Below are positions 1 through 64,000 of a DNA stretch of 64,000 nucleotides, piece after piece (the stretch's first letter is position 1; every line of letters begins with the position of its first letter). The position numbers and the translations under genes were made by a program. The notes below the pieces were generated by a model that searched no databases, was not told the origin of the DNA, and saw nothing but the letters and a program-made list of their open reading frames with translations. Source of the DNA: Planctomycetota bacterium (GTDB lineage Bacteria; Planctomycetota; UBA1135); NCBI GenBank assembly GCA_024229395.1, contig JAAESM010000004.1, positions 1-64,000 on the forward strand. The letters are read 5' to 3'.

Positions 1-65
1 AGGAGCATGAGTCGAAGGTGGATGAAGCGCTCAAGCGAAAATCGACCGAAATCATGGAAGTCTAG
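1..65 (+). CDS. frr: Ribosome recycling factor, 3' end only
   Basis: The first 65 bases read in one frame to a TAG stop and give a 20-residue tail ending KRKSTEIMEV. The VDEALK...K.EIMEV pattern is the conserved C-terminal helix of ribosome recycling factor, which with EF-G splits the post-termination ribosome in the cytoplasm. Only the last helix is in the window, so start and domain structure cannot be judged. The tRNA-like gene begins 19 bases after the stop on the same strand. Confidence 0.8.
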   Translation, partial: EHESKVDEALKRKSTEIMEV

Positions 66-84
66 CTCCTGGTTCATCCAGGTC

Positions 85-160
85 GGGGCAATAACGCAGT
101 TGGTAGAGTAGTGGGCTTTTAACCAATTTGTCCCAGGTTCAAGTCCTGGTGCCCTCACCA
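85..160 (+). tRNA. tRNA-Lys (anticodon TTT), atypical pairing
   Basis: A 76-base tRNA-shaped sequence ends in an encoded CCA (158-160). The D-loop AGTTGGTA, the anticodon loop CTTTTAA (116-122, anticodon 118-120) and a perfect 5-bp T stem around TTCAAGT are all typical of tRNA-Lys. The other helices are poor. In the standard register acceptor pairs 5 and 6 mismatch (C-C, A-G), the D stem has one G-A mismatch and the anticodon stem one G-A mismatch. Sliding the 5' strand by one base restores six acceptor pairs (85-90 with 150-155) but leaves an extra base before the D stem. It may be a divergent working tRNA or a decaying copy. A strong terminator follows at once, so it is probably transcribed. 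Confidence 0.65.
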
Positions 161-168
161 TTCTTAAA

Positions 169-198
169 ACGCGTACCTTCGGGTGCGCGTTTTTTTTT
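169..198 (+). terminator. Rho-independent terminator after the tRNA
   Basis: A 9-bp stem (169-177 with 182-190, one G-U pair) closes a TTCG tetraloop and runs into nine T residues (190-198). It sits nine bases after the tRNA CCA and should end the frr/tRNA transcript. Confidence 0.9.
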
Positions 199-492
199 GT
201 GGTTGGTGTGGATGAAGGTGTGTGTGTTGATTCGTAAATGTGTGCACGGCGCAGAGCGCCGGCGTGCTCCGGCAACGTCGGGGTACCGACTAGCAAGTCG
301 CGCGCCCAGCGCCTGCGTCCGTACACCGATCTGGTGCCGCCGCCGAAAGGTAACGGGTGGCGAAGGGAGCGTCTTCTGTGAATTTGTTCGTGGGTTCGTG
401 GAAGGAGTGGACGGTTTTGCGCCACGGTTGGTTTTGACGTAGTCTGTAGCTGCAACAACACGTTGTTTTTTTGTTCTTACGGTACTGATGTC
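199..492. other. Intergenic region without a supported gene
   Basis: No reading frame here has a credible start or protein-like composition; a 104-codon frame overlapping the tRNA is Arg/Cys-rich and is rejected. A small GC hairpin (GGCGC-AGA-GCGCC, 248-260) and a weak AACAAC/GTTGTT hairpin followed by T residues (454-472) are visible. The second could be a weak terminator just ahead of the next gene. Nothing else is recognised. Confidence 0.4.
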
Positions 493-1053
493 ATGAAATC
501 ATTCTTTGCAGGAGTCGGCCTTTGCGCTGCGGCGTTACTTTTCCTTCCATGGTCCAGTGTTGATGCTTCGCCAGGAGGGGTGGCACCGGTCGGCCCGAAC
601 CATAGCTATCAGCAGATGGGGGGACCGTCCTTCCTGAAGGTGCACAATCCCAGCGGTGAAGAGAAACTGATCCAAGTGAAGCACAACAGTTTCAACGGCC
701 CTGTCGGTAGCATTCGCCTTGGTGGACGCCGAACGATTTATCTGCCCATCGATGGCAGCTATTCCTTCATCATGCAGCGCGGCCTGACGGAATCCCTGAT
801 GCAAGGCAAGCCGAACGAGTGGAAGCCGGATGTGCATTACCTTCAGCTGAAGAACGAAGAGGCGGAATCCCGAGCCATCAAGTCCTATGCATGGCCCCTT
901 GGCCGCGAGAGCTCACATCCATTGGAACTGAAGGTCGGTGAAAAGATCACTTTGCCGCTGACGGGCGAATTCGCATACGACGTGTCCAGTGACCTGAAGA
1001 AGTTCTCCTCATCCAACCTGCGCTTGATCATCCAGGCCGAAGCGGTGCAGTAA
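493..1053 (+). CDS. Exported protein of unknown function
   Basis: This 186-residue protein has an N-terminal signal peptide (MKSFF, then a hydrophobic stretch to about residue 20, likely cut near VDA-SPGG). The mature part has no cysteine, alternates polar and hydrophobic residues and looks beta-rich, with SFLKVHNPSGEEKLIQV and a GGRRTIYLPIDGSYSFIM segment reminiscent of a small periplasmic sandwich. The frame extends 10 codons upstream, but the ATG at 493 is chosen because the signal peptide begins there. No family is recognised. It is followed on the opposite strand by a lipoprotein gene, so it is probably monocistronic. Confidence 0.65.
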   Translation: MKSFFAGVGLCAAALLFLPWSSVDASPGGVAPVGPNHSYQQMGGPSFLKVHNPSGEEKLIQVKHNSFNGPVGSIRLGGRRTIYLPIDGSYSFIMQRGLTESLMQGKPNEWKPDVHYLQLKNEEAESRAIKSYAWPLGRESSHPLELKVGEKITLPLTGEFAYDVSSDLKKFSSSNLRLIIQAEAVQ

Positions 1054-1093
1054 GCGCCGTTGCGGAATCCTGCAGGAATCACGCTCAGCGAAC

Positions 1094-1855
1094 TCAGTAC
1101 GACTTGCCCACCCAGCCCTGATGCACGCCGATCCGTGGCAGGAACGGCAGCTTCAATGCGGGGGGCCATAGGCTCAACCCTGCAGTCAGCCCAGCCAGAT
1201 GCAATTCCACTCCTTGGCGGAAGCCCAAGCCTAAACCAAGCTGGCCGAAGTCAGCCTCGACTCCCAAGCCGCTGGCGGTGATGCCGGCGCGGAAGACGTC
1301 GGGATAATCCTTGCCGACACCGTTGTGATGCAACTCGGCATGCAGGCCGGCGGTGCGGTCGATGATCTGCGCGATCAAGGTGTTGCTGTTCGGGCCTGGC
1401 CAAGCGTCGTAGAGACGGCCATCTGTGGGTGGGATGAACTTCATCGCCCAAGTGTCTTCATTCCTGAACATCTCGCGGTAGCCGAAGTCGGTGACTGCGT
1501 TGGCCGATTCCAGGACTCGTGGAATGAGGTCCTGCGCTTCGACGCCGTGAAAGGACTCGAGCACGAACACCGGGTTGTCCCAACGTTCATTGGCGCGTGC
1601 GTCTTCGGCACTGAGTTCCTCGATCACCACACCTGACATCACTCCGTCGATCTCGATGCGCGTCCAAGCATTCTCATTGCCATCCTTCAGGTCGATCCAT
1701 GAATGCTCGGCGAAGCGCGTATACCAATCCATGTAATCAGGCAGCCGGATGGTCTTGACCACCACGAGGTGATCATATTCGGTGGGGATCTCGGCCGGGA
1801 CCGGACCGGTGCATGCGGCAAGAATGGATAGGAAGAGCGCGGCGATTCGTCTCAT
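1094..1855 (-). CDS. Lipoprotein, DUF3750-like
   Basis: A 253-residue protein with a lipoprotein signal: MRR, a hydrophobic run, and the lipobox LAAC with the acylated cysteine at residue 15. It is expected to be membrane anchored on the periplasmic side. A segment at about 51-57 (HSWIDLK) followed by a WTRIEIDG strand resembles the start of DUF3750 proteins, whose function is unknown. The ATG at 1855 is preferred to one 30 bases upstream because it begins the signal peptide. It ends 40 bases from the convergent exported-protein gene. The family assignment is by eye and tentative. Confidence 0.55.
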   Translation of the reverse strand: MRRIAALFLSILAACTGPVPAEIPTEYDHLVVVKTIRLPDYMDWYTRFAEHSWIDLKDGNENAWTRIEIDGVMSGVVIEELSAEDARANERWDNPVFVLESFHGVEAQDLIPRVLESANAVTDFGYREMFRNEDTWAMKFIPPTDGRLYDAWPGPNSNTLIAQIIDRTAGLHAELHHNGVGKDYPDVFRAGITASGLGVEADFGQLGLGLGFRQGVELHLAGLTAGLSLWPPALKLPFLPRIGVHQGWVGKSY

Positions 1856-1919
1856 GAATAGGACATCCTGGGGCCAATGAGGCATGGATTCAAGTCAATG
1901 GCGGTGGCGGGGCGACCAC

Positions 1920-2849
1920 TCACGTCAGGCGCGAACCCTGATGGCTGCCGCGCCGCTGCAATTCCTGCTCGATCGAACTATGCACCTTGGCGCGACCTGG
2001 CCATGGCTTCGGCGCAAGATAACTATCCTCCGGAGCTTCCGCCACCAAGCGATGGACGATGACCTCCGGCGGCAGCATCTCGACGGCGTCGGCAACCATT
2101 TTGATGTACTGCTCGGCATTCAGCAGCTCGATGCCGCCATCCAACCACATCTTGGCCAGCTTGGTCTTGTTCAAGACCATCATCTGATGGAACTTGATGC
2201 CTTCACATTGGGCTTTCGACACTTCTTCGACTTGGCGCAAAAGGCCATCATCCTTTTCGCCAGGCAGACCAGCAATGCAATGCGCAATACGATGGAGGTT
2301 TCGTGCGCCGGCGCGTTCACAAGCGGTGTGAAAGTTGGCCAAGCTATCGTGCCGGCCAATGATTTCCTGCACCTTGTCGTCGGCAGTTTCCAAACCAAAC
2401 TCCACCCACACTTCATCAAAGTACTGGGTCTGCTCGGCAAGCAAGTCGGCGGCTTCTTCACTGAAGCAATCCGGGCGCGTGCCCACCGCCAAGATGGGGG
2501 CGACTGGAGTCCACTCCTTCATCTGCTGCAGGGCGTTGGCCAAAGGCTGCAAGTCGGGGTAGGTGTTGGAGTAGGACTGGAAGTAGATAATCGCGGCCTG
2601 GCCTTCGGGATTGACTTTGCGCGCGCGTTGCAGACCACTTTGCCATTGCTCGTTCAAGCCTTCGCGCCGTTTTGCGGCCCCGGTTCCACTGCCGGACAAG
2701 TCGCAATAGATACAACCTCCGTAACCGCTCACGCCGTCACGATTAGGACAGGTCAATCCCAAGTCGAGCATCACTCGACGCAAGCGCCGACCGTAGCGCT
2801 TCTTTAAACTACGACCTAACGTGTGGACAGGTGCCTGCGTGAAATCCAT
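1920..2849 (-). CDS. Radical SAM protein, YhcC/TIGR01212 type
   Basis: A 309-residue protein that opens like the YhcC family: LKKRYGRRLRRVMLDLGLTCPNRDG, then GGCIYCD. The cysteines at about 34, 46 and 49 give the CX11CX2C spacing typical of TIGR01212/Elp3-like radical SAM enzymes, which bind a 4Fe-4S cluster and cleave S-adenosylmethionine. VGTRPDCFSE and the later E-rich central part also fit the family. The substrate is not established for this group. It is divergent from selB with only 17 bases between the two start codons. A TACAAT box lies 8 bases before the ATG. Confidence 0.85.
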   Translation of the reverse strand: MDFTQAPVHTLGRSLKKRYGRRLRRVMLDLGLTCPNRDGVSGYGGCIYCDLSGSGTGAAKRREGLNEQWQSGLQRARKVNPEGQAAIIYFQSYSNTYPDLQPLANALQQMKEWTPVAPILAVGTRPDCFSEEAADLLAEQTQYFDEVWVEFGLETADDKVQEIIGRHDSLANFHTACERAGARNLHRIAHCIAGLPGEKDDGLLRQVEEVSKAQCEGIKFHQMMVLNKTKLAKMWLDGGIELLNAEQYIKMVADAVEMLPPEVIVHRLVAEAPEDSYLAPKPWPGRAKVHSSIEQELQRRGSHQGSRLT

Positions 2850-2857
2850 GACTCTTC

Positions 2858-2863
2858 ATTGTA
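2858..2863 (-). promoter_or_regulatory. Candidate -10 box for the YhcC-type gene
   Basis: Reads TACAAT on the minus strand, 8 bases before the ATG at 2849, which predicts a leaderless or nearly leaderless message. No good -35 box is visible. Confidence 0.45.
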
Positions 2864-2866
2864 ACT

Positions 2867-4786
2867 GTGACTGAAGCCCAGCCCGTACCGGTAGTCATCG
2901 GTACTGCTGGGCATATCGACCACGGCAAGTCTGCCTTGGTCGAGGCACTCTGCGGTACCCATCCTGACCGTTGGCAAGAGGAGCAGGAACGCGGCATCAC
3001 CATTGATCTTGGTTATGCGCAGCTGACCTACGCTGATGGCCTTGAGATCGGCTTCGTCGACGTGCCCGGCCACGAGAAGCTGGTGCGCAAGATGGTCGCT
3101 GGTGCCACCGGTATGGGTGCTGCCATGTTGGTGGTCGCCTCGGATGACGGCGTGATGACCCAGACCCGCGAGCACTTCGAGGTACTTACTTTGCTGGGGG
3201 TGGATCGTGGAATCGTGGTCATCAGCAAGGCGGATTTGGCTGATGAGGACACCATGCTTTTGGTGGAGGAAGAAGTCCACGAGTTGATCGAAGGCAGCAG
3301 CTGGGAGAACGCTCAAGTGGTGGCGGTCTCTTCGCATGCCGGCACGGGTTTGGAAGAGCTGCGCGAGGCGCTGCGCACGCTCGCTCTGGATGCGCGTTCT
3401 AAAGCTGATCCATTGCTTGCCTTCCGCATGCCTGTGCAACGCAGCTTCGCGATTCAAGGAGCCGGCACCGTAGCTACGGGAGTGTGCGCCAGCGGCACCC
3501 TGGATGAAGGCCAAGAAGTCGTTGCCATGCCATCCGGCAAGAGCAGTCGCGTGCGCCGCGTGCAGGTACATGGTCGTAGTGCTGGCGTTGCCGAACCTGG
3601 CTTGCGCACCGCATTGAACTTGCCAGACCTGACCAAGGTCGATTGTGATCGTGGCGTGGTGTTGGTCGCTCCGGGTAGTACCAAGAGCGGCAAGCTGCTG
3701 CGCATGACCGTCAGCCTGTTGCCCGACGCACCGGTGCTGAAGCATGATTCGGCAGTACAGATCCTTGCCGGTACTTCCGCTGTGGAAGCACGCATCTTCT
3801 TCGGTGGCGATCAGTCGGGAACTGAGTTGTTCGTCGATATCGAGGCAGAAGAAGAAATCTGCTTAGTCCCTGGCCAGCGCTGCTTATTGCGACGCCCATC
3901 TCCAGCGAAGAACTTCGGCGTAGCTCGCTTCCTTGGTTTCGGTAAGTATCGCCTGAAAAAGCGCGATGCCGAAGAGCGCAAGTGGTGGCAACAGATGGCC
4001 GCGGCGATTGATGATCGTGAAGCGCTTCTGTTGTTGTTGCTGGAAACTGATCAAGGATCTCCCAAGAAGCCCAACGATTTGGCCAGCGCCATGGGTTGGA
4101 CCGTCGCTGGAACTACCGCAATGCTGGATGGTTTGGTTAAGGCCAAACGCGTGCAACAAATCGGTGCGGCCTACATCGCAGCTGGCAGCGCTCAAGCCAT
4201 GCTTGGAGAAGTGCTCGGCGTGGTCGATAACTTCCGCGGCAAATTCCCGGGGCGATTGTTGATTCCGATTCAGCGTTTCCGCGACCGGCTCGGCAAGCAA
4301 GGTTGGAAGACCTTGGAGAAACTCGCAGATGAACAACTCGAGACCATGGGCGTTAAGCGGCGTCGTGGAACTCACTGGGAGTTGCTTGGAGTTGAAGTGC
4401 CTGAAGAAATCATCGCGGCCGGTCAGTCCCTTTTGGCGGTGGTCGATCAACATGGTTTGACGCCCCCGGACTGGTCGGAGGTCGTCGCCACCAGCGGCTT
4501 GGATGCCGATATGGCCGACAGCGCACGCGGTTATCTGGTCGATTCCGGTCAGGCCGTGCAGCCGATCGAGGGTTTGTTGTTCGCTTTCGCCAAGGTAAAC
4601 GCCTTTCGCGAAGCGGTTGTGGCGCAATTGGAGAGCGGGGGCATGGATATTCCAGCTTTACGCGATCAATTTCAGACCACGCGCAAATTCGTCATGCCGC
4701 TGCTCGAATACCTCGATGATTGCGGCGTCACCGAGCGCCGCGGACCGAACCGTTTGCTGCGTGACGCCAACGCGAGTCTTCTGTAG
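2867..4786 (+). CDS. selB: Selenocysteine-specific elongation factor SelB
   Basis: A 639-residue translational GTPase that delivers Sec-tRNA(Sec) to in-frame UGA codons with a SECIS hairpin. G1 is GHIDHGKS (15-22), the switch I threonine sits in RGITIDLGY (42-50), G3 is DVPGHE (65-70) and G4 is SKAD (120-123); the N to S change in NKxD is common in SelB. Two beta-barrel domains follow, then a long C-terminal part of winged-helix repeats ending LLEYLDDCGVTERRGPNR, the part that binds mRNA. The start is GTG with no Shine-Dalgarno; no nearby ATG fits better. selA, selC and selD are not in the window, so the rest of the selenocysteine machinery must be elsewhere. Confidence 0.95.
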   Translation: MTEAQPVPVVIGTAGHIDHGKSALVEALCGTHPDRWQEEQERGITIDLGYAQLTYADGLEIGFVDVPGHEKLVRKMVAGATGMGAAMLVVASDDGVMTQTREHFEVLTLLGVDRGIVVISKADLADEDTMLLVEEEVHELIEGSSWENAQVVAVSSHAGTGLEELREALRTLALDARSKADPLLAFRMPVQRSFAIQGAGTVATGVCASGTLDEGQEVVAMPSGKSSRVRRVQVHGRSAGVAEPGLRTALNLPDLTKVDCDRGVVLVAPGSTKSGKLLRMTVSLLPDAPVLKHDSAVQILAGTSAVEARIFFGGDQSGTELFVDIEAEEEICLVPGQRCLLRRPSPAKNFGVARFLGFGKYRLKKRDAEERKWWQQMAAAIDDREALLLLLLETDQGSPKKPNDLASAMGWTVAGTTAMLDGLVKAKRVQQIGAAYIAAGSAQAMLGEVLGVVDNFRGKFPGRLLIPIQRFRDRLGKQGWKTLEKLADEQLETMGVKRRRGTHWELLGVEVPEEIIAAGQSLLAVVDQHGLTPPDWSEVVATSGLDADMADSARGYLVDSGQAVQPIEGLLFAFAKVNAFREAVVAQLESGGMDIPALRDQFQTTRKFVMPLLEYLDDCGVTERRGPNRLLRDANASLL

Positions 4787-4831
4787 TCACCAACGCAAGC
4801 CTTCTGTAGGTGCCAACTCAAGCCTGCTGCG
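4763..4831. repeat. Three imperfect 23-base tandem units across the selB stop
   Basis: Units at 4763-4785, 4786-4808 and 4809-4831 share the core GCCAACnCnAGnCTTCTGTA with a few substitutions. The first unit encodes the last selB codons and the stop lies at its end, so the array may have arisen by duplication of the gene's 3' tip. Confidence 0.6.
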
Positions 4832-4896
4832 ACCATCTTGGCCCAGCTTTTCCTGCGCTGAAAAGGCTTTCTTCTGTGGGGCGGTAGTGGCATGCT

Positions 4897-5400
4897 ATGG
4901 CTATCAGCAAGATCATGATGGACGATGGCCAAGTTAAGGGTCCGGTGTTAGTGCCGGTCGATTTCTCGCCGCAATCTGAACAAGCGTTCCTTTTCGCGGC
5001 GGACTATGGGCGTAATTTTACCGCCCCGATCTTGATCCTGCATGTGATGCACGATGCTGAAGAAGCACCCGGCGTCTACCGCATGGAAGATGGCAGCGGC
5101 GGCTTGTTGCCACTCAAGGAAGCAGCGCGCATCTTGCTCGAGGAATTCCAAAAGCGCCTGATGGCCGATTACCCGCATGCTTTGGTGGGATTGCAGGTGG
5201 ACTTCAAGCTGACCTCCGGTATTCCAGCCACGCGCATCCTTGAAGTTGCTGAAAAGATCAATGCGCAGATGATCGTGATCGGCAACACCGGCCAAGGCAG
5301 CATCAGTCGCATCTTGACCGGCTCGACCGCCAATAAGGTCATCCAAGAAGCACAGATCCCCGTCACCTTGATCAAGGCTTTGGCCGATACAGAAGAGTAG
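4897..5400 (+). CDS. Universal stress protein (UspA family)
   Basis: A 167-residue cytoplasmic protein with the Usp alpha/beta fold: VLVPVDFSPQSEQAF at the first strand and nucleotide-binding aspartate, LILHVMHD in strand 2, and the ATP-binding G-2X-G-9X-G(S/T) motif in GNTGQGSISRILTGSTANKV near the C-terminus. This motif marks the ATP-binding subclass. Exact start is uncertain because ATGs at 4897, 4915 and 4918 are all in frame. It lies 14 bases before the Na/phosphate transporter gene and is probably co-transcribed with it. Confidence 0.88.
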   Translation: MAISKIMMDDGQVKGPVLVPVDFSPQSEQAFLFAADYGRNFTAPILILHVMHDAEEAPGVYRMEDGSGGLLPLKEAARILLEEFQKRLMADYPHALVGLQVDFKLTSGIPATRILEVAEKINAQMIVIGNTGQGSISRILTGSTANKVIQEAQIPVTLIKALADTEE

Positions 5401-5414
5401 CCAGAACCGCATCC

Positions 5415-7106
5415 ATGCTTGCGAACCTAGCGACCGCCTCCGTAGCGAATGACTCGATCGAGACCTTCCCATTGCTGATGGGATTGTTCGGTGGCTTGGC
5501 CTTGTTCCTGTTCGGCATGGAACAGATGGCGACGGCGCTGAAAGTGGTTGCTGGCGCGCGCATGAAGAAGGTCCTGGCGCGTTTGACCACCAACCGCTTC
5601 ATGGGCGTGTTGACCGGTGCATTCGTGACCACGGTGATCCAGTCGTCTTCGGTGACCACAGTGCTGGTGGTTGGCTTTATCTCAGCCGACTTGATGTCGA
5701 TGGCGCAATCCGTCGGCGTGATCATGGGTGCCAACATCGGTACCACGGTCACCGCGCAAATCATCGCCTTCAAGGTCACCAAGTATTCCTTGTTGTTGGT
5801 GGCTTTTGGTTTTGGCTTGTCGTTCATCTCCAAGAATCCAACGGTCAAGCACAATGGTCAGGGTCTGCTCGGTCTGGGTTTGATCTTCCTTGGCATGGCG
5901 GTGATGGGCGAGGCGATGGCCCCTTTGCGCACTTATGCGCCATTCATCGACATGATGGTGATGATGGAGCAGCCCCTCAAGGGCATCCTGTTCGGTGCGG
6001 CTTTTACCGCCTTAGTGCAGTCGTCGTCGGCGACCACCGGTGTGGTCATCGTGATGGCGTCGCAGGGCTTGATCAGTTTGCCCGCCGGTATCGCTTTGAG
6101 TTTTGGCGCTAACATCGGCACTTGTGTGACGGCACTATTGGCTGCGATCGGTAAGCCGCGCGAAGGCCTTCGTGCGGCGGTGGTGCATGTGTTGTTCAAC
6201 GTGCTCGGTGTATTGGTATGGATCGCCTTCATTCCTGAACTTGCCGAATTCGTGCGTGGGGTCTCACCGGCCTTCGCGGACCGGCCTTCCGCCGATCGCC
6301 TAGCCATGGAGACGCCGCGTCAGATCGCCAACGCGCATACGGTCTTCAATGTCGCCAATACCTTCATCTTCATCTGGTTCGCGCCATTGTTCGCGCGCGT
6401 GGTGCAATGGATGGTTCCCGACCGTCCGTTGGCGGAAGCAGAGAAGGTCAAAGCCAAGTACTTGGATTCGGAGTTGCTGGATACGCCGTCGTTGGCCTTG
6501 GATCGGTCGCGCTTGGAGCTGGTCCACATGGGCGACAGCGTGCGCGACATGTACGCGGCCATCATTCCTGCAGCTTTGACTGGTACCGCGCAAGAGTTGA
6601 GTCGCATTGAGGCCATGGATGACCGAGTCGATGCCTTGCATGGTTTCATCGTGACGTACCTCGGCCGCATCAGTCGCCGCGAGTTGAGTGAAGAGCAGAC
6701 CGATGAAATGATGCGTTTGATGGAGACCGCCAACGATCTTGAGAACATCGGCGACATCATCGAGACCAACCTTGTCATGCTCGGCCGCGAACGCTTGGCG
6801 AAAGGGGTGACTATCAGTGAGCCCACCGTCAAGGTCATCACCGATTTCCACGCCGCCATTGGCACTGCTCTGGATTCGGCCTTCATGGCTGTGATCCAAG
6901 TCAACGCCGGCGCCGCCGACCGCGTGATCATGATGAAGGCCGAGATCAATCGCTTGTCCGGGACCGCCGCCAAGCACGAGGCGCAGCGCCTGGTGGTCAA
7001 GGAACCAAACCGCCTGGCTGCCTACACCACGGAGATGGACATTCTCGAGAACCTCAAGCGCGTTTATTACTTCTGCCGTCGCATGGCACGTGCGTCGGTG
7101 AGTTGA
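5415..7106 (+). CDS. Na/Pi cotransporter family protein with PhoU-like tail
   Basis: A 563-residue inner-membrane protein. The first 340 residues hold the inverted repeat of the NptA/PNaS family, each half carrying the QSSS signature (residues 76-79 and 202-205) followed by a hydrophobic helix; these serines line the sodium/phosphate site. The remainder is a cytoplasmic helical PhoU-like domain (about 360-560) with the repeated acidic pattern MDDRVDALHGF and ETANDLENIGDIIETN. It should take up phosphate or a related anion with sodium. The start is not certain; the annotated ATG follows the stress-protein stop by 14 bases. Confidence 0.9.
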   Translation: MLANLATASVANDSIETFPLLMGLFGGLALFLFGMEQMATALKVVAGARMKKVLARLTTNRFMGVLTGAFVTTVIQSSSVTTVLVVGFISADLMSMAQSVGVIMGANIGTTVTAQIIAFKVTKYSLLLVAFGFGLSFISKNPTVKHNGQGLLGLGLIFLGMAVMGEAMAPLRTYAPFIDMMVMMEQPLKGILFGAAFTALVQSSSATTGVVIVMASQGLISLPAGIALSFGANIGTCVTALLAAIGKPREGLRAAVVHVLFNVLGVLVWIAFIPELAEFVRGVSPAFADRPSADRLAMETPRQIANAHTVFNVANTFIFIWFAPLFARVVQWMVPDRPLAEAEKVKAKYLDSELLDTPSLALDRSRLELVHMGDSVRDMYAAIIPAALTGTAQELSRIEAMDDRVDALHGFIVTYLGRISRRELSEEQTDEMMRLMETANDLENIGDIIETNLVMLGRERLAKGVTISEPTVKVITDFHAAIGTALDSAFMAVIQVNAGAADRVIMMKAEINRLSGTAAKHEAQRLVVKEPNRLAAYTTEMDILENLKRVYYFCRRMARASVS

Positions 7107-7117
7107 GTTCTAGTTCC

Positions 7118-7190
7118 AGATAGCGGATGCGCTCCTAGCTCCACGGGGCAGGTGCGCTCCTGGCTTCGCGCGACGGATGCTCTAACTCCA
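7118..7190. repeat. Degenerate GC-rich tandem units between convergent genes
   Basis: Three loosely repeated stretches built on GGATGCGCTCCTAGCTCCACG and variants lie between the transporter and GH15 genes. The units are imperfect and vary in length. They resemble in style, but not in sequence, the array after selB. No clear terminator hairpin is visible. Confidence 0.35.
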
Positions 7191-8966
7191 CGCGTGGAAA
7201 TGCCCATCCCTCGCGCGCAGCAAGTTGCCGATGGTCATTGCCGCGTTGATCAAGCCAACGTGCGTGTACGCCTGCGGGAAGTTACCCAGCATGCGTTTCT
7301 CCTCAAGGTCGTAGTCTTCACTGAACAGGCCTAGGCCATTAGCTTTGGCGCTGACTTTGTGGAACATCTCCACGGCTTCATCCAAGCGCCCGGCCAATGC
7401 CAGTGCTTCGACCCACCAGAAGCTGCAGATCGTGAAGGTACTGGTCGGCGTGCCGAAGTCGTCTTCGTGTACATAACGCATCACGCCGCCATCGCGAACC
7501 AGCAAGTTGCGGTAGGCATCCAACGTAGAGGTGAAACGCTCATCATCGGCTTTGATGAAGCCAATCGACGGCAGCAGCAACAGCGCGGCGTCAGCGTTGG
7601 GTTCACCCGTAGCTTGGATGAACATGCCTAGTTCCTTGTCGTAACCTTCGTCGAGCAAACGATCGCGCATGCCATTGGCCACATCGCTCCATTTGGTGAA
7701 CTCATCACTGTGGCCGAAGAACTCGGCGATGTAGGCGCCATGGTGCACGGCTGCCCAGCACATGGCGCGCGAGAAGGTGTGGTTCATGGGCTTACCGCGG
7801 TATTCCCAGATGCCCATATCCTCGCGATCGAAGCCTTCGATGGCCTCACCGACCAAGCGTTCCACCAACGGAAACCATTGTTCGGGATCGCGGAACGAGG
7901 AGCGTTGATCGACCAGCATCGAGCGGATGCACAGGATCACTTCGCCCATCAGGTCGGCCTGGTATTGCGAAGCAGCAGCGTTGCCGATGCGCACCGGCTT
8001 GGTGCCTTCATAGCCGGCCAAATGCTCTAGCTCGAACTCTTCCAGATCGCGTTCGCCGCCGATTCCATACAAAGGCTGCAGCGGACCGGCTTCGGTCACA
8101 TCGAGCAGGAAACGCAGGAACTGCTTTCCTTCATGGAAGTGCGCCAAGCGACGCAAGGCTTCCACGGTGAAGACCGAATCACGCAACCAGCAATAGCGGT
8201 AATCCCAAGTGCGCGGCTCGCCGATCATCTCAGGAATGCTGGTGGTGGTGGCGGCAATGATGGCGCCGGTGTCCTCGTAGGCGTGCAAACTCAAGCACAG
8301 CGCCGAACGCAGCACCATGTCGTCGGCAAAGCCTGGAAGGAAACTATTGGTTGCCCACTTGCGCCAACCGGCAATGGTTAGGTCCATGGTGCGATGGATG
8401 TCGTCGATATGCTGCGGCGTGGGCGGTAAGCCGTGATCGAGCATGAAGAAACGCGGCGCATCCAACGTGAACTCCTGCTGATTCAACACATAGTCGATCG
8501 GCAAGTTGGTCTGCAAGCAATACGGTTGACCACAACCGGTGAAGGTGATGCCACGACCACCGGGCAGCAACTCCGGAGTCTCGCGACCATAATCAGGGCG
8601 CGGATCGAAGTTGACCTTGACGCGCGGCCGGCCACTCAGCGGTCGCAACATGCGGATCAAGCGCAGCGGAGTCTGATGACGCAGGCCATCAGGGATGCGC
8701 GACAGGAAATCGAACAGCTCCCAGCTGCCACTTTCCCCTTCGAAAACAGTACGCAGCACATTGGTATTGCTGACATAGCGCATCTTGCCTTCGATCAACT
8801 TGCCGTCGGTCAGGAATTGCCAACTACCACCAACCTCTTGATCGAGCAGCCGCCCGAACAGGGAAGGGGAGTCGAAACGCGGCATGCACATCCAGTCAAC
8901 AGAGCTGTCTGGGTGAACAAGGGCGATGGCTCGCCCGTTGCCAATGATGCCGTGGTCAAGTCGCAT
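7182..8966 (-). CDS. Glycoside hydrolase family 15 (glucoamylase or trehalase-like)
   Basis: A 594-residue cytoplasmic-type enzyme with the N-terminal beta-sandwich of bacterial GH15 proteins (DHGIIGNGRAIALVHPDSSV) and the alpha/alpha barrel with TWDYRYCWLRDS and DMGIWEYRGKPMNHTFSRAM, the latter carrying the acid/base glutamate. Members cleave alpha-glucosidic bonds in maltooligosaccharides; some actinobacterial members are trehalases. It begins 14 bases after the trehalose synthase/phosphatase fusion and is likely its operon partner, which favours a role in trehalose or glycogen turnover. No signal peptide is seen. The exact substrate cannot be read from sequence. Confidence 0.9.
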   Translation of the reverse strand: MRLDHGIIGNGRAIALVHPDSSVDWMCMPRFDSPSLFGRLLDQEVGGSWQFLTDGKLIEGKMRYVSNTNVLRTVFEGESGSWELFDFLSRIPDGLRHQTPLRLIRMLRPLSGRPRVKVNFDPRPDYGRETPELLPGGRGITFTGCGQPYCLQTNLPIDYVLNQQEFTLDAPRFFMLDHGLPPTPQHIDDIHRTMDLTIAGWRKWATNSFLPGFADDMVLRSALCLSLHAYEDTGAIIAATTTSIPEMIGEPRTWDYRYCWLRDSVFTVEALRRLAHFHEGKQFLRFLLDVTEAGPLQPLYGIGGERDLEEFELEHLAGYEGTKPVRIGNAAASQYQADLMGEVILCIRSMLVDQRSSFRDPEQWFPLVERLVGEAIEGFDREDMGIWEYRGKPMNHTFSRAMCWAAVHHGAYIAEFFGHSDEFTKWSDVANGMRDRLLDEGYDKELGMFIQATGEPNADAALLLLPSIGFIKADDERFTSTLDAYRNLLVRDGGVMRYVHEDDFGTPTSTFTICSFWWVEALALAGRLDEAVEMFHKVSAKANGLGLFSEDYDLEEKRMLGNFPQAYTHVGLINAAMTIGNLLRARDGHFHAWS

Positions 8967-8980
8967 GTAAGGTACTGGTC

Positions 8981-11227
8981 CTACTGATTATCGGTGTTCT
9001 TTGCGGTGCAACTTGATGCCCCAAGGGCGGTCAATAATTCGCGCATCGCCGCAGGGGAATCTACCCGGAACGCGGCCGCCGACGGACGGTTGCCGACCAG
9101 AATGCCGTACGCGTGGGATTCCAGCGCTTGGAACATGGATTCATCGGTATGGTCGTCGCCTGCTGCGATCACCAGATCGTTGTTGTTGGAACCATCGCGG
9201 AGGATCTTGCGCAGCGCGTTGCCCTTATTGATGCCGGCCGGACGTACCTCGAGGACCTTGTTGCCGCGCATCACCTGCACACCTTGATCCTGTAGCACCT
9301 CAATCAGGTGCTGGAACAGTTCCTTGGCCTGCCAGGCACCCAAGATCGGGTCGGCCTGGCGGTAGTGCCACGCGATACCAACGTCTTTCTCTTCGATGCG
9401 CGCGCCGGGAACACTGGCGGTGAAGTGTTCGAAGATTTCACGCACTTCATCGCGCCAATCATCGGAAACGAAATCGAACAGCGGGCGGAAGTTGGTTTCT
9501 GCAGCCGGACGTACGAAGGCCCCATGCTCGGCGACCAAGCCGACGCCGGTCTTGCCAACCCATTCATGCAGCAAGTCTGCAGGACGACCGGAGACTACCC
9601 ATGGCGAGATCTTCGGGTGAGCACTGAGGTTGGCCAGCAACTCAAGGATCTCTGGGGTTGGCGTGGCGTCCAACGGCTTGCCGGTGAACTCACGTAGAGT
9701 GCCGTCGTAATCGAGAAACAGATGGCACTGTCCATCGCCGCAGTTGACCAACTGATCCATCAGGTGATCCACGGCCTTGCCTAACATGGGGGCAGGGCGG
9801 ACGTCGGTGGAATGCGAAGCCTTGATTGCATCGAGGCAAGCGCGCGCCCATTTCTCGACGCTGCTGCCTTGGATGCGTGCGCGCATCGGCGTCATGCGAC
9901 GTTGCTGTTCCTCGAGCGGCATGTTCAAGGCATAAACCAGGTTGCGCACGATGTCATGGGTGTCGAATGGATTCACGCGAACCGCTTCACCCAATTCCCA
10001 TGAAGCACCGGTGGATTCGCCGAGCACCAACACGCCATCATCTTGGTGGCGCGAGGCAATGAACTCCTTGGCGACCAGGTTGAGGCCATCGCGCAATGGC
10101 GTGACCAGGCCGATGTCGGCGGCGCGGTACAAGGCTCGCAACCGTTGCGGCGAAACTGACTGATACATGTAGTGCAGTGGCTGCAGGCCTGGGCGACCGA
10201 ACTCTGCATTGATCGAACCGGCCAGGCGGTCGACTTCGTCTTTCAACTTCATGTAATCGTGAACCTCGGCGCGCGAAGGCACCGCGACTTGGATCATCAT
10301 CACGCGGTCGACGCGCGAGGGGTCCTCGGCAAGTAGCTCCTTGAAGGCGCGCAAACGCTCGGGAATGCCTTTGGTGTAATCCATGCGCTCGACGCCAAGC
10401 ACGATTTTGCGCCCTGCGGCCATGTGCTTGAGGTACTCCATATACTCCGCGATCTCGGCCTCGTCTTCTTCGCTGCCCACACCCCAAGTATCTGCATCGA
10501 TCGCCAACGGCTGCGCCATCAGTTGCACCTTGCGGCCATCGACATGGACTTCGGAAGTACGAGTCTCCAAACCCAGCGCGTTACATGCGGCCGAGCGGAA
10601 GTGACGCACATAACCCACCGTGTGGAAGGCAAGCAGATCGGCACCTAACACGCCACGCAGCAGTTCTTCTCGTTTCGGAAAGATCCGATACAACTCCGAC
10701 GACGGGAAGGGGATGTGCAGGAAGAAACCAATGCGTAGGTCCGGGCGCGCTTCGCGCAGCATTTGCGGCAGCAACATCAGGTGAAAATCCTGCACGAAGA
10801 CGGTGTCGCCTTCGCCGACTTGGGCCAACACTGCATCGGCGAAGCGCCGATTGATCTGCACATAACACTCCCAATCCTCATCGCTGAAGTGCATGCGTTC
10901 ATTGAAGTAATGAAACAGCGGCCAAATCGTTTGGTTGGAAAGGTTTTGGTAATACTTGCGGTGTTCTTCGACCGACAAGCCAACTCCGATCAGATCACGC
11001 GCGGCGAGCGCATCGACGATCTCTTGATCAAGCTCACCACTATCGGTGGCCAATCCCGGCCAACCAATCCAACCACCCCCGCTTTCCTTATGCAGGCCGA
11101 CCAGCCCGGTGGCAAGACCGCCCGAGGAAAGTTTGACGTCGATACCATCCTCGGTTTCACTGATGGTGACGGGAAGGCGGTTGCTGACCAACCAGAGTCG
11201 GCCGCTTTGGGGGGTGGTGTTCGTCAT
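8981..11227 (-). CDS. Bifunctional trehalose-6-phosphate synthase/phosphatase (OtsA-OtsB fusion)
   Basis: A 748-residue fusion. The first part (about 1-480) is GT20 trehalose-6-phosphate synthase: [49 protein letters not shown] and [13 protein letters not shown], which bind UDP-glucose and glucose-6-phosphate. The C-terminal part (about 495-740) is an HAD phosphatase: LFLDYDGTL (nucleophile Asp), [19 protein letters not shown] and [12 protein letters not shown]. Together they make trehalose from UDP-glucose and glucose-6-phosphate in one protein, a compatible solute and stress protectant. Such fusions are known in several bacterial groups and in eukaryotes. The GH15 gene follows and the MurU-like gene precedes it by 30 bases. 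Confidence 0.95.
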
Positions 11228-11257
11228 AGTTGAGTGGGTAACCCAGGAGAGTGCATC

Positions 11258-12016
11258 CTATCCAAGTAAATCAGGCATTTCTTGCCGGATCTCAGCGACT
11301 CTTTGCGGCGTGGAGATTTCGCGCCAGTAGCCTTCGAAGAGCAGGGCCTGCGCGGTCGAAGTACCGGCTGCGATCGCCGGCAAGAGTCCATGGCGGATCG
11401 AACAGATCGTTTCGCAAGGGTATTGCTGTGCGGCTTGTTCCAGGAAGGGCAGCCAGGCGTAATCCGGACGTGAAATTCCGGTGAATACGGCTGCGCCTTC
11501 AGGGGCTTTGGGCGCGAGTTGATCGCGCGGATGCAAAGCAAGGATCTTGCGATCCGCGTCGAACGCCAGGCCCCCAAAATTCGCCAAGGGAGTTGGTGGG
11601 TGCAAGACTAGACATGCCGGTTGGAGCTGCTCCTGCTTAGCGCTGTTTGCGGCGGACTCAGCCAACATCTTGAAATCAAAGTCGGTGAACATCTTCGCAT
11701 TCACCACGATGTTCGGCAGGTACCCCGCACGCCGCCACATCTCCAGCAGGGTTCCGCCAGTGCCGAGCAGTGGATCTTCCTCAATGAAGTGCAGCTTCAT
11801 TGCCGTCGACGCCCAACGTTTAGCCTCATTGCGTACCTGCTCGCCCAAGTAATGCAGGTTGATCCAGACCTCAGTCACGCCAGCGGCATCGAGCCGTTCG
11901 AGCATGAAGCGTAGTGGTGTTGTGTCGCCGACTGGCACATTGGCCTTGGCGTAGGAATCACGAATGCCTTCCAAACGCGTGGCTTTACCGGCAGCAAGGA
12001 TCAGGGCAGAACTCAT
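11258..12016 (-). CDS. murU: Nucleotidyltransferase, MurU-like
   Basis: A 252-residue NDP-sugar pyrophosphorylase-type protein starting SSALILAAGKATRLEGIR, the nucleotide-binding loop, with the later magnesium site around NAKMFTDFDF. Its start overlaps the stop of the AmgK-like kinase by four bases (ATGA). AmgK and MurU form the anomeric-sugar recycling route of Pseudomonas, turning MurNAc into UDP-MurNAc; the pairing here is the main reason for the name. A generic sugar-1-phosphate nucleotidyltransferase acting on another sugar is the alternative. Near the middle (residues 85-155) it has the LETGGTLLEM-like LLGTGGTLLEMW motif usual in this family. Confidence 0.72.
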   Translation of the reverse strand: MSSALILAAGKATRLEGIRDSYAKANVPVGDTTPLRFMLERLDAAGVTEVWINLHYLGEQVRNEAKRWASTAMKLHFIEEDPLLGTGGTLLEMWRRAGYLPNIVVNAKMFTDFDFKMLAESAANSAKQEQLQPACLVLHPPTPLANFGGLAFDADRKILALHPRDQLAPKAPEGAAVFTGISRPDYAWLPFLEQAAQQYPCETICSIRHGLLPAIAAGTSTAQALLFEGYWREISTPQRVAEIRQEMPDLLG

Positions 12017-12993
12017 GTTTGACTGATGAGCTTGCGCAGTTCCGGATAGATGGCGAGTTGGTCCAGCAATGCCAACGCCAAGAGGCGCGCTTGTGTTTCT
12101 GCTGGCTGGAAATCATTGCGCCCATTGGCAAGGACTTTGCCGAAGGTGCCCAGTGCTTTCAAGATGCGTTGCAGCGCGGTCAACAAGAAGCGTTCTTCTG
12201 CAGCTCCAGGATCCAAGCCGAAACTCGCACCCAGTGGTGCGACTTGATCACGCAACAGGGCATAGACGTCATCGGGTAGATCTGCGTAGGCGTCGGTGTA
12301 GAGCGAAGCCAAGTCATAGAACAATGGGCCGATGCGTAGGTCTTGGTGATCGATCCATGCACCATCGCCGTGTTCCGGAAGCAGAATGTTGCGCGAATGG
12401 AAATCGCGGTGTTGTAGGCAAAGTGGACCAGCACTGGCCAGTTGCGCCAGTTCTTTGATCGCGTCGTTGACCGCGCCAAGTTCTGCGGCGCTCAACGAAA
12501 GAGCGCGGTAGTCGAGCAGATAGCAATCGCGGAACATGCCCAACTCGAAGTCGAATAGTTTGTGATCGAGAGCGAGCGCCAAGTTCGGGTGTGCGGCCGG
12601 CAACTGTGCCGTGCTGAGCACACGCCATTGTTTGAGCAACTCTTGGTAATTCACCGCAGTCGGCTCATGCACCAGATGACGATCGCCTAGGTCTTCCACT
12701 AAATACGCGCCGTCGATTACCTTGCCGATTTGCGGTACACGAATGTCCAAGTCCGCAAGAAAGCCAGTGGTCGCTTGTGGCGCGGGTGTTGGTGAGAGCA
12801 CCACCAGCCAGGATGTGGATTCGCCAGCACCAGTAACACCAGCAACATCAACATCAACATCAGATGCTACAGACGCCACGCGGAAGTAACGTCGCGGACT
12901 CACCTCCGGCGTCAATGCCTGCAATGCACAACCCTCACCAAGCAAAGCCAGGGCGGCGTCGGCAGGGGACAAGGTGGAATCGGTTTCGGTCAT
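12013..12993 (-). CDS. amgK: Sugar kinase of the aminoglycoside phosphotransferase fold, AmgK-like
   Basis: A 326-residue kinase with a protein-kinase-like fold: catalytic loop CLQHRDFHSRNILL, then the metal site WIDHQDLRIGPLFYDLASL. The long version LDFQD.R.GP..YDLASL is typical of AmgK, which phosphorylates the anomeric position of MurNAc or GlcNAc. The ATG at 12993 overlaps the stop of the upstream isomerase gene (ATGA), and its own stop overlaps the MurU-like start, so the three are translationally coupled. Near residues 48-63 a DVDVDV run comes from an in-frame hexanucleotide microsatellite, in a loop of the N-lobe. Confidence 0.78.
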   Translation of the reverse strand: MTETDSTLSPADAALALLGEGCALQALTPEVSPRRYFRVASVASDVDVDVAGVTGAGESTSWLVVLSPTPAPQATTGFLADLDIRVPQIGKVIDGAYLVEDLGDRHLVHEPTAVNYQELLKQWRVLSTAQLPAAHPNLALALDHKLFDFELGMFRDCYLLDYRALSLSAAELGAVNDAIKELAQLASAGPLCLQHRDFHSRNILLPEHGDGAWIDHQDLRIGPLFYDLASLYTDAYADLPDDVYALLRDQVAPLGASFGLDPGAAEERFLLTALQRILKALGTFGKVLANGRNDFQPAETQARLLALALLDQLAIYPELRKLISQT

Positions 12994-13844
12994 GACTTTG
13001 CAACTCCCACGCTCTTGCGGAAGGCGGCAACCTCGGCCATGTTCTGCTGCAAGGTTTCGGTGCATCCTGCGCAACCGCGCGAGTAGTCCCGTAACTCTAA
13101 TGCGGCATAGCCATCAAAATCAATGCTGCGTAATTGCTCGACCACTTGCTGCCATGGGATCGTGCCTTTGCCCGGCGGTAGATGACTATCGGAGCTGCCA
13201 TCGTTGTCATGTACATGCAGGTGATCCAAGCGTGGCAAGGCTGCGGTTAGTTCCTCGAGCACATTGCCTTCGACATGGGCGTGACCAAGGTCAACGCACA
13301 AGCCCACATCACCGGCGGGATCAATCTCATCCAGCAACTCGATCAACTTCGAGACTCGCGTGCCGCTGGAGATAATGTTCTCCAGCAACAACTTCACGCC
13401 GGCTTCACGCGCCACCGGCACTAACTCCGCAACAGCCTCGCGCGCCCATCCGTCGGAAGAAGAATCCCAGGCGTCGCCCTGCCAACCAAGGTGCAAAACA
13501 CCGCACTCAGCGCCAAGGGCGGCGGCAGCATGGAGGCCGTCGGCGCTGGCTGCAAGAGCCTCCTTGCGGGCATGTTTGGCGCCGTCGATCAGCGACCAAC
13601 GTGCATTCTGCTCCAACAATTCCGGCACCGACGGATAGAAGGGCAGGTGCACGCTAGGGGCAGACAGCCCGTAATCACCCAGACGGGAACGGAATTGGGC
13701 CAGTGCTGCGGCATCTCGCCACGGTACATGCGGCTCTGCCAGCCACAGCTCGAGTTTCGGGTAACCGCTGGCCGCCAAAGCCTCTAGAGCGGTGGCCCCG
13801 AGTTCTTCGTAAACAAGAAGATGGGTGGAGAGTGTGAACTCCAT
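12990..13844 (-). CDS. Sugar phosphate isomerase/epimerase family protein (TIM barrel)
   Basis: A 284-residue xylose-isomerase-like TIM barrel. Metal-site elements are visible: LLLENI (Glu), CVDLGHAHVEG (Asp/His), HLHVHDNDGSSDSHLPPGKGTI (His/Asp) and a C-terminal ALELRDYSRGC. Members isomerise or epimerise sugars or inositols with a divalent metal. The substrate is unknown. As first gene of the leftward run ahead of amgK and murU it may process a sugar released from the cell wall or trehalose pathway. The ATG at 13844 is chosen because the protein begins there with the first barrel strand MEFTLSTHLLVYEE; upstream codons look non-native. The start is 23 bases from the divergent HEAT/VWA gene. 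Confidence 0.8.
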   Translation of the reverse strand: MEFTLSTHLLVYEELGATALEALAASGYPKLELWLAEPHVPWRDAAALAQFRSRLGDYGLSAPSVHLPFYPSVPELLEQNARWSLIDGAKHARKEALAASADGLHAAAALGAECGVLHLGWQGDAWDSSSDGWAREAVAELVPVAREAGVKLLLENIISSGTRVSKLIELLDEIDPAGDVGLCVDLGHAHVEGNVLEELTAALPRLDHLHVHDNDGSSDSHLPPGKGTIPWQQVVEQLRSIDFDGYAALELRDYSRGCAGCTETLQQNMAEVAAFRKSVGVAKS

Positions 13845-13853
13845 CGTTGCGGG

Positions 13854-13859
13854 TATCCT
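13854..13859 (+). promoter_or_regulatory. Candidate -10 box for the HEAT/VWA gene
   Basis: TATCCT lies 8 bases before the ATG at 13868. The spacing matches the other short-leader promoters in the window; the hexamer itself is only a fair match. Confidence 0.3.
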
Positions 13860-13867
13860 AGGAAACC

Positions 13868-15409
13868 ATGCTGGCCACTGCACTCCTGCTCGCCGCTCCG
13901 ATGTTCATGCAGGCGGATGAAACCGTCAAGGACTTCAAGCGCTTCTACAAGAAGGAAAAGGATCCGCTCAACAAGATTGAGCTGATCTACTCGCTTGAAG
14001 ACATCGATGACGCCGGTGTTGCCAAGGTGATGATCCCGATTCTCACCGATAAGAACCCCGATCTGGCCGCTGCTGCCCTGAAGGTCGTGATTCAGTTGCC
14101 ATCCGCGGAATCGCGGGCGCCGCTGTTGAATCTGCTGGTCGAGGGCAAGTCCAAGGACCTGCTGCCTTCAATCCTGCGCGCCACCGCCGACGGCAAATGG
14201 ACCGAGTTCGCCGAAGCCAGCCGCGTCTACTTGGAGAATAAAGATGCCACCGTGCGCCTGTGGGCGGTCACTGCGGCCGGTTCGTTAAGAGACAAAGATG
14301 CCCTGGCGCCAGCATGTGCGTTGGTGCTGAATGACCCGCACACCTTGGTGCGAGCTGCCGCGGTCGAGACCGTGGTCCATCTGGGTAAAGGCCAGGAGGC
14401 GATCGCAGGCCCTCCGTTGGTGGCTGCCCTGAATGATGAGAACATCTCGGTCAGCGTGGCGGCATGCGTGGGTTTACGCACCATCCGTACCAAGATCGCC
14501 ATCGACCCTCTGATTACTTTGCTGGAAAGTGGTGAGGGCCGTGTGCTAGAGGAGATCTGGCCCACCTTGGTGGAGATTACCGATAACCAGTACAACGATG
14601 ACCCGCTTATTTGGCGTAAGTGGTGGAACCAGGTGCAAGAGACCTACGTGATCCCAACCGAGGCCAAGATCGCCGAGCGTCGTGCTGCACGCGCGGCTAC
14701 GTCGGCCTTGTACGTGGCGCCAAAAGCCGAAGCGGATTTCATGGGAGTGAAGACTTCCAGTCGTCAGATCGTGTTCGTGATCGATGTCTCCGGATCGATG
14801 GAAGAAGAAGTGGTGGATCGTGAAGGTTTCCGCGAACGTGGTTTCACGCGCTTCACCAAGTTGGCCATCGTGCAGGAAGAGTTGGCGCGTTCGGTTGACC
14901 AACTCGGCGACAACGTGGTGTTCAACATCTACAGTTTTGCAACTGAAGTGGAGCCTTGGCGTAAGAAGCCGGTGCCTGCGAATGCGCTGAATAAGCGCAG
15001 TGCGATCGCATGGGTGAAGAAGTTGAAGCCCATCGGCGGTGCTGCTGCCGGCCAACGTGCATCGGCTGGTTTGGCTGGTTCCTCCGACATGGAGAAAGGC
15101 CGCACCAATACCTATGCCGGTCTGTTGGCTGGTTTGGGCGTGAGTGCTGATCCGAAGAAGCGCGGTCCGTTGACCGAAACTGCGGCTGAAGAAATCGACA
15201 AGATCGCCGACACCATGTTCTTCCTTTCCGACGGTAAGCCCACGGTGGGTGAGCTGGTCGATACCGAAGACATCAAGAAAGCCATCGCTGAAATCAATCG
15301 CTTCCGCAAGGTCGTGATTCACACCATTGCGATTGGCGATGTCCCGAGTAACTTCATCAAGGCCTTGGCCGATGAAAACGGAGGGGTGTTCGTGGATCTG
15401 GGCCGTTAA
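13868..15409 (+). CDS. Exported HEAT-repeat protein with von Willebrand A domain
   Basis: A 513-residue protein with a short signal peptide (MLATALLLAAPMFMQA). Residues 25-240 are HEAT-like helical repeats (AAALKVVIQLPS, VRLWAVTAAGSL, VRAAAVETVVHL). From about residue 300 comes a VWA domain: the MIDAS motif DVSGSM at 306-311, with further metal ligands in GRTNTYAGL and FFLSDGKPT. Such domains bind protein partners through a divalent metal. The combination is common in planctomycete exported proteins; no function is known for this one. It is transcribed away from the sugar-recycling operon. The reading frame ends ENGGVFVDLGR. Confidence 0.8.
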   Translation: MLATALLLAAPMFMQADETVKDFKRFYKKEKDPLNKIELIYSLEDIDDAGVAKVMIPILTDKNPDLAAAALKVVIQLPSAESRAPLLNLLVEGKSKDLLPSILRATADGKWTEFAEASRVYLENKDATVRLWAVTAAGSLRDKDALAPACALVLNDPHTLVRAAAVETVVHLGKGQEAIAGPPLVAALNDENISVSVAACVGLRTIRTKIAIDPLITLLESGEGRVLEEIWPTLVEITDNQYNDDPLIWRKWWNQVQETYVIPTEAKIAERRAARAATSALYVAPKAEADFMGVKTSSRQIVFVIDVSGSMEEEVVDREGFRERGFTRFTKLAIVQEELARSVDQLGDNVVFNIYSFATEVEPWRKKPVPANALNKRSAIAWVKKLKPIGGAAAGQRASAGLAGSSDMEKGRTNTYAGLLAGLGVSADPKKRGPLTETAAEEIDKIADTMFFLSDGKPTVGELVDTEDIKKAIAEINRFRKVVIHTIAIGDVPSNFIKALADENGGVFVDLGR

Positions 15410-15441
15410 TCCACCCTGAAGAGGATTTTTCGCTCTGGAAC

Positions 15442-15471
15442 TGGTCACTGTCGGTCCCGTGCGTCTATACT
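15442..15471 (+). promoter_or_regulatory. Candidate promoter and leader of rho
   Basis: TGGTCA (15442-15447) and TATACT (15466-15471) are separated by 18 bases. Transcription from here would give a leader of about 160 bases, containing a perfect CTGCGC-ACGG-GCGCAG hairpin (15539-15554) and a GGCTG/CAGCC hairpin just before the rho ATG. Long leaders with autoregulation are known for rho; here that is inference. Confidence 0.4.
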
Positions 15472-15637
15472 GAACAACGGCTCAACTGAGGCAGACAGTG
15501 TGGCCCTTATCGGGGGCGTTGCTAAGCCTAGTTGAGTACTGCGCACGGGCGCAGAGGCCAGAGGCATAGATTCTCTCGCTCCAACCAAACTCCCGTTTAG
15601 GACCCTGGCTGGTTTTACAGCCTAACTGGTAGTCCGC

Positions 15638-17095
15638 ATGACTGAAGATCAGGCCCAACCACCGGCCAAGCGTAGGCGTCGACGTAGACGTCGCAGTCCG
15701 ATTACGGATTCTTCGCAACCTACACCTGTAGAGGGCGGCGAAACCAACGAGAAGACTGAGCCATCCAAAGACGCTGGCGATTCCACCGTGGCTCCGCGTA
15801 AGCGGCGTCGGCGCCGACGTGGCGGTATGCCCGATGCCGGCTCCTCGGAGAACAAACAACCTCAAGGCGAGGCTCAACAGGGCCAGCGTCAAAAGGGCCA
15901 ACAGGGCTCCAGGCGTAAGTCGGGTGGCCCCAAGGGTGGCGGCGGTCAAGCCGCTCCTTCCGGTCCGAAGGTAGAGCTGTCAGGCATCCTCGAGTTGCGA
16001 AAAGACGGCACTGGCTTCTTGCGCTCTTTAGCAGATGATTTAGCCGAGAACCCCAGTGATCCGATGGTGCCGCAGCAGATGGTGCGTCGCAATGGATTGA
16101 AGAACGGTTCCATGATCGTTGGCCAAGGCGTGGAAGGTTCCGGCAAGCGCAACGGTCGTTTGTCGACCATCGACACCATCGACGGCCTGACCTTGGCTGA
16201 GACTCGCCAAGCGCGCAAGTTCAAGAACCTCACTGTCATCGACCCTGACTTCCATTATGAGTTGGGTGGTTTTGAGCAAGAGAATCAGCTGTCCATGCGC
16301 ATCGTTGATTTGCTGTGCCCAATCGGGCGTGGCCAACGTGGATTGTTGGTGGCGCCACCGCGCACCGGCAAGACCACCATCATGATGAACGTCGCCGCGG
16401 CCATGGAGGCCCTGTACCCCGATGTCCATCTGATCGTGTTGTTGGTCGATGAGCGTCCTGAAGAGGCCACCTACTGGCGTCGTTCGATCAAGAACGGCGA
16501 GGTCTTCGTCAGCACCATGGACCAATCACCGAAGAACCACGCGCGTCTTTCCGAGATGGTCCAGTTCCGCGCCGAACGATTGGTAGAGTCCGGCAAAGAG
16601 GTCATGATCCTGCTCGACTCGATCACGCGAATGACCCGCGCCTTCAACAACGTGTTGGGGGGTAAGGATTCGCGCACCATGTCTGGCGGTTTGGATGCAC
16701 GTGTCTTCCAACGCCCGAAGCACTTCTTCGGAGCTGCGCGCAATACCGAAAACGGTGGTTCGTTAACGATCCTCGCCACAGCACTTGTGCAGACCGGTTC
16801 GCGTATGGATGAGGTGATCTTCGAGGAGTTCAAAGGCACTGGCAACATGGAGCTGACCTTGGACCGACGCCTTGCCGATCGCCGCATTTACCCAGCGGTC
16901 TCGATCGAACACACGGCAACTCGCAAGGAAGAGAAGTTGCTGTCACGGCTCACTCTACGCAAGGTCAACATCCTGCGTCGGGTCTTGAGTCGCTTGCGTC
17001 CACGCGAAGCGATGGAAATGCTGGTAGACCGTTTGGATCGATATCCATCGAACCAAGAGTTCCTTTCAGCGTTCTCTATGGATGATGTCCAGTAG
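15638..17095 (+). CDS. rho: Transcription termination factor Rho
   Basis: A 485-residue hexameric RNA helicase that ends transcripts. Residues 1-110 form a basic, low-complexity extension with two arginine blocks (11-19 and 54-61) and Gln/Gly-rich linkers, likely extra RNA binding. The conserved core begins at SGILELRKDGTGFLR; the RNA-binding fold follows, then the P-loop APPRTGKT (239-246), Walker B LLDSITRMTRAFN, and the R-loop and Q-loop region SGGLDARVFQRPKHFFGAARN. The C-terminus is AMEMLVDRLDRYPSNQEFL. The next gene starts 14 bases before its stop, so ABC genes are coupled to rho. Confidence 0.97.
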   Translation: MTEDQAQPPAKRRRRRRRRSPITDSSQPTPVEGGETNEKTEPSKDAGDSTVAPRKRRRRRRGGMPDAGSSENKQPQGEAQQGQRQKGQQGSRRKSGGPKGGGGQAAPSGPKVELSGILELRKDGTGFLRSLADDLAENPSDPMVPQQMVRRNGLKNGSMIVGQGVEGSGKRNGRLSTIDTIDGLTLAETRQARKFKNLTVIDPDFHYELGGFEQENQLSMRIVDLLCPIGRGQRGLLVAPPRTGKTTIMMNVAAAMEALYPDVHLIVLLVDERPEEATYWRRSIKNGEVFVSTMDQSPKNHARLSEMVQFRAERLVESGKEVMILLDSITRMTRAFNNVLGGKDSRTMSGGLDARVFQRPKHFFGAARNTENGGSLTILATALVQTGSRMDEVIFEEFKGTGNMELTLDRRLADRRIYPAVSIEHTATRKEEKLLSRLTLRKVNILRRVLSRLRPREAMEMLVDRLDRYPSNQEFLSAFSMDDVQ

Positions 17096-18101
17096 TTCCG
17101 CTCCAGCCTCAAACGCCGCCTCGGGGGTTCCTGCAGCCAGTTCTGCAGCTCCGGTGGTTTCGGTGCGCGGCCTAGTCAAGAACTACGGCGAGGTCCAAGC
17201 CCTGCGCGGCGTCGATTTCGACGTACCCGCCGGATCGGTGCTCGGCTTTCTTGGCCCCAATGGTGCGGGTAAGACCACCGCCATCAAGATCCTCTGCGGT
17301 TATCTGGCCGCTGATGCTGGCACGGTCACGGTTTGTGGTTTGAATGTCGCCAGCCATGCCTTGCAGGTCAAGCAACGCATTGGCTATCTGCCGGAGAACA
17401 ATCCGGTCTATACCGATATGCGCGTGGAGGACTTCCTGCGTTTTGCTGCACGCGCCCGCCGCCTGCGCGGCAAGGCTGTGCAACAGGGTATCGATCGCGT
17501 GGTGGTGCAGACCGGCCTTGCCGAAGTCTACCGACGTAGTGTCGGTCAATGCTCGAAAGGTTTCCGCCAACGTGTGGGTTTAGCCCAAGCGTTGATTCAT
17601 GATCCAGAGTTGCTGGTGTTGGATGAACCGACCAACGGTTTGGATCCTCTGCAAGTGGTGGAGATGCGAGCGTTGATCCGTGAACTTGGCCAGACCAAGA
17701 CTGTCATGATCACCAGCCACGTGTTGCCGGAGATCGAAGCACTTGCGGATAATGTGGTGCTGATCCATCAAGGCGAAAAAGTTGCCGATGGCCCTTTAGA
17801 GACCATTGCTGCAGAGCATGGCGGACGTCTGCCGGCACGTTGCACAATCGCTTGTAGCGAAGAACAGCTGCAAGAGTTGTTGAAGGATTGCCAAGCGACC
17901 TTCCTCGATCAGCGTCACGCTTCCTTCGCGTCAGCCTTCGAGCAGGTGCAATCGGCTATGGTCGAAGTGGATGGCCCAGAGGGGCTGGCTGCTTTGGCAA
18001 AGACTGCAGCGGCCAAGGGCTATCCCATCTTGGAACTCACTCCAATGGGAGGTTCGCTGGAATCCCTATTCCAGAGTTTGCGCTCCGGAGGGCAAACATG
18101 A
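17082..18101 (+). CDS. ABC transporter ATP-binding protein, GldA/NatA type
   Basis: A 339-residue ATPase: a flexible Ala/Ser-rich N-terminus (1-25), Walker A LGPNGAGKTT, Q-loop IGYLPENNPVY, signature CSKGFRQRVGLAQAL (degenerate LSGGQ), Walker B LLVLDEPTNGLD and the H-loop MITSHVLPEIEAL. The C-terminal 90 residues form the extra domain usual in GldA-like proteins. It powers an ABC-2 exporter with the next permease. It overlaps rho by 14 bases and the permease by 4. The set GldA, GldF, GldG with a DUF4340 protein is known from gliding bacteria and many others; here it is probably an export or cell-surface system, not necessarily motility. Confidence 0.93.
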   Translation: MMSSSSAPASNAASGVPAASSAAPVVSVRGLVKNYGEVQALRGVDFDVPAGSVLGFLGPNGAGKTTAIKILCGYLAADAGTVTVCGLNVASHALQVKQRIGYLPENNPVYTDMRVEDFLRFAARARRLRGKAVQQGIDRVVVQTGLAEVYRRSVGQCSKGFRQRVGLAQALIHDPELLVLDEPTNGLDPLQVVEMRALIRELGQTKTVMITSHVLPEIEALADNVVLIHQGEKVADGPLETIAAEHGGRLPARCTIACSEEQLQELLKDCQATFLDQRHASFASAFEQVQSAMVEVDGPEGLAALAKTAAAKGYPILELTPMGGSLESLFQSLRSGGQT

Positions 18102-18817
18102 GATCCTTGCTTATCGCCAAGCGCGAGTTCTTTACTGCCTTCGATTCGCCGGTCGGCTATGTGGTGTTGGCTCTGTTCCCAGCACTTGCTTCGGCCTTGT
18201 TCTTCGTGCTCGGACCGTTGTTCCTGGTTGGCGAAACCAGCATGCGCGATTTTTTCAGCTGGATTCCATGGTTGTTGGTGGTGCTCGCACCGGCCATCGC
18301 GATGCGGATCTGGGCAGAGGAACGTCGCTCTGGAACCGAAGAGCTCTTGCTGACTTTCCCGTTCCAACTGGGTCATTTGGTGCTCGGTAAGTTCTTTGGC
18401 GCCTGGGCCATTCTCGGCGTGGCCCTGCTCTTCACTGCAGGTGTACCACTCACGCTTGAGCTACTCGGCGATTTGGATTGGGGCCCGGTGCTTGGCGGTT
18501 ATGTCAGCGCCATGTTGCTCGGTGGTGCAAGCCTAGCGATTGGCCTGTACCTGTCCGCTTGCACTTCCAATCAGATCGTGGCCTGGCTACTTGGGGTGGT
18601 GGTGTTGATGTTCTTCAACTTAATCGGCGGTGCAGCTACCACCAGTGCAATGCCACCTAGTGTTGGACGCATCCTGCTGTCGCTTGATTTCGGCGAGCAT
18701 TTCCATTCGATCACGCGCGGCGTGATTGACTTTGGCAGTGTCGCCTTCTACTTCGGTGTGATGGCTGTGTTCCTATGTGCCAACGGTTTGGTGATTGAGC
18801 GGAGGCGTTGGTCATGA
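18098..18817 (+). CDS. ABC-2 permease, GldF type
   Basis: A 239-residue inner-membrane protein with six predicted hydrophobic helices. RIWAEERRSGTEELLLTFP after the second helix is the conserved coupling region of GldF/NosY-type ABC-2 permeases. It starts at the ATG at 18098 inside the stop of the ATPase gene (ATGA); upstream codons in the same frame overlap the ATPase gene and are discounted. It should form the membrane channel for the ATPase. Confidence 0.92.
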   Translation: MRSLLIAKREFFTAFDSPVGYVVLALFPALASALFFVLGPLFLVGETSMRDFFSWIPWLLVVLAPAIAMRIWAEERRSGTEELLLTFPFQLGHLVLGKFFGAWAILGVALLFTAGVPLTLELLGDLDWGPVLGGYVSAMLLGGASLAIGLYLSACTSNQIVAWLLGVVVLMFFNLIGGAATTSAMPPSVGRILLSLDFGEHFHSITRGVIDFGSVAFYFGVMAVFLCANGLVIERRRWS

Positions 18818-20523
18818 GTTTGGCTCCGGCAAGCAAAGCTCGGCGCCAATCGCGTTGGACCATGCTTTTGGTCCTGCTGCTGGTGGTGCCAATCGTGGCG
18901 CTGATCAACCAGCTGCATTGGCGCGTCGACTTCACCGAAGAACACGCTTACTCCTTGTCGCCGGCCACCGTCCAAATGCTCGAAGATCTGGACGACCGCC
19001 TGCAGGTCAAGCTGTATTTCAACCGCGACATTGAAGGTGCAGAAACGCTTTTGCCCGCACGTTTGGTCATCGAAGATTTGCTCAACGAGATCGAGCGCCG
19101 TGGCGCACCTTGGGTCTCGGTAGAGACAGTCGATCCAACCACGGATTTGGCTGCACAAAGAGATGCCGAACATGTCGGCGTGCAACCGGTCGAACTGCAA
19201 TCGCAAGATGTCGGCGGTTTCAGCGCATCCTTGCTTTATCAGGGCTTGGAGCTGCGCTACCAGAATCGTTCTGAGGTGATCCCATTCCTGACTCCAAATG
19301 AGTTTGAGTTTGCCTTCACGGTGCGTTTGGCCGAACTGCAGCGCGCGCAACGTCCGGTGATCGGCATGGTGTCGGATGAACCTTTGCTGCCACCGCAAAT
19401 GCCGGGTGCACCGCGCCAAGTTCCGGAAGGGCGCATCTATGAGCAACTGCGCGTGACTCTTGGTCAACGTTATGCCGTGCGTGATATCGATCTTTCAGAA
19501 GAGGGCGCCATTGCTAGCGACATCGTCGCCATCATCGTGGCCAGTCCGCATAATCTGTCACAAGCCAAGCTCGAGGCCCTGGACCGATATCTTGCCGAAG
19601 GTGGCCATGTGTTGGTCATGCAAGATTCGGACTACGTCGATCCGGCAACGCAAGCGACGGAACTACGCCCAACCGGTTTGGAGTCGTGGTTGGCTTCTTA
19701 TGGGGTGGCCGTCGGCAGTGAGTATGTCTTCGACGAGGAATGTGTGCAGATTACCGTACGCCAACAAGTGGTGAACGGCGAACTGGTCGGCGTGCGTGCG
19801 CCTTACGGCTTTGGACTGTTGGCCAGTGGCCAGAGTCTGGTCAAGGATCACATAGTCACCTCGCAGTTGGAGCAGGTTGCCATGTTCTGGGCGCATCCGC
19901 TGTGGTTAGGTGCCTTGCCGGCTGGGCTTGAAGCCGAAACCATGATCTCCAGCAGTGCACAGTCTTGGCTGTTGCCGGGCGATTCACCGCTCGAAATGAG
20001 TGAGGCCAACATCAAGGCTTTGCGTGAAGAAGCCTTTGCAACCGGTCCTGGCAAACCTTATGCCTTGGCCGCTTCAGTGCGTGGTGTGTTCCCGCCAAAC
20101 TTTGATCATGCTGATTTAGAACCAGCCGAAGGCTTGATGGTGGTGATCTCCAACTCGGAGTTGTTCCACAACGTCACCCTTGGTGCTAGTTCCAGTGGCA
20201 ATGCCGATTTCGCGTCGAACCTTGCGGACTGGATGGCGCAAGATGCTGGTTTGATCGAGTTGCGTTCGCGCGGCAAGAAGAACCGTCCGCTGCTCGACTT
20301 CGCCAGCAGCTATGTCAACTCCCACGGCGGCTGGACCGAAGATGACAGCAGCAATGAGCAGCTAGATCGTGCAGCAATCAGCTTCCGACGCAGCCGCCAG
20401 CGCCTAATCGCATGGGCGAACGTGTTGGTACCAGTCATCGTGGTCTTTGTGCTCGGCATGTTGCATCGCGCCTTTCACCGCCGCCGCGCGCGCAAAACCT
20501 TTCAAGCGGGGAGCAAGTCATGA
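18814..20523 (+). CDS. GldG-like auxiliary protein of the ABC system
   Basis: A 569-residue protein with one N-terminal membrane helix (LLVLLLVVPIVALI), a long periplasmic region starting WRVDFTEEHAYSLSPATVQMLEDL, characteristic of the GldG/ABC auxiliary family, and a C-terminal helix (LVPVIVVFVLGML) followed by basic residues. In the central part DRYLAEGGHVLVMQDSD resembles the alpha/beta layer of these proteins. The function of the family is unknown apart from acting with GldA/GldF. ATGA overlaps join it to both neighbours. Confidence 0.88.
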   Translation: MSLAPASKARRQSRWTMLLVLLLVVPIVALINQLHWRVDFTEEHAYSLSPATVQMLEDLDDRLQVKLYFNRDIEGAETLLPARLVIEDLLNEIERRGAPWVSVETVDPTTDLAAQRDAEHVGVQPVELQSQDVGGFSASLLYQGLELRYQNRSEVIPFLTPNEFEFAFTVRLAELQRAQRPVIGMVSDEPLLPPQMPGAPRQVPEGRIYEQLRVTLGQRYAVRDIDLSEEGAIASDIVAIIVASPHNLSQAKLEALDRYLAEGGHVLVMQDSDYVDPATQATELRPTGLESWLASYGVAVGSEYVFDEECVQITVRQQVVNGELVGVRAPYGFGLLASGQSLVKDHIVTSQLEQVAMFWAHPLWLGALPAGLEAETMISSSAQSWLLPGDSPLEMSEANIKALREEAFATGPGKPYALAASVRGVFPPNFDHADLEPAEGLMVVISNSELFHNVTLGASSSGNADFASNLADWMAQDAGLIELRSRGKKNRPLLDFASSYVNSHGGWTEDDSSNEQLDRAAISFRRSRQRLIAWANVLVPVIVVFVLGMLHRAFHRRRARKTFQAGSKS

Positions 20524-21518
20524 CCAAGCGCAATAATCTGCTGTTGGTTTTGGTGTTGTTGTTTTGGGCAGCATTCTTGATGGTTGAGAAGCCATGGAAG
20601 GGTGATGCACATCAACGAACTGCTGCACACGTCGGCCTGTTGTTTCCAAAACTCCAATACCAGACTGAGCAGATCCGCCGCGTTGCTGTCAGCGACGGCA
20701 CCGAATCGGTCACACTGCAGCTCTCGGAAAGTGGGCGCTGGCGCGTGGTCGAGAAACAACACCCTATGGACATGGGGCGCTTGATGATGGTGGTCCAGAA
20801 CCTCTCGGAGATCAACACCATCGATGTGGTGTCGGTGAATCCAGAGAAGCACAGTGTCTATGGAGTTGCCGAGGGCCAAGGCACGCGCGTGCAGGTCTTT
20901 GGCGAGAACGACATGGTGCTTGCGGATTGGATCGCCGGCAGCCTGCGTCATCAAGAGATCGGCGCTGGTCAGAAACCTGTGATGGAGTTCTATATGCGCG
21001 ATGGCCGCTCCGATGTGGTCTATCTCAGCGGCGAAGCCATCCATCCGCCGGCCACCCCAACCACTTGGTGTGACACGCACTTCCTGGCACAGGTCGAAGA
21101 TGCCTCCGTTACCGCGGTTGAGAGATTCGATTTCACCACCAGTGATAGTTGGCGTATCGAACGCGTGCCGCAAGTCGCCACCGATGCTTGGAATCTGACC
21201 AAGCCAACCGAGCGGCCGGCCATGAGCTATGCCGGTGAATCCTTGGCCTTCAGTATCACCGGTCTGCGCGCTGCCGACGTCGTCGGCACCATGAACAGTG
21301 ATGGCGCCGATGACGCTCGCTATGGTTTTCCACAGGACCGTTTCATCGTCAGCATTGGCGATCTGCCTTTCGAATTCGAGCTAGGCAAGCCAGCGCCAAC
21401 CACCGGTCAACGCTTCTTCCGCGTGAATGGCATTCCGTATATCTACACCATCAGCGATTACGACGTCAGCCAGCTGCGTCTTCCGGTGCAACGCTTGCTC
21501 GACGACAGCCAGGATTAG
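20520..21518 (+). CDS. DUF4340 protein of the ABC/GldG operon
   Basis: A 332-residue protein with one N-terminal membrane helix (NNLLLVLVLLFWAAFLMVEKP) and a periplasmic beta-rich region. The repeated pattern 'VESVTLQ...W.V..P' with SVNPEKHSVYGVAEGQGTRVQVF is the DUF4340 signature; such proteins typically accompany GldG. It presumably forms the periplasmic part of the complex. Start ATG overlaps the upstream stop by ATGA. The length matches the family. Confidence 0.85.
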   Translation: MTKRNNLLLVLVLLFWAAFLMVEKPWKGDAHQRTAAHVGLLFPKLQYQTEQIRRVAVSDGTESVTLQLSESGRWRVVEKQHPMDMGRLMMVVQNLSEINTIDVVSVNPEKHSVYGVAEGQGTRVQVFGENDMVLADWIAGSLRHQEIGAGQKPVMEFYMRDGRSDVVYLSGEAIHPPATPTTWCDTHFLAQVEDASVTAVERFDFTTSDSWRIERVPQVATDAWNLTKPTERPAMSYAGESLAFSITGLRAADVVGTMNSDGADDARYGFPQDRFIVSIGDLPFEFELGKPAPTTGQRFFRVNGIPYIYTISDYDVSQLRLPVQRLLDDSQD

Positions 21519-21527
21519 GAGCCCGTT

Positions 21528-22190
21528 TTGGACAACTTCTCCGACCCATTTTTCTACGCTGGCATCGCCGCGGTGCTGTTCATTTTCCTGACCTGCATTC
21601 TGGTCGGCTTGAGTCTGTTCTCGACCGGCAAGGCCCAGGTCGGCTATCTGCGCAAACAGTCGGTTGCACTCTTTCTGCAGTTAGGCTTGCTTGCTTGGTT
21701 GTGCCTCACCCTTTGGGACCAGATCGATGCCATGCGTCATCTTCCCGAACCGCTGGTCTCGGAGATTGAAGTGTGGTTCCGGCGCGCCATGTCGGTGCTG
21801 CTGGTCGGCATCTCGACCGTCTTTGCCAGTCTGCTGACCACCTTTGGCTGGGTTCGTATCGGCAATGTCGGCAATTCGATGCGTTCGGTGATTTGGGCCA
21901 TCCTAGGGGTGAAGGTGGTCATCGCATCGGTGGTGGTGCTCGGTTTGATGGAGCAGGCCCACCTCGGCAAAGGCGAAGAAGACGCCATTCCTCGCGGAGA
22001 ACTGCCAGAGGTCTCCGAGAAGCTGCTGCAGCCGCTGGAGTCGATCGCCACAATTTGGCTGCCGGCCTGCCTGGTCCTATTCGCCATCAGCGTCGTCATT
22101 GCCATCGGCAAGCGCGGCAAAGGCAATAGAGGCGGCAATGGCGGTGGCGTGGAGCCGATTGCGGGCAGTGAGTCGGTCAGCCCCGAATAG
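21528..22190 (+). CDS. Four-helix membrane protein at the end of the ABC operon
   Basis: A 220-residue protein with hydrophobic segments near 10-32, 45-65, 85-105 and 118-140, plus one near 180-195, and a Gly-rich basic tail. It starts with TTG; a GGAG Shine-Dalgarno lies 6 bases before it and decides this start. No family is recognised. Position nine bases after the DUF4340 stop suggests it belongs to the same complex. Confidence 0.7.
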   Translation: MDNFSDPFFYAGIAAVLFIFLTCILVGLSLFSTGKAQVGYLRKQSVALFLQLGLLAWLCLTLWDQIDAMRHLPEPLVSEIEVWFRRAMSVLLVGISTVFASLLTTFGWVRIGNVGNSMRSVIWAILGVKVVIASVVVLGLMEQAHLGKGEEDAIPRGELPEVSEKLLQPLESIATIWLPACLVLFAISVVIAIGKRGKGNRGGNGGGVEPIAGSESVSPE

Positions 22191-22241
22191 TTTTCAAAAT
22201 AGAGGCGATTGGGGGGCTAGCTTCGGGGGCGGGGGAATAGC

Positions 22242-22247
22242 TACAAT
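22242..22247 (+). promoter_or_regulatory. Candidate -10 box of guaB
   Basis: TACAAT ends 5 bases before the guaB ATG, so transcription would begin at about the start codon. No convincing -35 is visible in the G-rich upstream stretch. Confidence 0.45.
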
Positions 22248-22252
22248 GGCTT

Positions 22253-23698
22253 ATGGACCTCCCGCTGGCCCTCACTTTTGACGACGTCCTTCTGGTACCC
22301 CAGGAGTCTGATGTCTTGCCCACCGAAGTTCAGACACGCACGCGTTTCTCGCGTAACGTCAAGCTCGTAATCCCCGTCACCTCGGCGGCGATGGACACCG
22401 TCACCGAATCGCGTCTGGCGATTGGGCTTGCCCAGCAGGGCGGGATTGGCATCATCCACCGCAACTTGTCAATCGATGATCAGGTGCGGGAAGTCGATAT
22501 CGTCAAGCGCAGCGCGCACGGCATTATTCATGATCCGCTGACCCTGGAGCCGGATGATAATGTCGGCACGGCGCGCCAGATGATGGCCGAGCACAACATC
22601 TCAGGCCTGCCGGTCGTCGATGACGGCAAGGTGGTTGGCATCCTGACCCGCCGCGACCTGAAATATCAGGGTGGCGATGATCAACTGGCCAAGGATGTGA
22701 TGTCCAAGAACCTGGTCACAGCGCCGCCGGAAACCAGCCTCGCAGAAGCCAAGAAGATCCTTTACCGCGCCAAGGTCGAGAAGCTGATCCTGGCCAATGC
22801 CGATGGCAGTCTGGCCGGTCTGATCACCATGCGTGATATTCGTCTGGCCAAGGAGTTCCCCGATGCCGCCAAAGACCGAGATGGCTGCTTGATCGCGGGT
22901 GCTGCGGTTGGAGTGCACGATTACGATCGCGCCGAAGCCCTAGTCTCTGCTGGTGTTGATGTGCTGGTTGTTGATACCGCTCATGGTCATAGCGCTAACG
23001 TCATGGATACCGTCCGTGAGTTGAAGAAGCGTGATTTGGTCGATGTCGTTGCGGGCAACATCGCAAGTCAAGAAGCTGCCGAAGGTTTGATTGACGCCGG
23101 AGTGGATGGCGTCAAAGTTGGTATCGGCCCAGGCTCGATCTGCACCACGCGTGTTGTCGCCGGTGTCGGTGTACCGCAGTTCACTGCGGTCTATAACGTC
23201 AGCCAACTGTGTGCTTCGGCGGATATCCCTGTGATCGCGGATGGTGGCATTCGTCACTCCGGCGATGCTGTCAAGGCACTCGGTGCGGGTGCGGAAAGCA
23301 TCATGCTTGGCTCCTTGTTCGCTGGTGTTGATGAGTCCCCCGGCGAGATCTTCCTTTACCAAGGACGCTCCTTCAAAGCCGTGCGCGGCATGGGTTCCTT
23401 GGCCGCGATGGTCGATGGCGGCAAAGCCCGTTATGGCCAAGCCAACGTCAGCGAACAGCAAAAGCTGGTGCCGGAAGGCATCGAAGGCATGGTCCCACAC
23501 CGTGGCCCGCTGGCTCCATTCGTTTACCAGTTCGTCGGCGGCATTCGCGCCGGACTCGGTTACATCGGTGCAGAAGATCTTGAGATCTTCCGCGCCAAGG
23601 CACGCTTCGTGCGCATCACTGGCGCCGGCATGTCAGAAAGTCACCCGCATGATGTGCGCGTGACCAAGGAAGCGCCGAACTACTGGCAAGGCACTTAA
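22253..23698 (+). CDS. guaB: IMP dehydrogenase
   Basis: A 481-residue enzyme that oxidises IMP to XMP with NAD, the committed step to [12 protein letters not shown] begins the barrel; two CBS domains (about 90-205) interrupt it; the catalytic loop is [15 protein letters not shown] with the active cysteine, then [15 protein letters not shown] binds IMP phosphate and the flap ends RGMGSLAAM. Length and order are typical. It is 38 bases upstream of guaA and probably co-transcribed. Confidence 0.97.
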
Positions 23699-23736
23699 GG
23701 AAGACCAGGGCTTCTCACCACTACAACAACATCCCC

Positions 23737-25278
23737 ATGCACGAACGCATTCTCATTGTCGACTTCGGGTCGCAATACACACAGCTCATCGCACGGCGCG
23801 TGCGCGAGCATCAAGTCTTCTCGGAAGTCGTCCCGCCGCACAAGGCCTTAGATGCCAGCAAGCAGGATGGCCTCAAAGGCATCATCCTGTCAGGTGGACC
23901 GGCGTCGGCCTATGCCAAAGGCGCACCGACCTTGCCGACCGAGATCCTCAATGCTGGTGTGCCGGTGTTGGGCATCTGCTACGGCATGCAATGGATCTGT
24001 GAAGCGCTGGACGGCAAAGTGGTTCCAGGTGAATCACGCGAATACGGTTTCACGCGCTTGGTCGTTGATGATCATGGCCCGTTGTTCCAAGGTGTTGCCG
24101 CCGATACGGTCGTATGGATGAGTCATGGTGATCGCGTCGAGAAGTTGCCCAGCGGTTTCAAGAACTTGGCCCATTCCGACGACTGCCCAGAAGGCGCAAT
24201 CGGTAACGACGACAAGCGGATCTACGCGCTGCAGTTCCACCCCGAGGTGGGGCATACCCAAGAAGGCGAGCGCATGCTCGAGAACTTCTTGCGCGGCATC
24301 TGCCAATGCACCGGTGACTGGACTCCGCGCGATCTAGCGGAAGAGCTGATCGAAAAGGTCCGCGAGCAGGTCGGCGAAGAAGGCGAGATCGTGCTCGGTC
24401 TATCGGGTGGTGTAGATAGCTCCGTAGTGGGGGCCATCTGCGAACGCGCCATTGGTAAGCGTTGTCACGCGATCTTCGTCGACAACGGGCTGTTGCGCGC
24501 TGGTGAGCGTGAATTGGTCGATACTGCCTTCCGCGAGCACTTTGAACTTGACCTAACCACGGTCGATGCCGAGAAGCGCTTCCTCGATAAGTTGGCTGGC
24601 GTCACCGATCCGGAAACCAAACGCAAAGTGATCGGTTACGAGTTCGTCGAGATCTTCCGCGAACAGGCCAAGCGTTTCAAGAACGCGAACTTCCTCGGTC
24701 AGGGCACCTTGTACCCTGATGTCATCGAGTCGGTCGCAGCTCATGGTGGACCCACCGCAGTGATTAAATCGCACCACAATGTTGGTGGACTGCCAGATGA
24801 CTTGGAGATGGACCTGGTCGAACCACTGCGCCTTTTGTTCAAGGATGAAGTCCGTGAACTCGGTCGCGTGCTTGGACTCCCGGAAGCGATGGTTGCACGT
24901 CAGCCATTCCCTGGACCCGGCTTGGCGGTGCGTTGCGTCGGCGAATGCACGCCGAAACGCATCGGCCTATTGCGTGAAGCCGATCGTGTGGTGCGTGAAG
25001 AGTTCGAAGCACGTGATGAACACGTCGGTGTTTGGCAGTACTTCGCGGTTCTGACCGGCGCGCAATCCGTCGGTGTGATGGGTGACCAGCGCACCTATGA
25101 AGAGGCTTGTGCAATCCGCGCCGTGCAATCGAATGATGGCATGACTGCTGATTGGGTTTACCCAACCCGGGAGTGTCTGCAGGCAATCTCCAATCGGATC
25201 ATCAACTCCGCCCCGGGCATCAACCGGGTGGTCTTGGATATCACATCCAAGCCGCCGGGAACTATCGAGTGGGAGTAG
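23737..25278 (+). CDS. guaA: GMP synthase, glutamine-hydrolysing
   Basis: A 513-residue enzyme converting XMP to GMP with ATP and glutamine. The N-terminal amidotransferase has the active cysteine in LGICYGMQ and the His/Glu pair in FHPEVGHTQEG. The ATP pyrophosphatase domain has the PP-loop LGLSGGVDSSV, and the C-terminal dimerisation domain ends TSKPPGTIEWE. Full length. A strong terminator follows at 25340. Confidence 0.97.
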   Translation: MHERILIVDFGSQYTQLIARRVREHQVFSEVVPPHKALDASKQDGLKGIILSGGPASAYAKGAPTLPTEILNAGVPVLGICYGMQWICEALDGKVVPGESREYGFTRLVVDDHGPLFQGVAADTVVWMSHGDRVEKLPSGFKNLAHSDDCPEGAIGNDDKRIYALQFHPEVGHTQEGERMLENFLRGICQCTGDWTPRDLAEELIEKVREQVGEEGEIVLGLSGGVDSSVVGAICERAIGKRCHAIFVDNGLLRAGERELVDTAFREHFELDLTTVDAEKRFLDKLAGVTDPETKRKVIGYEFVEIFREQAKRFKNANFLGQGTLYPDVIESVAAHGGPTAVIKSHHNVGGLPDDLEMDLVEPLRLLFKDEVRELGRVLGLPEAMVARQPFPGPGLAVRCVGECTPKRIGLLREADRVVREEFEARDEHVGVWQYFAVLTGAQSVGVMGDQRTYEEACAIRAVQSNDGMTADWVYPTRECLQAISNRIINSAPGINRVVLDITSKPPGTIEWE

Positions 25279-25339
25279 GTTCCACGACCAGCCGAGCGCG
25301 AACAACCGCTGCTTCAGCGTGGCGGTAGACAGGAATAGG

Positions 25340-25375
25340 GGTGTGTAATCAGTAAGACTGGTTGCACACCTTTTT
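25340..25375 (+). terminator. Rho-independent terminator of guaBA
   Basis: A 14-bp stem (25340-25353 with 25357-25370, two G-U pairs, AAG loop) is followed by five T residues. It lies 61 bases after the guaA stop. Confidence 0.85.
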
Positions 25376-25457
25376 GCATTTTGGTTGGCCGCCGATATCT
25401 CTGGAAATAGCAAGAAAGAATACAGCTTTGCGCATTATATTCGGCGCGTACTCCAAA

Positions 25458-25475
25458 TCACCGGATGTCCGGTGA
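25458..25475. promoter_or_regulatory. 18-base perfect palindrome upstream of the interrupted secreted gene
   Basis: TCACCGGA-TG-TCCGGTGA reads as two perfect 8-base arms around TG, 43 bases before the ATG at 25519. It could be an operator or an mRNA hairpin. No comparable palindrome precedes the intact paralogue at 30637. Confidence 0.4.
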
Positions 25476-25518
25476 AACGGACACTCGATTTCCCACTGTC
25501 CCCGTTTTGAGGAGTTCC

Positions 25519-26523
25519 ATGCTTTTAGTAAGCATTCTTGCATGTGCGCCATTCGCGGCGCAGACCCCTATTGATGCGACCAAGGTGTCAGGATTTGAGC
25601 TACAGCCAAGTCAGATCACCACGAGCACGATGGGACGCGCGACATCCGCGTGTGATGGTTTCAACAGGCCAGACAGTCCCAACATGGGACCTGACTGAGC
25701 TGAACTAACCGGAGACATCGACGTCTTCGCGAACCAAGGGCTAGGCATGCTTCCCATGTCCTTGATGACTCACACTGGCGTTTCTGGCACCTACGCAACT
25801 TCCACCATTTCGAGTCGTTTCGATCATGGCGGTGGCTTGGTGTACGTGGCCATGGTGGCCGGTTTCAACACCCTCACCGACAACATCTTTGTCAAGGTAC
25901 AAGACAACGATTCGGACGGCATGTACGACCTTGTGTTCTTCTACTACGGCAACAATGGTGGTCCTTGGGGAGGCTCAACCTACTACTACGACTTGGCGAC
26001 TCCAACAGTCAGCGGATATATGACCCTGTCCTTTGACCTGACTGGAGACGTAGCCATGCTCGAAATCCAAAACGACGCCAGTGGCTTACTCGAGTTGTAC
26101 TCGGTGCCAGGCGTGTTGCCCTTGGCGCCTAACCTAGGCGTTGAATTCGGTGTCGGTACTTACGGTCCAGCATTCTTCGATAACGTTTCGATCAATGATG
26201 GATGCGGCACTGGCTTTACCTACACCTTGACCCAGCCAGTCGGTGGCCAGTCCACCACGCTGTCTGTCGTCAATGCCACTCCAAGTGGAGGCGTCTTGTT
26301 CGCATACTCCCTGACCGGCCCTGGCCCAACCATGACGCCGTTCGGTCCTGTCGACATGAGTCCTCCAATTACCCAGCTGCCGATGGTTTTGGCCGACTGG
26401 ACCGGTGCTGCAAACCTCACGGTTTCGGTTCCTCTGCGCGCAAGCGGCCGCATGGTCTATACCCAAGCTGCCGACATCGTCGCCAATTCATTGAGTAACT
26501 CCCACGCCGTGGTTGTACTCTGA
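25519..26523 (+). pseudogene. Secreted lectin-like protein interrupted by one in-frame TGA
   Basis: The frame is 334 codons long, exactly the length of the intact paralogue at 30637-31641, and both share a CD(D)FNRxDSPxMGPD start, the FDHGGGLxYVAxVAG and TYGPAFFDNVSINDGCG blocks, and the C-terminal TMTPFGPVDMSxPITQLP domain. At codon 60 (25696-25698) this copy has TGA where the paralogue has TGG (Trp). The 275 codons beyond have no further stop or shift, so the change is recent, a sequence error, or read through. GAGGAG lies four bases before the ATG at 25519. The product would be exported by a short hydrophobic N-terminus. Confidence 0.75.
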
Positions 26524-26531
26524 CCCTATTT

Positions 26532-26565
26532 GCGGAACGGTCTCCTGAAGGGGGGACCGTTCCGC
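26532..26565 (+). terminator. Hairpin after the interrupted gene, lacking a T tract
   Basis: An 11-bp perfect stem GCGGAACGGTC/GACCGTTCCGC encloses a 12-base loop, eight bases after the stop. Unlike the terminator of the paralogue it has no following T run, so termination would be weak or Rho-assisted. Confidence 0.5.
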
Positions 26566-26581
26566 CCTATTGTGCTATCTC

Positions 26582-27018
26582 ATGCCCAAGCCATCTCCAA
26601 TCCAGAGGTCCCTAGCGATCGTGTTGATGGTTGGCGGAGTCTTGTGGGGAGCCTTCCTCAGCGCCATGTTCTACCGGGTTGAGGTTTTCGGTTGGCATCT
26701 CGAGTCACTCTATGGCCGCATTCCTTTTTCGGAGACTTCCTCGAGGTCTTCTCATTGTTGGTCCTGTGGTTCCTGCCGATAGTGGTTGGGGCTTTCCTCT
26801 AGGGTAAGCGTGGCAAGCTGCTGTGGCGTTGGACGTTGGGCCTTTACCTGATCGCCGTGACCATTCCTGAGATCCGTTTCGGTTTGCAAGACTATGCGCT
26901 CAGCAAGCGAGCGAAGCAGGCACCAGAGCAGGCCTTCGTCGAGGCGCGTGGCTGGCCAGATTGGGCTGGATCCGAAGTCATCTACGATTCTGAAGACGGT
27001 TTCCTCGTGGTGGATTGA
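26582..27018 (+). pseudogene. Membrane protein gene broken by a frameshift and a stop
   Basis: The ATG at 26582 opens a frame with a membrane helix (SLAIVLMVGGVLWGAFLSAMF). At the T5 run 26725-26729 the protein-like frame jumps; one extra T would continue it as FFGDFLEVFSLLVLWFLPIV, a second helix. That frame then meets TAG at 26800-26802, and resumes after it as GKRGKLLWRWTLGLYLIA and onward to a stop at 27016-27018. The original product would be about 145 residues with three helices. No family is recognised. Its end overlaps the 3' end of the sensor kinase gene on the other strand. Confidence 0.6.
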
Positions 27019-28709
27019 TTGTCTTCATGAGGCAAAGTCAAGCGGATCGCGCAGCCTTGACCAGCTGAGCTTTCCGCCCACACCTTGCCGCCGTGGCGTT
27101 CGACGATGTCGGCCACAATCGCCAAACCAAGGCCGCTTCCGCCACTTTGGCGCCCGCGCGAGGAATCCAAGCGCGTGAATCGCTCGAAGACTTTGGTCAA
27201 ATCTTTGGCCGCTATGCCTTCGCCGCTATCGCTGACCGAAAGCATGACGGCGGCGGTGGAATTGGATTCCACCGCAGGGGAAGCGCTAGCCTGAGCATTC
27301 ACCTCAATCTTGCCGCCGCTTGGAGTATGACGAATCGCGTTGGCGATGAGGTTGCCCAAGACTTGGCTGATGCGCAGGGCGTCGGCGTGAACGGGCGGCA
27401 GTTGGTCCGCGCCCTTGTAGCTCAACGAAATCCCTGCAGCTTGCGCACGGCTTTGCCAACGGGAAGCCGCTTGTTGGCAGATGGGACTCAAGTCCTGCGG
27501 TTGTCGATCCAAGGTCAATGCACCACGGTCCGCGCCAGCCAACAGGGCTACGTCGGCAGCCAAACGATTCAACACTTTTAGTTCTTGTTCGATCTGCTGG
27601 GCACAATCTTCAGGCGCTTGCATACCCGCCTTCAAACCAGCGAGCTCCAGTTGGATTACGCTTAACGGCGTATTGATCTCATGCGCCAAGTCCGCAACCA
27701 TCTGCCGACGTTGCTCATGTTGACCTTCGAGGGCATTCCTCATGTCATTGAAGGCGGTGCTCATGCGTCCGACTTCATCATTGGACTTCACTGGCAACGC
27801 TTCCGACGCCTCGCCGCGAGCCATCTCCTGACTTGCTGTAGTTAGGGCTCGTACTGGGGCGAGTAGGCGGCGTGCAAACCACCATGCGAGCAATAAGGCG
27901 ATGACGAAGGTCAGCGCCGCGCCTTGCAACAAAGCTTCGCGCACGCTTTGCAGGAAATTCGTTGCCAAGCCGCGGTAATGGCCTTCACCGGCGGCAACCA
28001 CGATGGTGGCGATTTCCTTGCCACTCTTCCAGGAATGGATCGTAGAACCGCTTTCGAGCAAATCTTCGTTGAGGGCAGCACCCAAGTCGGCATGGCTGGA
28101 ATCAAAGATGGTTCGGCCCAGCGGATCTGTTGCCCAGATCTGCGCATCTTCGACCACGGTCTCCAAGAACCATTGCAGCCGTTCTGGGAATGGCTCAGCC
28201 TCCTGCTCCGGGTCCGGGTCGCCGTCTTCATGCCACATCAAATACTCATGGACCACGAAGAGAGTGCTGGCCAACCAATCCACCTGATCAGCAGGGGAGA
28301 GGTCGGGCTCTTGGCGCAGGCGCGCAGCTTCCGCCTCCATGATCAAGCCAGCCAATTGCATGCCGTCCATGCCGGGGTTCGATGCGGCGATCACGTCCCA
28401 TTGTTCCCACATGGATTCAGCAGGGTCCTCGCCTTGTGCCTGTTCGAGCTGCCCACTAAGCATTTCGACCTCACCGGAGAACAGGCGTTGCAAGGCCGGT
28501 CCAGGTTCCTGCGTCAGATCGCTAATGTTCAACCAGGCCTCGAGGTAGATTGCCAATTCATAGGCCTGCTCTTCGGCTTCGCCCTGTGAGTAGTCGGCAA
28601 AATTCTCGCGTACCGCCTTGCCACTGAAATGCGCACCGAGCAATAAGGTGAGCAGCACCAACATGGCGGAACCAAGGAATAGACGTGAGCCCAAGCTGCT
28701 GAAGTTCAT
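26982..28709 (-). CDS. Sensor histidine kinase
   Basis: A 575-residue inner-membrane kinase. Helix 1 spans about 9-27, an unusually acidic periplasmic sensor region 28-261, helix 2 about 262-280, then HAMP, the dimerisation histidine H343 in DLAHEINTPLS, the N-box NLIANAIRHT, and G-boxes DSGEGIA and GGSGLGLAIV. It overlaps the response-regulator gene by four bases (ATGA). The stimulus is unknown; the sensor region contains DGDPDPEQEAEPFPE and matches no domain I recognise. Its neighbour, an exported acidic repeat protein, is a plausible partner. Confidence 0.93.
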   Translation of the reverse strand: MNFSSLGSRLFLGSAMLVLLTLLLGAHFSGKAVRENFADYSQGEAEEQAYELAIYLEAWLNISDLTQEPGPALQRLFSGEVEMLSGQLEQAQGEDPAESMWEQWDVIAASNPGMDGMQLAGLIMEAEAARLRQEPDLSPADQVDWLASTLFVVHEYLMWHEDGDPDPEQEAEPFPERLQWFLETVVEDAQIWATDPLGRTIFDSSHADLGAALNEDLLESGSTIHSWKSGKEIATIVVAAGEGHYRGLATNFLQSVREALLQGAALTFVIALLLAWWFARRLLAPVRALTTASQEMARGEASEALPVKSNDEVGRMSTAFNDMRNALEGQHEQRRQMVADLAHEINTPLSVIQLELAGLKAGMQAPEDCAQQIEQELKVLNRLAADVALLAGADRGALTLDRQPQDLSPICQQAASRWQSRAQAAGISLSYKGADQLPPVHADALRISQVLGNLIANAIRHTPSGGKIEVNAQASASPAVESNSTAAVMLSVSDSGEGIAAKDLTKVFERFTRLDSSRGRQSGGSGLGLAIVADIVERHGGKVWAESSAGQGCAIRLTLPHEDNQSTTRKPSSES

Positions 28710-29392
28710 GCTTGTTCTCCTTGAAAGCGATAACCCACGCCATGCACCGTCACAATCAACAGTGGGTCGGCCGGATTCACTTCTAGCCGTTCCCTCAATC
28801 GCCGCATCTGTACATCGACCGCACGGTCATAGCCATCGAAATCGCGATCAAAGGCGGCTTCGAGAAGTTCATTGCGACGGAAGACGCGGTCCGGTTGTTG
28901 CATCATGGTTGCGAGCAGGTCGAACTGCGTGCGGCTGAGTTCGACTGGCTGCTTGCGCACCGCGCAGGAGCGTGTTTCCAGATTCAGGTGGATCGCACCG
29001 ATGGTGATCTCCTTATGACCACCGTCGTAGACCCTGCGCAGGACAGCCTCGCTGCGAGCCAATAGTTCCTCGGGACTAAAGGGCTTGACTAAGTAGTCAT
29101 CAGCGCCGGCACGCAACCCTTCGACACGCTGCTCCTCTGCACCAAGGGCGGTCAAAAGAATGACCGGTACGGTCGAGAACTTGCGCAGTTTCTGCAGCAC
29201 TGCAATGCCATCCAAGCCAGGCAGCATGCGATCCAGGATCACCAAATCAGGAGGGGAGTCCATGATCGCGTTCAAGCCTGCCTGACCGTCACCGATGGCT
29301 TCAGCTTCGTAGCCGGCCTTGACAAAAAACGACCGCACCCAGAACGCGATGCGTTCTTCATCTTCGATGATCAGGATGCGGCGTTTCTTCAC
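28706..29392 (-). CDS. OmpR-family response regulator
   Basis: A 228-residue regulator: acidic pocket ED-E at 10-12, phospho-acceptor D54 in VILDRMLPG, T81 and K103 in YLVKPFS, and a C-terminal winged helix (about 130-225) ending RRLRERLEVNPADPLLIVTVHGVGYRF. It should be phosphorylated by the adjacent kinase and bind promoter repeats. It lies 29 bases after the acidic exported protein gene, suggesting that both are in one operon that may be self-controlled. Confidence 0.95.
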   Translation of the reverse strand: MKKRRILIIEDEERIAFWVRSFFVKAGYEAEAIGDGQAGLNAIMDSPPDLVILDRMLPGLDGIAVLQKLRKFSTVPVILLTALGAEEQRVEGLRAGADDYLVKPFSPEELLARSEAVLRRVYDGGHKEITIGAIHLNLETRSCAVRKQPVELSRTQFDLLATMMQQPDRVFRRNELLEAAFDRDFDGYDRAVDVQMRRLRERLEVNPADPLLIVTVHGVGYRFQGEQA

Positions 29393-29421
29393 GGCGATGG
29401 ATTGTAAGGGCTTGGCTTGGT

Positions 29422-30381
29422 TTAGAAATCCTCGTTCTCGTCGGAGAAGTCGTCATCGAAGTCCTCTTCCTCATCGTAGTAGAGATAGCCGAACAACTCC
29501 TCCAGCTCTTCTGCACCGAACTCCTCAAGCAGGTCGCTAAGGTCAATCTTGGCATCTTCGATGATCTGCTCGAGATTTTCCTCTTCAAGCGCTTGCCAAA
29601 GCTCGTCTTCTTCCATCTCCAACAACTCGGCCAGGAAGCTCATCGATTCCTCGAACCAGATCTCTTCGGCAAGGTGTTCGAGCAGTGCATCATCATGGAG
29701 CATCTCACTCATGTCTTCACTGAGCCACTCAAACCATTCGTTGGCATCGTCCTCTTCGACTTCCCCAAGGATGACAAGTATTTCCAACTCAGCTTCCAAT
29801 AACTCTTCGGCAAAGATGCTGACTTCTTCTAAATCGACTTCCATGTACTCCGCCACGTTGGCGATCGACGAGCCCTCGTCCATCCATGCCAAGAGCTCGA
29901 GCATCTCCATGTCAAAGTAATCGCAGCTTGCATCCAACAACCATGTGAGATCGCCAAGACCGAATGGGTCCTCTTCATGAAGGAACAAGGTGGTGTCGAT
30001 CCAATTCTCATCACGCCACTTCATCGCTTCCTCGCGACTGATTTCTTCTCCGAGTAGCATGTCCAGGATTAGAGATTCCTCGTAGGTTGCGAGGCTGGCA
30101 ATCAGGTCACTTGGGCGCGATTGGTGTGCAATGGCAACTTGTGCGCAAGACAATCCGTGGGCAAGAGCATCAAAAAGGAGTTCCTCCTCGATGCCGATCT
30201 CAAAAGCGACCACCTCAAGAATCTCGAGCATCATCTCGACATACTCATCGCCCTCCTCCAAGTACATTTCGCTTTCCAGGTCCATGTCTTGTGGGGCTGC
30301 AGCGCTCAACATCGGAGCGGTCAGGAATATGAGGAGCGAAGCCAACAGGAGTTGGCGCAATGGTGTCCCAAATAGAATCAT
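29422..30381 (-). CDS. Extremely acidic exported helical-repeat protein
   Basis: A 319-residue protein with a signal peptide (LLLASLLIFLTAPMLSAAA, cleavage near residue 29). Roughly a third of the mature residues are Asp or Glu and only five are Lys or Arg. Two units (about 68-123 and 162-218) follow one plan: a hydrophobic helix, a 'G-(S)-S-I-A-x-V-A' turn, a long helix, then 'GE-(I/V)-xxxxA-x-x-W'; a third weaker one lies at 248-284. The plan resembles DUF2680-like helical repeats. The tail is D/E-only in large part. The ATG at 30381 is chosen because the signal peptide starts there. It probably binds cations or a protein in the periplasm and heads the two-component operon. Function not known. 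Confidence 0.7.
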   Translation of the reverse strand: MILFGTPLRQLLLASLLIFLTAPMLSAAAPQDMDLESEMYLEEGDEYVEMMLEILEVVAFEIGIEEELLFDALAHGLSCAQVAIAHQSRPSDLIASLATYEESLILDMLLGEEISREEAMKWRDENWIDTTLFLHEEDPFGLGDLTWLLDASCDYFDMEMLELLAWMDEGSSIANVAEYMEVDLEEVSIFAEELLEAELEILVILGEVEEDDANEWFEWLSEDMSEMLHDDALLEHLAEEIWFEESMSFLAELLEMEEDELWQALEEENLEQIIEDAKIDLSDLLEEFGAEELEELFGYLYYDEEEDFDDDFSDENEDF

Positions 30382-30636
30382 GTTGTTATTCCGGGTTTGA
30401 AGCAGACGGGGTTCGCCTGTTGCCCAAATCATGGTGCCCGAATGTTTCAGCCTTGTTGCAGGGGCCAGAAACCCCAACCCCTTGAAAAAAACACGATTGG
30501 GTCCAGAAAGACAGTGAAAGCCCGAAATACAGGGCTCAACTAGGAATTCCTGTTATAGTCAGGGTGATGAAAAATTACCTGGAGTTCAACCCCTCGGATG
30601 AACTCTCACTCTCCTTACCCCTACTTAGGTAACCTC
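30382..30636. other. Intergenic region between divergent genes
   Basis: Contains an AGCCC/GGGCT inverted repeat (30519-30536), a palindromic AGGAATTCCT (30543-30552), and a TATAGT box (30554-30559) that could be a -10 for the rightward secreted gene. No gene is supported here other than an N-terminal extension from an ATG at 30598 in frame with the gene start at 30637. Confidence 0.35.
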
Positions 30637-31641
30637 ATGCTTTTGATTTCCACTCTTGCGCTTGCGCCCTTTGCTGTCCAGAACCCCATCGACGTAACGA
30701 TGGATCCAAACAGGCAGCCAGAAGCAGGCCAAATCATTACTAACTCCAGTCGTGCAGCTGCAGGTTGCGACGACTTCAACCGCGCTGACAGCCCATCGAT
30801 GGGTCCTGATTGGATTGAGCAGACTGGCGATATCGAGATTCTCGGTAACCAAGGTCACGGTCTAATCAACTTCTCGTTGATGACGCATGTTCCTACAAGT
30901 GGTCCTTACATTGGTTCCACCGTCGCGACTGACTTCGACCACGGTGGTGGTTTGAACTACGTTGCAGTTGTTGCTGGTTACTCTTCGCTGACCAGCTGCG
31001 TATTTGTGAAGATTCAGGATAACGACAGTGATGGCATGTACGACCGCGTCTTCTTCTACAACGGCAACAGTGGCGGTACCTGGGGATCCAGCACCTACTA
31101 CTACGATCTCGCCACGCCAACCGTGAGCGGTTCGATGACCTTGTCCTTCGATCCAGGTGGCGATATCGCGATCTTGAACGTAGAGAACGATGCCAGTGGT
31201 CTTACTGAGACCTTCACCGGTGACAACCTACTGGCAATCGCTGGTAGCCTTGGAACGGGATACGGTATTGGTACTTACGGTCCTGCTTTCTTCGATAACG
31301 TTTCCATCAACGATGGCTGCGGAAGCGGTGGCTTGAACTACGCCACCACTGGTTTGGTTGGTGGTTCGACCGCAACCTTGACCGTCTCTGGCGCGACTGC
31401 CGGCGGTGGTGTCTTGATCGGTTACTCGCTGACCGGCGCAGGCCCAACCATGACTCCATTCGGCCCAGTCGATATGAGTGCACCAATCACCCAACTGCCA
31501 GTCTTGACGGCTGATGGCGCAGGTGTTGCTGCATTGAGCCTTGGTGTCCCAGGACGCGCATCTGGCCTCACCGTTTACACGCAAGCTGCGGACTTGGCCA
31601 CGGCTACCTTGACCAACTCTTTGGCAGAAGTCGTTCTATAA
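30637..31641 (+). CDS. Secreted lectin-like protein with C-terminal domain, intact paralogue
   Basis: A 334-residue exported protein. After a short hydrophobic leader, residues about 44-230 start CDDFNRADSPSMGPDW, the opening of concanavalin-A/LamG-like beta-sandwich domains, and include FDHGGGLNYVAVVAG and DNDSDGMYDRVFFYNG. After NDGCG a 100-residue beta-rich C-terminal domain follows (GGSTATLTVSGA ... PVDMSAPITQL), a type often found at the ends of secreted planctomycete proteins. The start is aligned to the paralogue; AGGT lies six bases before it. An in-frame ATG at 30598 would add 13 residues and a fuller signal region. Likely binds surface glycans; inference only. Confidence 0.75.
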   Translation: MLLISTLALAPFAVQNPIDVTMDPNRQPEAGQIITNSSRAAAGCDDFNRADSPSMGPDWIEQTGDIEILGNQGHGLINFSLMTHVPTSGPYIGSTVATDFDHGGGLNYVAVVAGYSSLTSCVFVKIQDNDSDGMYDRVFFYNGNSGGTWGSSTYYYDLATPTVSGSMTLSFDPGGDIAILNVENDASGLTETFTGDNLLAIAGSLGTGYGIGTYGPAFFDNVSINDGCGSGGLNYATTGLVGGSTATLTVSGATAGGGVLIGYSLTGAGPTMTPFGPVDMSAPITQLPVLTADGAGVAALSLGVPGRASGLTVYTQAADLATATLTNSLAEVVL

Positions 31642-31671
31642 ACGAACCTCCTCTGCATTGAAAGTTGCCAT

Positions 31672-31705
31672 GAACGGCTCCCTTTTTAGGGAGCCGTTCT
31701 TTTTT
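31672..31705 (+). terminator. Rho-independent terminator of the secreted gene
   Basis: A perfect 12-bp stem (31672-31683 with 31688-31699) with a TTTT loop is followed by six T residues, 30 bases after the stop. Confidence 0.93.
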
Positions 31706-31801
31706 GACTCCAAAGTTCTTCAATTCGACCTATTTGATCACGAATTCGGTGGCTCCTCGCGCTGCATCAACGCCACGCTGGAGCCAGACAGCTGTGCACG
31801 C

Positions 31802-31807
31802 TAAGAT
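31802..31807 (+). promoter_or_regulatory. Candidate -10 box for the gene at 31816
   Basis: TAAGAT lies 8 bases before the ATG at 31816, with no Shine-Dalgarno between them. Confidence 0.3.
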
Positions 31808-31815
31808 TGGCGGCA

Positions 31816-32361
31816 ATGGAACCCACCCTTGCCGCCATCGGAGCCTTCTGTCTGCTATTAGCGGGCATGTTCCAATTGTCGTCGGTCGGGCGGGATAGTG
31901 CCAAATACCGCCTTACCCTGTTGCTGGGTGCACAGATGACCTCCTTGGAGCCATTGCGCGGTGCCATGCAGTCCAAGTCGCGCGGGCAAGTCGCGGCCTT
32001 CCTGTTGGTGGCGGGAGCTGCCACGATCTGCGTCGGCGAGATCATGCATCTGAACATCAATAGCGTGGTGTTTTATTCGATCCTTGCTGGCCTGGCCGGC
32101 TTGTCGGTGCTGCTGATCGTGTTGCAGGCTGGCTATGTCGAGAATGCCATGCGCCGTTATCTGTTGGCGCACTTGCGCGAGTTCCCATTCAGCTTCGAGG
32201 ACAATCTAGCCTTGACGCGTGAGATCGGCGAGTTGTTCGGCGTGTCCGGTTCGCATGAAGACACCTTGGAAAGTTATGTGCGCCAATTGCGTGAGCGCCT
32301 CGGCCTGAAGGAAGCGCAATCCAAACTGTTCGGCCGGCGCAGCCCGCACAGTCGCGCCTAA
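31816..32361 (+). CDS. Membrane protein of unknown function
   Basis: A 181-residue protein with hydrophobic helices near 5-20, 57-75 and 85-107 and a cytoplasmic C-terminal half rich in charged residues (LREFPFSFEDNLALTREIGELFG, then ESYVRQLRERLGL). No known family. The ATG at 31816 is preferred to a TTG 9 bases earlier because it starts the hydrophobic segment. It is a single gene between the terminator at 31672 and comF. Confidence 0.6.
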   Translation: MEPTLAAIGAFCLLLAGMFQLSSVGRDSAKYRLTLLLGAQMTSLEPLRGAMQSKSRGQVAAFLLVAGAATICVGEIMHLNINSVVFYSILAGLAGLSVLLIVLQAGYVENAMRRYLLAHLREFPFSFEDNLALTREIGELFGVSGSHEDTLESYVRQLRERLGLKEAQSKLFGRRSPHSRA

Positions 32362-32420
32362 TCGGGCCAGGGCACGCCAAGGTTTCGCGTGCCGAATACG
32401 CTTGCACATGTCATCCATGC

Positions 32421-33107
32421 GTGGAGCGTGTGGCAGCAAAGTGGAAGCCAATCCTTGCCTTATTGACTCAGGCTTGGCTTCTGCCTGGATGTTGCGTTTG
32501 TGGTGAGTTGAGTGCACATGGTGCTCCTTACGGAGTCTTGCGTAACTTAATGTGCAGAGATTGCCAAACGACCTGGCCTGAATCGGCAGGTCCACAGCCG
32601 CCGTTGGGCTTGCAGTCGCGCACCGCTCTTTGGGTCTACTCTGGCAGCGTGCGACGCCTTTTAGTGCAGGCCAAGGATATGTCGCATGGCGCGCAGGCCT
32701 GGGCTTTGGCCTATGCAGTTCTGGAGCAGGTGGCAAGTCTGTCCATCTCGCAACAGGCCGTTTGGACCACGCCGCCGCCATCTAGAAAACGCCAATGGCG
32801 AGATTGGTATTTGCCGGAGTTTCTCGTCAAGCAAATCTGCAAGCAGAATCTGTATCAGCATCAACAGCTGCTACGCCGCCTGCATCAGACCAAGGATCAG
32901 GCCGACCTTGATGGGGCGGCTCGGCGTGCAAACTTACAGGGGGCCTTCTGCTTGAAACGTGGTTTGCAGGGCCGCCGCATGCCCAAGGAGGTGATTTTGT
33001 TTGATGATGTCTCAACCACAGGTGCAACCCTGATGGAAGCAGCAAGCGCCTTGCGCGCAAATGGTGTGGAGGAGATCCATGCGATCAGTGTGGCGGTGGT
33101 GCCTTGA
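32421..33107 (+). CDS. ComF family phosphoribosyltransferase
   Basis: A 228-residue cytoplasmic protein. The N-terminal zinc-finger-like part has cysteines at about 24, 25, 27, 45 and 48 (LPGCCVCG, MCRDCQ). The PRTase part has TKDQADLDGAARRANLQGAF, the ComF signature, and the PRPP-binding loop VILFDDVSTTGAT near 192-204. ComF helps bring single-stranded DNA into cells during competence, but many homologues have no assigned role. The start is GTG at 32421; a second GTG 9 bases on cannot be excluded. Confidence 0.82.
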   Translation: MERVAAKWKPILALLTQAWLLPGCCVCGELSAHGAPYGVLRNLMCRDCQTTWPESAGPQPPLGLQSRTALWVYSGSVRRLLVQAKDMSHGAQAWALAYAVLEQVASLSISQQAVWTTPPPSRKRQWRDWYLPEFLVKQICKQNLYQHQQLLRRLHQTKDQADLDGAARRANLQGAFCLKRGLQGRRMPKEVILFDDVSTTGATLMEAASALRANGVEEIHAISVAVVP

Positions 33108-33176
33108 ATGCATGGCAAGCCGGGGGCGAGAATACCGTCGGAAGGCTGTTGCCAAGTTGGCACTGGTGAGGCCTGC

Positions 33177-33182
33177 TAGAAT
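33177..33182 (+). promoter_or_regulatory. Candidate -10 box of larC
   Basis: TAGAAT lies 8 bases before the larC ATG; TTGCCA and TTGGCA upstream are at poor distances (22 and 14 bases). Confidence 0.4.
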
Positions 33183-33190
33183 CTGGATTC

Positions 33191-34336
33191 ATGCGCGTTT
33201 TCTTGAACCTTTTCGGCGGCGTTGCTGGGGACATGCTGGTTGCAGGCCTGCTCGATGCAGGCGCCAACGCTGACCTGGTCGACCCTTTGCTGGCTTGTCT
33301 ACCAGCAGGCGAAGTCCAAGTCCGGATCAATCGAGAGAAGCGTCATGGCATTGCCGGCAACCGCTTCCTGGTAGAGGCTCAGGAAGGGTGTAGCCATCGT
33401 CATTTGTCGGATGTCATGCACATCCTTGAACAGATGCCGCTAACGGAACAAGCGGCGCAGTGGGCGACCAGCGCCTTTCACGTCTTGGCAACTGCAGAAG
33501 CGCGCGCTCATGATTGCACCATTGAGGAAGTACATTTTCATGAAGTCGGCGCCATCGATGCCATCGTCGATATTGCCGTCGCATGTGCACTGATGGACAG
33601 CCTGCAGCCGAGTGCAATTTTCGCTTCGGCAGTCACGGTCGGAAGTGGTGTGGTGCAATGCGCGCATGGCCATATGCCTGTTCCTGCTCCAGCGACTCTG
33701 TTCCTTTTGGAAGGGATGCCCACCTGTGGGTTTGAGTTGCAAGGGGAATGCGCCACTCCAACAGGTGTGGCCTTGTTGAAGGCTTGGCAGGTCAAGTTCG
33801 GTAATCGCGGCGCGGCAGTATGCCGCCAATCTGGTTTCGGTTTGGGTACGCGCGACCCTGAGGACCGTGCCAATCTGTTGCGCGTGGAACTCGAAGAAGC
33901 TGCCAATGCAAATGAATGGTTGGTCGAGTTGCGTTGTCTGATCGATGACCAAAGCGGCGAGATCATCGGCGATGCCATGGAGCAGTTGCGCACTGATGGT
34001 GCACTTGAGGTCTACGCCAATGCTGCAACCACCAAGAAAGGTCGCCCTGCTTTTGAGGTGGTCTTGTTGTGTGATGTTCCTCGGCAACAGTTCTTCGAGG
34101 AGCGCTTGTTCCGCCTACTCGGAACTTTGGGTTTGCGTGTCACGCCATTGCAGCGCACCACCTTGCCGCGCGACGTCGAGCATCGTGAAGATGAGCATGG
34201 CCGATTGAGTTGGAAGACACGCGAACTGCCGTCGGGCCAGTCCGCTGCCAAGCCAGAATTCGAAGCTCTCCGTCAACGAGCTGCGGAGTTAGGTCTTTCA
34301 CCGCGAGAACTGCTGGAGCGCCTGCAGTCAAACTGA
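33191..34336 (+). CDS. larC: Nickel-pincer cofactor nickel insertase LarC
   Basis: A 381-residue DUF111 protein. FGGVAGDMLVAGLLDAGA opens the family, HFHEVGAIDAIVDIAVAC holds metal-binding His/Glu residues, and VQCAHGHMPVPAPAT and GECATPTGVALL are conserved. LarC inserts nickel into the pyridinium bisthiocarboxylate cofactor of lactate racemase and related 2-hydroxyacid racemases. The gene is a single frame, without the LarC1/LarC2 frameshift found in Lactobacillus. larA, larB and larE are not in the window, so cofactor and apoenzyme genes must be elsewhere. One base separates it from gluQ. Confidence 0.88.
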   Translation: MRVFLNLFGGVAGDMLVAGLLDAGANADLVDPLLACLPAGEVQVRINREKRHGIAGNRFLVEAQEGCSHRHLSDVMHILEQMPLTEQAAQWATSAFHVLATAEARAHDCTIEEVHFHEVGAIDAIVDIAVACALMDSLQPSAIFASAVTVGSGVVQCAHGHMPVPAPATLFLLEGMPTCGFELQGECATPTGVALLKAWQVKFGNRGAAVCRQSGFGLGTRDPEDRANLLRVELEEAANANEWLVELRCLIDDQSGEIIGDAMEQLRTDGALEVYANAATTKKGRPAFEVVLLCDVPRQQFFEERLFRLLGTLGLRVTPLQRTTLPRDVEHREDEHGRLSWKTRELPSGQSAAKPEFEALRQRAAELGLSPRELLERLQSN

Positions 34337-34337
34337 A

Positions 34338-35255
34338 ATGAAGGCTCCTGTCGGTCGCCTAGCTCCAAGCCCAACCGGCGTGCTGCATCTGGGCAATGCG
34401 CGCAGTTTTCTGCTTGCGTGGTTGGATATTCGTGCCCAGGCTGGCACCATCTTGATGCGCATCGAAGACTTGGATGGTCCACGCATTCGAGCCGGTGCAG
34501 AGCAGGCCGCACTTGAGGACCTACAGTGGTTGGGTCTTGATTGGGACGGTGAAGTGGTGCGTCAAAGTGAACGTTTGGACCTCTATCACCAAGCCTTACA
34601 ACAGCTTGAATCCATGCAGCGTGCTTATCCCTGCGTCTGCAGTCGTAAAGATGTCGAGCAAGCCGCTTCCGCACCACACGCTGGCGAAGAAGGCCCAATC
34701 TATCCGGGCACTTGTCGGCAGGGGATTGCTGACACCAGTACCGCAACACCCTCCAACTATCGTTTCGTGGTGAACTCTGGAGTCACGCGATTTCGCGATC
34801 GATTCGCTGGGGATATCCAATACGAAGTCGCCGAACAACTCGGTGATTTCGTCATTTGGAAGCGCGATGGCGAACCGGCATATCAGCTTGCGGTTGTGGT
34901 CGACGATGCAGCCATGGGCATCACCAGCGTCTTGCGTGGCAATGACTTGCTGTCTTCGGCAGCGCGACAGGTCCAACTCTATGAAGCCTTGGATTTACCG
35001 CTTCCGCAGTTTGCCCATACGCCGTTGATCCTTGGGGAGGACGGCCGGCGGCTTGCCAAGCGCCACGGCGACACCAGTTTGCGTGCATTTCGTGAGGCAG
35101 GAGTATCCGCTGAGACCGTGATTGGTTGGTTGGCGTGGAAGTCGGGGTTAATAACTTCCGCCACCCCTTGCAGCGCGGCGCAACTTGTCGCTGATTTCGA
35201 TTTGCAACAAGTCGCACCCGGGGCCATCACTTGGCGCGGCAGCTTTACGGCGTGA
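34338..35255 (+). CDS. gluQ: Glutamyl-Q tRNA(Asp) synthetase
   Basis: A 305-residue GluRS-like enzyme without the anticodon-binding domain. It activates glutamate and transfers it to queuosine 34 of tRNA-Asp. The HIGH motif is HLGN (17-20) in APSPTGVLHLGN, followed by MRIEDLDGPR; zinc ligands include CVC at 99-101 and PGTC near 124; the KMSKS counterpart is RRLAKRHGD. Missing C-terminal anticodon domain and length fit GluQRS. It begins one base after larC and its end overlaps the convergent toroid gene by 11 bases. Confidence 0.9.
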   Translation: MKAPVGRLAPSPTGVLHLGNARSFLLAWLDIRAQAGTILMRIEDLDGPRIRAGAEQAALEDLQWLGLDWDGEVVRQSERLDLYHQALQQLESMQRAYPCVCSRKDVEQAASAPHAGEEGPIYPGTCRQGIADTSTATPSNYRFVVNSGVTRFRDRFAGDIQYEVAEQLGDFVIWKRDGEPAYQLAVVVDDAAMGITSVLRGNDLLSSAARQVQLYEALDLPLPQFAHTPLILGEDGRRLAKRHGDTSLRAFREAGVSAETVIGWLAWKSGLITSATPCSAAQLVADFDLQQVAPGAITWRGSFTA

Positions 35256-36423
35256 AGACCTTATTCGCTTCTAGCAACGCACCAATCCCATAGGCCGTAC
35301 CGTAAGGCTTGCCATAGGAGTTCATGAAGAAATCGATCATCGAACCATCCTTCGACTGGGTCTTGCCGATCTCATGCTGCAGTGCGCCATAAAAGTCTTC
35401 TGCCCCTGCAGAGCCCAACTCGGCCAGTGCGAAACCGGCATAGTAATGACCGAAGAAGTAGAAGTAGCCGGAGTTGTAGTGGTAAGCCTCATGCGGATAG
35501 GGCCGGCCCCGCGCAATGTCCAAGTAGTGATGCTCTTGGAACAACAAAGCCAAACCGCTGCGTAATTCTGCCATTCCGATACTGGTTTCAAACCCAGCTT
35601 TCCCGGCTTGGTACAACGCCCAGTTGCAGACCTGAATGCGTGACAAAGAGCCGCGCACTTGATCAATGCCTATGCCAGCATCTTGGATTGGAATCGGCCT
35701 GACACTGTAGGTGTAGGAACCATCCGGTAGTCGACAATGTTCAATCGCGGCGATCGCAGCTGGCAAAACCTTATCGCTCATCTTCCAGCCAAGCTCCTTG
35801 GCATCGAGCAAGGCCAAGACCGCAACACCGGTCATGAACGACGTGCCCCATTGCGGTGGCGAAGTCGTGGCCTCGTCGTCGTAATAGCCCCAGCCACCAT
35901 TGGGCGATTGGTAAGAGTTCAGCTGGGCCAACAGCTTGCGGCCGCGTACTTCAATAGCGACCTTCCTCATGCCGTTGTTGAAGCGTGGATCCTTTGCTGC
36001 CTTCGCCAGTGCCGCCAGACCGTAGACATAAGCCCAGGTATTATCGGTATCCCAATCGCTTACTCGTTTGATTAGAGGCGCCGCGGTCAGAAAATCCAAG
36101 CCACCATTTAAAGCGGCGGCAGCGCGGGGATGATCTTCGACTTCCATCAAGCTCAAACACACCAAGCCAGTAACTGCGTATTGCCATGCCAGATGGGTCT
36201 CCGGATTGGACCAGTGGCGATCGTAGATCATAGGTTCCTGCCAACTGCTCCAGGAACCATTGCGGCTCTGGGTTGCGATCAGGTATTCCAAGCCGCCGTC
36301 GATGACTCGATCAGCTTGAGCGCGATACTCCGTCACCGCAGCAGAAACCTTGGTGTGGGCTTCTTCTGTGGCCGGATTTTGCGCCGCGCAGCAAGTCGCT
36401 GCGAGTACCAGCAGGCCGATCAA
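35245..36423 (-). CDS. Exported alpha/alpha-toroid protein (terpene-cyclase-like repeats)
   Basis: A 392-residue protein with a signal peptide (MIGLLVLAATCCAA) and repeats of the prenyltransferase/squalene-cyclase type: LEYLIATQSRNGSWS, YQSPNGGWGYYDDE and HCRLPDGSYTYS (QxxxGxW-like), alternating with hydrophobic helices. The fold is that of squalene-hopene cyclase, but the catalytic DXDD motif is not seen and the protein is exported, so it is not a cyclase; binding of a peptide or polymer is more likely. It overlaps the upstream coiled-coil gene by four bases. Confidence 0.7.
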   Translation of the reverse strand: MIGLLVLAATCCAAQNPATEEAHTKVSAAVTEYRAQADRVIDGGLEYLIATQSRNGSWSSWQEPMIYDRHWSNPETHLAWQYAVTGLVCLSLMEVEDHPRAAAALNGGLDFLTAAPLIKRVSDWDTDNTWAYVYGLAALAKAAKDPRFNNGMRKVAIEVRGRKLLAQLNSYQSPNGGWGYYDDEATTSPPQWGTSFMTGVAVLALLDAKELGWKMSDKVLPAAIAAIEHCRLPDGSYTYSVRPIPIQDAGIGIDQVRGSLSRIQVCNWALYQAGKAGFETSIGMAELRSGLALLFQEHHYLDIARGRPYPHEAYHYNSGYFYFFGHYYAGFALAELGSAGAEDFYGALQHEIGKTQSKDGSMIDFFMNSYGKPYGTAYGIGALLEANKVFTP

Positions 36424-37112
36424 CCTTCTGTCTCCGTGATGGTCTCAGCCGCCTCGCTTAACTCAGCTTCCAGTTCCTTGATGGTTTTGGCCAACTCGGC
36501 GATCTCTGCTTCCAGCTCAGCGCGGTCCAGTTCCTGATTGGCCATGGTGGCCTCCAGGTTCGCTTGCGCCAGGGAAACACTGTGACCGAGCTCCTGTTGC
36601 TGATAAGCCTTGCCGAATGCGGTCCAAGCCTGGAAAGTTTTCTGAGAGATGGCCAGTTGGGTTTTCTGACGCTCGATGCTGCGCGCGGCGCGTTCCAATA
36701 CGACTTGCGCAGTGGCGTCGGCAAGATCGTTGCGCTCATACATGGAGGTCAGTTGAGCCAGTTCTTCTTGAGCATCAGAAACACCATCACGGGTATGCTC
36801 GATTTCCAAGGCCATCATTTCGGATTCCAGTTCGGCTTCGTAGTCGACGAAGGCTTGCAGCGCTGCACGTGAGGAAGAGACCTCGGCCTCCGCACTGATC
36901 ATGCTGTAGTTGTGGTCGGTAAGCATGGCGGCCATGCGCAAATGCGACAACTCCATCTGCAGGCGGGCGTCGGCGAGCTCCTGTTCGGCATCGCCATACT
37001 CCTCCTCGGAGTATTCCACTTCAGGCTCTTGTGGAATGGCGGCGTCGGAGATTTGCGGGAAAGCCAGCAGCCCAAGAGCGGCAAGCAAGACGGTAGGGAA
37101 GAGCAAACGCAT
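36420..37112 (-). CDS. Exported coiled-coil protein
   Basis: A 230-residue protein with a signal peptide (RLLFPTVLLAALGLLAF...AAIPQ) and then almost continuous heptads rich in Glu, Ala, Leu and Gln from about residue 35 to the end (AEIAELAKTIKELEAELSEAAET). No charged-cluster or enzyme motif is seen. The start is set by the signal peptide; 17 upstream codons are ignored. It is coupled by an ATGA overlap to the alpha-toroid gene and is probably its partner. Confidence 0.65.
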   Translation of the reverse strand: MRLLFPTVLLAALGLLAFPQISDAAIPQEPEVEYSEEEYGDAEQELADARLQMELSHLRMAAMLTDHNYSMISAEAEVSSSRAALQAFVDYEAELESEMMALEIEHTRDGVSDAQEELAQLTSMYERNDLADATAQVVLERAARSIERQKTQLAISQKTFQAWTAFGKAYQQQELGHSVSLAQANLEATMANQELDRAELEAEIAELAKTIKELEAELSEAAETITETEG

Positions 37113-37245
37113 TCCTGACCCTAGCAAAAAGATGTTTCGCCGATGTGCCGGCCGAAAGGGCAAGTGTTTTGCTGAATCTGGAGCCTCACCGGGTTCACAC
37201 GGTGGATAGCTCTAGTGAAACCGCCAATCTTCGCCGCAGCGAGCA

Positions 37246-37277
37246 CAAAAAAACCTCGCACTCGAAAGTGCGAGGTT
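37246..37277 (-). terminator. Rho-independent terminator of the small lipoprotein gene
   Basis: Read leftward, an 11-bp perfect stem (37267-37277 with 37252-37262) with a TTCG loop is followed by seven T residues, 20 bases after the stop of the lipoprotein gene. Confidence 0.92.
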
Positions 37278-37297
37278 GGAGAAGGCGGTTGGCCTTC

Positions 37298-37681
37298 TTA
37301 GTTCTGGTAAGGATCGCTTGGGTTCCGCTCTAACAGCAGCTTGCCAAAGCCTTCACCGTTGCGGCGACCTGGTGAGTAAGGCTGTGCGTAAGGACGTTGG
37401 GTGGCGGTGGCGTTGCCGAAAGCAGGGCCATCGTCGCTGAAGGCACCGAGCAAGGAGTCGAAAATCGAGCCTTGGCGAACCGAGTACGGAGTGTTCGTAT
37501 CGTGGTTCAGGAAGTACTTGGAAAAGCCATCCGGAGTCTGCGACAAGCCACCCTTGTGGGCAGGAGTTGCCTCGTGAGCCTCGAAGGAGTTGGAGTCGCT
37601 GTCATCGTCCATGAAAGGCATGGAGCAAGAGGCGAGGGCAAGGCCGAGAACGGCGACGGATTTGAGCAGGATTCGGGACAT
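37298..37681 (-). CDS. Small lipoprotein of unknown function
   Basis: A 127-residue protein with a lipoprotein signal: MSRILLKSVAVLGLALASC, lipobox LASC. The rest is polar and largely disordered-looking, with an acidic DDDSDSNSFEAHE stretch and Pro/Tyr-rich tail. The ATG at 37681 is chosen because it starts the signal peptide; AAGGAG lies 17 bases upstream of it. No family recognised. It has its own terminator, so it is monocistronic. Confidence 0.7.
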   Translation of the reverse strand: MSRILLKSVAVLGLALASCSMPFMDDDSDSNSFEAHEATPAHKGGLSQTPDGFSKYFLNHDTNTPYSVRQGSIFDSLLGAFSDDGPAFGNATATQRPYAQPYSPGRRNGEGFGKLLLERNPSDPYQN

Positions 37682-37779
37682 GATCAAGTTCAGGTGCTCC
37701 TTAGAGCTGAGAACCCACAAGAGTAGGGAGGGGAGCGGCTCTCGTCAAACGCAAGAAGCAGCTATCCTTTGGTCTGGTT

Positions 37780-39126
37780 ATGGCTTCCGACTCCTTCCGT
37801 AACGCGCGCGGCACCAGGGATTTGTATCCCGACGACCTGCTGCTCATCCATCACCTCGAGCGCACCGCCATCGCGGTGGCGCAGGCGGCTGCATATCGGG
37901 AGATTCGCACCCCCTTATTCGAGGAAACCCGTCTGTTCAAGCGCTCCCTAGGAGAAGCCACGGATGTCGTTGAGAAAGAGATGTTCACCGTGCCAAGACG
38001 CACCGCAGAGGGTGCTGAGCCCAGTTCGACCAGCGACCCGCTCTCTTTCACGTTTCGGCCTGAAGGTACGGCAAGCGTTGTACGTGCTTATGTACAAGGC
38101 GGTTACGCCGCGCGCGCGCCGCTACAGAAGTGGTACTACGTGGGCCCCATGTTCCGCTATGAGCGGCCACAGAAGGGCCGTGAGCGTCAGTTCACCCAGT
38201 TTGGCGTTGAGGCCTTTGGTGCCCAGAGCGCTACTTTGGATGCCGAGGTCATAGGAATCGCGCTGGACTTCTTCCAGCGGCTCGGTTTCGGCGATCAGCT
38301 CGAAGTGCGCATGAACTCGATGGGCGACCCCCAGGATCGCGAACTTTGGCGCGACAAGCTGCGTGAATTTTTCGCTCCACAGTTCGAGGGCGACGACATC
38401 GAGCGCTGCGCTGACTGCCGCGACCGCTTCACGCGCAATATCCTGAGACTCTTGGATTGCAAGGTGCCGCGCTGCCAAGAGCTGAACGCGGGGGCGCCGG
38501 ATTTGTTCGACGTGATGAACCAAGACGCCCTCACGCATCACCAGCAGGTCGGTGAAGCCCTACGCGCCATTGGTTTTGAACCCAAAGAGGATCGCAGCAT
38601 CGTGCGTGGTTTGGACTACTACTCGCGCACTGTGTTCGAAGTGCACTACCCACCGTTGGGCGCACGCTCGGCACTGTGTGGTGGTGGCCGTTACGACGGC
38701 TTGGTGGAGGAGATGGGCGGCCGTCCAACTCCAGGTGTTGGTTTCTCGGTCGGCTTTACGCCTACCGAACTTGCCTTAGCCGAATTGGGTTTGCCACCGG
38801 CTCAAGACATGGATGACCTGCGCGCACAAAGCGCACCGCAAGTCTTTGCCATCGCTGTGTCGGCCGAGGATCGCCTTCCGCTATTTGCAATAGTTGAAGA
38901 GTTGCGCAAAGCCGGAGTGCGTTGCGAACTAGATCACCGCGGCAAATCTCCGAAAGCGCAGTTCAAGGAAGCGGCCAAGTCCCAGGCACGATTCGCCCTG
39001 GTGTTGGGCCCCGACGAACGCGTTGCCGGTCAAGTGGTGTTGCGTGACTTACAGCAGAAGGAAGAGCGCAAGGTTGCCGCAGTAGAGCTTGCAGCAACCA
39101 TCACGCAAGCTTTGTCGGCCACATGA
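37780..39126 (+). CDS. hisS: Histidyl-tRNA synthetase
   Basis: A 448-residue class II synthetase. RGTRDLYPDDLL-like start (ARGTRDLYP), motif 2 with FRPEGTASVVRAYV and FRYERPQKGRERQFTQFG, the histidine-specific RGLDYYSRTVFEV, motif 3 GVGFSVGFTPTE, and the C-terminal anticodon-binding domain from about residue 345. The ATG follows a possible TATCCT -10 box by 11 bases. Confidence 0.96.
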   Translation: MASDSFRNARGTRDLYPDDLLLIHHLERTAIAVAQAAAYREIRTPLFEETRLFKRSLGEATDVVEKEMFTVPRRTAEGAEPSSTSDPLSFTFRPEGTASVVRAYVQGGYAARAPLQKWYYVGPMFRYERPQKGRERQFTQFGVEAFGAQSATLDAEVIGIALDFFQRLGFGDQLEVRMNSMGDPQDRELWRDKLREFFAPQFEGDDIERCADCRDRFTRNILRLLDCKVPRCQELNAGAPDLFDVMNQDALTHHQQVGEALRAIGFEPKEDRSIVRGLDYYSRTVFEVHYPPLGARSALCGGGRYDGLVEEMGGRPTPGVGFSVGFTPTELALAELGLPPAQDMDDLRAQSAPQVFAIAVSAEDRLPLFAIVEELRKAGVRCELDHRGKSPKAQFKEAAKSQARFALVLGPDERVAGQVVLRDLQQKEERKVAAVELAATITQALSAT

Positions 39127-39737
39127 AGCTGGTCGTCTTCGGCGGTTCTTTTGATCCCGTGCATGAAGGCCATGTGGCTATGGCCAATGCCATTCAGGAA
39201 CATCAGAATCCCGACCTACTGCTTTGGGTGCCGTCGTACCACGCACCGCATAAGACCGAACGCCCGCCGGCTGTGGCAGATTGGCGGTTGACCATGTTGG
39301 ACTCGGTTGTGGCAAGGCGGACTGGTGAAGAGGTTTGCCGTTTGGAGATCGAGCGCGAAGGTTTGTCCTTCACGGTGGATACTTTGCGTCAGTTGGAAAA
39401 ACAATACGGTGTGGCGCATCCGACCCTATTGCTCGGAGCCGATTCCTTGCAGCACTTGCTCACCTGGCGCGATGTTCCAGAATTATTCGAACGCGTGCGT
39501 TTCGTTTTCGTGCCTCGACCTGGTTGGGGCGAATCACAACTACAGGACTTCCGCATTCAACTGTCGGATGAGCTGCGCGTTTGCTTTCACGCAGAGTTCT
39601 TGCCGATGCAAGAAGTCGCCGTGAGCTCCACTGAGATTCGTGAAGCCCTTGCGCTTGGGCAGATGCCAGAAGGCTTGGCGCCATCGGTGCGCGAGTTTAT
39701 TCGCGCTCAGGGTTGCTACGGCTTTACCAAAGCTTGA
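39123..39737 (+). CDS. nadD: Nicotinate-nucleotide adenylyltransferase
   Basis: A 204-residue enzyme that adenylates nicotinic acid mononucleotide in NAD synthesis. FGGSFDPVHEGHVAMA carries the (T/H)XGH nucleotide-binding motif, LLLGADSLQHLLTW binds the base, and VSSTEIREAL is the ISSTXIR motif. It overlaps hisS by four bases, and its last 14 bases overlap the convergent parvulin gene. Confidence 0.92.
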   Translation: MKLVVFGGSFDPVHEGHVAMANAIQEHQNPDLLLWVPSYHAPHKTERPPAVADWRLTMLDSVVARRTGEEVCRLEIEREGLSFTVDTLRQLEKQYGVAHPTLLLGADSLQHLLTWRDVPELFERVRFVFVPRPGWGESQLQDFRIQLSDELRVCFHAEFLPMQEVAVSSTEIREALALGQMPEGLAPSVREFIRAQGCYGFTKA

Positions 39738-40689
39738 TGTCGCCGGCCTCGCGTAGGCCAGCCAAGACCTGCTCGCGATCCTGCCAAGTGGCAGGCGCTG
39801 TCATCACTTCGTCGACCAAAGCGGCGCGCACCTTTTGCAGTTTGGTGATCTTGCGCTCGACCACTTGCACGATGTGATAACCCGCGCCGGACTCGATCAC
39901 GGCGGAGTTCTCGCCGACTGCCTGATCACTCACCGCAGCGGTGAAGGCTGGGCCATAGAGTCCCGGGCGGTAGCTGGGCAACTCGCCTTGGCTCTGGCGT
40001 GAGACCTGATCGTGGGAGTATTTTTCCACCATCGTGGCGAAGTTAGCGCCACCGTTAAGTTCATCGAGGCAGGCGTCGGCCATGGCACGCGCCTCTAACT
40101 TCATCTGCATGGCGTCGATCTCCGACGGCTTGGAGCCAGCACGAATCTTCTCGGCGCGCAGGAAGTGCGGCATGACCAATACATGACGAATGCGGACCTT
40201 GACGCCGCCTGCTCCATATTTGGCATCGAAGGCGCGCTGGATGCGCTGGTCGGTGGCGACGCGGGTAGCTAGGACCAACTTGTCGAGCAGCTGCTCATGG
40301 GCCAAATCGGCGCGCAGGTTCTCAAGGAAGTGCTCATAGGTCTGGCCAGCTTCACGCAGCGATTTACGGAAGTCCTCCAAGCTGCGGCCCTTACGATTCT
40401 GCTCCATGCGCGTATCGAAGGCCTGCTGCAGGGCCGCCTGGTCGAGCATCACGCCGTAATCCAAGGCCGCCTGCTTGACCAACTCGTGGTCAATCATCTG
40501 GTTCAGTTGGCGCTTGCCGTGGCGTTTCCACAGGAAATCCTTATACGCATCGAGCTTGATTTGGACATCTCCGACCTCTGCCACGACGTCGGCGGCAAGG
40601 GGCTCTTCGGGCTTCGCTTCCTGGGCAGCGAGCGGTGAGGATAGAAAAAGGCACAGGGCCGTGCTGAGGGTAAAAATTAGGTGTTTCAT
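39724..40689 (-). CDS. Exported parvulin-type peptidyl-prolyl isomerase (SurA/PpiC-like)
   Basis: A 321-residue protein: signal peptide (LIFTLSTALCLFLSSPLAAQ), a helical chaperone region with RKGRSLEDFRKSLREAGQTYEHFLENLRADL, and a parvulin domain (about 160-290) with RIRHVLV, GANFATMVEKYSHD and GAGYHIVQVVER. It should assist folding of outer-membrane or periplasmic proteins. The ATG at 40689 starts the signal peptide. Convergent with nadD. Confidence 0.85.
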   Translation of the reverse strand: MKHLIFTLSTALCLFLSSPLAAQEAKPEEPLAADVVAEVGDVQIKLDAYKDFLWKRHGKRQLNQMIDHELVKQAALDYGVMLDQAALQQAFDTRMEQNRKGRSLEDFRKSLREAGQTYEHFLENLRADLAHEQLLDKLVLATRVATDQRIQRAFDAKYGAGGVKVRIRHVLVMPHFLRAEKIRAGSKPSEIDAMQMKLEARAMADACLDELNGGANFATMVEKYSHDQVSRQSQGELPSYRPGLYGPAFTAAVSDQAVGENSAVIESGAGYHIVQVVERKITKLQKVRAALVDEVMTAPATWQDREQVLAGLREAGDIKLW

Positions 40690-40769
40690 GGGCGGGTTGC
40701 AGCAAGTGGAGAGGGGAACGAGAATACCTGCCACGCGCCGCCGCAGGAAGCCTGTGGGCGGGCCTTGTT

Positions 40770-41534
40770 TTGATTGCCATCATCTCCGACTTGCATTCCA
40801 ACATCGAAGCGTTGGAAGCTGCCATGAAGGACATCGACTCCCTCGGGGTCGAGACCGTGGTATGTCTTGGCGATGTGGTCGGCTATGGCGCCTCGCCACG
40901 GGCCGTCATCGAGAAGGTCATGGAGCGTTGCGCCGTCTGTCTGCAGGGCAACCACGACGCGGCCCTGTTGGATGACCAAGATGCCATCGGCTTCAACGAA
41001 CGCGCCCTTAGCGCGATCGATTGGACCCGTCATGCCATCGATCCAGAGCATGAAGATCACTGGGCCTTGTGGGATTGGTTGGGGGCTTTGGTGCCTTCGA
41101 TGGAACTCACGCCGAATGGATACGAGGCCGTTCAGATTGTGCATGCTTCTCCGCGGGAACCTCTTGCGGAATACCTGATGCCCACGCTCGCTGCGGATGG
41201 CGAGCGGGTGTTGGCCAACTTCGAGGCCGCCGAACACCGCATCACTTTTTATGGACACACGCATCACCCCGGGTGGTTCGCCGAAGGCAGTTCCTTTCAG
41301 CGCGCCGTCGGTCAAGACGTGGTCCTAAAACTAGAAGCCGAGCGCCGTTACATGATCAATGTCGGTTCGATCGGTCAACCACGCGACAGCGACAAGCGTC
41401 TTTGCTACGCGCTGTTCGACGGGGAATCCATTCGCTACCGCCGCCTCGAATACGATATCGAGTCGGCAGCCAAACGCATCCAAGCCGCGGGTCTGCCCGA
41501 TAGCTTGGCTGCACGCCTGTTGCTGGGTCGCTAG
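40770..41534 (+). CDS. Metallophosphoesterase (calcineurin-like)
   Basis: A 254-residue protein with the metallophosphoesterase motifs: ISDLHSN (DXH), CLGDVVGYG (GDXXG), QGNHDAALL (GNHD) and FYGHTHHPG (GHXH) plus N-terminal beta strands. The C-terminal IGQPRD fits the YfcE/diadenosine tetraphosphatase-like group. The start TTG at 40770 is the only one available before ISDLH; the substrate is unknown. It precedes yidC by 32 bases. Confidence 0.85.
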   Translation: MIAIISDLHSNIEALEAAMKDIDSLGVETVVCLGDVVGYGASPRAVIEKVMERCAVCLQGNHDAALLDDQDAIGFNERALSAIDWTRHAIDPEHEDHWALWDWLGALVPSMELTPNGYEAVQIVHASPREPLAEYLMPTLAADGERVLANFEAAEHRITFYGHTHHPGWFAEGSSFQRAVGQDVVLKLEAERRYMINVGSIGQPRDSDKRLCYALFDGESIRYRRLEYDIESAAKRIQAAGLPDSLAARLLLGR

Positions 41535-41566
41535 GCATAAGCCCGCCCCAAACGACGCTTTCCAAA

Positions 41567-43459
41567 ATGGGAAAACGCTTCATCACAATTGCCCTTTGGA
41601 GTCTGGTTGCAGTCTTCATCATCAACACTTGCTTCACGGACAAGGAGCCGCCAGCAAACACCGGAACCCAGTCGCAATGGCTGGAGAGTTTCGAGGTGGC
41701 CGCACCGGAAAGCTATGACCTGGTGCTCGAGAACGAGTTGGTGCGTACCGAGTGGAGTGCGACCGGCGCGTCCTGTGGCCGCATCCTGCTGAAGAAATTC
41801 ACTCCCGAGTTGCACGACGGCGCCATCGTCGAAGGCGACTGGTTGGTGATCTACGATTCTAAGTGGGTCGAAGGGAAAGCTGGTGCCAGTTCCACCTCCT
41901 ACCGCCGCCGCGACGCCTTCCGGCTTATCGAGAACCAATCGGATTTCTTGCTGCCGGCGGATGAGACCACGCGCATCAAGCAAAACCTAGATTCGGTCAC
42001 TTGGACAGCTGAAGAACTAAGTGGTGGCCAAGAGTTGCGCTTCTCCTGGACTTCGCCGGAAGGCGTGGACTTGGTCAAGAGCGTGCGCTTGGAGCCAGGC
42101 AACTACCACATCGATGCCGAGATCAAGGCCGTGCCGCGCAGCAAGGTTGCCGTCGGCCGTGACCTGACCTTGTCGCTCTCGACTGGTGGCGGCATTCGCA
42201 CCACCGACGACAACTTCTACCCAAACCCATACGTGGGTGTAGGAGTCACGGACTACGGTGAGTTAGATGATGTCGACTTCCTGCTTCCCGATGGCAGCCC
42301 GGTGGCAAACCGTGCGGTCGCCGAGCAGTGGTCCACCGCGGACATTCCATTCGTGGTCGAAGGTTCGAAGTACTTCCTTTCATCGATTCGTGCGCTCGGT
42401 AGTAGCCGCTTCCAAGGCGCTGTCGCGGAAGTGTTGTTCGATGACTTGGCCGCCGCCGAAGACATGGCGTTGGAAGGTAGCAACATCACTCTGAGTGCTT
42501 CGTCGGAATATTGGAAACGCGCCTCGGTGGCCGGGGTCTTCAATCTGCATCTTGGTGCGATCGACACCTACGAGGCCAAGCAATTCCAGTGGTACATCGG
42601 TCCGAAAGATACGCGGGTCATGACCGAGGACAAGTACGGCGAGATGGCCGAGGTCATCCACTACGCCGACTATGGTCGCTCCTTCTTCTACCGCATGTTC
42701 CTGACTTCTTATGTCGCACCGGTGCTGTTGTGGATCATGAACATGTTCCACTCACTGGTCGGCAACTGGGGTATCGCGATCATCCTGTTGACCATCGTTG
42801 TCAAGGCCGCGGTGTTCCCGATCATGCGTCACAGCCAGATCAAGATGGCCGCTTACCAAGCCAAGATGGCGAAGGTTAAGCCGCAACTGGATGCAATCAA
42901 CAAGAAGTACGGCAAGGATCCTCAGAAGAAGAATGAGGAGACCATGAAGATCTATAAGCAGCATAAGCTGTCGCCGCCGGTGGGTGGTTGCTTGCCTATG
43001 TTCCTGCAGATGCCGATCTTCGTCGGTTTGTTCCAAGCCTTGCGTTCGTCGATCCTGATTCGCCAGGAGCCGTTCTTCGGTTGGATCGATGACCTTGCTA
43101 AGCCCGACGCCTTGATCGACTTCGGCGGTCCAGTAATGGACTTCTTCCCGTTCTCGGGAGTGACCACCTTCAACTTGCTGCCACTGATCATGGTGGTGCT
43201 GTGGGTCATGCACCAACGTGCCATGCCCAAGCCGACCGATCCGCAACAGGCGCAAATGCAGAAGATGATGGCCTTCATGCCGATTCTGTTCGGTTTGATT
43301 CTCTACAACTACGCTGCCGGATTGTCGCTCTACATGATTACTTCCTCGTTGATTGGTATCTTCGAGCAGCAGGTCATCCGCAAGCGCTGGCCAGTACCTG
43401 GTAGCCCACAAGCCAAGGCGCTGGAAGAGGCTGCCGCCGCCAAGGGTGGCAACCAGTAG
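41567..43459 (+). CDS. yidC: Membrane protein insertase YidC
   Basis: A 630-residue inner-membrane insertase. N-terminal helix (ITIALWSLVAVFIINTCF), large periplasmic beta-sandwich (about 50-385), then the core helices: GNWGIAIILLTIVVKAAVFP, the cytoplasmic KMAKVKPQLDAINKKYGKDPQKKNEE, the PVGGCLPMFLQMPIFVGLFQALR and C-terminal helices ending LIGIFEQQVIRKRW. It works with or without Sec. Its stop overlaps the start of mnmE by 14 bases, the usual neighbour. Confidence 0.95.
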   Translation: MGKRFITIALWSLVAVFIINTCFTDKEPPANTGTQSQWLESFEVAAPESYDLVLENELVRTEWSATGASCGRILLKKFTPELHDGAIVEGDWLVIYDSKWVEGKAGASSTSYRRRDAFRLIENQSDFLLPADETTRIKQNLDSVTWTAEELSGGQELRFSWTSPEGVDLVKSVRLEPGNYHIDAEIKAVPRSKVAVGRDLTLSLSTGGGIRTTDDNFYPNPYVGVGVTDYGELDDVDFLLPDGSPVANRAVAEQWSTADIPFVVEGSKYFLSSIRALGSSRFQGAVAEVLFDDLAAAEDMALEGSNITLSASSEYWKRASVAGVFNLHLGAIDTYEAKQFQWYIGPKDTRVMTEDKYGEMAEVIHYADYGRSFFYRMFLTSYVAPVLLWIMNMFHSLVGNWGIAIILLTIVVKAAVFPIMRHSQIKMAAYQAKMAKVKPQLDAINKKYGKDPQKKNEETMKIYKQHKLSPPVGGCLPMFLQMPIFVGLFQALRSSILIRQEPFFGWIDDLAKPDALIDFGGPVMDFFPFSGVTTFNLLPLIMVVLWVMHQRAMPKPTDPQQAQMQKMMAFMPILFGLILYNYAAGLSLYMITSSLIGIFEQQVIRKRWPVPGSPQAKALEEAAAAKGGNQ

Positions 43460-44840
43460 ATCGCACGTCATCGCGGCGCCAGCCACTCCTTCGGGTGCGG
43501 CGCCGCGAGCAGTGATTCGCTTGAGCGGCGCGCATCTGCTCGCCAACGCCAACCAATATCTAAACTTCCTTTCGGCTCCGCTTGCAGCACAACGACGAGT
43601 GTTGGAGTGTGTTTTGGAGCCGTTGCCGGGCGTTCCAGTTGATGCCCATTTGTTAGTCTTTCCTGGACCACATTCTGCAACCGGTGAAGATGTCTGTGAG
43701 ATTCATATGCCTGGCTCCACGCCGTTGGTGGATGCGCAGATGCAACAGCTGTTGATAGCGGGCGCGCGCTTGGCCGAGCCTGGTGAGTTCACCCGTCGTG
43801 CCTTTTTGAACGGGCGCTTGGACTTGACCCAAGCCGAAGCCGTATTGGAGTTGGTGGAGGCACGATCGACTGCCGCGGCAGTTGCGGCCAGCCAAGTTCT
43901 CGGTGGATCACTCGGCAGTTGTATGAGTGCTTGTCGTGGCGTTTTGTTGGAAGCCCTGATGGAGTTAGAAGCTGGTTTGGATTTCGAGGAGGGTGATTCC
44001 CAAGACCTTGAGCCGGGAGCTGTCGATGATCTCTTACAACGCGCCAATGACTTATTGCAATCTGGTCTGCAGGCAGAACAACAACGCTTGTTGCGCCATG
44101 GCGGGCAGTTCCGCATTGCCTTGGTGGGGGCGGCCAATGCTGGCAAAACCACCCTGTTTAGTCGCCTGACCGATACGCCAAGTTTGATTTCCGATACCGC
44201 AGGAACTACCCGCGATCGTCGAGAGGCCACTTGGCAACCAGCGAATCTCGAACTGCCGCTGACGCTGGTCGATTATCCAGGGCTTGGTGGCCAAGCCGCC
44301 GACGCCCGTGACGCAGCTGCCCGTGAGTTGGCAGAGCTCGGTGCCACGCCGCTGGATCTGGTGTGGTTTTGCGTGGCGCCGGGAACTGCAGTAGAGGATT
44401 TGCCTGGCCGTTTGCCAGCCGCGCCAGTCGTGGTTGTCTGGACCCAGAGTGACTACCAACTCCCCATCAGCAGCGATTTGAGAACTGCGGTCAGGCAGTT
44501 GGCTGGAATAGCAGCTCCAGAAGTACAGCTTTGTTGTCCCCCTGATCGAACGGAAGTGGTGGCCGCAGAGTGTTTGGCTTCGGCCAGCAAGATGGCCCTA
44601 ACTCATGCTGAGAAAGCACTTTCCGACCATATCGCGCATGGGCGTCGGCACCAGGAGGCGCTCCAGGAGGCGCTGGAGGCAGTGGCAAGGGCGGAGCAGT
44701 GGGATCAGCTGGGTGGCCATCAGGACCTGGTCGCTGAGGACCTGAGGGCGGCTTTGGCAGCCCTCGCCTTGCTGGTCGGGGAGTTCACCCCGGAGCAGGT
44801 CTTGGATCGACTCTTTTCAGCCTTTTGCGTTGGCAAGTAG
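43446..44840 (+). CDS. mnmE: tRNA uridine-34 modification GTPase MnmE
   Basis: A 464-residue protein that with MnmG installs 5-carboxymethylaminomethyl groups on tRNA wobble uridine. The N-terminal folate-binding region begins VIAAPATPSGAAPRAVIRLSG; PGEFTRRAFLNGRLDLTQAEAV is conserved; the G domain has GAANAGKT (228-235) and DTAGTTRDRRE; and the C-terminal cysteine motif is FCVGK, near the usual FCIGK. Two motifs are odd: G3 is DYPG rather than DTAG, and G4 reads TQSD (333-336) rather than NKxD. The GTG at 43446 is my best start; it overlaps yidC. Confidence 0.9.
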   Translation: MATSRSHVIAAPATPSGAAPRAVIRLSGAHLLANANQYLNFLSAPLAAQRRVLECVLEPLPGVPVDAHLLVFPGPHSATGEDVCEIHMPGSTPLVDAQMQQLLIAGARLAEPGEFTRRAFLNGRLDLTQAEAVLELVEARSTAAAVAASQVLGGSLGSCMSACRGVLLEALMELEAGLDFEEGDSQDLEPGAVDDLLQRANDLLQSGLQAEQQRLLRHGGQFRIALVGAANAGKTTLFSRLTDTPSLISDTAGTTRDRREATWQPANLELPLTLVDYPGLGGQAADARDAAARELAELGATPLDLVWFCVAPGTAVEDLPGRLPAAPVVVVWTQSDYQLPISSDLRTAVRQLAGIAAPEVQLCCPPDRTEVVAAECLASASKMALTHAEKALSDHIAHGRRHQEALQEALEAVARAEQWDQLGGHQDLVAEDLRAALAALALLVGEFTPEQVLDRLFSAFCVGK

Positions 44841-44903
44841 ATTGACGCAAGATGTTGTGGTAAAACGGGTCACGTCCGTTGGACTCCACAACCCCTTGTT
44901 GCC

Positions 44904-45368
44904 TTGCGTTGCCCATATTGCCAAGCTGATCACGACCGCGTCATAGACTCGCGGTCCGCCGCCGATGGTTTTTCCATCCGTCGCCGGCGCGAGTGCATGG
45001 AGTGCAGTCGGCGCTTCACCACCTACGAGCGTATGGAGGAGACTCCGCTGCGTGTGGTTAAGAAAGATGGCTCGCGTGTGCCTTTCGACCGCAGTCAGAT
45101 TTTGCGCGGCATGTTGAAAGCTTGTGAAAAGCGTCCTGTATCTATGGAGGATCTCGAGAAGATCACTTCCGGGATCGAGCGACGCCTGACTGAGATGTTC
45201 GATCGCGAAGTCGGTAGCAAGTACATCGGTCAACTGGTGATGGAAGAGTTGAAGAAGCTCGACCAGGTTGCCTATGTGCGTTTCGCTTCGGTGTACCGCG
45301 AGTTCAAGGACGTCGAGCAATTCATCTTCGAACTGAAACCATTCCTCGAAAAGAAGGGTGGTGCCTAG
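44904..45368 (+). CDS. nrdR: Transcriptional repressor NrdR
   Basis: A 154-residue repressor of ribonucleotide reductase genes. Zinc ribbon MRCPYCQ...RRECMECSRRF (cysteines CX2C and CX2C), then the ATP-cone (VVKKDGSRVPFDRSQILRGML) that senses ATP/dATP. The TTG at 44904 gives the canonical RCPYC start. It is coupled by an 11-base overlap to the next, ATP-cone-containing gene. Confidence 0.95.
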   Translation: MRCPYCQADHDRVIDSRSAADGFSIRRRRECMECSRRFTTYERMEETPLRVVKKDGSRVPFDRSQILRGMLKACEKRPVSMEDLEKITSGIERRLTEMFDREVGSKYIGQLVMEELKKLDQVAYVRFASVYREFKDVEQFIFELKPFLEKKGGA

Positions 45369-47052
45369 GAAGAAGCTCAGGCGCGTCGTCAAACGCGATG
45401 GCTCGGAACAGAGCTTCGACGTATTGCGACTTACCGAAACCATCACATCCTGTTTGCAGGGCGTGGGTGAGAAGGCGGTGCTTGCGCAACAGTTCACGGA
45501 TACGGTGGTCGTGCGTGCCTCGAATGCCATCGGTCTTGTAGCAACCACCAAGTTGGCCAAGATCATCATCGATGTGTTCGAGAGTTATGATTGCGCCGCC
45601 GCCGCAGAAGCCTTCGCTTGGTATCGCCTCGAAGAGGAAGACCTAGTTGGCAACATTCGCATCCACACTCAAACCGGATGCGAAACCCAATCGCGGCCAT
45701 GGGAACGTGATCGTCTTGCGCATTCCTTGATGCGCGATCGTTACTTCGAGTCTGCAGTCGCACGCACCGTCGCTCGCAACACCGAGCGTCGTTTGATCGC
45801 CACCGGCTTGCGTCATATGACCGGTCGTTTGGTCGCAGCCCTTGCCGAGAATGAATGCCGCACGATGGGTCTACGCGGCGAACCACTGCATTCCGAGCAC
45901 CTTGGCATTGACCGACGCCAACTGCGTGCTTGGCTTGGTGGTGAATGCTTGCCAGCTGGTAGCGGCGATAGCGCTTTGCCAACCTTGGGTGCCGACGGCC
46001 AGGATGCACGTCCAGTCCTTGGTGCCGAGTTGCTCGCCCGTTTTGCTCTCGAGGAAGTGCTCACCGCACCGCAATTGGAGGCTTGGCGCGCGGGTCGTTT
46101 TGACTTGCTTGCGCTTGGAGATTGGATGCGTCCGTTGCGCTTGTGGTTACATCCGCATCAAGGCGAAAGCGAGCATGACTTTTGGCGACGCGTGGCCGAT
46201 GCGCGCATGGAATGCCATGAGGTCCAAGTCTTTCGCCCAGCTTCTGCACACAACACCGAGTTGTCGCGCAGCGCACCGCAATGGTTGCAGGCACCTGGCG
46301 TGAACTTGCGCTTGTCGACCTCCGATCCAGCATTGGCCTTGGATTGGGCCGAACAAGAATTGTGGCATTCGATGCCTGCTAAGGCTTTCTTGCAGGCTGA
46401 TTCTGATGTCGCTGCCAAACTGGTTGGCCTTGGTCACACCACTGTGCAGTGGCAACCGCCGCGACGATTCCCGGCTGCCTCTGACCTGACCGAAAATTCG
46501 GTCGAGCGCGGGGCCGTGATCAACCTCGTGCACTTAGCTGCTGCAGCTGGTGCTCTGGCGGTGGAGGAGTTCTTCGCCTTGGTCCAAGAGAGCCTGGATC
46601 TGGCTTGTGGGGCATTGGCTACACTTATTCGCCGCGCCAAGATGGCCGCGCGGCCGCGCATCACTTTGCTGCCCGCCGGCCTAGATGCCGCCCTGGAGCT
46701 TCTCTTGCCGGATTCGGCACTGCGCATGGCGCGCTCTCGCCAACTGATTCTTGCCTTGCGCGACCGCTTCGAACGTGCCGCCAAGGCTCATGAACTGCGG
46801 CTGGAACACAGCAATCCAGCACACCCGCAGGCCGTCGGCACTCGCCTGGCCGAACGCGACGGTGTGTTGGGGCCGATTGCTTATCGATGTGGCTGGCTTC
46901 CCGGCCAGTTAGATGTTGAAATGGTGTCGCTGGCCCTCGACACTGCACCCTGGTTGGAGATTCCGGCCGCCAAGTTGTACGGCAGTTCCTGGTCCGGGAA
47001 GCTGCTTCCACGCACCCCCGTCGACCAAAAGTCGAACCAAAGCGAGACCTGA
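45358..47052 (+). CDS. ATP-cone protein, NrdD-like but lacking the glycyl radical
   Basis: A 564-residue protein. Residues about 7-95 form an ATP-cone (RRVVKRDGSEQSFDVLRL...). Residues about 110-170 look like a second cone or its remnant (WERDRLAHSLMRDRYFESAVARTVARNTE). The remaining part has INLVHLAAAAGALAVEEFFALVQESLDLACGALATLIRRAK, resembling the 'NLPRLA...FF..L......A...L' strand-helix of anaerobic class III ribonucleotide reductase (NrdD). But the C-terminus ends in RTPVDQKSNQSET with no R-V-x-G-Y glycyl-radical motif or zinc cysteines. It therefore cannot be a working NrdD. It is coupled to nrdR (GTG inside it). A nucleotide-sensing partner is possible. No named family is certain. Confidence 0.6.
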   Translation: MVPRKKLRRVVKRDGSEQSFDVLRLTETITSCLQGVGEKAVLAQQFTDTVVVRASNAIGLVATTKLAKIIIDVFESYDCAAAAEAFAWYRLEEEDLVGNIRIHTQTGCETQSRPWERDRLAHSLMRDRYFESAVARTVARNTERRLIATGLRHMTGRLVAALAENECRTMGLRGEPLHSEHLGIDRRQLRAWLGGECLPAGSGDSALPTLGADGQDARPVLGAELLARFALEEVLTAPQLEAWRAGRFDLLALGDWMRPLRLWLHPHQGESEHDFWRRVADARMECHEVQVFRPASAHNTELSRSAPQWLQAPGVNLRLSTSDPALALDWAEQELWHSMPAKAFLQADSDVAAKLVGLGHTTVQWQPPRRFPAASDLTENSVERGAVINLVHLAAAAGALAVEEFFALVQESLDLACGALATLIRRAKMAARPRITLLPAGLDAALELLLPDSALRMARSRQLILALRDRFERAAKAHELRLEHSNPAHPQAVGTRLAERDGVLGPIAYRCGWLPGQLDVEMVSLALDTAPWLEIPAAKLYGSSWSGKLLPRTPVDQKSNQSET

Positions 47053-47058
47053 TCCCGC

Positions 47059-50000
47059 ATGTACCTGAAACGCATTGAACTGGAAGGATTCAAGTCCTTC
47101 GCCGATCGCACCGTCATCCCAGTGGAGCGCGGTCTTACTGGTATCGTTGGCCCTAACGGTTGTGGCAAGTCGAATGTCGTCGATGCCCTGTTATGGGTGA
47201 TGGGCGAGCGTTCGTCCAAGGCCCTTCGTGCCGACCACATGGACGACGTCATCTTCAAGGGTGCCGAAGGCCGCAAGGCTGCTCCCTATGCCATGGTCGA
47301 GGTCATCCTTGGTGACCCCGAAGGCAAGATCGTCGAAGTCGGTGGTGAGATCGCCGTCGGCCGACGCTTGTTCGCCAATGGCGATGCCGAATACTTGCTG
47401 CATGGCCGCAAGGTACGCCGCAAGGATGTGCGTGAAGTGTTGATGGACACCGGCCTTGGGGTGCAGGGCTATATGGTGTTGGCGCAAGGCAAGATTGATG
47501 CCGTTCTGGCCGCCAACCCTGATGATCGCCGCAGTGTGTTCGAAGAGGCTGCTGGCATCTCGCGCTACAAGGCGCGCAAGCACGAGACCGTGTTGAAACT
47601 GAAGCGCGTCGACCTGGACCTGTCGCGCGTTGATGATGTGCTCGAAGAAGTTTCGCGTTCGGTGCGTTCCTTGCGCTTGCAAGCTGGCAAGGCGCGGCGT
47701 TTCGTTGAGATGCGCGATCGTTATCGCGAATTGCGCGTGCGCTTGGCATTTGCCGACTCCAGTGCGTTCACCACGCGTGAAAAGGAACTGCGTGGTTCCG
47801 AGAGCGAGATCGAGAGCGTCATCAACGAGTTGCGCACCGAGCGTGACAGTGTTGCTGAGCGTTTGGCGGAGTTAGAGCGTGAAGAGTCCGTGCTGCGTGA
47901 GCGTCACGATGGCTTGCGTGCCGAATCCGGCGAAGTCAAGGAGCGCGCCGCTGGTCTGGAAGAACGCGTGCATGGTCTTGAGACTCGCGCTTCGGAAGGG
48001 GAGTCGCGCATCGAGCGTGACCGCAATCGTTTGACCTTGCTCAACAACGAGCAGCAAGATGGCGCTGAGACCGATCGCGCCCTGCAGGCTGAACACGCGG
48101 AACGTTCTGCGGCGTTGGAACAGACGCGCGTGGTTCTGGGTGAAGCCGAAGCTGCCTTCAAGGTCGCGCGCGAAGCCAAGGCGGCTCTGCGCACACGCAT
48201 GGAGGAACTGCGTCGCCTGGTGCTGAATGCGCTGCAGGAACGGACCCAGTGGAACAACAAGGTCGCCACCGCGGCCAAGCGTCGCAGTGAAGCCGAAGGT
48301 GGTCTGAAGGCGCTGGAGCGTCGTCGCCAAGAGATCGGCACGGAAGTCATGTCGGTCGGCTCCGACTGCCAAGAGTTGCACGAGCGCTTGGAACAGCTGG
48401 AAGGTGGTGTGCAGGAATCCGAGCAAGCTGCAAAGGCTGCTCAGGAAGAGGTCGAGCGCCTGCGTGATGAGCGCAAGGGCTTTTCCACCACCGCACATGA
48501 TGCGCGTCAGCGCCGTGCTTCCGCCCAAGCACGTGTTGAGGCTTTCAAGGTGGTTGATGATGAAATGCCTGGCGTGCCTGAGCATTTGCGCAAGTTCATC
48601 GAAGAACAGCGCACCGGTGTCGGTGGCTGGTTGCTCGATGACATCCAGATTGAACAGCCGTGGGACCGCTTGTTGGAGAACGTGCTCGGACGTCTGCAGC
48701 ATGCTTTCTGGCTGACCGATTCGAATGCCGCTGGTGAGTTACCGGAGGGAGTCTTTGACTTCTTCTATACCGATGCAGGCTTCTACAAGGCAGCCATAGA
48801 CATTGAAGGCGCCAAGACCTTGCGTAGCATGTTGAGCGGCAATGATGGCGCTTGCGATGCACTGTGTGAGCGCTTGGGGCAAGCTTATTGCGTCTCCACT
48901 TCGGAAGAAGCGCGCGGCTTAGCCAGCAGCCATCCGCATGCCTTGTTCATCTCCGCAGATGGCGAAGTACACGGCCGTGGTTATGCCCGACGTGGCATCC
49001 TGTCGGAAGATGCAGCCGGTATGTTGGCGCGCCGCAATGGTCGCGATCAGGCGCAGCTGGCGCTTAAGGAATCCGAGATCGAGTTCCAGCGTGCCCATGC
49101 CCTGGAGGAAGATGCCGCTGCGCACTTGGTCTCCGCCGAACAGGTCGCACATGATTGCGCTGCCGAGCTGCGCAAGGCAGTGGCCGCTCGCGAGGAAGTC
49201 GCCGAACGTCATAAAGGCGTGGCGCGTCGCGAAGCCAGTCTGCAAGAAGAAGCACGCGCGATGGAACGCGAGGCTCAGCAGCTGGCGCAAGTGGTCGAAC
49301 AGACCACCAAGGTCGAAAGTGAAGCCTCAGGGCGTCGCGATGCTGTGGAGCAGAAGCGTATCCAGGCCAACACCGAGTTGGAGAATATGCAGTCCGAAGT
49401 CGATCAGCGCGAGAAGGCTTTCGAGTCTGCTTCGCATTCCTTGCAGGAGGCGCGCGTGGCACACGGTGGGTTGGAGCAAGAGGATCGTTTGTGGCGTAAT
49501 CGCCACACCGAGCTGTTGGCGCGCACCGAAAAGCAGAATGCCGAGCGCGGTTCCTTGCAGAAGGAAGTCTCCGAGCTGGATGTGCGCTGTGTTGAGTTGC
49601 GCACCGAAGCGGAAGAAGCACGTAAGGAACGCACCGCTTTGTTGGAGCGCCGCTCAGACTTGACCGAGCGCGTCGAAGAGGCGTGGGAGCAGCTGCAACG
49701 CGCTTCGACGGCTCTGCATGGTGTGCGCGCGCGCAGCCAGGATGAATCGGGTCGCCTTGAGCAGCTGCTTGAGAAGCGTCAAGGGTTGGCTCTGGAAGTG
49801 CAGAAGGTGCAGATGCACCTCGAGGAACTCATTCGCGGCGTGATCGAGGAATTCGGTCAGCCTCTTGAGGACCTATCACGTGGCTTGGAGATCGATGCCA
49901 GTCAGCCTTTGCCAGAAGATGCCAGCGAAACCGAGTACCGCGACGAACTTCTGGGCATCAAGCGCCGTATGGAAAGTATCGGTTCGGTCAACCTTGATGC

Positions 50001-50766
50001 GGTTAAGGAGTTGGAGGAGCGTTCTGAACGTGAGGCCTTCCTGATTAGCGAGCGCGATGACCTGCTCGCCGCCAAGACGAACTTGGTTGACACTCTCGAG
50101 GAGTTGGATATCAAGTGTCGCGAGCGCTTTGTCGAAACCTTCAACCGTGTGCAAGGTCAGTTCGAACATATCTTCCGACGTCTCTTCCGCGGCGGTAAGG
50201 CTTCGATCCAACTTGAAGAGGGCGCCGATCCACTCGATGCCGGCATCGACATCAACGTACGTCCACCTGGAAAGGAACTGCGTTCGATCAACCTGCTGTC
50301 GGGTGGTGAGCGCACCCTGACTGCCTTGGCTCTGCTGCTTGCGGTGTTCCAGTCGCGCCCATCGCCCTTCTGCCTGTTGGACGAGGTTGACGCAGCTTTG
50401 GATGATGCCAACGTCGAGCGTTTCGTCGATGTGCTCAACGACTTCACCGGTACCACGCAGTTCTTGGTCGTAACCCACAACCGCATCACCATGTCGCGTT
50501 GTGAACGCCTCTTCGGTGTCACCATGCGCAAGCGCGGTGTCTCGATGGTGGTCAGCGTGGAGCTGGATCAGGTCGCAGGCGAAGGCGAAATGGACTTGTC
50601 ACAGTCTGAAGCCGTTGATCCGGTACGCGCTCGCGCCTTGCAGACGGAGAATCAGCCCACAGCCGCAATGACTACAGCCGATCGGGGTGTCATCGTGCCA
50701 GATGCGGACACCACCGAGCCGGCGGAAGCGGTGGTGGTTGAAGAAGGAATGGAAGCCGGGCAGTAA
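47059..50766 (+). CDS. smc: Chromosome segregation protein SMC
   Basis: A 1235-residue condensin subunit. Walker A GPNGCGKSN with LEGFKSFAD start, long Arg/Glu-rich coiled coils, a hinge domain at about residues 500-680, then a second coiled coil, the signature LLSGGERTLTALALLLAV and Walker B FCLLDEVDAALDD. After the ATPase head it has a 60-residue acidic tail (VVSVELDQVAGEGEMDL onward) of low complexity not typical of SMC. It begins six bases after the NrdD-like gene. Confidence 0.96.
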   Translation: MYLKRIELEGFKSFADRTVIPVERGLTGIVGPNGCGKSNVVDALLWVMGERSSKALRADHMDDVIFKGAEGRKAAPYAMVEVILGDPEGKIVEVGGEIAVGRRLFANGDAEYLLHGRKVRRKDVREVLMDTGLGVQGYMVLAQGKIDAVLAANPDDRRSVFEEAAGISRYKARKHETVLKLKRVDLDLSRVDDVLEEVSRSVRSLRLQAGKARRFVEMRDRYRELRVRLAFADSSAFTTREKELRGSESEIESVINELRTERDSVAERLAELEREESVLRERHDGLRAESGEVKERAAGLEERVHGLETRASEGESRIERDRNRLTLLNNEQQDGAETDRALQAEHAERSAALEQTRVVLGEAEAAFKVAREAKAALRTRMEELRRLVLNALQERTQWNNKVATAAKRRSEAEGGLKALERRRQEIGTEVMSVGSDCQELHERLEQLEGGVQESEQAAKAAQEEVERLRDERKGFSTTAHDARQRRASAQARVEAFKVVDDEMPGVPEHLRKFIEEQRTGVGGWLLDDIQIEQPWDRLLENVLGRLQHAFWLTDSNAAGELPEGVFDFFYTDAGFYKAAIDIEGAKTLRSMLSGNDGACDALCERLGQAYCVSTSEEARGLASSHPHALFISADGEVHGRGYARRGILSEDAAGMLARRNGRDQAQLALKESEIEFQRAHALEEDAAAHLVSAEQVAHDCAAELRKAVAAREEVAERHKGVARREASLQEEARAMEREAQQLAQVVEQTTKVESEASGRRDAVEQKRIQANTELENMQSEVDQREKAFESASHSLQEARVAHGGLEQEDRLWRNRHTELLARTEKQNAERGSLQKEVSELDVRCVELRTEAEEARKERTALLERRSDLTERVEEAWEQLQRASTALHGVRARSQDESGRLEQLLEKRQGLALEVQKVQMHLEELIRGVIEEFGQPLEDLSRGLEIDASQPLPEDASETEYRDELLGIKRRMESIGSVNLDAVKELEERSEREAFLISERDDLLAAKTNLVDTLEELDIKCRERFVETFNRVQGQFEHIFRRLFRGGKASIQLEEGADPLDAGIDINVRPPGKELRSINLLSGGERTLTALALLLAVFQSRPSPFCLLDEVDAALDDANVERFVDVLNDFTGTTQFLVVTHNRITMSRCERLFGVTMRKRGVSMVVSVELDQVAGEGEMDLSQSEAVDPVRARALQTENQPTAAMTTADRGVIVPDADTTEPAEAVVVEEGMEAGQ

Positions 50767-50780
50767 GCCGGGCTTCCATT
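50748..50780. terminator. Bidirectional hairpin at the smc/M28 junction
   Basis: Ten-base arms AATGGAAGCC and GGCTTCCATT pair around a 13-base loop that includes the smc stop codon. It lies between convergent genes and could end both; there is no long T run. Confidence 0.5.
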
Positions 50781-50801
50781 TGGAAGAGTCTCGAAGACGC
50801 C

Positions 50802-51812
50802 TTAGTTGCCTTTCGGCCCGAACTCTTTCTCGATCCGTGGCAGTGCTGCGGTGACCAAACGACCGATGCGTGCCAAGGAGTTGGCGCTGACCTTGTCCAA
50901 AGTGTCTTCCTTGGTGTGCCAGTAGGAATGGCCTGGGCCGAAGTTGAAGTCGATTAGGTCGATGGCCGGTACCATGCGTTTGCGGAAGTGCAGGTGGTCA
51001 TCGTTGATCGGGCGCTGGCCGACGAATAGGCCGCCATCACCAAGTGAAGCGGCAGTGCTTTCGAACAACTGCTTCAGGCGTGCGTCAGAACCGCTTTCCT
51101 TCAGTAGGCCGAGCTTGGCGTCGCCGACCATATCGAGCAGCACCAAGGCCTTGATGTTCTTGATCGTCTTATCTTTCTCCATGCGCTCGGCCAGATCACG
51201 GCTGCCGAAGGTGGAGTTGGTGTCGTTATCCCATAACAGCGGTGGGAACAGTTCCTCGCCATCGAACCAGCACAACACGATCGTCATGCCTTCGCGCGGA
51301 CCTTCGCCTTGTAGTTGACGGGCCAATTCCAAAAGCACCACGGTCGAACTGCCTGCATCGTTGGCGCCGACGAAGCCGGGCTTGTCAAAAGTGTCGTAGT
51401 GGCTTGCGATCCAGACCTCACCCTTCTTCGTGCCTTCACGGCGCGCCAACACATTCACGCCTTCGATTGGGCCCTTACGACGGGCGCCTTCTGGTGGGTT
51501 GACCTCAAACTTATCCAAGCTGACTTCCCAGCCCTTCAGTTCGCCGAGGATGACCTGCATCCAATCACGGGTCTTCTCCAATCCTTTGGTTCCGATGCGG
51601 CGTGGACCGATCTCTTCGCATAGATACTTCAGGTCGGCATAAGCGCGTTCCTGGCCCTTGCCGTCGCTACCCCAGACTGCGCCCTTAGGATCACCCTGGT
51701 CATTCGAGCCTTGGGCTTGGGTGCCGCCGCAGCTGGCAGCAGTGACGACCAATAGAAGCGGCAGCATGAAGGCTGCCGAAAGAAGTTGCGAAGTACGTGT
51801 GATGCGAGTCAT
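50802..51812 (-). CDS. M28 family lipoprotein, glutaminyl-cyclase/aminopeptidase-like
   Basis: A 336-residue protein with a lipoprotein signal (TAASC). The M28 zinc-site residues are visible: HYDTF, GANDAGSS, DGEEL, LDMVGDA, DDHLHFRKR and YWHTKEDT. The WDNDTNSTFGSRDLAE stretch and the other order fit bacterial glutaminyl-peptide cyclotransferase-like M28 proteins, but aminopeptidase activity cannot be excluded. A TAGAAC box lies 9 bases before the start; the gene is divergent from the OPT transporter. Confidence 0.82.
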   Translation of the reverse strand: MTRITRTSQLLSAAFMLPLLLVVTAASCGGTQAQGSNDQGDPKGAVWGSDGKGQERAYADLKYLCEEIGPRRIGTKGLEKTRDWMQVILGELKGWEVSLDKFEVNPPEGARRKGPIEGVNVLARREGTKKGEVWIASHYDTFDKPGFVGANDAGSSTVVLLELARQLQGEGPREGMTIVLCWFDGEELFPPLLWDNDTNSTFGSRDLAERMEKDKTIKNIKALVLLDMVGDAKLGLLKESGSDARLKQLFESTAASLGDGGLFVGQRPINDDHLHFRKRMVPAIDLIDFNFGPGHSYWHTKEDTLDKVSANSLARIGRLVTAALPRIEKEFGPKGN

Positions 51813-51821
51813 GACGTTGTG

Positions 51822-51827
51822 GTTCTA
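51822..51827 (-). promoter_or_regulatory. Candidate -10 box for the M28 gene
   Basis: Read leftward, TAGAAC 9 bases before the ATG at 51812, suggesting a very short leader. Confidence 0.3.
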
Positions 51828-51856
51828 CAAGGGGGACATGATACCCGTGGCGTGTC

Positions 51857-51862
51857 TACAAT
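51857..51862 (+). promoter_or_regulatory. Candidate -10 box for the OPT transporter gene
   Basis: TACAAT 6 bases before the ATG at 51869; GGGACA 18 bases upstream is a fair -35 match. Confidence 0.5.
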
Positions 51863-51868
51863 CCTCAG

Positions 51869-53809
51869 ATGTCGTTCCAGGACCCAGGAGACCTCCTTTA
51901 CGAGCCACCACTGCGTGAGTTCACTGCTTTAGCGATTGTTCTCGGTATTTTGGTTGGTTTGGTCATGTCGTTGGCCAATGTCTACCTCGGCCTGTTCGCC
52001 GGAATGACCGTCAGCGCGTCGATCCCGGCCGCCGTGATCTCGATGGGCTTGCTGAAAGGCGTATTCAAGCGCGGCACCATCCACGAGAACAACATCGTGC
52101 AGACCATCGCTTCGGCGGGGGAATCGCTCGCGGCAGGCATCATCTTCACCATGCCCGCCCTGGTGATTGCCGGGGTGTGGAGTGACTTTGACTTCTGGAC
52201 CACGACTTTGGTGTCGATGACCGGCGGTATGTTGGGCGTGCTCTTCATGATCCCGCTGCGTCGCCCGATGATCGTCGAGGATCCCGACCTGATCTATCCA
52301 GAAGGCGTCGCTTGCGGCAAGGTTCTGCGTGCGGGTGAAGAAGGCGGAGCCGGCATGAAGATGGTGTTCGGCGCACTTGGCCTTGGTGCTCTGATCAAGG
52401 TCTTGATCGATGGCGTGGCCTTACTCACCGCCGGCCTGAAGACTGCGGTCACCATCGGCAGTGCGCGGATCTTCGCTGGCATCATGGCTTCACCGGCCTT
52501 GATCGCCGTCGGCTTCATCGTCGGCTTCAACATCGCAACTCTGGTCTTTCTGGGCGGTGCGATCTCCTGGTTCGGCGCGGCACCTTATCTGACTGCGACT
52601 ACCGAATACTTGGCCGATGGTGTGGTCGTCAGTCTCGATAATCCAGCGCTGGAAGGCCTGGTCAAGGCCGACGTGCGTTTCCTTGGCGTCGGCGCAATGA
52701 TCGTCGGTGGACTTTGGTCGATCATCCAGATTCGTAAAGGGATTGCACAAGGTGTGCGTGAAACCTTCGGCAGCTATCGCGCTGCTATGGATGAGAAGGA
52801 GCCGCCCAAGCAAAACAATCAGGACATGGATCGCAAGTGGCTGCTGTTGCTGATGGCCGCAACCATGATGGTGGTGCTGTTCCTTTACTTCCGTGTGACT
52901 GACAGCATGGCAGTATCCGCTTTGGCCACGCCGCTGATGGTGATCTGCAGCTTCTTCTTCGTTGCTGTGGCAAGTTACATCGTTGGGTTGGTCGGAAGTT
53001 CCAACAGTCCAGTTTCAGGCATGACCATCTGCTCGGTGCTGCTGACTTCCGGAGTCATCGCGCTGTTCGGTTACTCCGGTGAGATTGCGATCCTGGCCAC
53101 CATGGGCGTGGCTGGTGTGGTCTGCTGTGCTACTTGTACTTCTGGCGACGTCTGCCAGGACCTGAAGACCGGCAATATCGTCGGGGCTACGCCGTTCCGC
53201 CAGCAATGGGCCGAGGTCATCGGCGTGTTGTCGGCCAGTTTCGTGATGGCCCCCGTGCTTGGCTTGCTGCACCGCGGTTATGGCATCGGCACCGATGCCC
53301 ACCTTGATGAGGCTTTTCAAGGCAATGCTCTGGAAGCCCCCCAGGCACAGCTGTTTGCCTCATTGATGGATGGCTTTTTTGGAGCAACGGATTTGCCGTG
53401 GGATTTGATTGCTGCAGGTGCCGTGGTTGGCCTTGCCATCATCTTCATCGACCAGCTGGTTTTGCTGCCGAAACGCAGTAAATTCCGCCTATTCTTGATG
53501 CCTGTAGCAGTTGGTATGTACCTGCCATTAGGTCTATCCGTAGCCATCCTGGTCGGCGGCATCATCGCCTGGATCGCCGGGCGCGCCCACGCCGATCCGG
53601 AAAGTCGTGAACGCGGCCACGAAAAGGGGGTACTCTTGTCCTCTGGCTTGATTGCTGGAGAAGCGATTGCAGGGGTGCTCATTGCCATCCCTATGGCCGC
53701 GAAAATCGAACTTCCGGATATGGAAGGCAGCATTTCCCCATGGTTGACCTTGGTCTCCGTGTTGGTCGTCGCCAGCCTTCTGATTCGCGCAGGAACATCC
53801 AAGAACTAA
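51869..53809 (+). CDS. OPT family oligopeptide or metal-chelate transporter
   Basis: A 646-residue inner-membrane protein with about 14 hydrophobic helices. The opening [43 protein letters not shown] is the OPT start with the [11 protein letters not shown] signature, and [15 protein letters not shown] is the second OPT motif. Members import oligopeptides or metal-siderophore-like compounds by proton coupling. The direction of transport fits import but the substrate is unknown. The next gene, a GT2 enzyme, begins one base after the stop. Confidence 0.9.
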
Positions 53810-53810
53810 A

Positions 53811-54512
53811 GTGAAACTGTCCGTAGTCATCCCGATCTACAACGAGGAGGAAACCCTTCTCGACATCATCGAGCGTGTACGCGCAACTCCATACGAGAAG
53901 GAGCTCATCCTTGTCGATGACTGCTCTCAAGATGGCACGCGTGCGATCCTTGCAGAGCTCGAGAACGATGAAGACCTGTCGATCCATTACCACTCGGTGA
54001 ACCAAGGCAAGGGCGCAGCATTGCGCACCGGCTTTCAGCATGTCACCGGTGATATCGTCCTGATTCAGGATGCCGACTTGGAATACGATCCGGGCGAATA
54101 CCCGATCCTGCTTGAGCCCATCGAGAAGGGCTTGGCCGACGTGGTCTATGGCTCACGTTTCAAGGGTGCGCGCATGTCGCGTGTGCACTTGTACTGGCAC
54201 CAGATGGCCAACAACTTCCTGACTTGGGTGTCGAACATGTTCACCAACTTGAACCTGACCGACATGGAGACTTGCTACAAGGTCTTCAAGGCCGAGGTCC
54301 TGCAAGGCATGGATTTGAAGTCCAACCGTTTCGGTTTTGAGCCTGAGATCACCGCCAAGATCGCGCGCAAACGCATCAATGGCGATCGCATCCGCATCTA
54401 CGAAGTGCCGATCAGTTACTACGGTCGTGATTACGACGAAGGCAAGAAGATCGGTTGGAAGGATGGTGTTGCCGCCTTGTGGCACATCGTGCGCTACAAC
54501 CTGTTCTCTTAG
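53811..54512 (+). CDS. Family 2 glycosyltransferase, dolichol-phosphate-mannose-synthase-like
   Basis: A 233-residue cytoplasmic enzyme: [19 protein letters not shown] start, [10 protein letters not shown] nucleotide binding, the metal-binding [12 protein letters not shown], and [11 protein letters not shown]. The absence of C-terminal membrane helices is like the soluble polyprenyl-phosphate-hexose synthases. It likely attaches a hexose to a lipid carrier for envelope glycans. The start is GTG at 53811, one base after the OPT stop. Confidence 0.88.
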
Positions 54513-54518
54513 ATCGGT

Positions 54519-55328
54519 TCAGAACAACTTTGGTGATTCACGCAGCGGTCCGCGAGCTGGCGCAACCACCACATCTACGCCACTGAGCCCGCGCGCAGCC
54601 AAACCTGCCGCCGCGGCTTCCAGCGCCAGTTCCGGCTTGTTGTTCTTCAGCGATAAATGCGCCAGCACCAAGTTCTTCAAGCTGGTTGGTGCAGCGGCCG
54701 CCAACAACTCGCTGGTCTGGTCATTGGATAAGTGACCTAAGTCGCCGCCAACGCGATGCTTCAACATGGATGGATAGGGGCCGTTGGCAAGCATGGTCAC
54801 ATCGTGATTGGATTCCAGCACCAAGGTGTCGATGCCATCCAGCAAACCCTTCTCCAGCAACACCTCCGTGCGACCCAGGTCGGTGAAGTAAGCGGCACGC
54901 TGGCCGTCGGCCTCAAAGATGAAACCAAAAGTCGGTTCGGCATCATGCGGAACCTCAATTGGGGTAATCAGCAGCGGCCCCACCTTGAAACTGCCGCGAT
55001 CGGCAATTGCGCGGTACTCCACATCACGGCGCTGCAATTCCGACCAAGAGGTGCGACTATTGGTGCCGAGCGCACCTTCTCCGGCATAAAGTGGCGCCTT
55101 GGCACGCGCGGCCACCGGCACGATATTGGCCGAATGATCGCTATGGCGATGGGTCAACAAGACTGCATCTAAGGAGGTCAGCGAGGCGCCGACGGATTCC
55201 GCAAACTGCCGGGCCGTGCGTTGGGCGATTCCACAGTCCAAGCCTACGGTGACCTGGTCGCTACCCTTGCCGGCCAAAATGATGCTGCAATTGCCGGTGG
55301 AGCCGCTAGCGAGAGTGTGAAAACGCAT
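54519..55328 (-). CDS. MBL-fold hydrolase, YycJ/WalJ-like
   Basis: A 269-residue protein. SGSTGNCSII is the YycJ opening, THRHSDHSAN is the HXHXDH zinc motif, and ESNHDVTML and HLSNDQT with LAHLSLKNNKP complete the site. In Firmicutes YycJ is linked to cell-wall regulation and DNA repair. The gene is convergent with the GT2 gene (6 bases apart) and divergent from a small membrane protein. Confidence 0.85.
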   Translation of the reverse strand: MRFHTLASGSTGNCSIILAGKGSDQVTVGLDCGIAQRTARQFAESVGASLTSLDAVLLTHRHSDHSANIVPVAARAKAPLYAGEGALGTNSRTSWSELQRRDVEYRAIADRGSFKVGPLLITPIEVPHDAEPTFGFIFEADGQRAAYFTDLGRTEVLLEKGLLDGIDTLVLESNHDVTMLANGPYPSMLKHRVGGDLGHLSNDQTSELLAAAAPTSLKNLVLAHLSLKNNKPELALEAAAAGLAARGLSGVDVVVAPARGPLRESPKLF

Positions 55329-55355
55329 GGCCTTCCAGAGTAGCGACGATTGTCC

Positions 55356-55361
55356 TACAAT
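55356..55361 (+). promoter_or_regulatory. Candidate -10 box before the small membrane protein and zinc operon
   Basis: TACAAT 6 bases before the ATG at 55368. Confidence 0.45.
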
Positions 55362-55367
55362 ACTCCC

Positions 55368-55643
55368 ATGAATTCGCTGCAGCGATTTGCTTGGCTCCTG
55401 TTGGGACTGTGTGTCCTAGTGGGGGTTGCGCATGCACCGCTGCACGCCGACGCAGATTACTTCGGTGAGGAATGCAGCCTTCTGGCGTTGTGTTCCGGTG
55501 CCATCGTACTCCTGCTATGGGCCGCTGTGCCAATGTCGCAGCATCGCGCAAGCTCCCGCCAGCCGCGTCGCGTGGTTGCGGTCGTGGAGCGCTGTTCGCC
55601 GGCGCGATTCGCGCATGGCAGTCGCGGGCCGCCTGCTTGGTAA
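55368..55643 (+). CDS. Small exported or membrane protein ahead of the zinc operon
   Basis: A 91-residue protein. N-terminal hydrophobic helix (WLLLGLCVLVGVAHA), a His/Asp/Cys-containing linker (HAPLHADADYFGEECSLLALCSG), a second helix (AIVLLLWAAVPM) and a basic C-terminus. No family is recognised. It may be a metal-responsive small protein, as the gene lies 76 bases upstream of the His-rich protein and shares its direction. Confidence 0.5.
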   Translation: MNSLQRFAWLLLGLCVLVGVAHAPLHADADYFGEECSLLALCSGAIVLLLWAAVPMSQHRASSRQPRRVVAVVERCSPARFAHGSRGPPAW

Positions 55644-55660
55644 ATCGTTTTAAAAATTTC

Positions 55661-55696
55661 GTGAGCGGAAACGTTCACTACCGGCTGCTTGCAGCC
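55661..55696. promoter_or_regulatory. Two adjacent palindromes before the zinc operon
   Basis: GTGAGCG-GAAA-CGTTCAC (55661-55678; seven pairs, one G-U, GAAA loop) and GGCTGC-TT-GCAGCC (55683-55696) lie 24-59 bases before the ATG at 55720. They may be metal-regulator operators or mRNA hairpins. A Zur site is not proven. Confidence 0.45.
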
Positions 55697-55719
55697 AACA
55701 CGACTTACCAAATACTACG

Positions 55720-57003
55720 ATGAAAACTCATCTACCCTTAGCGACCCTCGTCGCGCTTGGGCTATGTGCTGCACCCATTGCTGCGCAAGAGCTTGAGCTA
55801 GAGAAACAGTCTCCAAACACCGAAGATTCCCTCAGCGAAGCCATGTTGAATCAGAACTTCCCTGGCTTCATGGGAGGTGGTGGGAGTGGATTCACTTCAC
55901 GCTTCGATTCCTCCTTTAACCCTGCAATGGGTTTGGTCCTTGATAGCGTCGCCAACTTCAGTGAAGAAGTCGGCGACGAAGCAGATAGCCTCGAGCTCCG
56001 CAGCGTCGAGATGAACCTAGCCAGTCGCATCGACCCGTTCGGTTGGGCCTATGTGGTCGCCGCCTTCGAGGAAGGCGAGTTCGCTCTTGAAGAAGCCGTA
56101 CTGATTATGGATCAGCTTCCGGCCAACATGAGCTTGCGCGTCGGGCGCATGCTGAGTGATTTCGGCAAGTGGAACACCCTCCATCTGCATGACAAGTCCT
56201 TCATCTTCGAGGATGGTGTCCGTCAGGAATTCTTCGGCGGCAACCTCAATATGACCGGCCTGGAACTGCACCAATGGACCGGATGGGGCGACATGCCAGT
56301 ACGTTGGTCACTTGGCGTAGCATCCTCCTTTGGCGGCCATGGCCATGGCCATGGCGAGGAGGAAGGTGGGCACGAGCATATGTCCTTCGAGTCCGGCGTG
56401 ATCGATAACCGTGGTGTGGAAGAGATGGGCTTCAATGGTCGCCTAACCACCCAGCAGGATTTCGGCCAGAATGGTTTCCTTCAATACGGCGTGAGCTTTT
56501 TCCATACGCCTGAGGGGCTGGTCGATGAACACGACCACGATTCTGACGGCATCATTGATGAGAGTTTCGGCCTTGGCCAGACCACCATTGCATTGGACTT
56601 CACGCTACGTGATGTCGACGCCACGACTCGAACTGCGGACACCCTGTCCATGGAGTTGTGGCACAACAGTCGTGAAGGTGTCAACGAGGTCACCGATGCC
56701 ATCGAGTCTCACGACGCCAATGGTATCTGGGGTTTCTACCAGCATGACTTCGACCCTTTCTGGGGTGGCGGCGTAATGGCAGCGTGGTGGCAAGAAGCCG
56801 GCAATGAGCAATCTTCGGATTGGTTCACCGGTGCCGAGGCTGGATCGCAACGCGCAATCTTTGTCACGCGTAACTTCTCAGAGTTCAACCGCATGCGCCT
56901 GCAGGTCACTGAGAATGTCCCAACAGATGGTGAGACCAGTTGGTCCTTGGCACTGCAGTGGGATGTGATCCTTGGCAGCCACAGCCATCCGATGGATTGG
57001 TAA
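55720..57003 (+). CDS. Outer-membrane-like protein with His-rich loop, zinc operon
   Basis: A 427-residue exported protein: signal peptide (LATLVALGLCAAPIAAQ), then a beta-rich sequence with many aromatic strands, consistent with an outer-membrane barrel. Residues about 206-220 form a His/Glu cluster (GGHGHGHGEEEGGHEH), with another HDHD motif near 270. The first cluster comes from a GGCCAT repeat. Its stop is immediately followed by the start of a zinc-type binding protein gene (no gap), which with the cluster suggests metal capture or passage across the outer membrane. Family by similarity not fixed. Confidence 0.7.
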   Translation: MKTHLPLATLVALGLCAAPIAAQELELEKQSPNTEDSLSEAMLNQNFPGFMGGGGSGFTSRFDSSFNPAMGLVLDSVANFSEEVGDEADSLELRSVEMNLASRIDPFGWAYVVAAFEEGEFALEEAVLIMDQLPANMSLRVGRMLSDFGKWNTLHLHDKSFIFEDGVRQEFFGGNLNMTGLELHQWTGWGDMPVRWSLGVASSFGGHGHGHGEEEGGHEHMSFESGVIDNRGVEEMGFNGRLTTQQDFGQNGFLQYGVSFFHTPEGLVDEHDHDSDGIIDESFGLGQTTIALDFTLRDVDATTRTADTLSMELWHNSREGVNEVTDAIESHDANGIWGFYQHDFDPFWGGGVMAAWWQEAGNEQSSDWFTGAEAGSQRAIFVTRNFSEFNRMRLQVTENVPTDGETSWSLALQWDVILGSHSHPMDW

Positions 57004-57963
57004 ATGAAGAGTCTCTCTCTTGATATGAAGCCAGCAGCATTGCTGCTGGCTTTCGTGTCCTTGTGTAGTTTCGTTAGGGCCCAAGAGAAACTCGACATCA
57101 TCGCCACTATTCCTGACCTCGGCAATCTTGTCGAGGTCATTGGCGGCGACCGCGTAGAGGTGGAAGTTCTGGTCAAGCCTGGGTCCGATCCACACTCGGT
57201 CTTGCCGAAAGCCTCCATGTTGCTGAAGCTCTCCCGTGCGGATGGCTTGGTCTTGATGGGGCTTGATTACGAGCATGCCTTCTTGCCGGCGATGCTCGAG
57301 AAATGCCGCAACAAGGCCGTCGCGGTTGGCGCCGATGGTTACATGAACGTTGGCGCGCGCATCACTGCATTGGAAATCCCACAACGGATCAACCGTGCTG
57401 ATGGTGCCGATCTGCATCCTCGGGGCAACCCTCACTACAACATGGATCCTGAGAATGGTCGCATCATGGCGGCTGCGGTGCGTGATTTGTTGATCGAGAT
57501 CGATCCCGCCTTTAAGGATGACTACCAAAAGCGTTGGTCCACTTGGAATCAACAAGCGCAGAAGCTCATCGCCACATGGGCGAAGCAGATGGCGCCTTTG
57601 AAGGGCAAGAAGGTCGTCGTCTATCACAAGTCGTGGACTTACTTCGCCAAGTATTTTGGCTTGGAGGTGATCGCCGCCATTGAACCGAAACCAGGAATCT
57701 CACCCAGTGCTTCGCACTTGGTTAAGGTCAAACGCCTGATGACGGAGCACGATGTCAAGGTGATCCTGATGGAGCCCTGGTACAACGCAGGTGCAATTCG
57801 CAGTTTGACCGGCAATAATGTGAAGGTGTTGCGTTTGCCTACGGCAAGCGGTGTCGGCAAGGAATCTCAAACCTATTTGGCTTTCATGTCCAACCTGGTG
57901 ACATCCCTCCGTAACGCCTACGGACTCAAGGAAAAACCTGTAAATGAGCCTGCTAACTCTTGA
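57004..57963 (+). CDS. znuA: Zinc/manganese-type ABC substrate-binding protein
   Basis: A 319-residue periplasmic cluster A-I binding protein with a signal peptide (AALLLAFVSLCSFVRAQ). Strand start KLDIIATIPDLGNLVEVIGGDRVEV, metal-site pattern PGSDPHSV (His), GNPHYNMDP (His), and VYHKSW (His), with the C-terminal site GVGKESQTYL. These give three histidine ligands as in zinc-binding members; a manganese role cannot be excluded. Its end overlaps the ATPase gene by 20 bases. Confidence 0.85.
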   Translation: MKSLSLDMKPAALLLAFVSLCSFVRAQEKLDIIATIPDLGNLVEVIGGDRVEVEVLVKPGSDPHSVLPKASMLLKLSRADGLVLMGLDYEHAFLPAMLEKCRNKAVAVGADGYMNVGARITALEIPQRINRADGADLHPRGNPHYNMDPENGRIMAAAVRDLLIEIDPAFKDDYQKRWSTWNQQAQKLIATWAKQMAPLKGKKVVVYHKSWTYFAKYFGLEVIAAIEPKPGISPSASHLVKVKRLMTEHDVKVILMEPWYNAGAIRSLTGNNVKVLRLPTASGVGKESQTYLAFMSNLVTSLRNAYGLKEKPVNEPANS

Positions 57964-58618
57964 GAAAGCTGGCTTAGGTTATTCCTCCAAGGCGGTGCTG
58001 AGCAATGTGGGTTTCAGCATCGCCGCAGGCGACTTCCTGCTGCTTGCCGGCGCCAACGGTTCCGGGAAGAGCACGCTTTTGCGCAGCTTGATCGGTGCCT
58101 TGCCCTTGGTCCAAGGCAAGATGGACAGTCCGCCAGGATTGCGTATCGGCTATGTTCCGCAGCAGTTGTCATTGCCAGCGTTCTTCCCGGTCACGGTCCA
58201 GGATGTGGTGACCATGGGCACATGGCGCGGTTCCAAAGATGGACACAATCCAGGGCGCGCGGAAGCTGATCAAGCTTTGACACAAGTGGGGCTGGAGAAA
58301 CGCCGGGCCCAAAGTTTTGCGCAACTATCCGGTGGCCAGAAACAACGTGCTTTGTTGGCGCGGGCTTTGGTCTCGAATCCGGATCTGTTTGTCCTTGATG
58401 AACCGATCTCTGGGGTTGATGAGGCCGCCGCCGCAGTGATCCTCAAGATTCTTGCCGAGAAGGCGTCCGCAGGGGTGGCAGTAGTCATGGTTACGCACCA
58501 ACCGCTGGCACTCGCGGATTTGGCCACGCGCGCATTGTTGGTCCACAAGCAAAGCGTCGAGGAAATCCCGGTGGCCGAGATGTGCAGCCTTGAGGGGGTG
58601 GCCAGATTATGGGCTTAA
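57944..58618 (+). CDS. znuC: Zinc-type ABC ATP-binding protein
   Basis: A 224-residue ATPase: Walker A AGANGSGKST, Q-loop GYVPQQLSLP, signature LSGGQKQRALLARAL and Walker B LFVLDEPISGVD. Energy unit of the metal importer, with the binding protein before it and the permease after it; it overlaps both. Confidence 0.9.
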   Translation: MSLLTLEKAGLGYSSKAVLSNVGFSIAAGDFLLLAGANGSGKSTLLRSLIGALPLVQGKMDSPPGLRIGYVPQQLSLPAFFPVTVQDVVTMGTWRGSKDGHNPGRAEADQALTQVGLEKRRAQSFAQLSGGQKQRALLARALVSNPDLFVLDEPISGVDEAAAAVILKILAEKASAGVAVVMVTHQPLALADLATRALLVHKQSVEEIPVAEMCSLEGVARLWA

Positions 58619-59484
58619 TCGAAGACTTCGACTTGTATTGGGAACTGTTTGCGACCAGCTTCCTGGCTTCGATTGTTGTTGGCGTCGTATTGCCCCAGGT
58701 GGGTGGCATGATGTACTTACGACGGGAATCCTTCGTTGGCATTGCCGTGCCGCAGTTTGCCGCTGCAGGCGTTGCCCTCGGCTTATTCTTGTTGCCATGG
58801 TTCCCTTCCTTACAGGAGAGCTTTCTTGATCATGGGCATCCGCCGCTGGATTACCTGTTGGTCTTCGCTGCCGGTGCAGCCTGTTTGAGCATGCTGTTGT
58901 TCAGCATCGTGTTGAAGAGGCAACGTGGTGAACCCGGTGCCCTTTTGGCCGGTGCCTTCGCCACCGCCGCCGCCTTGGCGATCTTGTTCTTAGATGGTTC
59001 GCCTGCGGGAAACAACCTTGCGGAAACTGTGCTGCGCGGCGCAGTGTTATTGCTCGATGAGCATGGCCTTTGGTTACTGACCGGTGTATGCCTCCTGACC
59101 ATGATCTTCATCATGGCTGCACGACGTAGCTTGTTGGCCATCGCCTTCGATTGCGACAATGCAATCGCCATGCGCCTGCCCGTGGCATGGCTAGAACTGG
59201 CACAGATGATGCTGTTTGGCCTGGCAATTGGTGGAGGTGTGATGACGGTTGGCCCGGTATTGGTCTTTGGCCTGCTGTTCCTGCCTCCACTCGCCGCCTC
59301 GGCGCTGGCAAGTGGCTTGCGCTCCTTTCAGATCTTATTGTCGATTTGCGGATTGCTTTCGGTGTTGGCCGCTTGGCCACTGTCTATCGAGTTCGACCTG
59401 CCTTACGGACCGTCTGCGGTGATCTCAGCTGCCGCCTTGACTCTGCTTTGTTTGGGCTTAGGAAGGTTGCAGCGGCGTGCATGA
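58609..59484 (+). CDS. znuB: Zinc-type ABC permease
   Basis: A 291-residue inner-membrane protein with seven or eight hydrophobic helices, LRRESFVGIAVPQFAAAGVALGL near the start, and FGLAIGGGVMTVGPVLVFGLLFLPPLAASALASG in the second half, the ABC-3 family pattern. It begins 10 bases before the ATPase stop. The exact metal is not certain. Confidence 0.88.
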   Translation: MGLIEDFDLYWELFATSFLASIVVGVVLPQVGGMMYLRRESFVGIAVPQFAAAGVALGLFLLPWFPSLQESFLDHGHPPLDYLLVFAAGAACLSMLLFSIVLKRQRGEPGALLAGAFATAAALAILFLDGSPAGNNLAETVLRGAVLLLDEHGLWLLTGVCLLTMIFIMAARRSLLAIAFDCDNAIAMRLPVAWLELAQMMLFGLAIGGGVMTVGPVLVFGLLFLPPLAASALASGLRSFQILLSICGLLSVLAAWPLSIEFDLPYGPSAVISAAALTLLCLGLGRLQRRA

Positions 59485-59527
59485 ACAATCCCGCATCGTG
59501 CCCGAGCAATCCTGGCCGATAAAGGGT

Positions 59528-59533
59528 TAGAAT
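59528..59533 (+). promoter_or_regulatory. Candidate -10 box for the GYF-RDD gene
   Basis: TAGAAT inside GGGTTAGAATACCC gives a leader of about 40 bases before the ATG at 59579. Confidence 0.35.
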
Positions 59534-59578
59534 ACCCGACGGCTCAGGGGCGTCGCGCCTCAGTCAGCCACATTGAAC

Positions 59579-60400
59579 ATGACTACCCTCTGGTTTTACG
59601 CACAAGATCAACAACAGCACGGCCCCGTGCCGGCGGATGAGATGCGCAAGCTGCTTCAGAGCGGCCGCCTCAGCAAGACCACTATGGTCTGGTCAGAGGG
59701 TATGGAATCCTGGGTAGCTGCAGGCAAGGTCGAGGAACTGGTCGGATTAGCACCGCCTATTCGTCCACCCGCGGTGGAACCAAACCACCGGACCCAACCC
59801 GTGGTCGAAGTCGATGCCGGTGGAGCCGAGCAATCGCCGTTCCAAAGCAGACCACAACCGGGCCCACGTCCCACTCAAGCTAGCGGTGGCAGCCAGGTCC
59901 AACTGCGCAGTCGCCATGCTTGGCACCGCTTCTTCGCGCGCAGTATCGACGTCTTCGCTGGTGGCTGGATTGTCAGTCAGTTTCTTGGCCCAGAGGCCGC
60001 CAACAGCTCGATCAATTTCCTCCTGCCAGGATTGGTCTTGCTCATCTTAATCCCGATTGAGGCTTGGTTCCTTTCCCGTTGGGGTATGACTCCCGGCAAG
60101 TGGATCCTTCGCATTCGTGTGGTTCATGCGGAGAACCGCTTACTCACTTTCCAAGAAGCCTCTCAGCGAAACCTGAAGGTGATCTTCTCTGGTATGGCTT
60201 TCGGTCTTCCACTCCTGCAGGTCCTGTTCAACGTCTTGGCTTACAAGGAATTCGTCGACACGGGTAGCACCTCTTGGGATCGAAAGTGTCGCACGACTTT
60301 GCAGCATGCACCGATGCGCCCGATTCATATCGGTACGGCAATCGGCGTAGGTATCGCGATCATTCTGTACACCGCTGCCGTGGTCGGCGCGAGTACTTAA
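59579..60400 (+). CDS. GYF-like plus RDD domain membrane protein
   Basis: A 273-residue protein. Residues 1-55 form a GYF_2 domain (LWFYAQDQQQHGPVPADEMRKL with LSKTTMVWSEGMESWV), followed by a Pro/Gln linker and an RDD domain with four hydrophobic helices (RHAWHRFFARSIDVFAGGW, PGKWILRIRVV, and two more). GYF_2-RDD proteins are of unknown role. The C-terminus overlaps the next gene by 4 bases on the other strand. The ATG at 59579 is preferred over a TTG two codons earlier. Confidence 0.8.
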   Translation: MTTLWFYAQDQQQHGPVPADEMRKLLQSGRLSKTTMVWSEGMESWVAAGKVEELVGLAPPIRPPAVEPNHRTQPVVEVDAGGAEQSPFQSRPQPGPRPTQASGGSQVQLRSRHAWHRFFARSIDVFAGGWIVSQFLGPEAANSSINFLLPGLVLLILIPIEAWFLSRWGMTPGKWILRIRVVHAENRLLTFQEASQRNLKVIFSGMAFGLPLLQVLFNVLAYKEFVDTGSTSWDRKCRTTLQHAPMRPIHIGTAIGVGIAIILYTAAVVGAST

Positions 60401-61674
60401 GGGCGCTGTTCGCGTTCTAGGCGCCACTGCAACCGGCGCTGCGCTTCGCTGCTGTCGAGTCCTGTTGGCACCTCCAGTTCGGCGAGCGTTTCCACCTCGG
60501 TGAACAGTAAGGCAAGCGAGTAGCGCGCTTCGGGGCTGAGCACCATATCGGAAGTCAGCATGGCGGATAACTCCGCCATTGGCTCCGGACCGGCGCAACG
60601 TAATAGGGCGTCGGCGGCGGCGGTCATCTCTTCCATGTTGCCATCTTTGAGCCATTGAAGCAGCGTATCTTGCATGCTGCTCAAACCACTGGCACCCATG
60701 GCTTCGAAAAGGCGCGCGCGACTATCGGCACCACTGATGGCAACTTGCAGGCGGCCTTCAAGATCAAAGGATTGCTCCAGAGCCCAGCGGCCGACGGGAT
60801 AACCGATCCACGCCAAGGTCTGCAAAGCATGCTCGCGCACGTAGCGGTCTTCATCCAAGGTCGTTTCGATGATCGCTTCGAATACCCAGTCAGGCATGCG
60901 TACCAGCACGAAGCGTGCGTCATCCACAGGGCGTAGGCGTTGCGAGATCAACTTCGATAGGGTGCGCCAGACTTCGGCGCGTTGATTGCGCGATGGCTTA
61001 AGCGCTTTGGTGTCAGGAAGTTGACGGTGCTTTTGCCATTTGGCCTGCACTTCCAATAGCCTGCGCCAATCGGCATCGAAGCCATTGCCTGGTTGCCACG
61101 TATCACTGGCAGGTAAAAAGGCCAATCCTTCCATGGTGCGGAAGCGTGCTTGCTGTAAGGCATCGGGGTCGTTGGATTCCTCGGTGTTGAGGATGTTCAA
61201 CAAGGCTTGCAAGCCAGCGCCAGAGCCATGCTGCAGCAGAGCCAAAGCGATATCGACATTGGCCACCCAGTCTTTTTCATACTTCAGGCGCAAGGTCAGG
61301 CGCGGCATCATGGCGCTGTCGCCACGCACGCGCAGCCAGGCATAAGCCCGCGTCTTGTCGATGGCCTCCATCTCACGATCCTCAACGATCGCCAATAAGG
61401 CGGCACTGAGTTCCAGGGAATCAGCTTCCTCCAAACGCGTACGAAAGCGTGCACCCATCTGTCCACCTTCCGACGCCAACTCCATTGCCTCAAGGAAGTC
61501 ATTGATTTGCTCTTCGCTGACTTCCGGCAAACCCTCTTCAGCAAAAGTTTGCAGCTGTTGTTCTAAGACCGCCTGCCACGCCAGCTCGACCTGTGGTGGC
61601 ACAGGTTGTTCTGCCTTGCTGCAGGCGCCTGTGCAGAGCAACAATATGAGGAGAAGACTGGAGGATTTCGACAT
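60397..61674 (-). CDS. Lipoprotein with HEAT repeats
   Basis: A 425-residue protein with a lipoprotein signal (LLLILLLCTGAC; lipobox TGAC). The rest is alpha-helical with HEAT-like repeats (REHALQTLAWIGYPVGRWAL, AAADALLRCAGPEPM). Such repeats bind proteins. It follows the pentahaem cytochrome gene by 11 bases on the same strand and may be part of its operon. Function unknown. Confidence 0.75.
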   Translation of the reverse strand: MSKSSSLLLILLLCTGACSKAEQPVPPQVELAWQAVLEQQLQTFAEEGLPEVSEEQINDFLEAMELASEGGQMGARFRTRLEEADSLELSAALLAIVEDREMEAIDKTRAYAWLRVRGDSAMMPRLTLRLKYEKDWVANVDIALALLQHGSGAGLQALLNILNTEESNDPDALQQARFRTMEGLAFLPASDTWQPGNGFDADWRRLLEVQAKWQKHRQLPDTKALKPSRNQRAEVWRTLSKLISQRLRPVDDARFVLVRMPDWVFEAIIETTLDEDRYVREHALQTLAWIGYPVGRWALEQSFDLEGRLQVAISGADSRARLFEAMGASGLSSMQDTLLQWLKDGNMEEMTAAADALLRCAGPEPMAELSAMLTSDMVLSPEARYSLALLFTEVETLAELEVPTGLDSSEAQRRLQWRLEREQRP

Positions 61675-61685
61675 GGATTCCCGGC

Positions 61686-62657
61686 TTAGACTTCCAGAGT
61701 GAGTCGCGACAACTCCTTGGCCTCATCATCGGGCAAGAAGGGGTTGGTGCGATAAAGCAAGCGTACCTCGGCAGTGCCGCTTTGCGTATCGCCATCGGCG
61801 GGCAATGCGTAACGTTCGGTGGCGCCGGAAGGTAACTGCGTATTGGTCAGGTCGGTCTCATCGCGATAGGGGTCACGGAAACGACGGATCTGAATCCAAG
61901 CACCCCAAGAACCATCATCTTGTTGCCAGCGCACTTGCAAATCCGCTGCGCGCGAGCGTTCGTCGGTGGGGAAGTTATGCCCGGCACCAACGTTCTCCAG
62001 AGTCACAAAAGCGCCTTCGCCATCCTTGCCGACCTTCATTTCGACTGCCGATTGCAGTGCCGCAAGATCATGCGAAGCCTTGAAGGCATGGTTGCGCCCC
62101 CGACGTCCACCAGCGCGGAACTCCTCGGGCATATGGCAATCAATGCAACCGGTGCCCTTCAGTTCCGCTGGTGCTGCGCGCCATTGTTCGACGGTCTTGT
62201 GTTGGTTGTGACAAGCGGCACAATGTTCGACCGACTCCATGCGCTCGGAGAACCGTGGTTGGCAAGGGGCATCGCTCTTGGCATTCGGATTCATGCTGCC
62301 AACACCACCATCTGGGTGCGAGTGGCAGCTCAGGCAATCCACGCCAAGGCCGCGTTCACTCTGCCGTGCCAGTACACGCTCACCAGGCTTGAAGGACAGC
62401 ACTGGGCGTGGAGCGTGACAAGCTAGGCATTCCTGGTTGGCGAAGTCATTCGACAAACGTCGCACCTCAGGGTTCTCGAAAGCGAACTGGTGATGCGATT
62501 CTTGCCATTCCGCCGCTACATCAGCATGACAAGCGAAACATTGCGTAGACGAGACCAAGCGCAGTGGGGCCTCGTTGCTGGGAGGCATCAACACCATCAC
62601 CAAAGCGATCACACCGCCTAAGGCTAGCAACCCAGAGAAAATGCCCTTTACTGACAT
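61686..62657 (-). CDS. Pentahaem c-type cytochrome
   Basis: A 323-residue protein with an N-terminal anchor helix (GLLALGGVIALVMVLM) and five CXXCH haem sites at residues 40-44, 77-81, 108-112, 146-150 and 171-175, like cytochrome c554-type proteins. The C-terminal half is beta-rich and haem-free, with GHNFPTDERSRAADLQVRW. It should carry electrons in the periplasm. It begins within the end of an ABC ATPase gene (10-base overlap), so the genes are translated together. Confidence 0.9.
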   Translation of the reverse strand: MSVKGIFSGLLALGGVIALVMVLMPPSNEAPLRLVSSTQCFACHADVAAEWQESHHQFAFENPEVRRLSNDFANQECLACHAPRPVLSFKPGERVLARQSERGLGVDCLSCHSHPDGGVGSMNPNAKSDAPCQPRFSERMESVEHCAACHNQHKTVEQWRAAPAELKGTGCIDCHMPEEFRAGGRRGRNHAFKASHDLAALQSAVEMKVGKDGEGAFVTLENVGAGHNFPTDERSRAADLQVRWQQDDGSWGAWIQIRRFRDPYRDETDLTNTQLPSGATERYALPADGDTQSGTAEVRLLYRTNPFLPDDEAKELSRLTLEV

Positions 62658-63310
62658 TGCAACACTCCATCGCTCAAGTTCATTTGCGTGCCGTTGAGGC
62701 GTGCGGCTTCTTCTGGATCATGGGTGACCAGTAAGACGGCAGCCGAGCTGCGTTCGAGTACTTGCTCGAGTAGATCAAAGCCGCTGTGACGGGCTTGTGG
62801 GTCCAGGCTGGCGAACGGTTCATCAAGCAGCAATAACTTGGGTTCCAATGCCAAGGCGCGTGCGAAGGCAAGGCGTCGGGCTTCGCCACCAGAAAGTTTG
62901 GCTGGCTTGCGTTTGATCAAGTTCTGTAAGCCAAGAGCAGTCAGGGTTTCCACGGCGACTTGTTGCACATTCGGAAGGCCGGCAGCCTTGCGGGCGTCGG
63001 TCACGTTCTGCAACACGGTGCGCGTTGGCCACAGACCTAGGTCCTGGAACACCAACTGCACATTGCGTTGCCAGGGTTGCAGCAAACTCTTGCAGTCAAC
63101 CGTGGCATCTTGACCGTTCAGGACGACCTTGCCCGAATCGGGAAGGTCAAGGCCGGCGATGATGCGCAACAGGGTGGTCTTGCCGGTGCCGCTTGGGCCT
63201 TGGATCGACACCCGTTGGCCGGCCTCAAGTTCAAAGCTGATCTTGTCCAAGACCTTGCGTTCGGCAAAGGACTTGCTGATCTGGGAAACTGCAAGTTGTG
63301 GGGAAGTCAT
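62648..63310 (-). CDS. ABC importer ATP-binding protein
   Basis: A 220-residue ATPase: Walker A GPSGTGKTT, Q-loop LVFQDLGLWP, signature LSGGEARRLAFARAL and Walker B LLLLDEPFASLD, of the type that serves inorganic-anion, iron and thiamine importers. The ATG at 63310 is set by the neighbour permease; nine upstream codons overlap the permease gene. The permease ends at this start. Its partner binding protein is outside the window. Confidence 0.88.
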   Translation of the reverse strand: MTSPQLAVSQISKSFAERKVLDKISFELEAGQRVSIQGPSGTGKTTLLRIIAGLDLPDSGKVVLNGQDATVDCKSLLQPWQRNVQLVFQDLGLWPTRTVLQNVTDARKAAGLPNVQQVAVETLTALGLQNLIKRKPAKLSGGEARRLAFARALALEPKLLLLDEPFASLDPQARHSGFDLLEQVLERSSAAVLLVTHDPEEAARLNGTQMNLSDGVLQCQ

Positions 63311-64000
63311 TAGTCTTTGAATCGAATGCTTTGCCACCAGGCGTGGAACATCACTGGCAGGAACAACAAGGCAACGAGGATGATCCCATAAGCGGCGACG
63401 AAGTTGTCACGCGCGAAGTGTAGGGCGTTGTAGTAGCGCACCGCGGCCGAGGAGTTGGCGGCTGGTAACAGGATCGCGAAATCCAATTCGCGTGCGCCGA
63501 AGGCAATGACCAGGCCTGCGGCTAACCACAAGGCCGAAGTGTGTCCGCCCAAGCGGTAGCGGAATAGGCGTTGCAAATAGCTGCAGCCAGCCAGCTCGGC
63601 GGTTTCCTCTTGGGCGTCGGGCACGCGGCTCATGATGTCGAGCAGGATGAACACAGCGATCGGCAAGAAGCGACCGGCAATCAACAAGGCCGGCAGGAAT
63701 AAGCTGGAATAGAACTGGTCCAACCACGGTTGGTTGAACATCAGAATCGAGCCGAAGCCAAGCGCCACGGAAGGTACCAATAGCGGCAGGCATAACAGGA
63801 TCACCAACAAGGAGCGCCAGCGGTTGCGGCAATGCAGGATTAAGTGCGCCCATAGAGGTGCCAGTAGCAAGCACAACGCACCGGCCAAACCGGCGAACTG
63901 CATGGTGCGCACCAGGCTGCTGCGGCCGTCGGTAATACCCTGTTGGAAGGCAGCACGGCTTACGTCGGACCAGGTTCGTTCGCTGAGTGGACCCTGCTTG
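63310..64000 (-). CDS. ABC importer permease, 5' end outside window
   Basis: The frame is open to the window edge, so only the C-terminal 229 residues are visible. Hydrophobic helices alternate with the conserved EETAELAGCSYLQRLFRYRL (the EAA loop) that docks to the ATPase. The upstream part read from the edge (SERTWSDVSRAAFQQG) is typical of the start of the second half of double permeases such as FbpB or ThiP. Iron, thiamine or similar import is likely; substrate not fixed. Confidence 0.8.
   Translation of the reverse strand, partial: KQGPLSERTWSDVSRAAFQQGITDGRSSLVRTMQFAGLAGALCLLLAPLWAHLILHCRNRWRSLLVILLCLPLLVPSVALGFGSILMFNQPWLDQFYSSLFLPALLIAGRFLPIAVFILLDIMSRVPDAQEETAELAGCSYLQRLFRYRLGGHTSALWLAAGLVIAFGARELDFAILLPAANSSAAVRYYNALHFARDNFVAAYGIILVALLFLPVMFHAWWQSIRFKD

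Follow-up and report, generated by a model that had tools for sequence, protein, structure and literature searches.

Does an exported protein of extreme charge, encoded at the head of a two-component operon, act on the sensor kinase of the same operon? The question is raised by a leftward trio of genes in a 64,000-nucleotide stretch from a Planctomycetota bacterium (contig JAAESM010000004.1; "the window"), in which the gene of an acidic exported protein (29422..30381, minus strand) is followed by those of a response regulator (28706..29392, minus strand, GTG start) and a membrane sensor histidine kinase of 575 aa (26982..28709, minus strand). Re-reading of the open reading frames reproduced the arrangement given in a preliminary description of the locus, with the regulator starting 29 bases downstream of the acidic gene and the kinase overlapping the regulator by 4 bases. 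Auxiliary proteins are a recognised and poorly explained layer of two-component signalling, and the extremely acidic accessory found here, a member of an undescribed family, seems to have a domain in common with the sensor of the kinase.

A conventional two-component pair with an extremely acidic exported protein

The Response_reg (2.9e-27) and Trans_reg_C (1.5e-23) domains of the regulator and the HAMP, HisKA and HATPase_c domains of the kinase all score above the curated cut-offs, which identifies an OmpR/PhoB-type two-component pair, as had been proposed; the nearest NCBIfam model to the kinase, BaeS, remains below its cut-off. By direct reading, the kinase retains its H-box (LAHEINTPLS), N-box (NLIANAIRH) and G-boxes, and the regulator its acidic pair, phospho-Asp and KPF lysine. 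Regulator orthologs in the two other species that carry the trio (G002 and G004) are 60-62% identical. No sigma factor gene was found in or adjoining the operon at the loci of the window, G002 and G004, and a search for OmpR-type direct repeats upstream of the operon gave nothing beyond chance (p 0.05 in G004, >0.4 in the others). At the other OmpR-type loci inspected within the family, no gene of an acidic exported protein lies upstream.

The acidic protein (319 aa) starts with a Sec/SPase I-type signal peptide (~residues 1-29). Judged by eye, the signal peptides of all four orthologs (window, L041, L042 and L043) appear SPase I-like and lack a lipobox, unlike those of lipoproteins. Asp and Glu account for 30% of all residues and, matching the one third first reported, for 33% after the signal peptide, with 1.7% Lys/Arg, a predicted pI of 4.05 and a predicted net charge of about -91. 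Its Asp/Glu content ranks first among the 54 frames of at least 250 aa in the window, the runner-up reaching 19%. The extracytoplasmic sensor of the kinase (~residues 33-258; 27936..28613, minus strand) is also acidic, as described before (20% Asp/Glu, 4% Lys/Arg, charge about -35), and strong acidity of the two proteins is common to all three trio species. At the other end of the exported protein, all four orthologs terminate in Asp-Phe (29425-29430 in the window), preceded by a tail that is variable in length and sequence; this dipeptide might be what an envelope PDZ protease or chaperone recognises.

Three repeat units of one predicted plan

The AlphaFold2 model of the acidic protein, made with the four orthologs (mean pLDDT 74, mostly 72-92 in the helical core), contains three successive units of one plan, each with a helix, a short helix pair with an HTH-like turn and a long helical hairpin, the third unit being shorter. 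Unit 1 (~residues 50-136; 29974..30234, minus strand; predicted helices 39-62, 66-74, 79-85, 90-110 and 116-135) and unit 2 (~residues 143-229; 29695..29955, minus strand; predicted helices 146-156, 160-168, 173-179, 184-204 and about 210-228) are also located by a unit HMM, and unit 3 (~residues 240-302; 29476..29664, minus strand; predicted helices 233-253, 258-267, 270-276, 281-288 and 290-301) is, in the window protein, the least well supported by sequence. When the acidic sequence was compared only with itself, no repeat signal rose above shuffles; the repeats emerged clearly only once the orthologs, a structure model and a profile of outside units were brought in. That independent profile, built on three units of secreted proteins from elsewhere, scores 14-24 bits against each of the four orthologs (best shuffle 8.4), most matches falling in register of the three units, and hhalign pairs unit 1 with the only unit of the outside protein P0007 (P 7e-7).

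In the opposite direction, the unit HMM built from the acidic proteins detects unnamed secreted repeat proteins from Paenibacillus (L056) and a distant Planctomycetota genome (L048/P0007) with E ~1e-11 and 5e-11, respectively. These proteins have the repeat unit in common with the acidic protein but carry one or two units instead of three and are, by eye, less acidic. The Paenibacillus protein is encoded on a plasmid of Paenibacillus cellulosilyticus (L056 1042-1848), and tblastn with it revealed a further secreted-type protein with the unit in Alicyclobacillus (L066 4797-5633); these two belong to no named family, yet occur in a distant phylum. At the Paenibacillus, Alicyclobacillus and L048/P0007 loci, no regulator or kinase gene was seen adjoining.

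The preliminary description had assigned the protein two helical units of DUF2680-like plan. The model and unit profiles replace two by three, and the related unit is that of the unnamed secreted proteins. DUF2680 (PF10925) is a small exported helical protein; it is matched by none of the four acidic proteins in Pfam, is absent from the Pfam matches of the outside relatives P0007 and P0008 (among the best 25 for P0008), and our literature search returned no paper joining it to two-component systems. As anticipated, Pfam and fold searches of 29422-30381 yielded no known accessory: no Pfam or NCBIfam family covers the acidic protein above cut-off except for a marginal DUF433/HTH-like match to unit 3 of the G004 protein (25.6 bits, cut-off 23.6), and no relative by sequence or fold was found in the PDB. 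We conclude that the acidic protein represents a hitherto undescribed family of accessories to an otherwise conventional two-component pair, restricted to one genus in the data examined.

Conservation and apparent decay of the trio

Among 101 relatives and 392 genomes of the phylum, acidic orthologs were found only in G002, G003 and G004, other species of the genus of the window, with 35-42% identity to the window protein; the distant genome among the 392 mentioned above (L048) holds a single related unit. A scan of ~85,000 species returned three loci, all from Planctomycetota MAGs, which are the G002, G003 and G004 loci by sequence and coordinates. G002 and G004 keep the order acidic gene, regulator and kinase, with gaps of few bases or overlap, and the same neighbours as the window (guaA on one side; small membrane-protein, comF-like and larC-like genes on the other). 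The kinase sensors, ~40-45% identical across the trio species, are of a type that occurs only in genomes with the acidic gene (three of three) and that was not found in the other family and order genomes searched. The expectation that the trio extends beyond a single strain was thus borne out by three species, but its range is narrower than had been implied, as the complete trio was not found outside these species of one genus among the 392 phylum genomes. Because it is kept in three species despite strongly diverged sequences, the trio is more than a chance neighbourhood, and the exported gene is linked to its regulator and kinase in the same order and place, as in auxiliary-protein systems.

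A tree of three flanking proteins groups (G000,G001) against ((G002,G003),G004), which most simply places the trio in the ancestor of the genus. In G001, guaA, a secreted-protein gene and the membrane-protein gene adjoin without the trio; in the genome of G005, whose contig breaks at guaA, neither the acidic gene nor the sensor was found; and around guaA of the outgroups G006 and G010 the trio is absent. The surroundings have features of their own. Two secreted-protein genes flank the trio of the window in direct orientation (25465-26523 and 30598-31641, both plus strand), share ~70% DNA identity over 590 bases and match no Pfam family; one copy is present at the trio-less locus of G001 and none adjoins the locus in G002-G004. 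A small membrane protein gene without assigned family (31807-32361, plus strand) adjoins the trio, or the site without it, in all genomes of the genus read there and also in G006 and G010. Recombination between the two secreted-protein copies, considered as the route by which G001 lost the trio, is not supported: the copies are only ~70% identical, and the single G001 copy resembles the second window copy over ~1000 bases.

In G003, the acidic gene is intact and lies only ~120 bases from guaA. These bases (L041 5185-5307) encode VKKDRMLPGMDGLEVLRRVREVSAVPVIRLTALN, in which an internal in-frame deletion has joined the first part of the regulator to its middle and a second deletion, reaching into the 3' side of guaA, has cut off the rest; the fragment is 66% identical over 32 aa, and no kinase of the trio type was found in G003. 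By its sequence, the fragment appears to be gene decay caught in progress beside an intact acidic gene, and an artefact of assembly is unlikely, given two separate junctions. The acidic genes of G003 and G002 have nearly the same dN to the outgroup G000 (0.576 and 0.578, respectively), and dN between them is 0.20, with dS near saturation. The equal rate is compatible with a function independent of the kinase, though it is no proof of one, and the intactness of the gene is weak evidence, because the loss of regulator and kinase may be recent.

G003 speaks against the exported protein acting back on the kinase, since the acidic gene has been retained after the loss of both regulator and kinase. 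It favours an acidic protein that is output only, an envelope buffer of cations or peptides or a structural protein that the kinase would induce without any effect back: the gene is intact though its regulator is a twice-deleted fragment and no trio-type kinase was found, and it has evolved at the same rate as in G002. Still, the regulator fragment is recognisable enough for the loss to be recent, and a pure output leaves a repeat common to the acidic protein and the kinase sensor (see below) unexplained. We regard this explanation as rather unlikely.

A weak, probable copy of the unit in two kinase sensors

The sensors of the G002 and G004 kinases carry a segment with the consensus IAAxxLxMxxxALxxxxxxQSLExxCxxxxxxPxxVLAAIMRxE, which resembles the acidic unit. 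When the unit HMM, composed of 12 acidic units, was searched against 652 ORFs from all loci analysed, the only matches beyond the acidic proteins and the two outside secreted repeat proteins were these two kinases (G002, 14.5 bits, E 0.0014; G004, ~7.6 bits, E 0.18; best other ORF, 2.4 bits). Shuffled sensors reached the G002 score in 0 of 2000 cases (p < 1/2000) and the G004 score in ~4 of 2000 (p 0.002). A reverse search from the kinase segment placed the acidic protein as top match outside kinases, in register and weakly (E ~0.06), and plain hhalign alignment of sensor and acidic protein gave P 0.03 and 0.08, which is suggestive only. In the plan and lengths of its predicted helices (97-108, 112-121, 124-130, 135-152 and 158-176), the G004 sensor follows acidic unit 2; its model is poor overall (pLDDT 50) and scores best around the unit, with 64-74 in most of it. 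The window kinase gave no unit signal in the shuffle-controlled test and is missing ~23 residues of the unit core; relative to G002 and G004, this deletion of ~23 aa (~28300-28400) removes the helix-turn-helix core in this species only.

The resemblance might instead be convergent, with Ala/Leu/Glu-rich helical hairpins alike by chance in three genes that merely share an operon. The scores are indeed weak, the profile of the three outside units does not detect the kinases, and HTH-like unit cores also weakly match unrelated HTH families. Against this, of the 652 ORFs the HMM of acidic units singles out just the two kinases of these operons, helix order and register agree, and the reverse search points back to the acidic protein. 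Convergence is an explanation that we consider unlikely, and the G002 and G004 sensors probably carry a weak but specific, homologous copy of the acidic unit. We propose that the repeat present three times in the exported protein was ancestrally also present, as a single divergent copy, in the outer domain of the kinase. The remainder of the sensor may be a CusS/Cache-like domain, judging from matches below cut-off: the CusS-like periplasmic sensor domain PF21085 matched one of the three kinases with E 0.036 (14.6 bits, cut-off 24.1), and a PDB sequence search with the kinase sensor returned nothing.

A possible feedback operon

We favour, at somewhat less than even probability, an auxiliary-protein ("three-component") operon whose exported product acts back on the kinase. 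In its favour are the tight collinear operon at one genomic place in three species, the confinement of this sensor type to genomes with the acidic gene, the unit resemblance in two kinases and the lack of an acidic exported gene at other OmpR-type loci of the family; the weakness of that resemblance, the poor sensor model and the missing upstream repeats count against it. The kinase would respond to a signal in the envelope, for which the simplest candidate is a ligand of positive charge (a divalent cation, polyamine or cationic peptide), as the strong acidity of sensor and exported protein in all three species suggests. The phosphorylated regulator would raise transcription of its own operon, and the exported protein would build up and lower the signal by soaking up the ligand, by docking on the kinase or by both. 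Any physical contact of this kind through the unit cannot be essential in the window species because its kinase has lost the unit core; this loss, together with the three units of the exported protein against the one of the kinase, fits competition for the ligand better than obligatory docking. For related reasons a direct anti-kinase of the CpxP/CseA type, binding the sensor and holding it off until release gives the signal, is improbable: the gene order is like that of sigE-cseA-cseB-cseC (PMC6767563) and a shared unit suggests homotypic docking, but the acidic protein is kept beside a window kinase without the shared core, and two strongly acidic partners would repel each other unless bridged by cations.

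A more specific form of the auxiliary-protein operon, which we put forward as doubtful, is that it makes a soluble, multi-copy and highly charged mimic of its own sensor element to titrate the signal (a "soluble decoy"). To our knowledge, based on a limited literature search, such a feedback design has not been described for two-component systems. If true, it would be a simple, testable negative-feedback design outside the cell membrane and would give a first hint of function for the repeat in the secreted proteins of other bacteria.

Comparison with known systems

Among periplasmic accessories, CpxP is the strongest induced target of its system and inhibits the kinase as negative feedback (PMC4985592). 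CpxP-CpxRA is a functional analogue, in which we claim no membership: the accessory of the trio is the first gene of the same operon and has a charge of about -91, and the acidic protein has no Pfam match to the CpxP/Spy family at E up to 1 or 5. HbpS is a secreted metal/heme-binding accessory for kinase sensing in the HbpS-SenS-SenR system of Streptomyces (PMC4991794); as an octameric heme/iron binder with no detected relation to the acidic protein, it is likewise an analogue in function. In the Cse system, deletion of CseA raises output, and sigE-cseABC of Streptomyces is described as absent outside one genus (PMC6767563). CseA, compared here by description, is a lipoprotein, and its operon starts with an ECF sigma factor, neither of which applies to the trio; in the order of exported protein, regulator and kinase and in the restriction to one genus, however, CseA-CseB-CseC is the nearest system on both counts.
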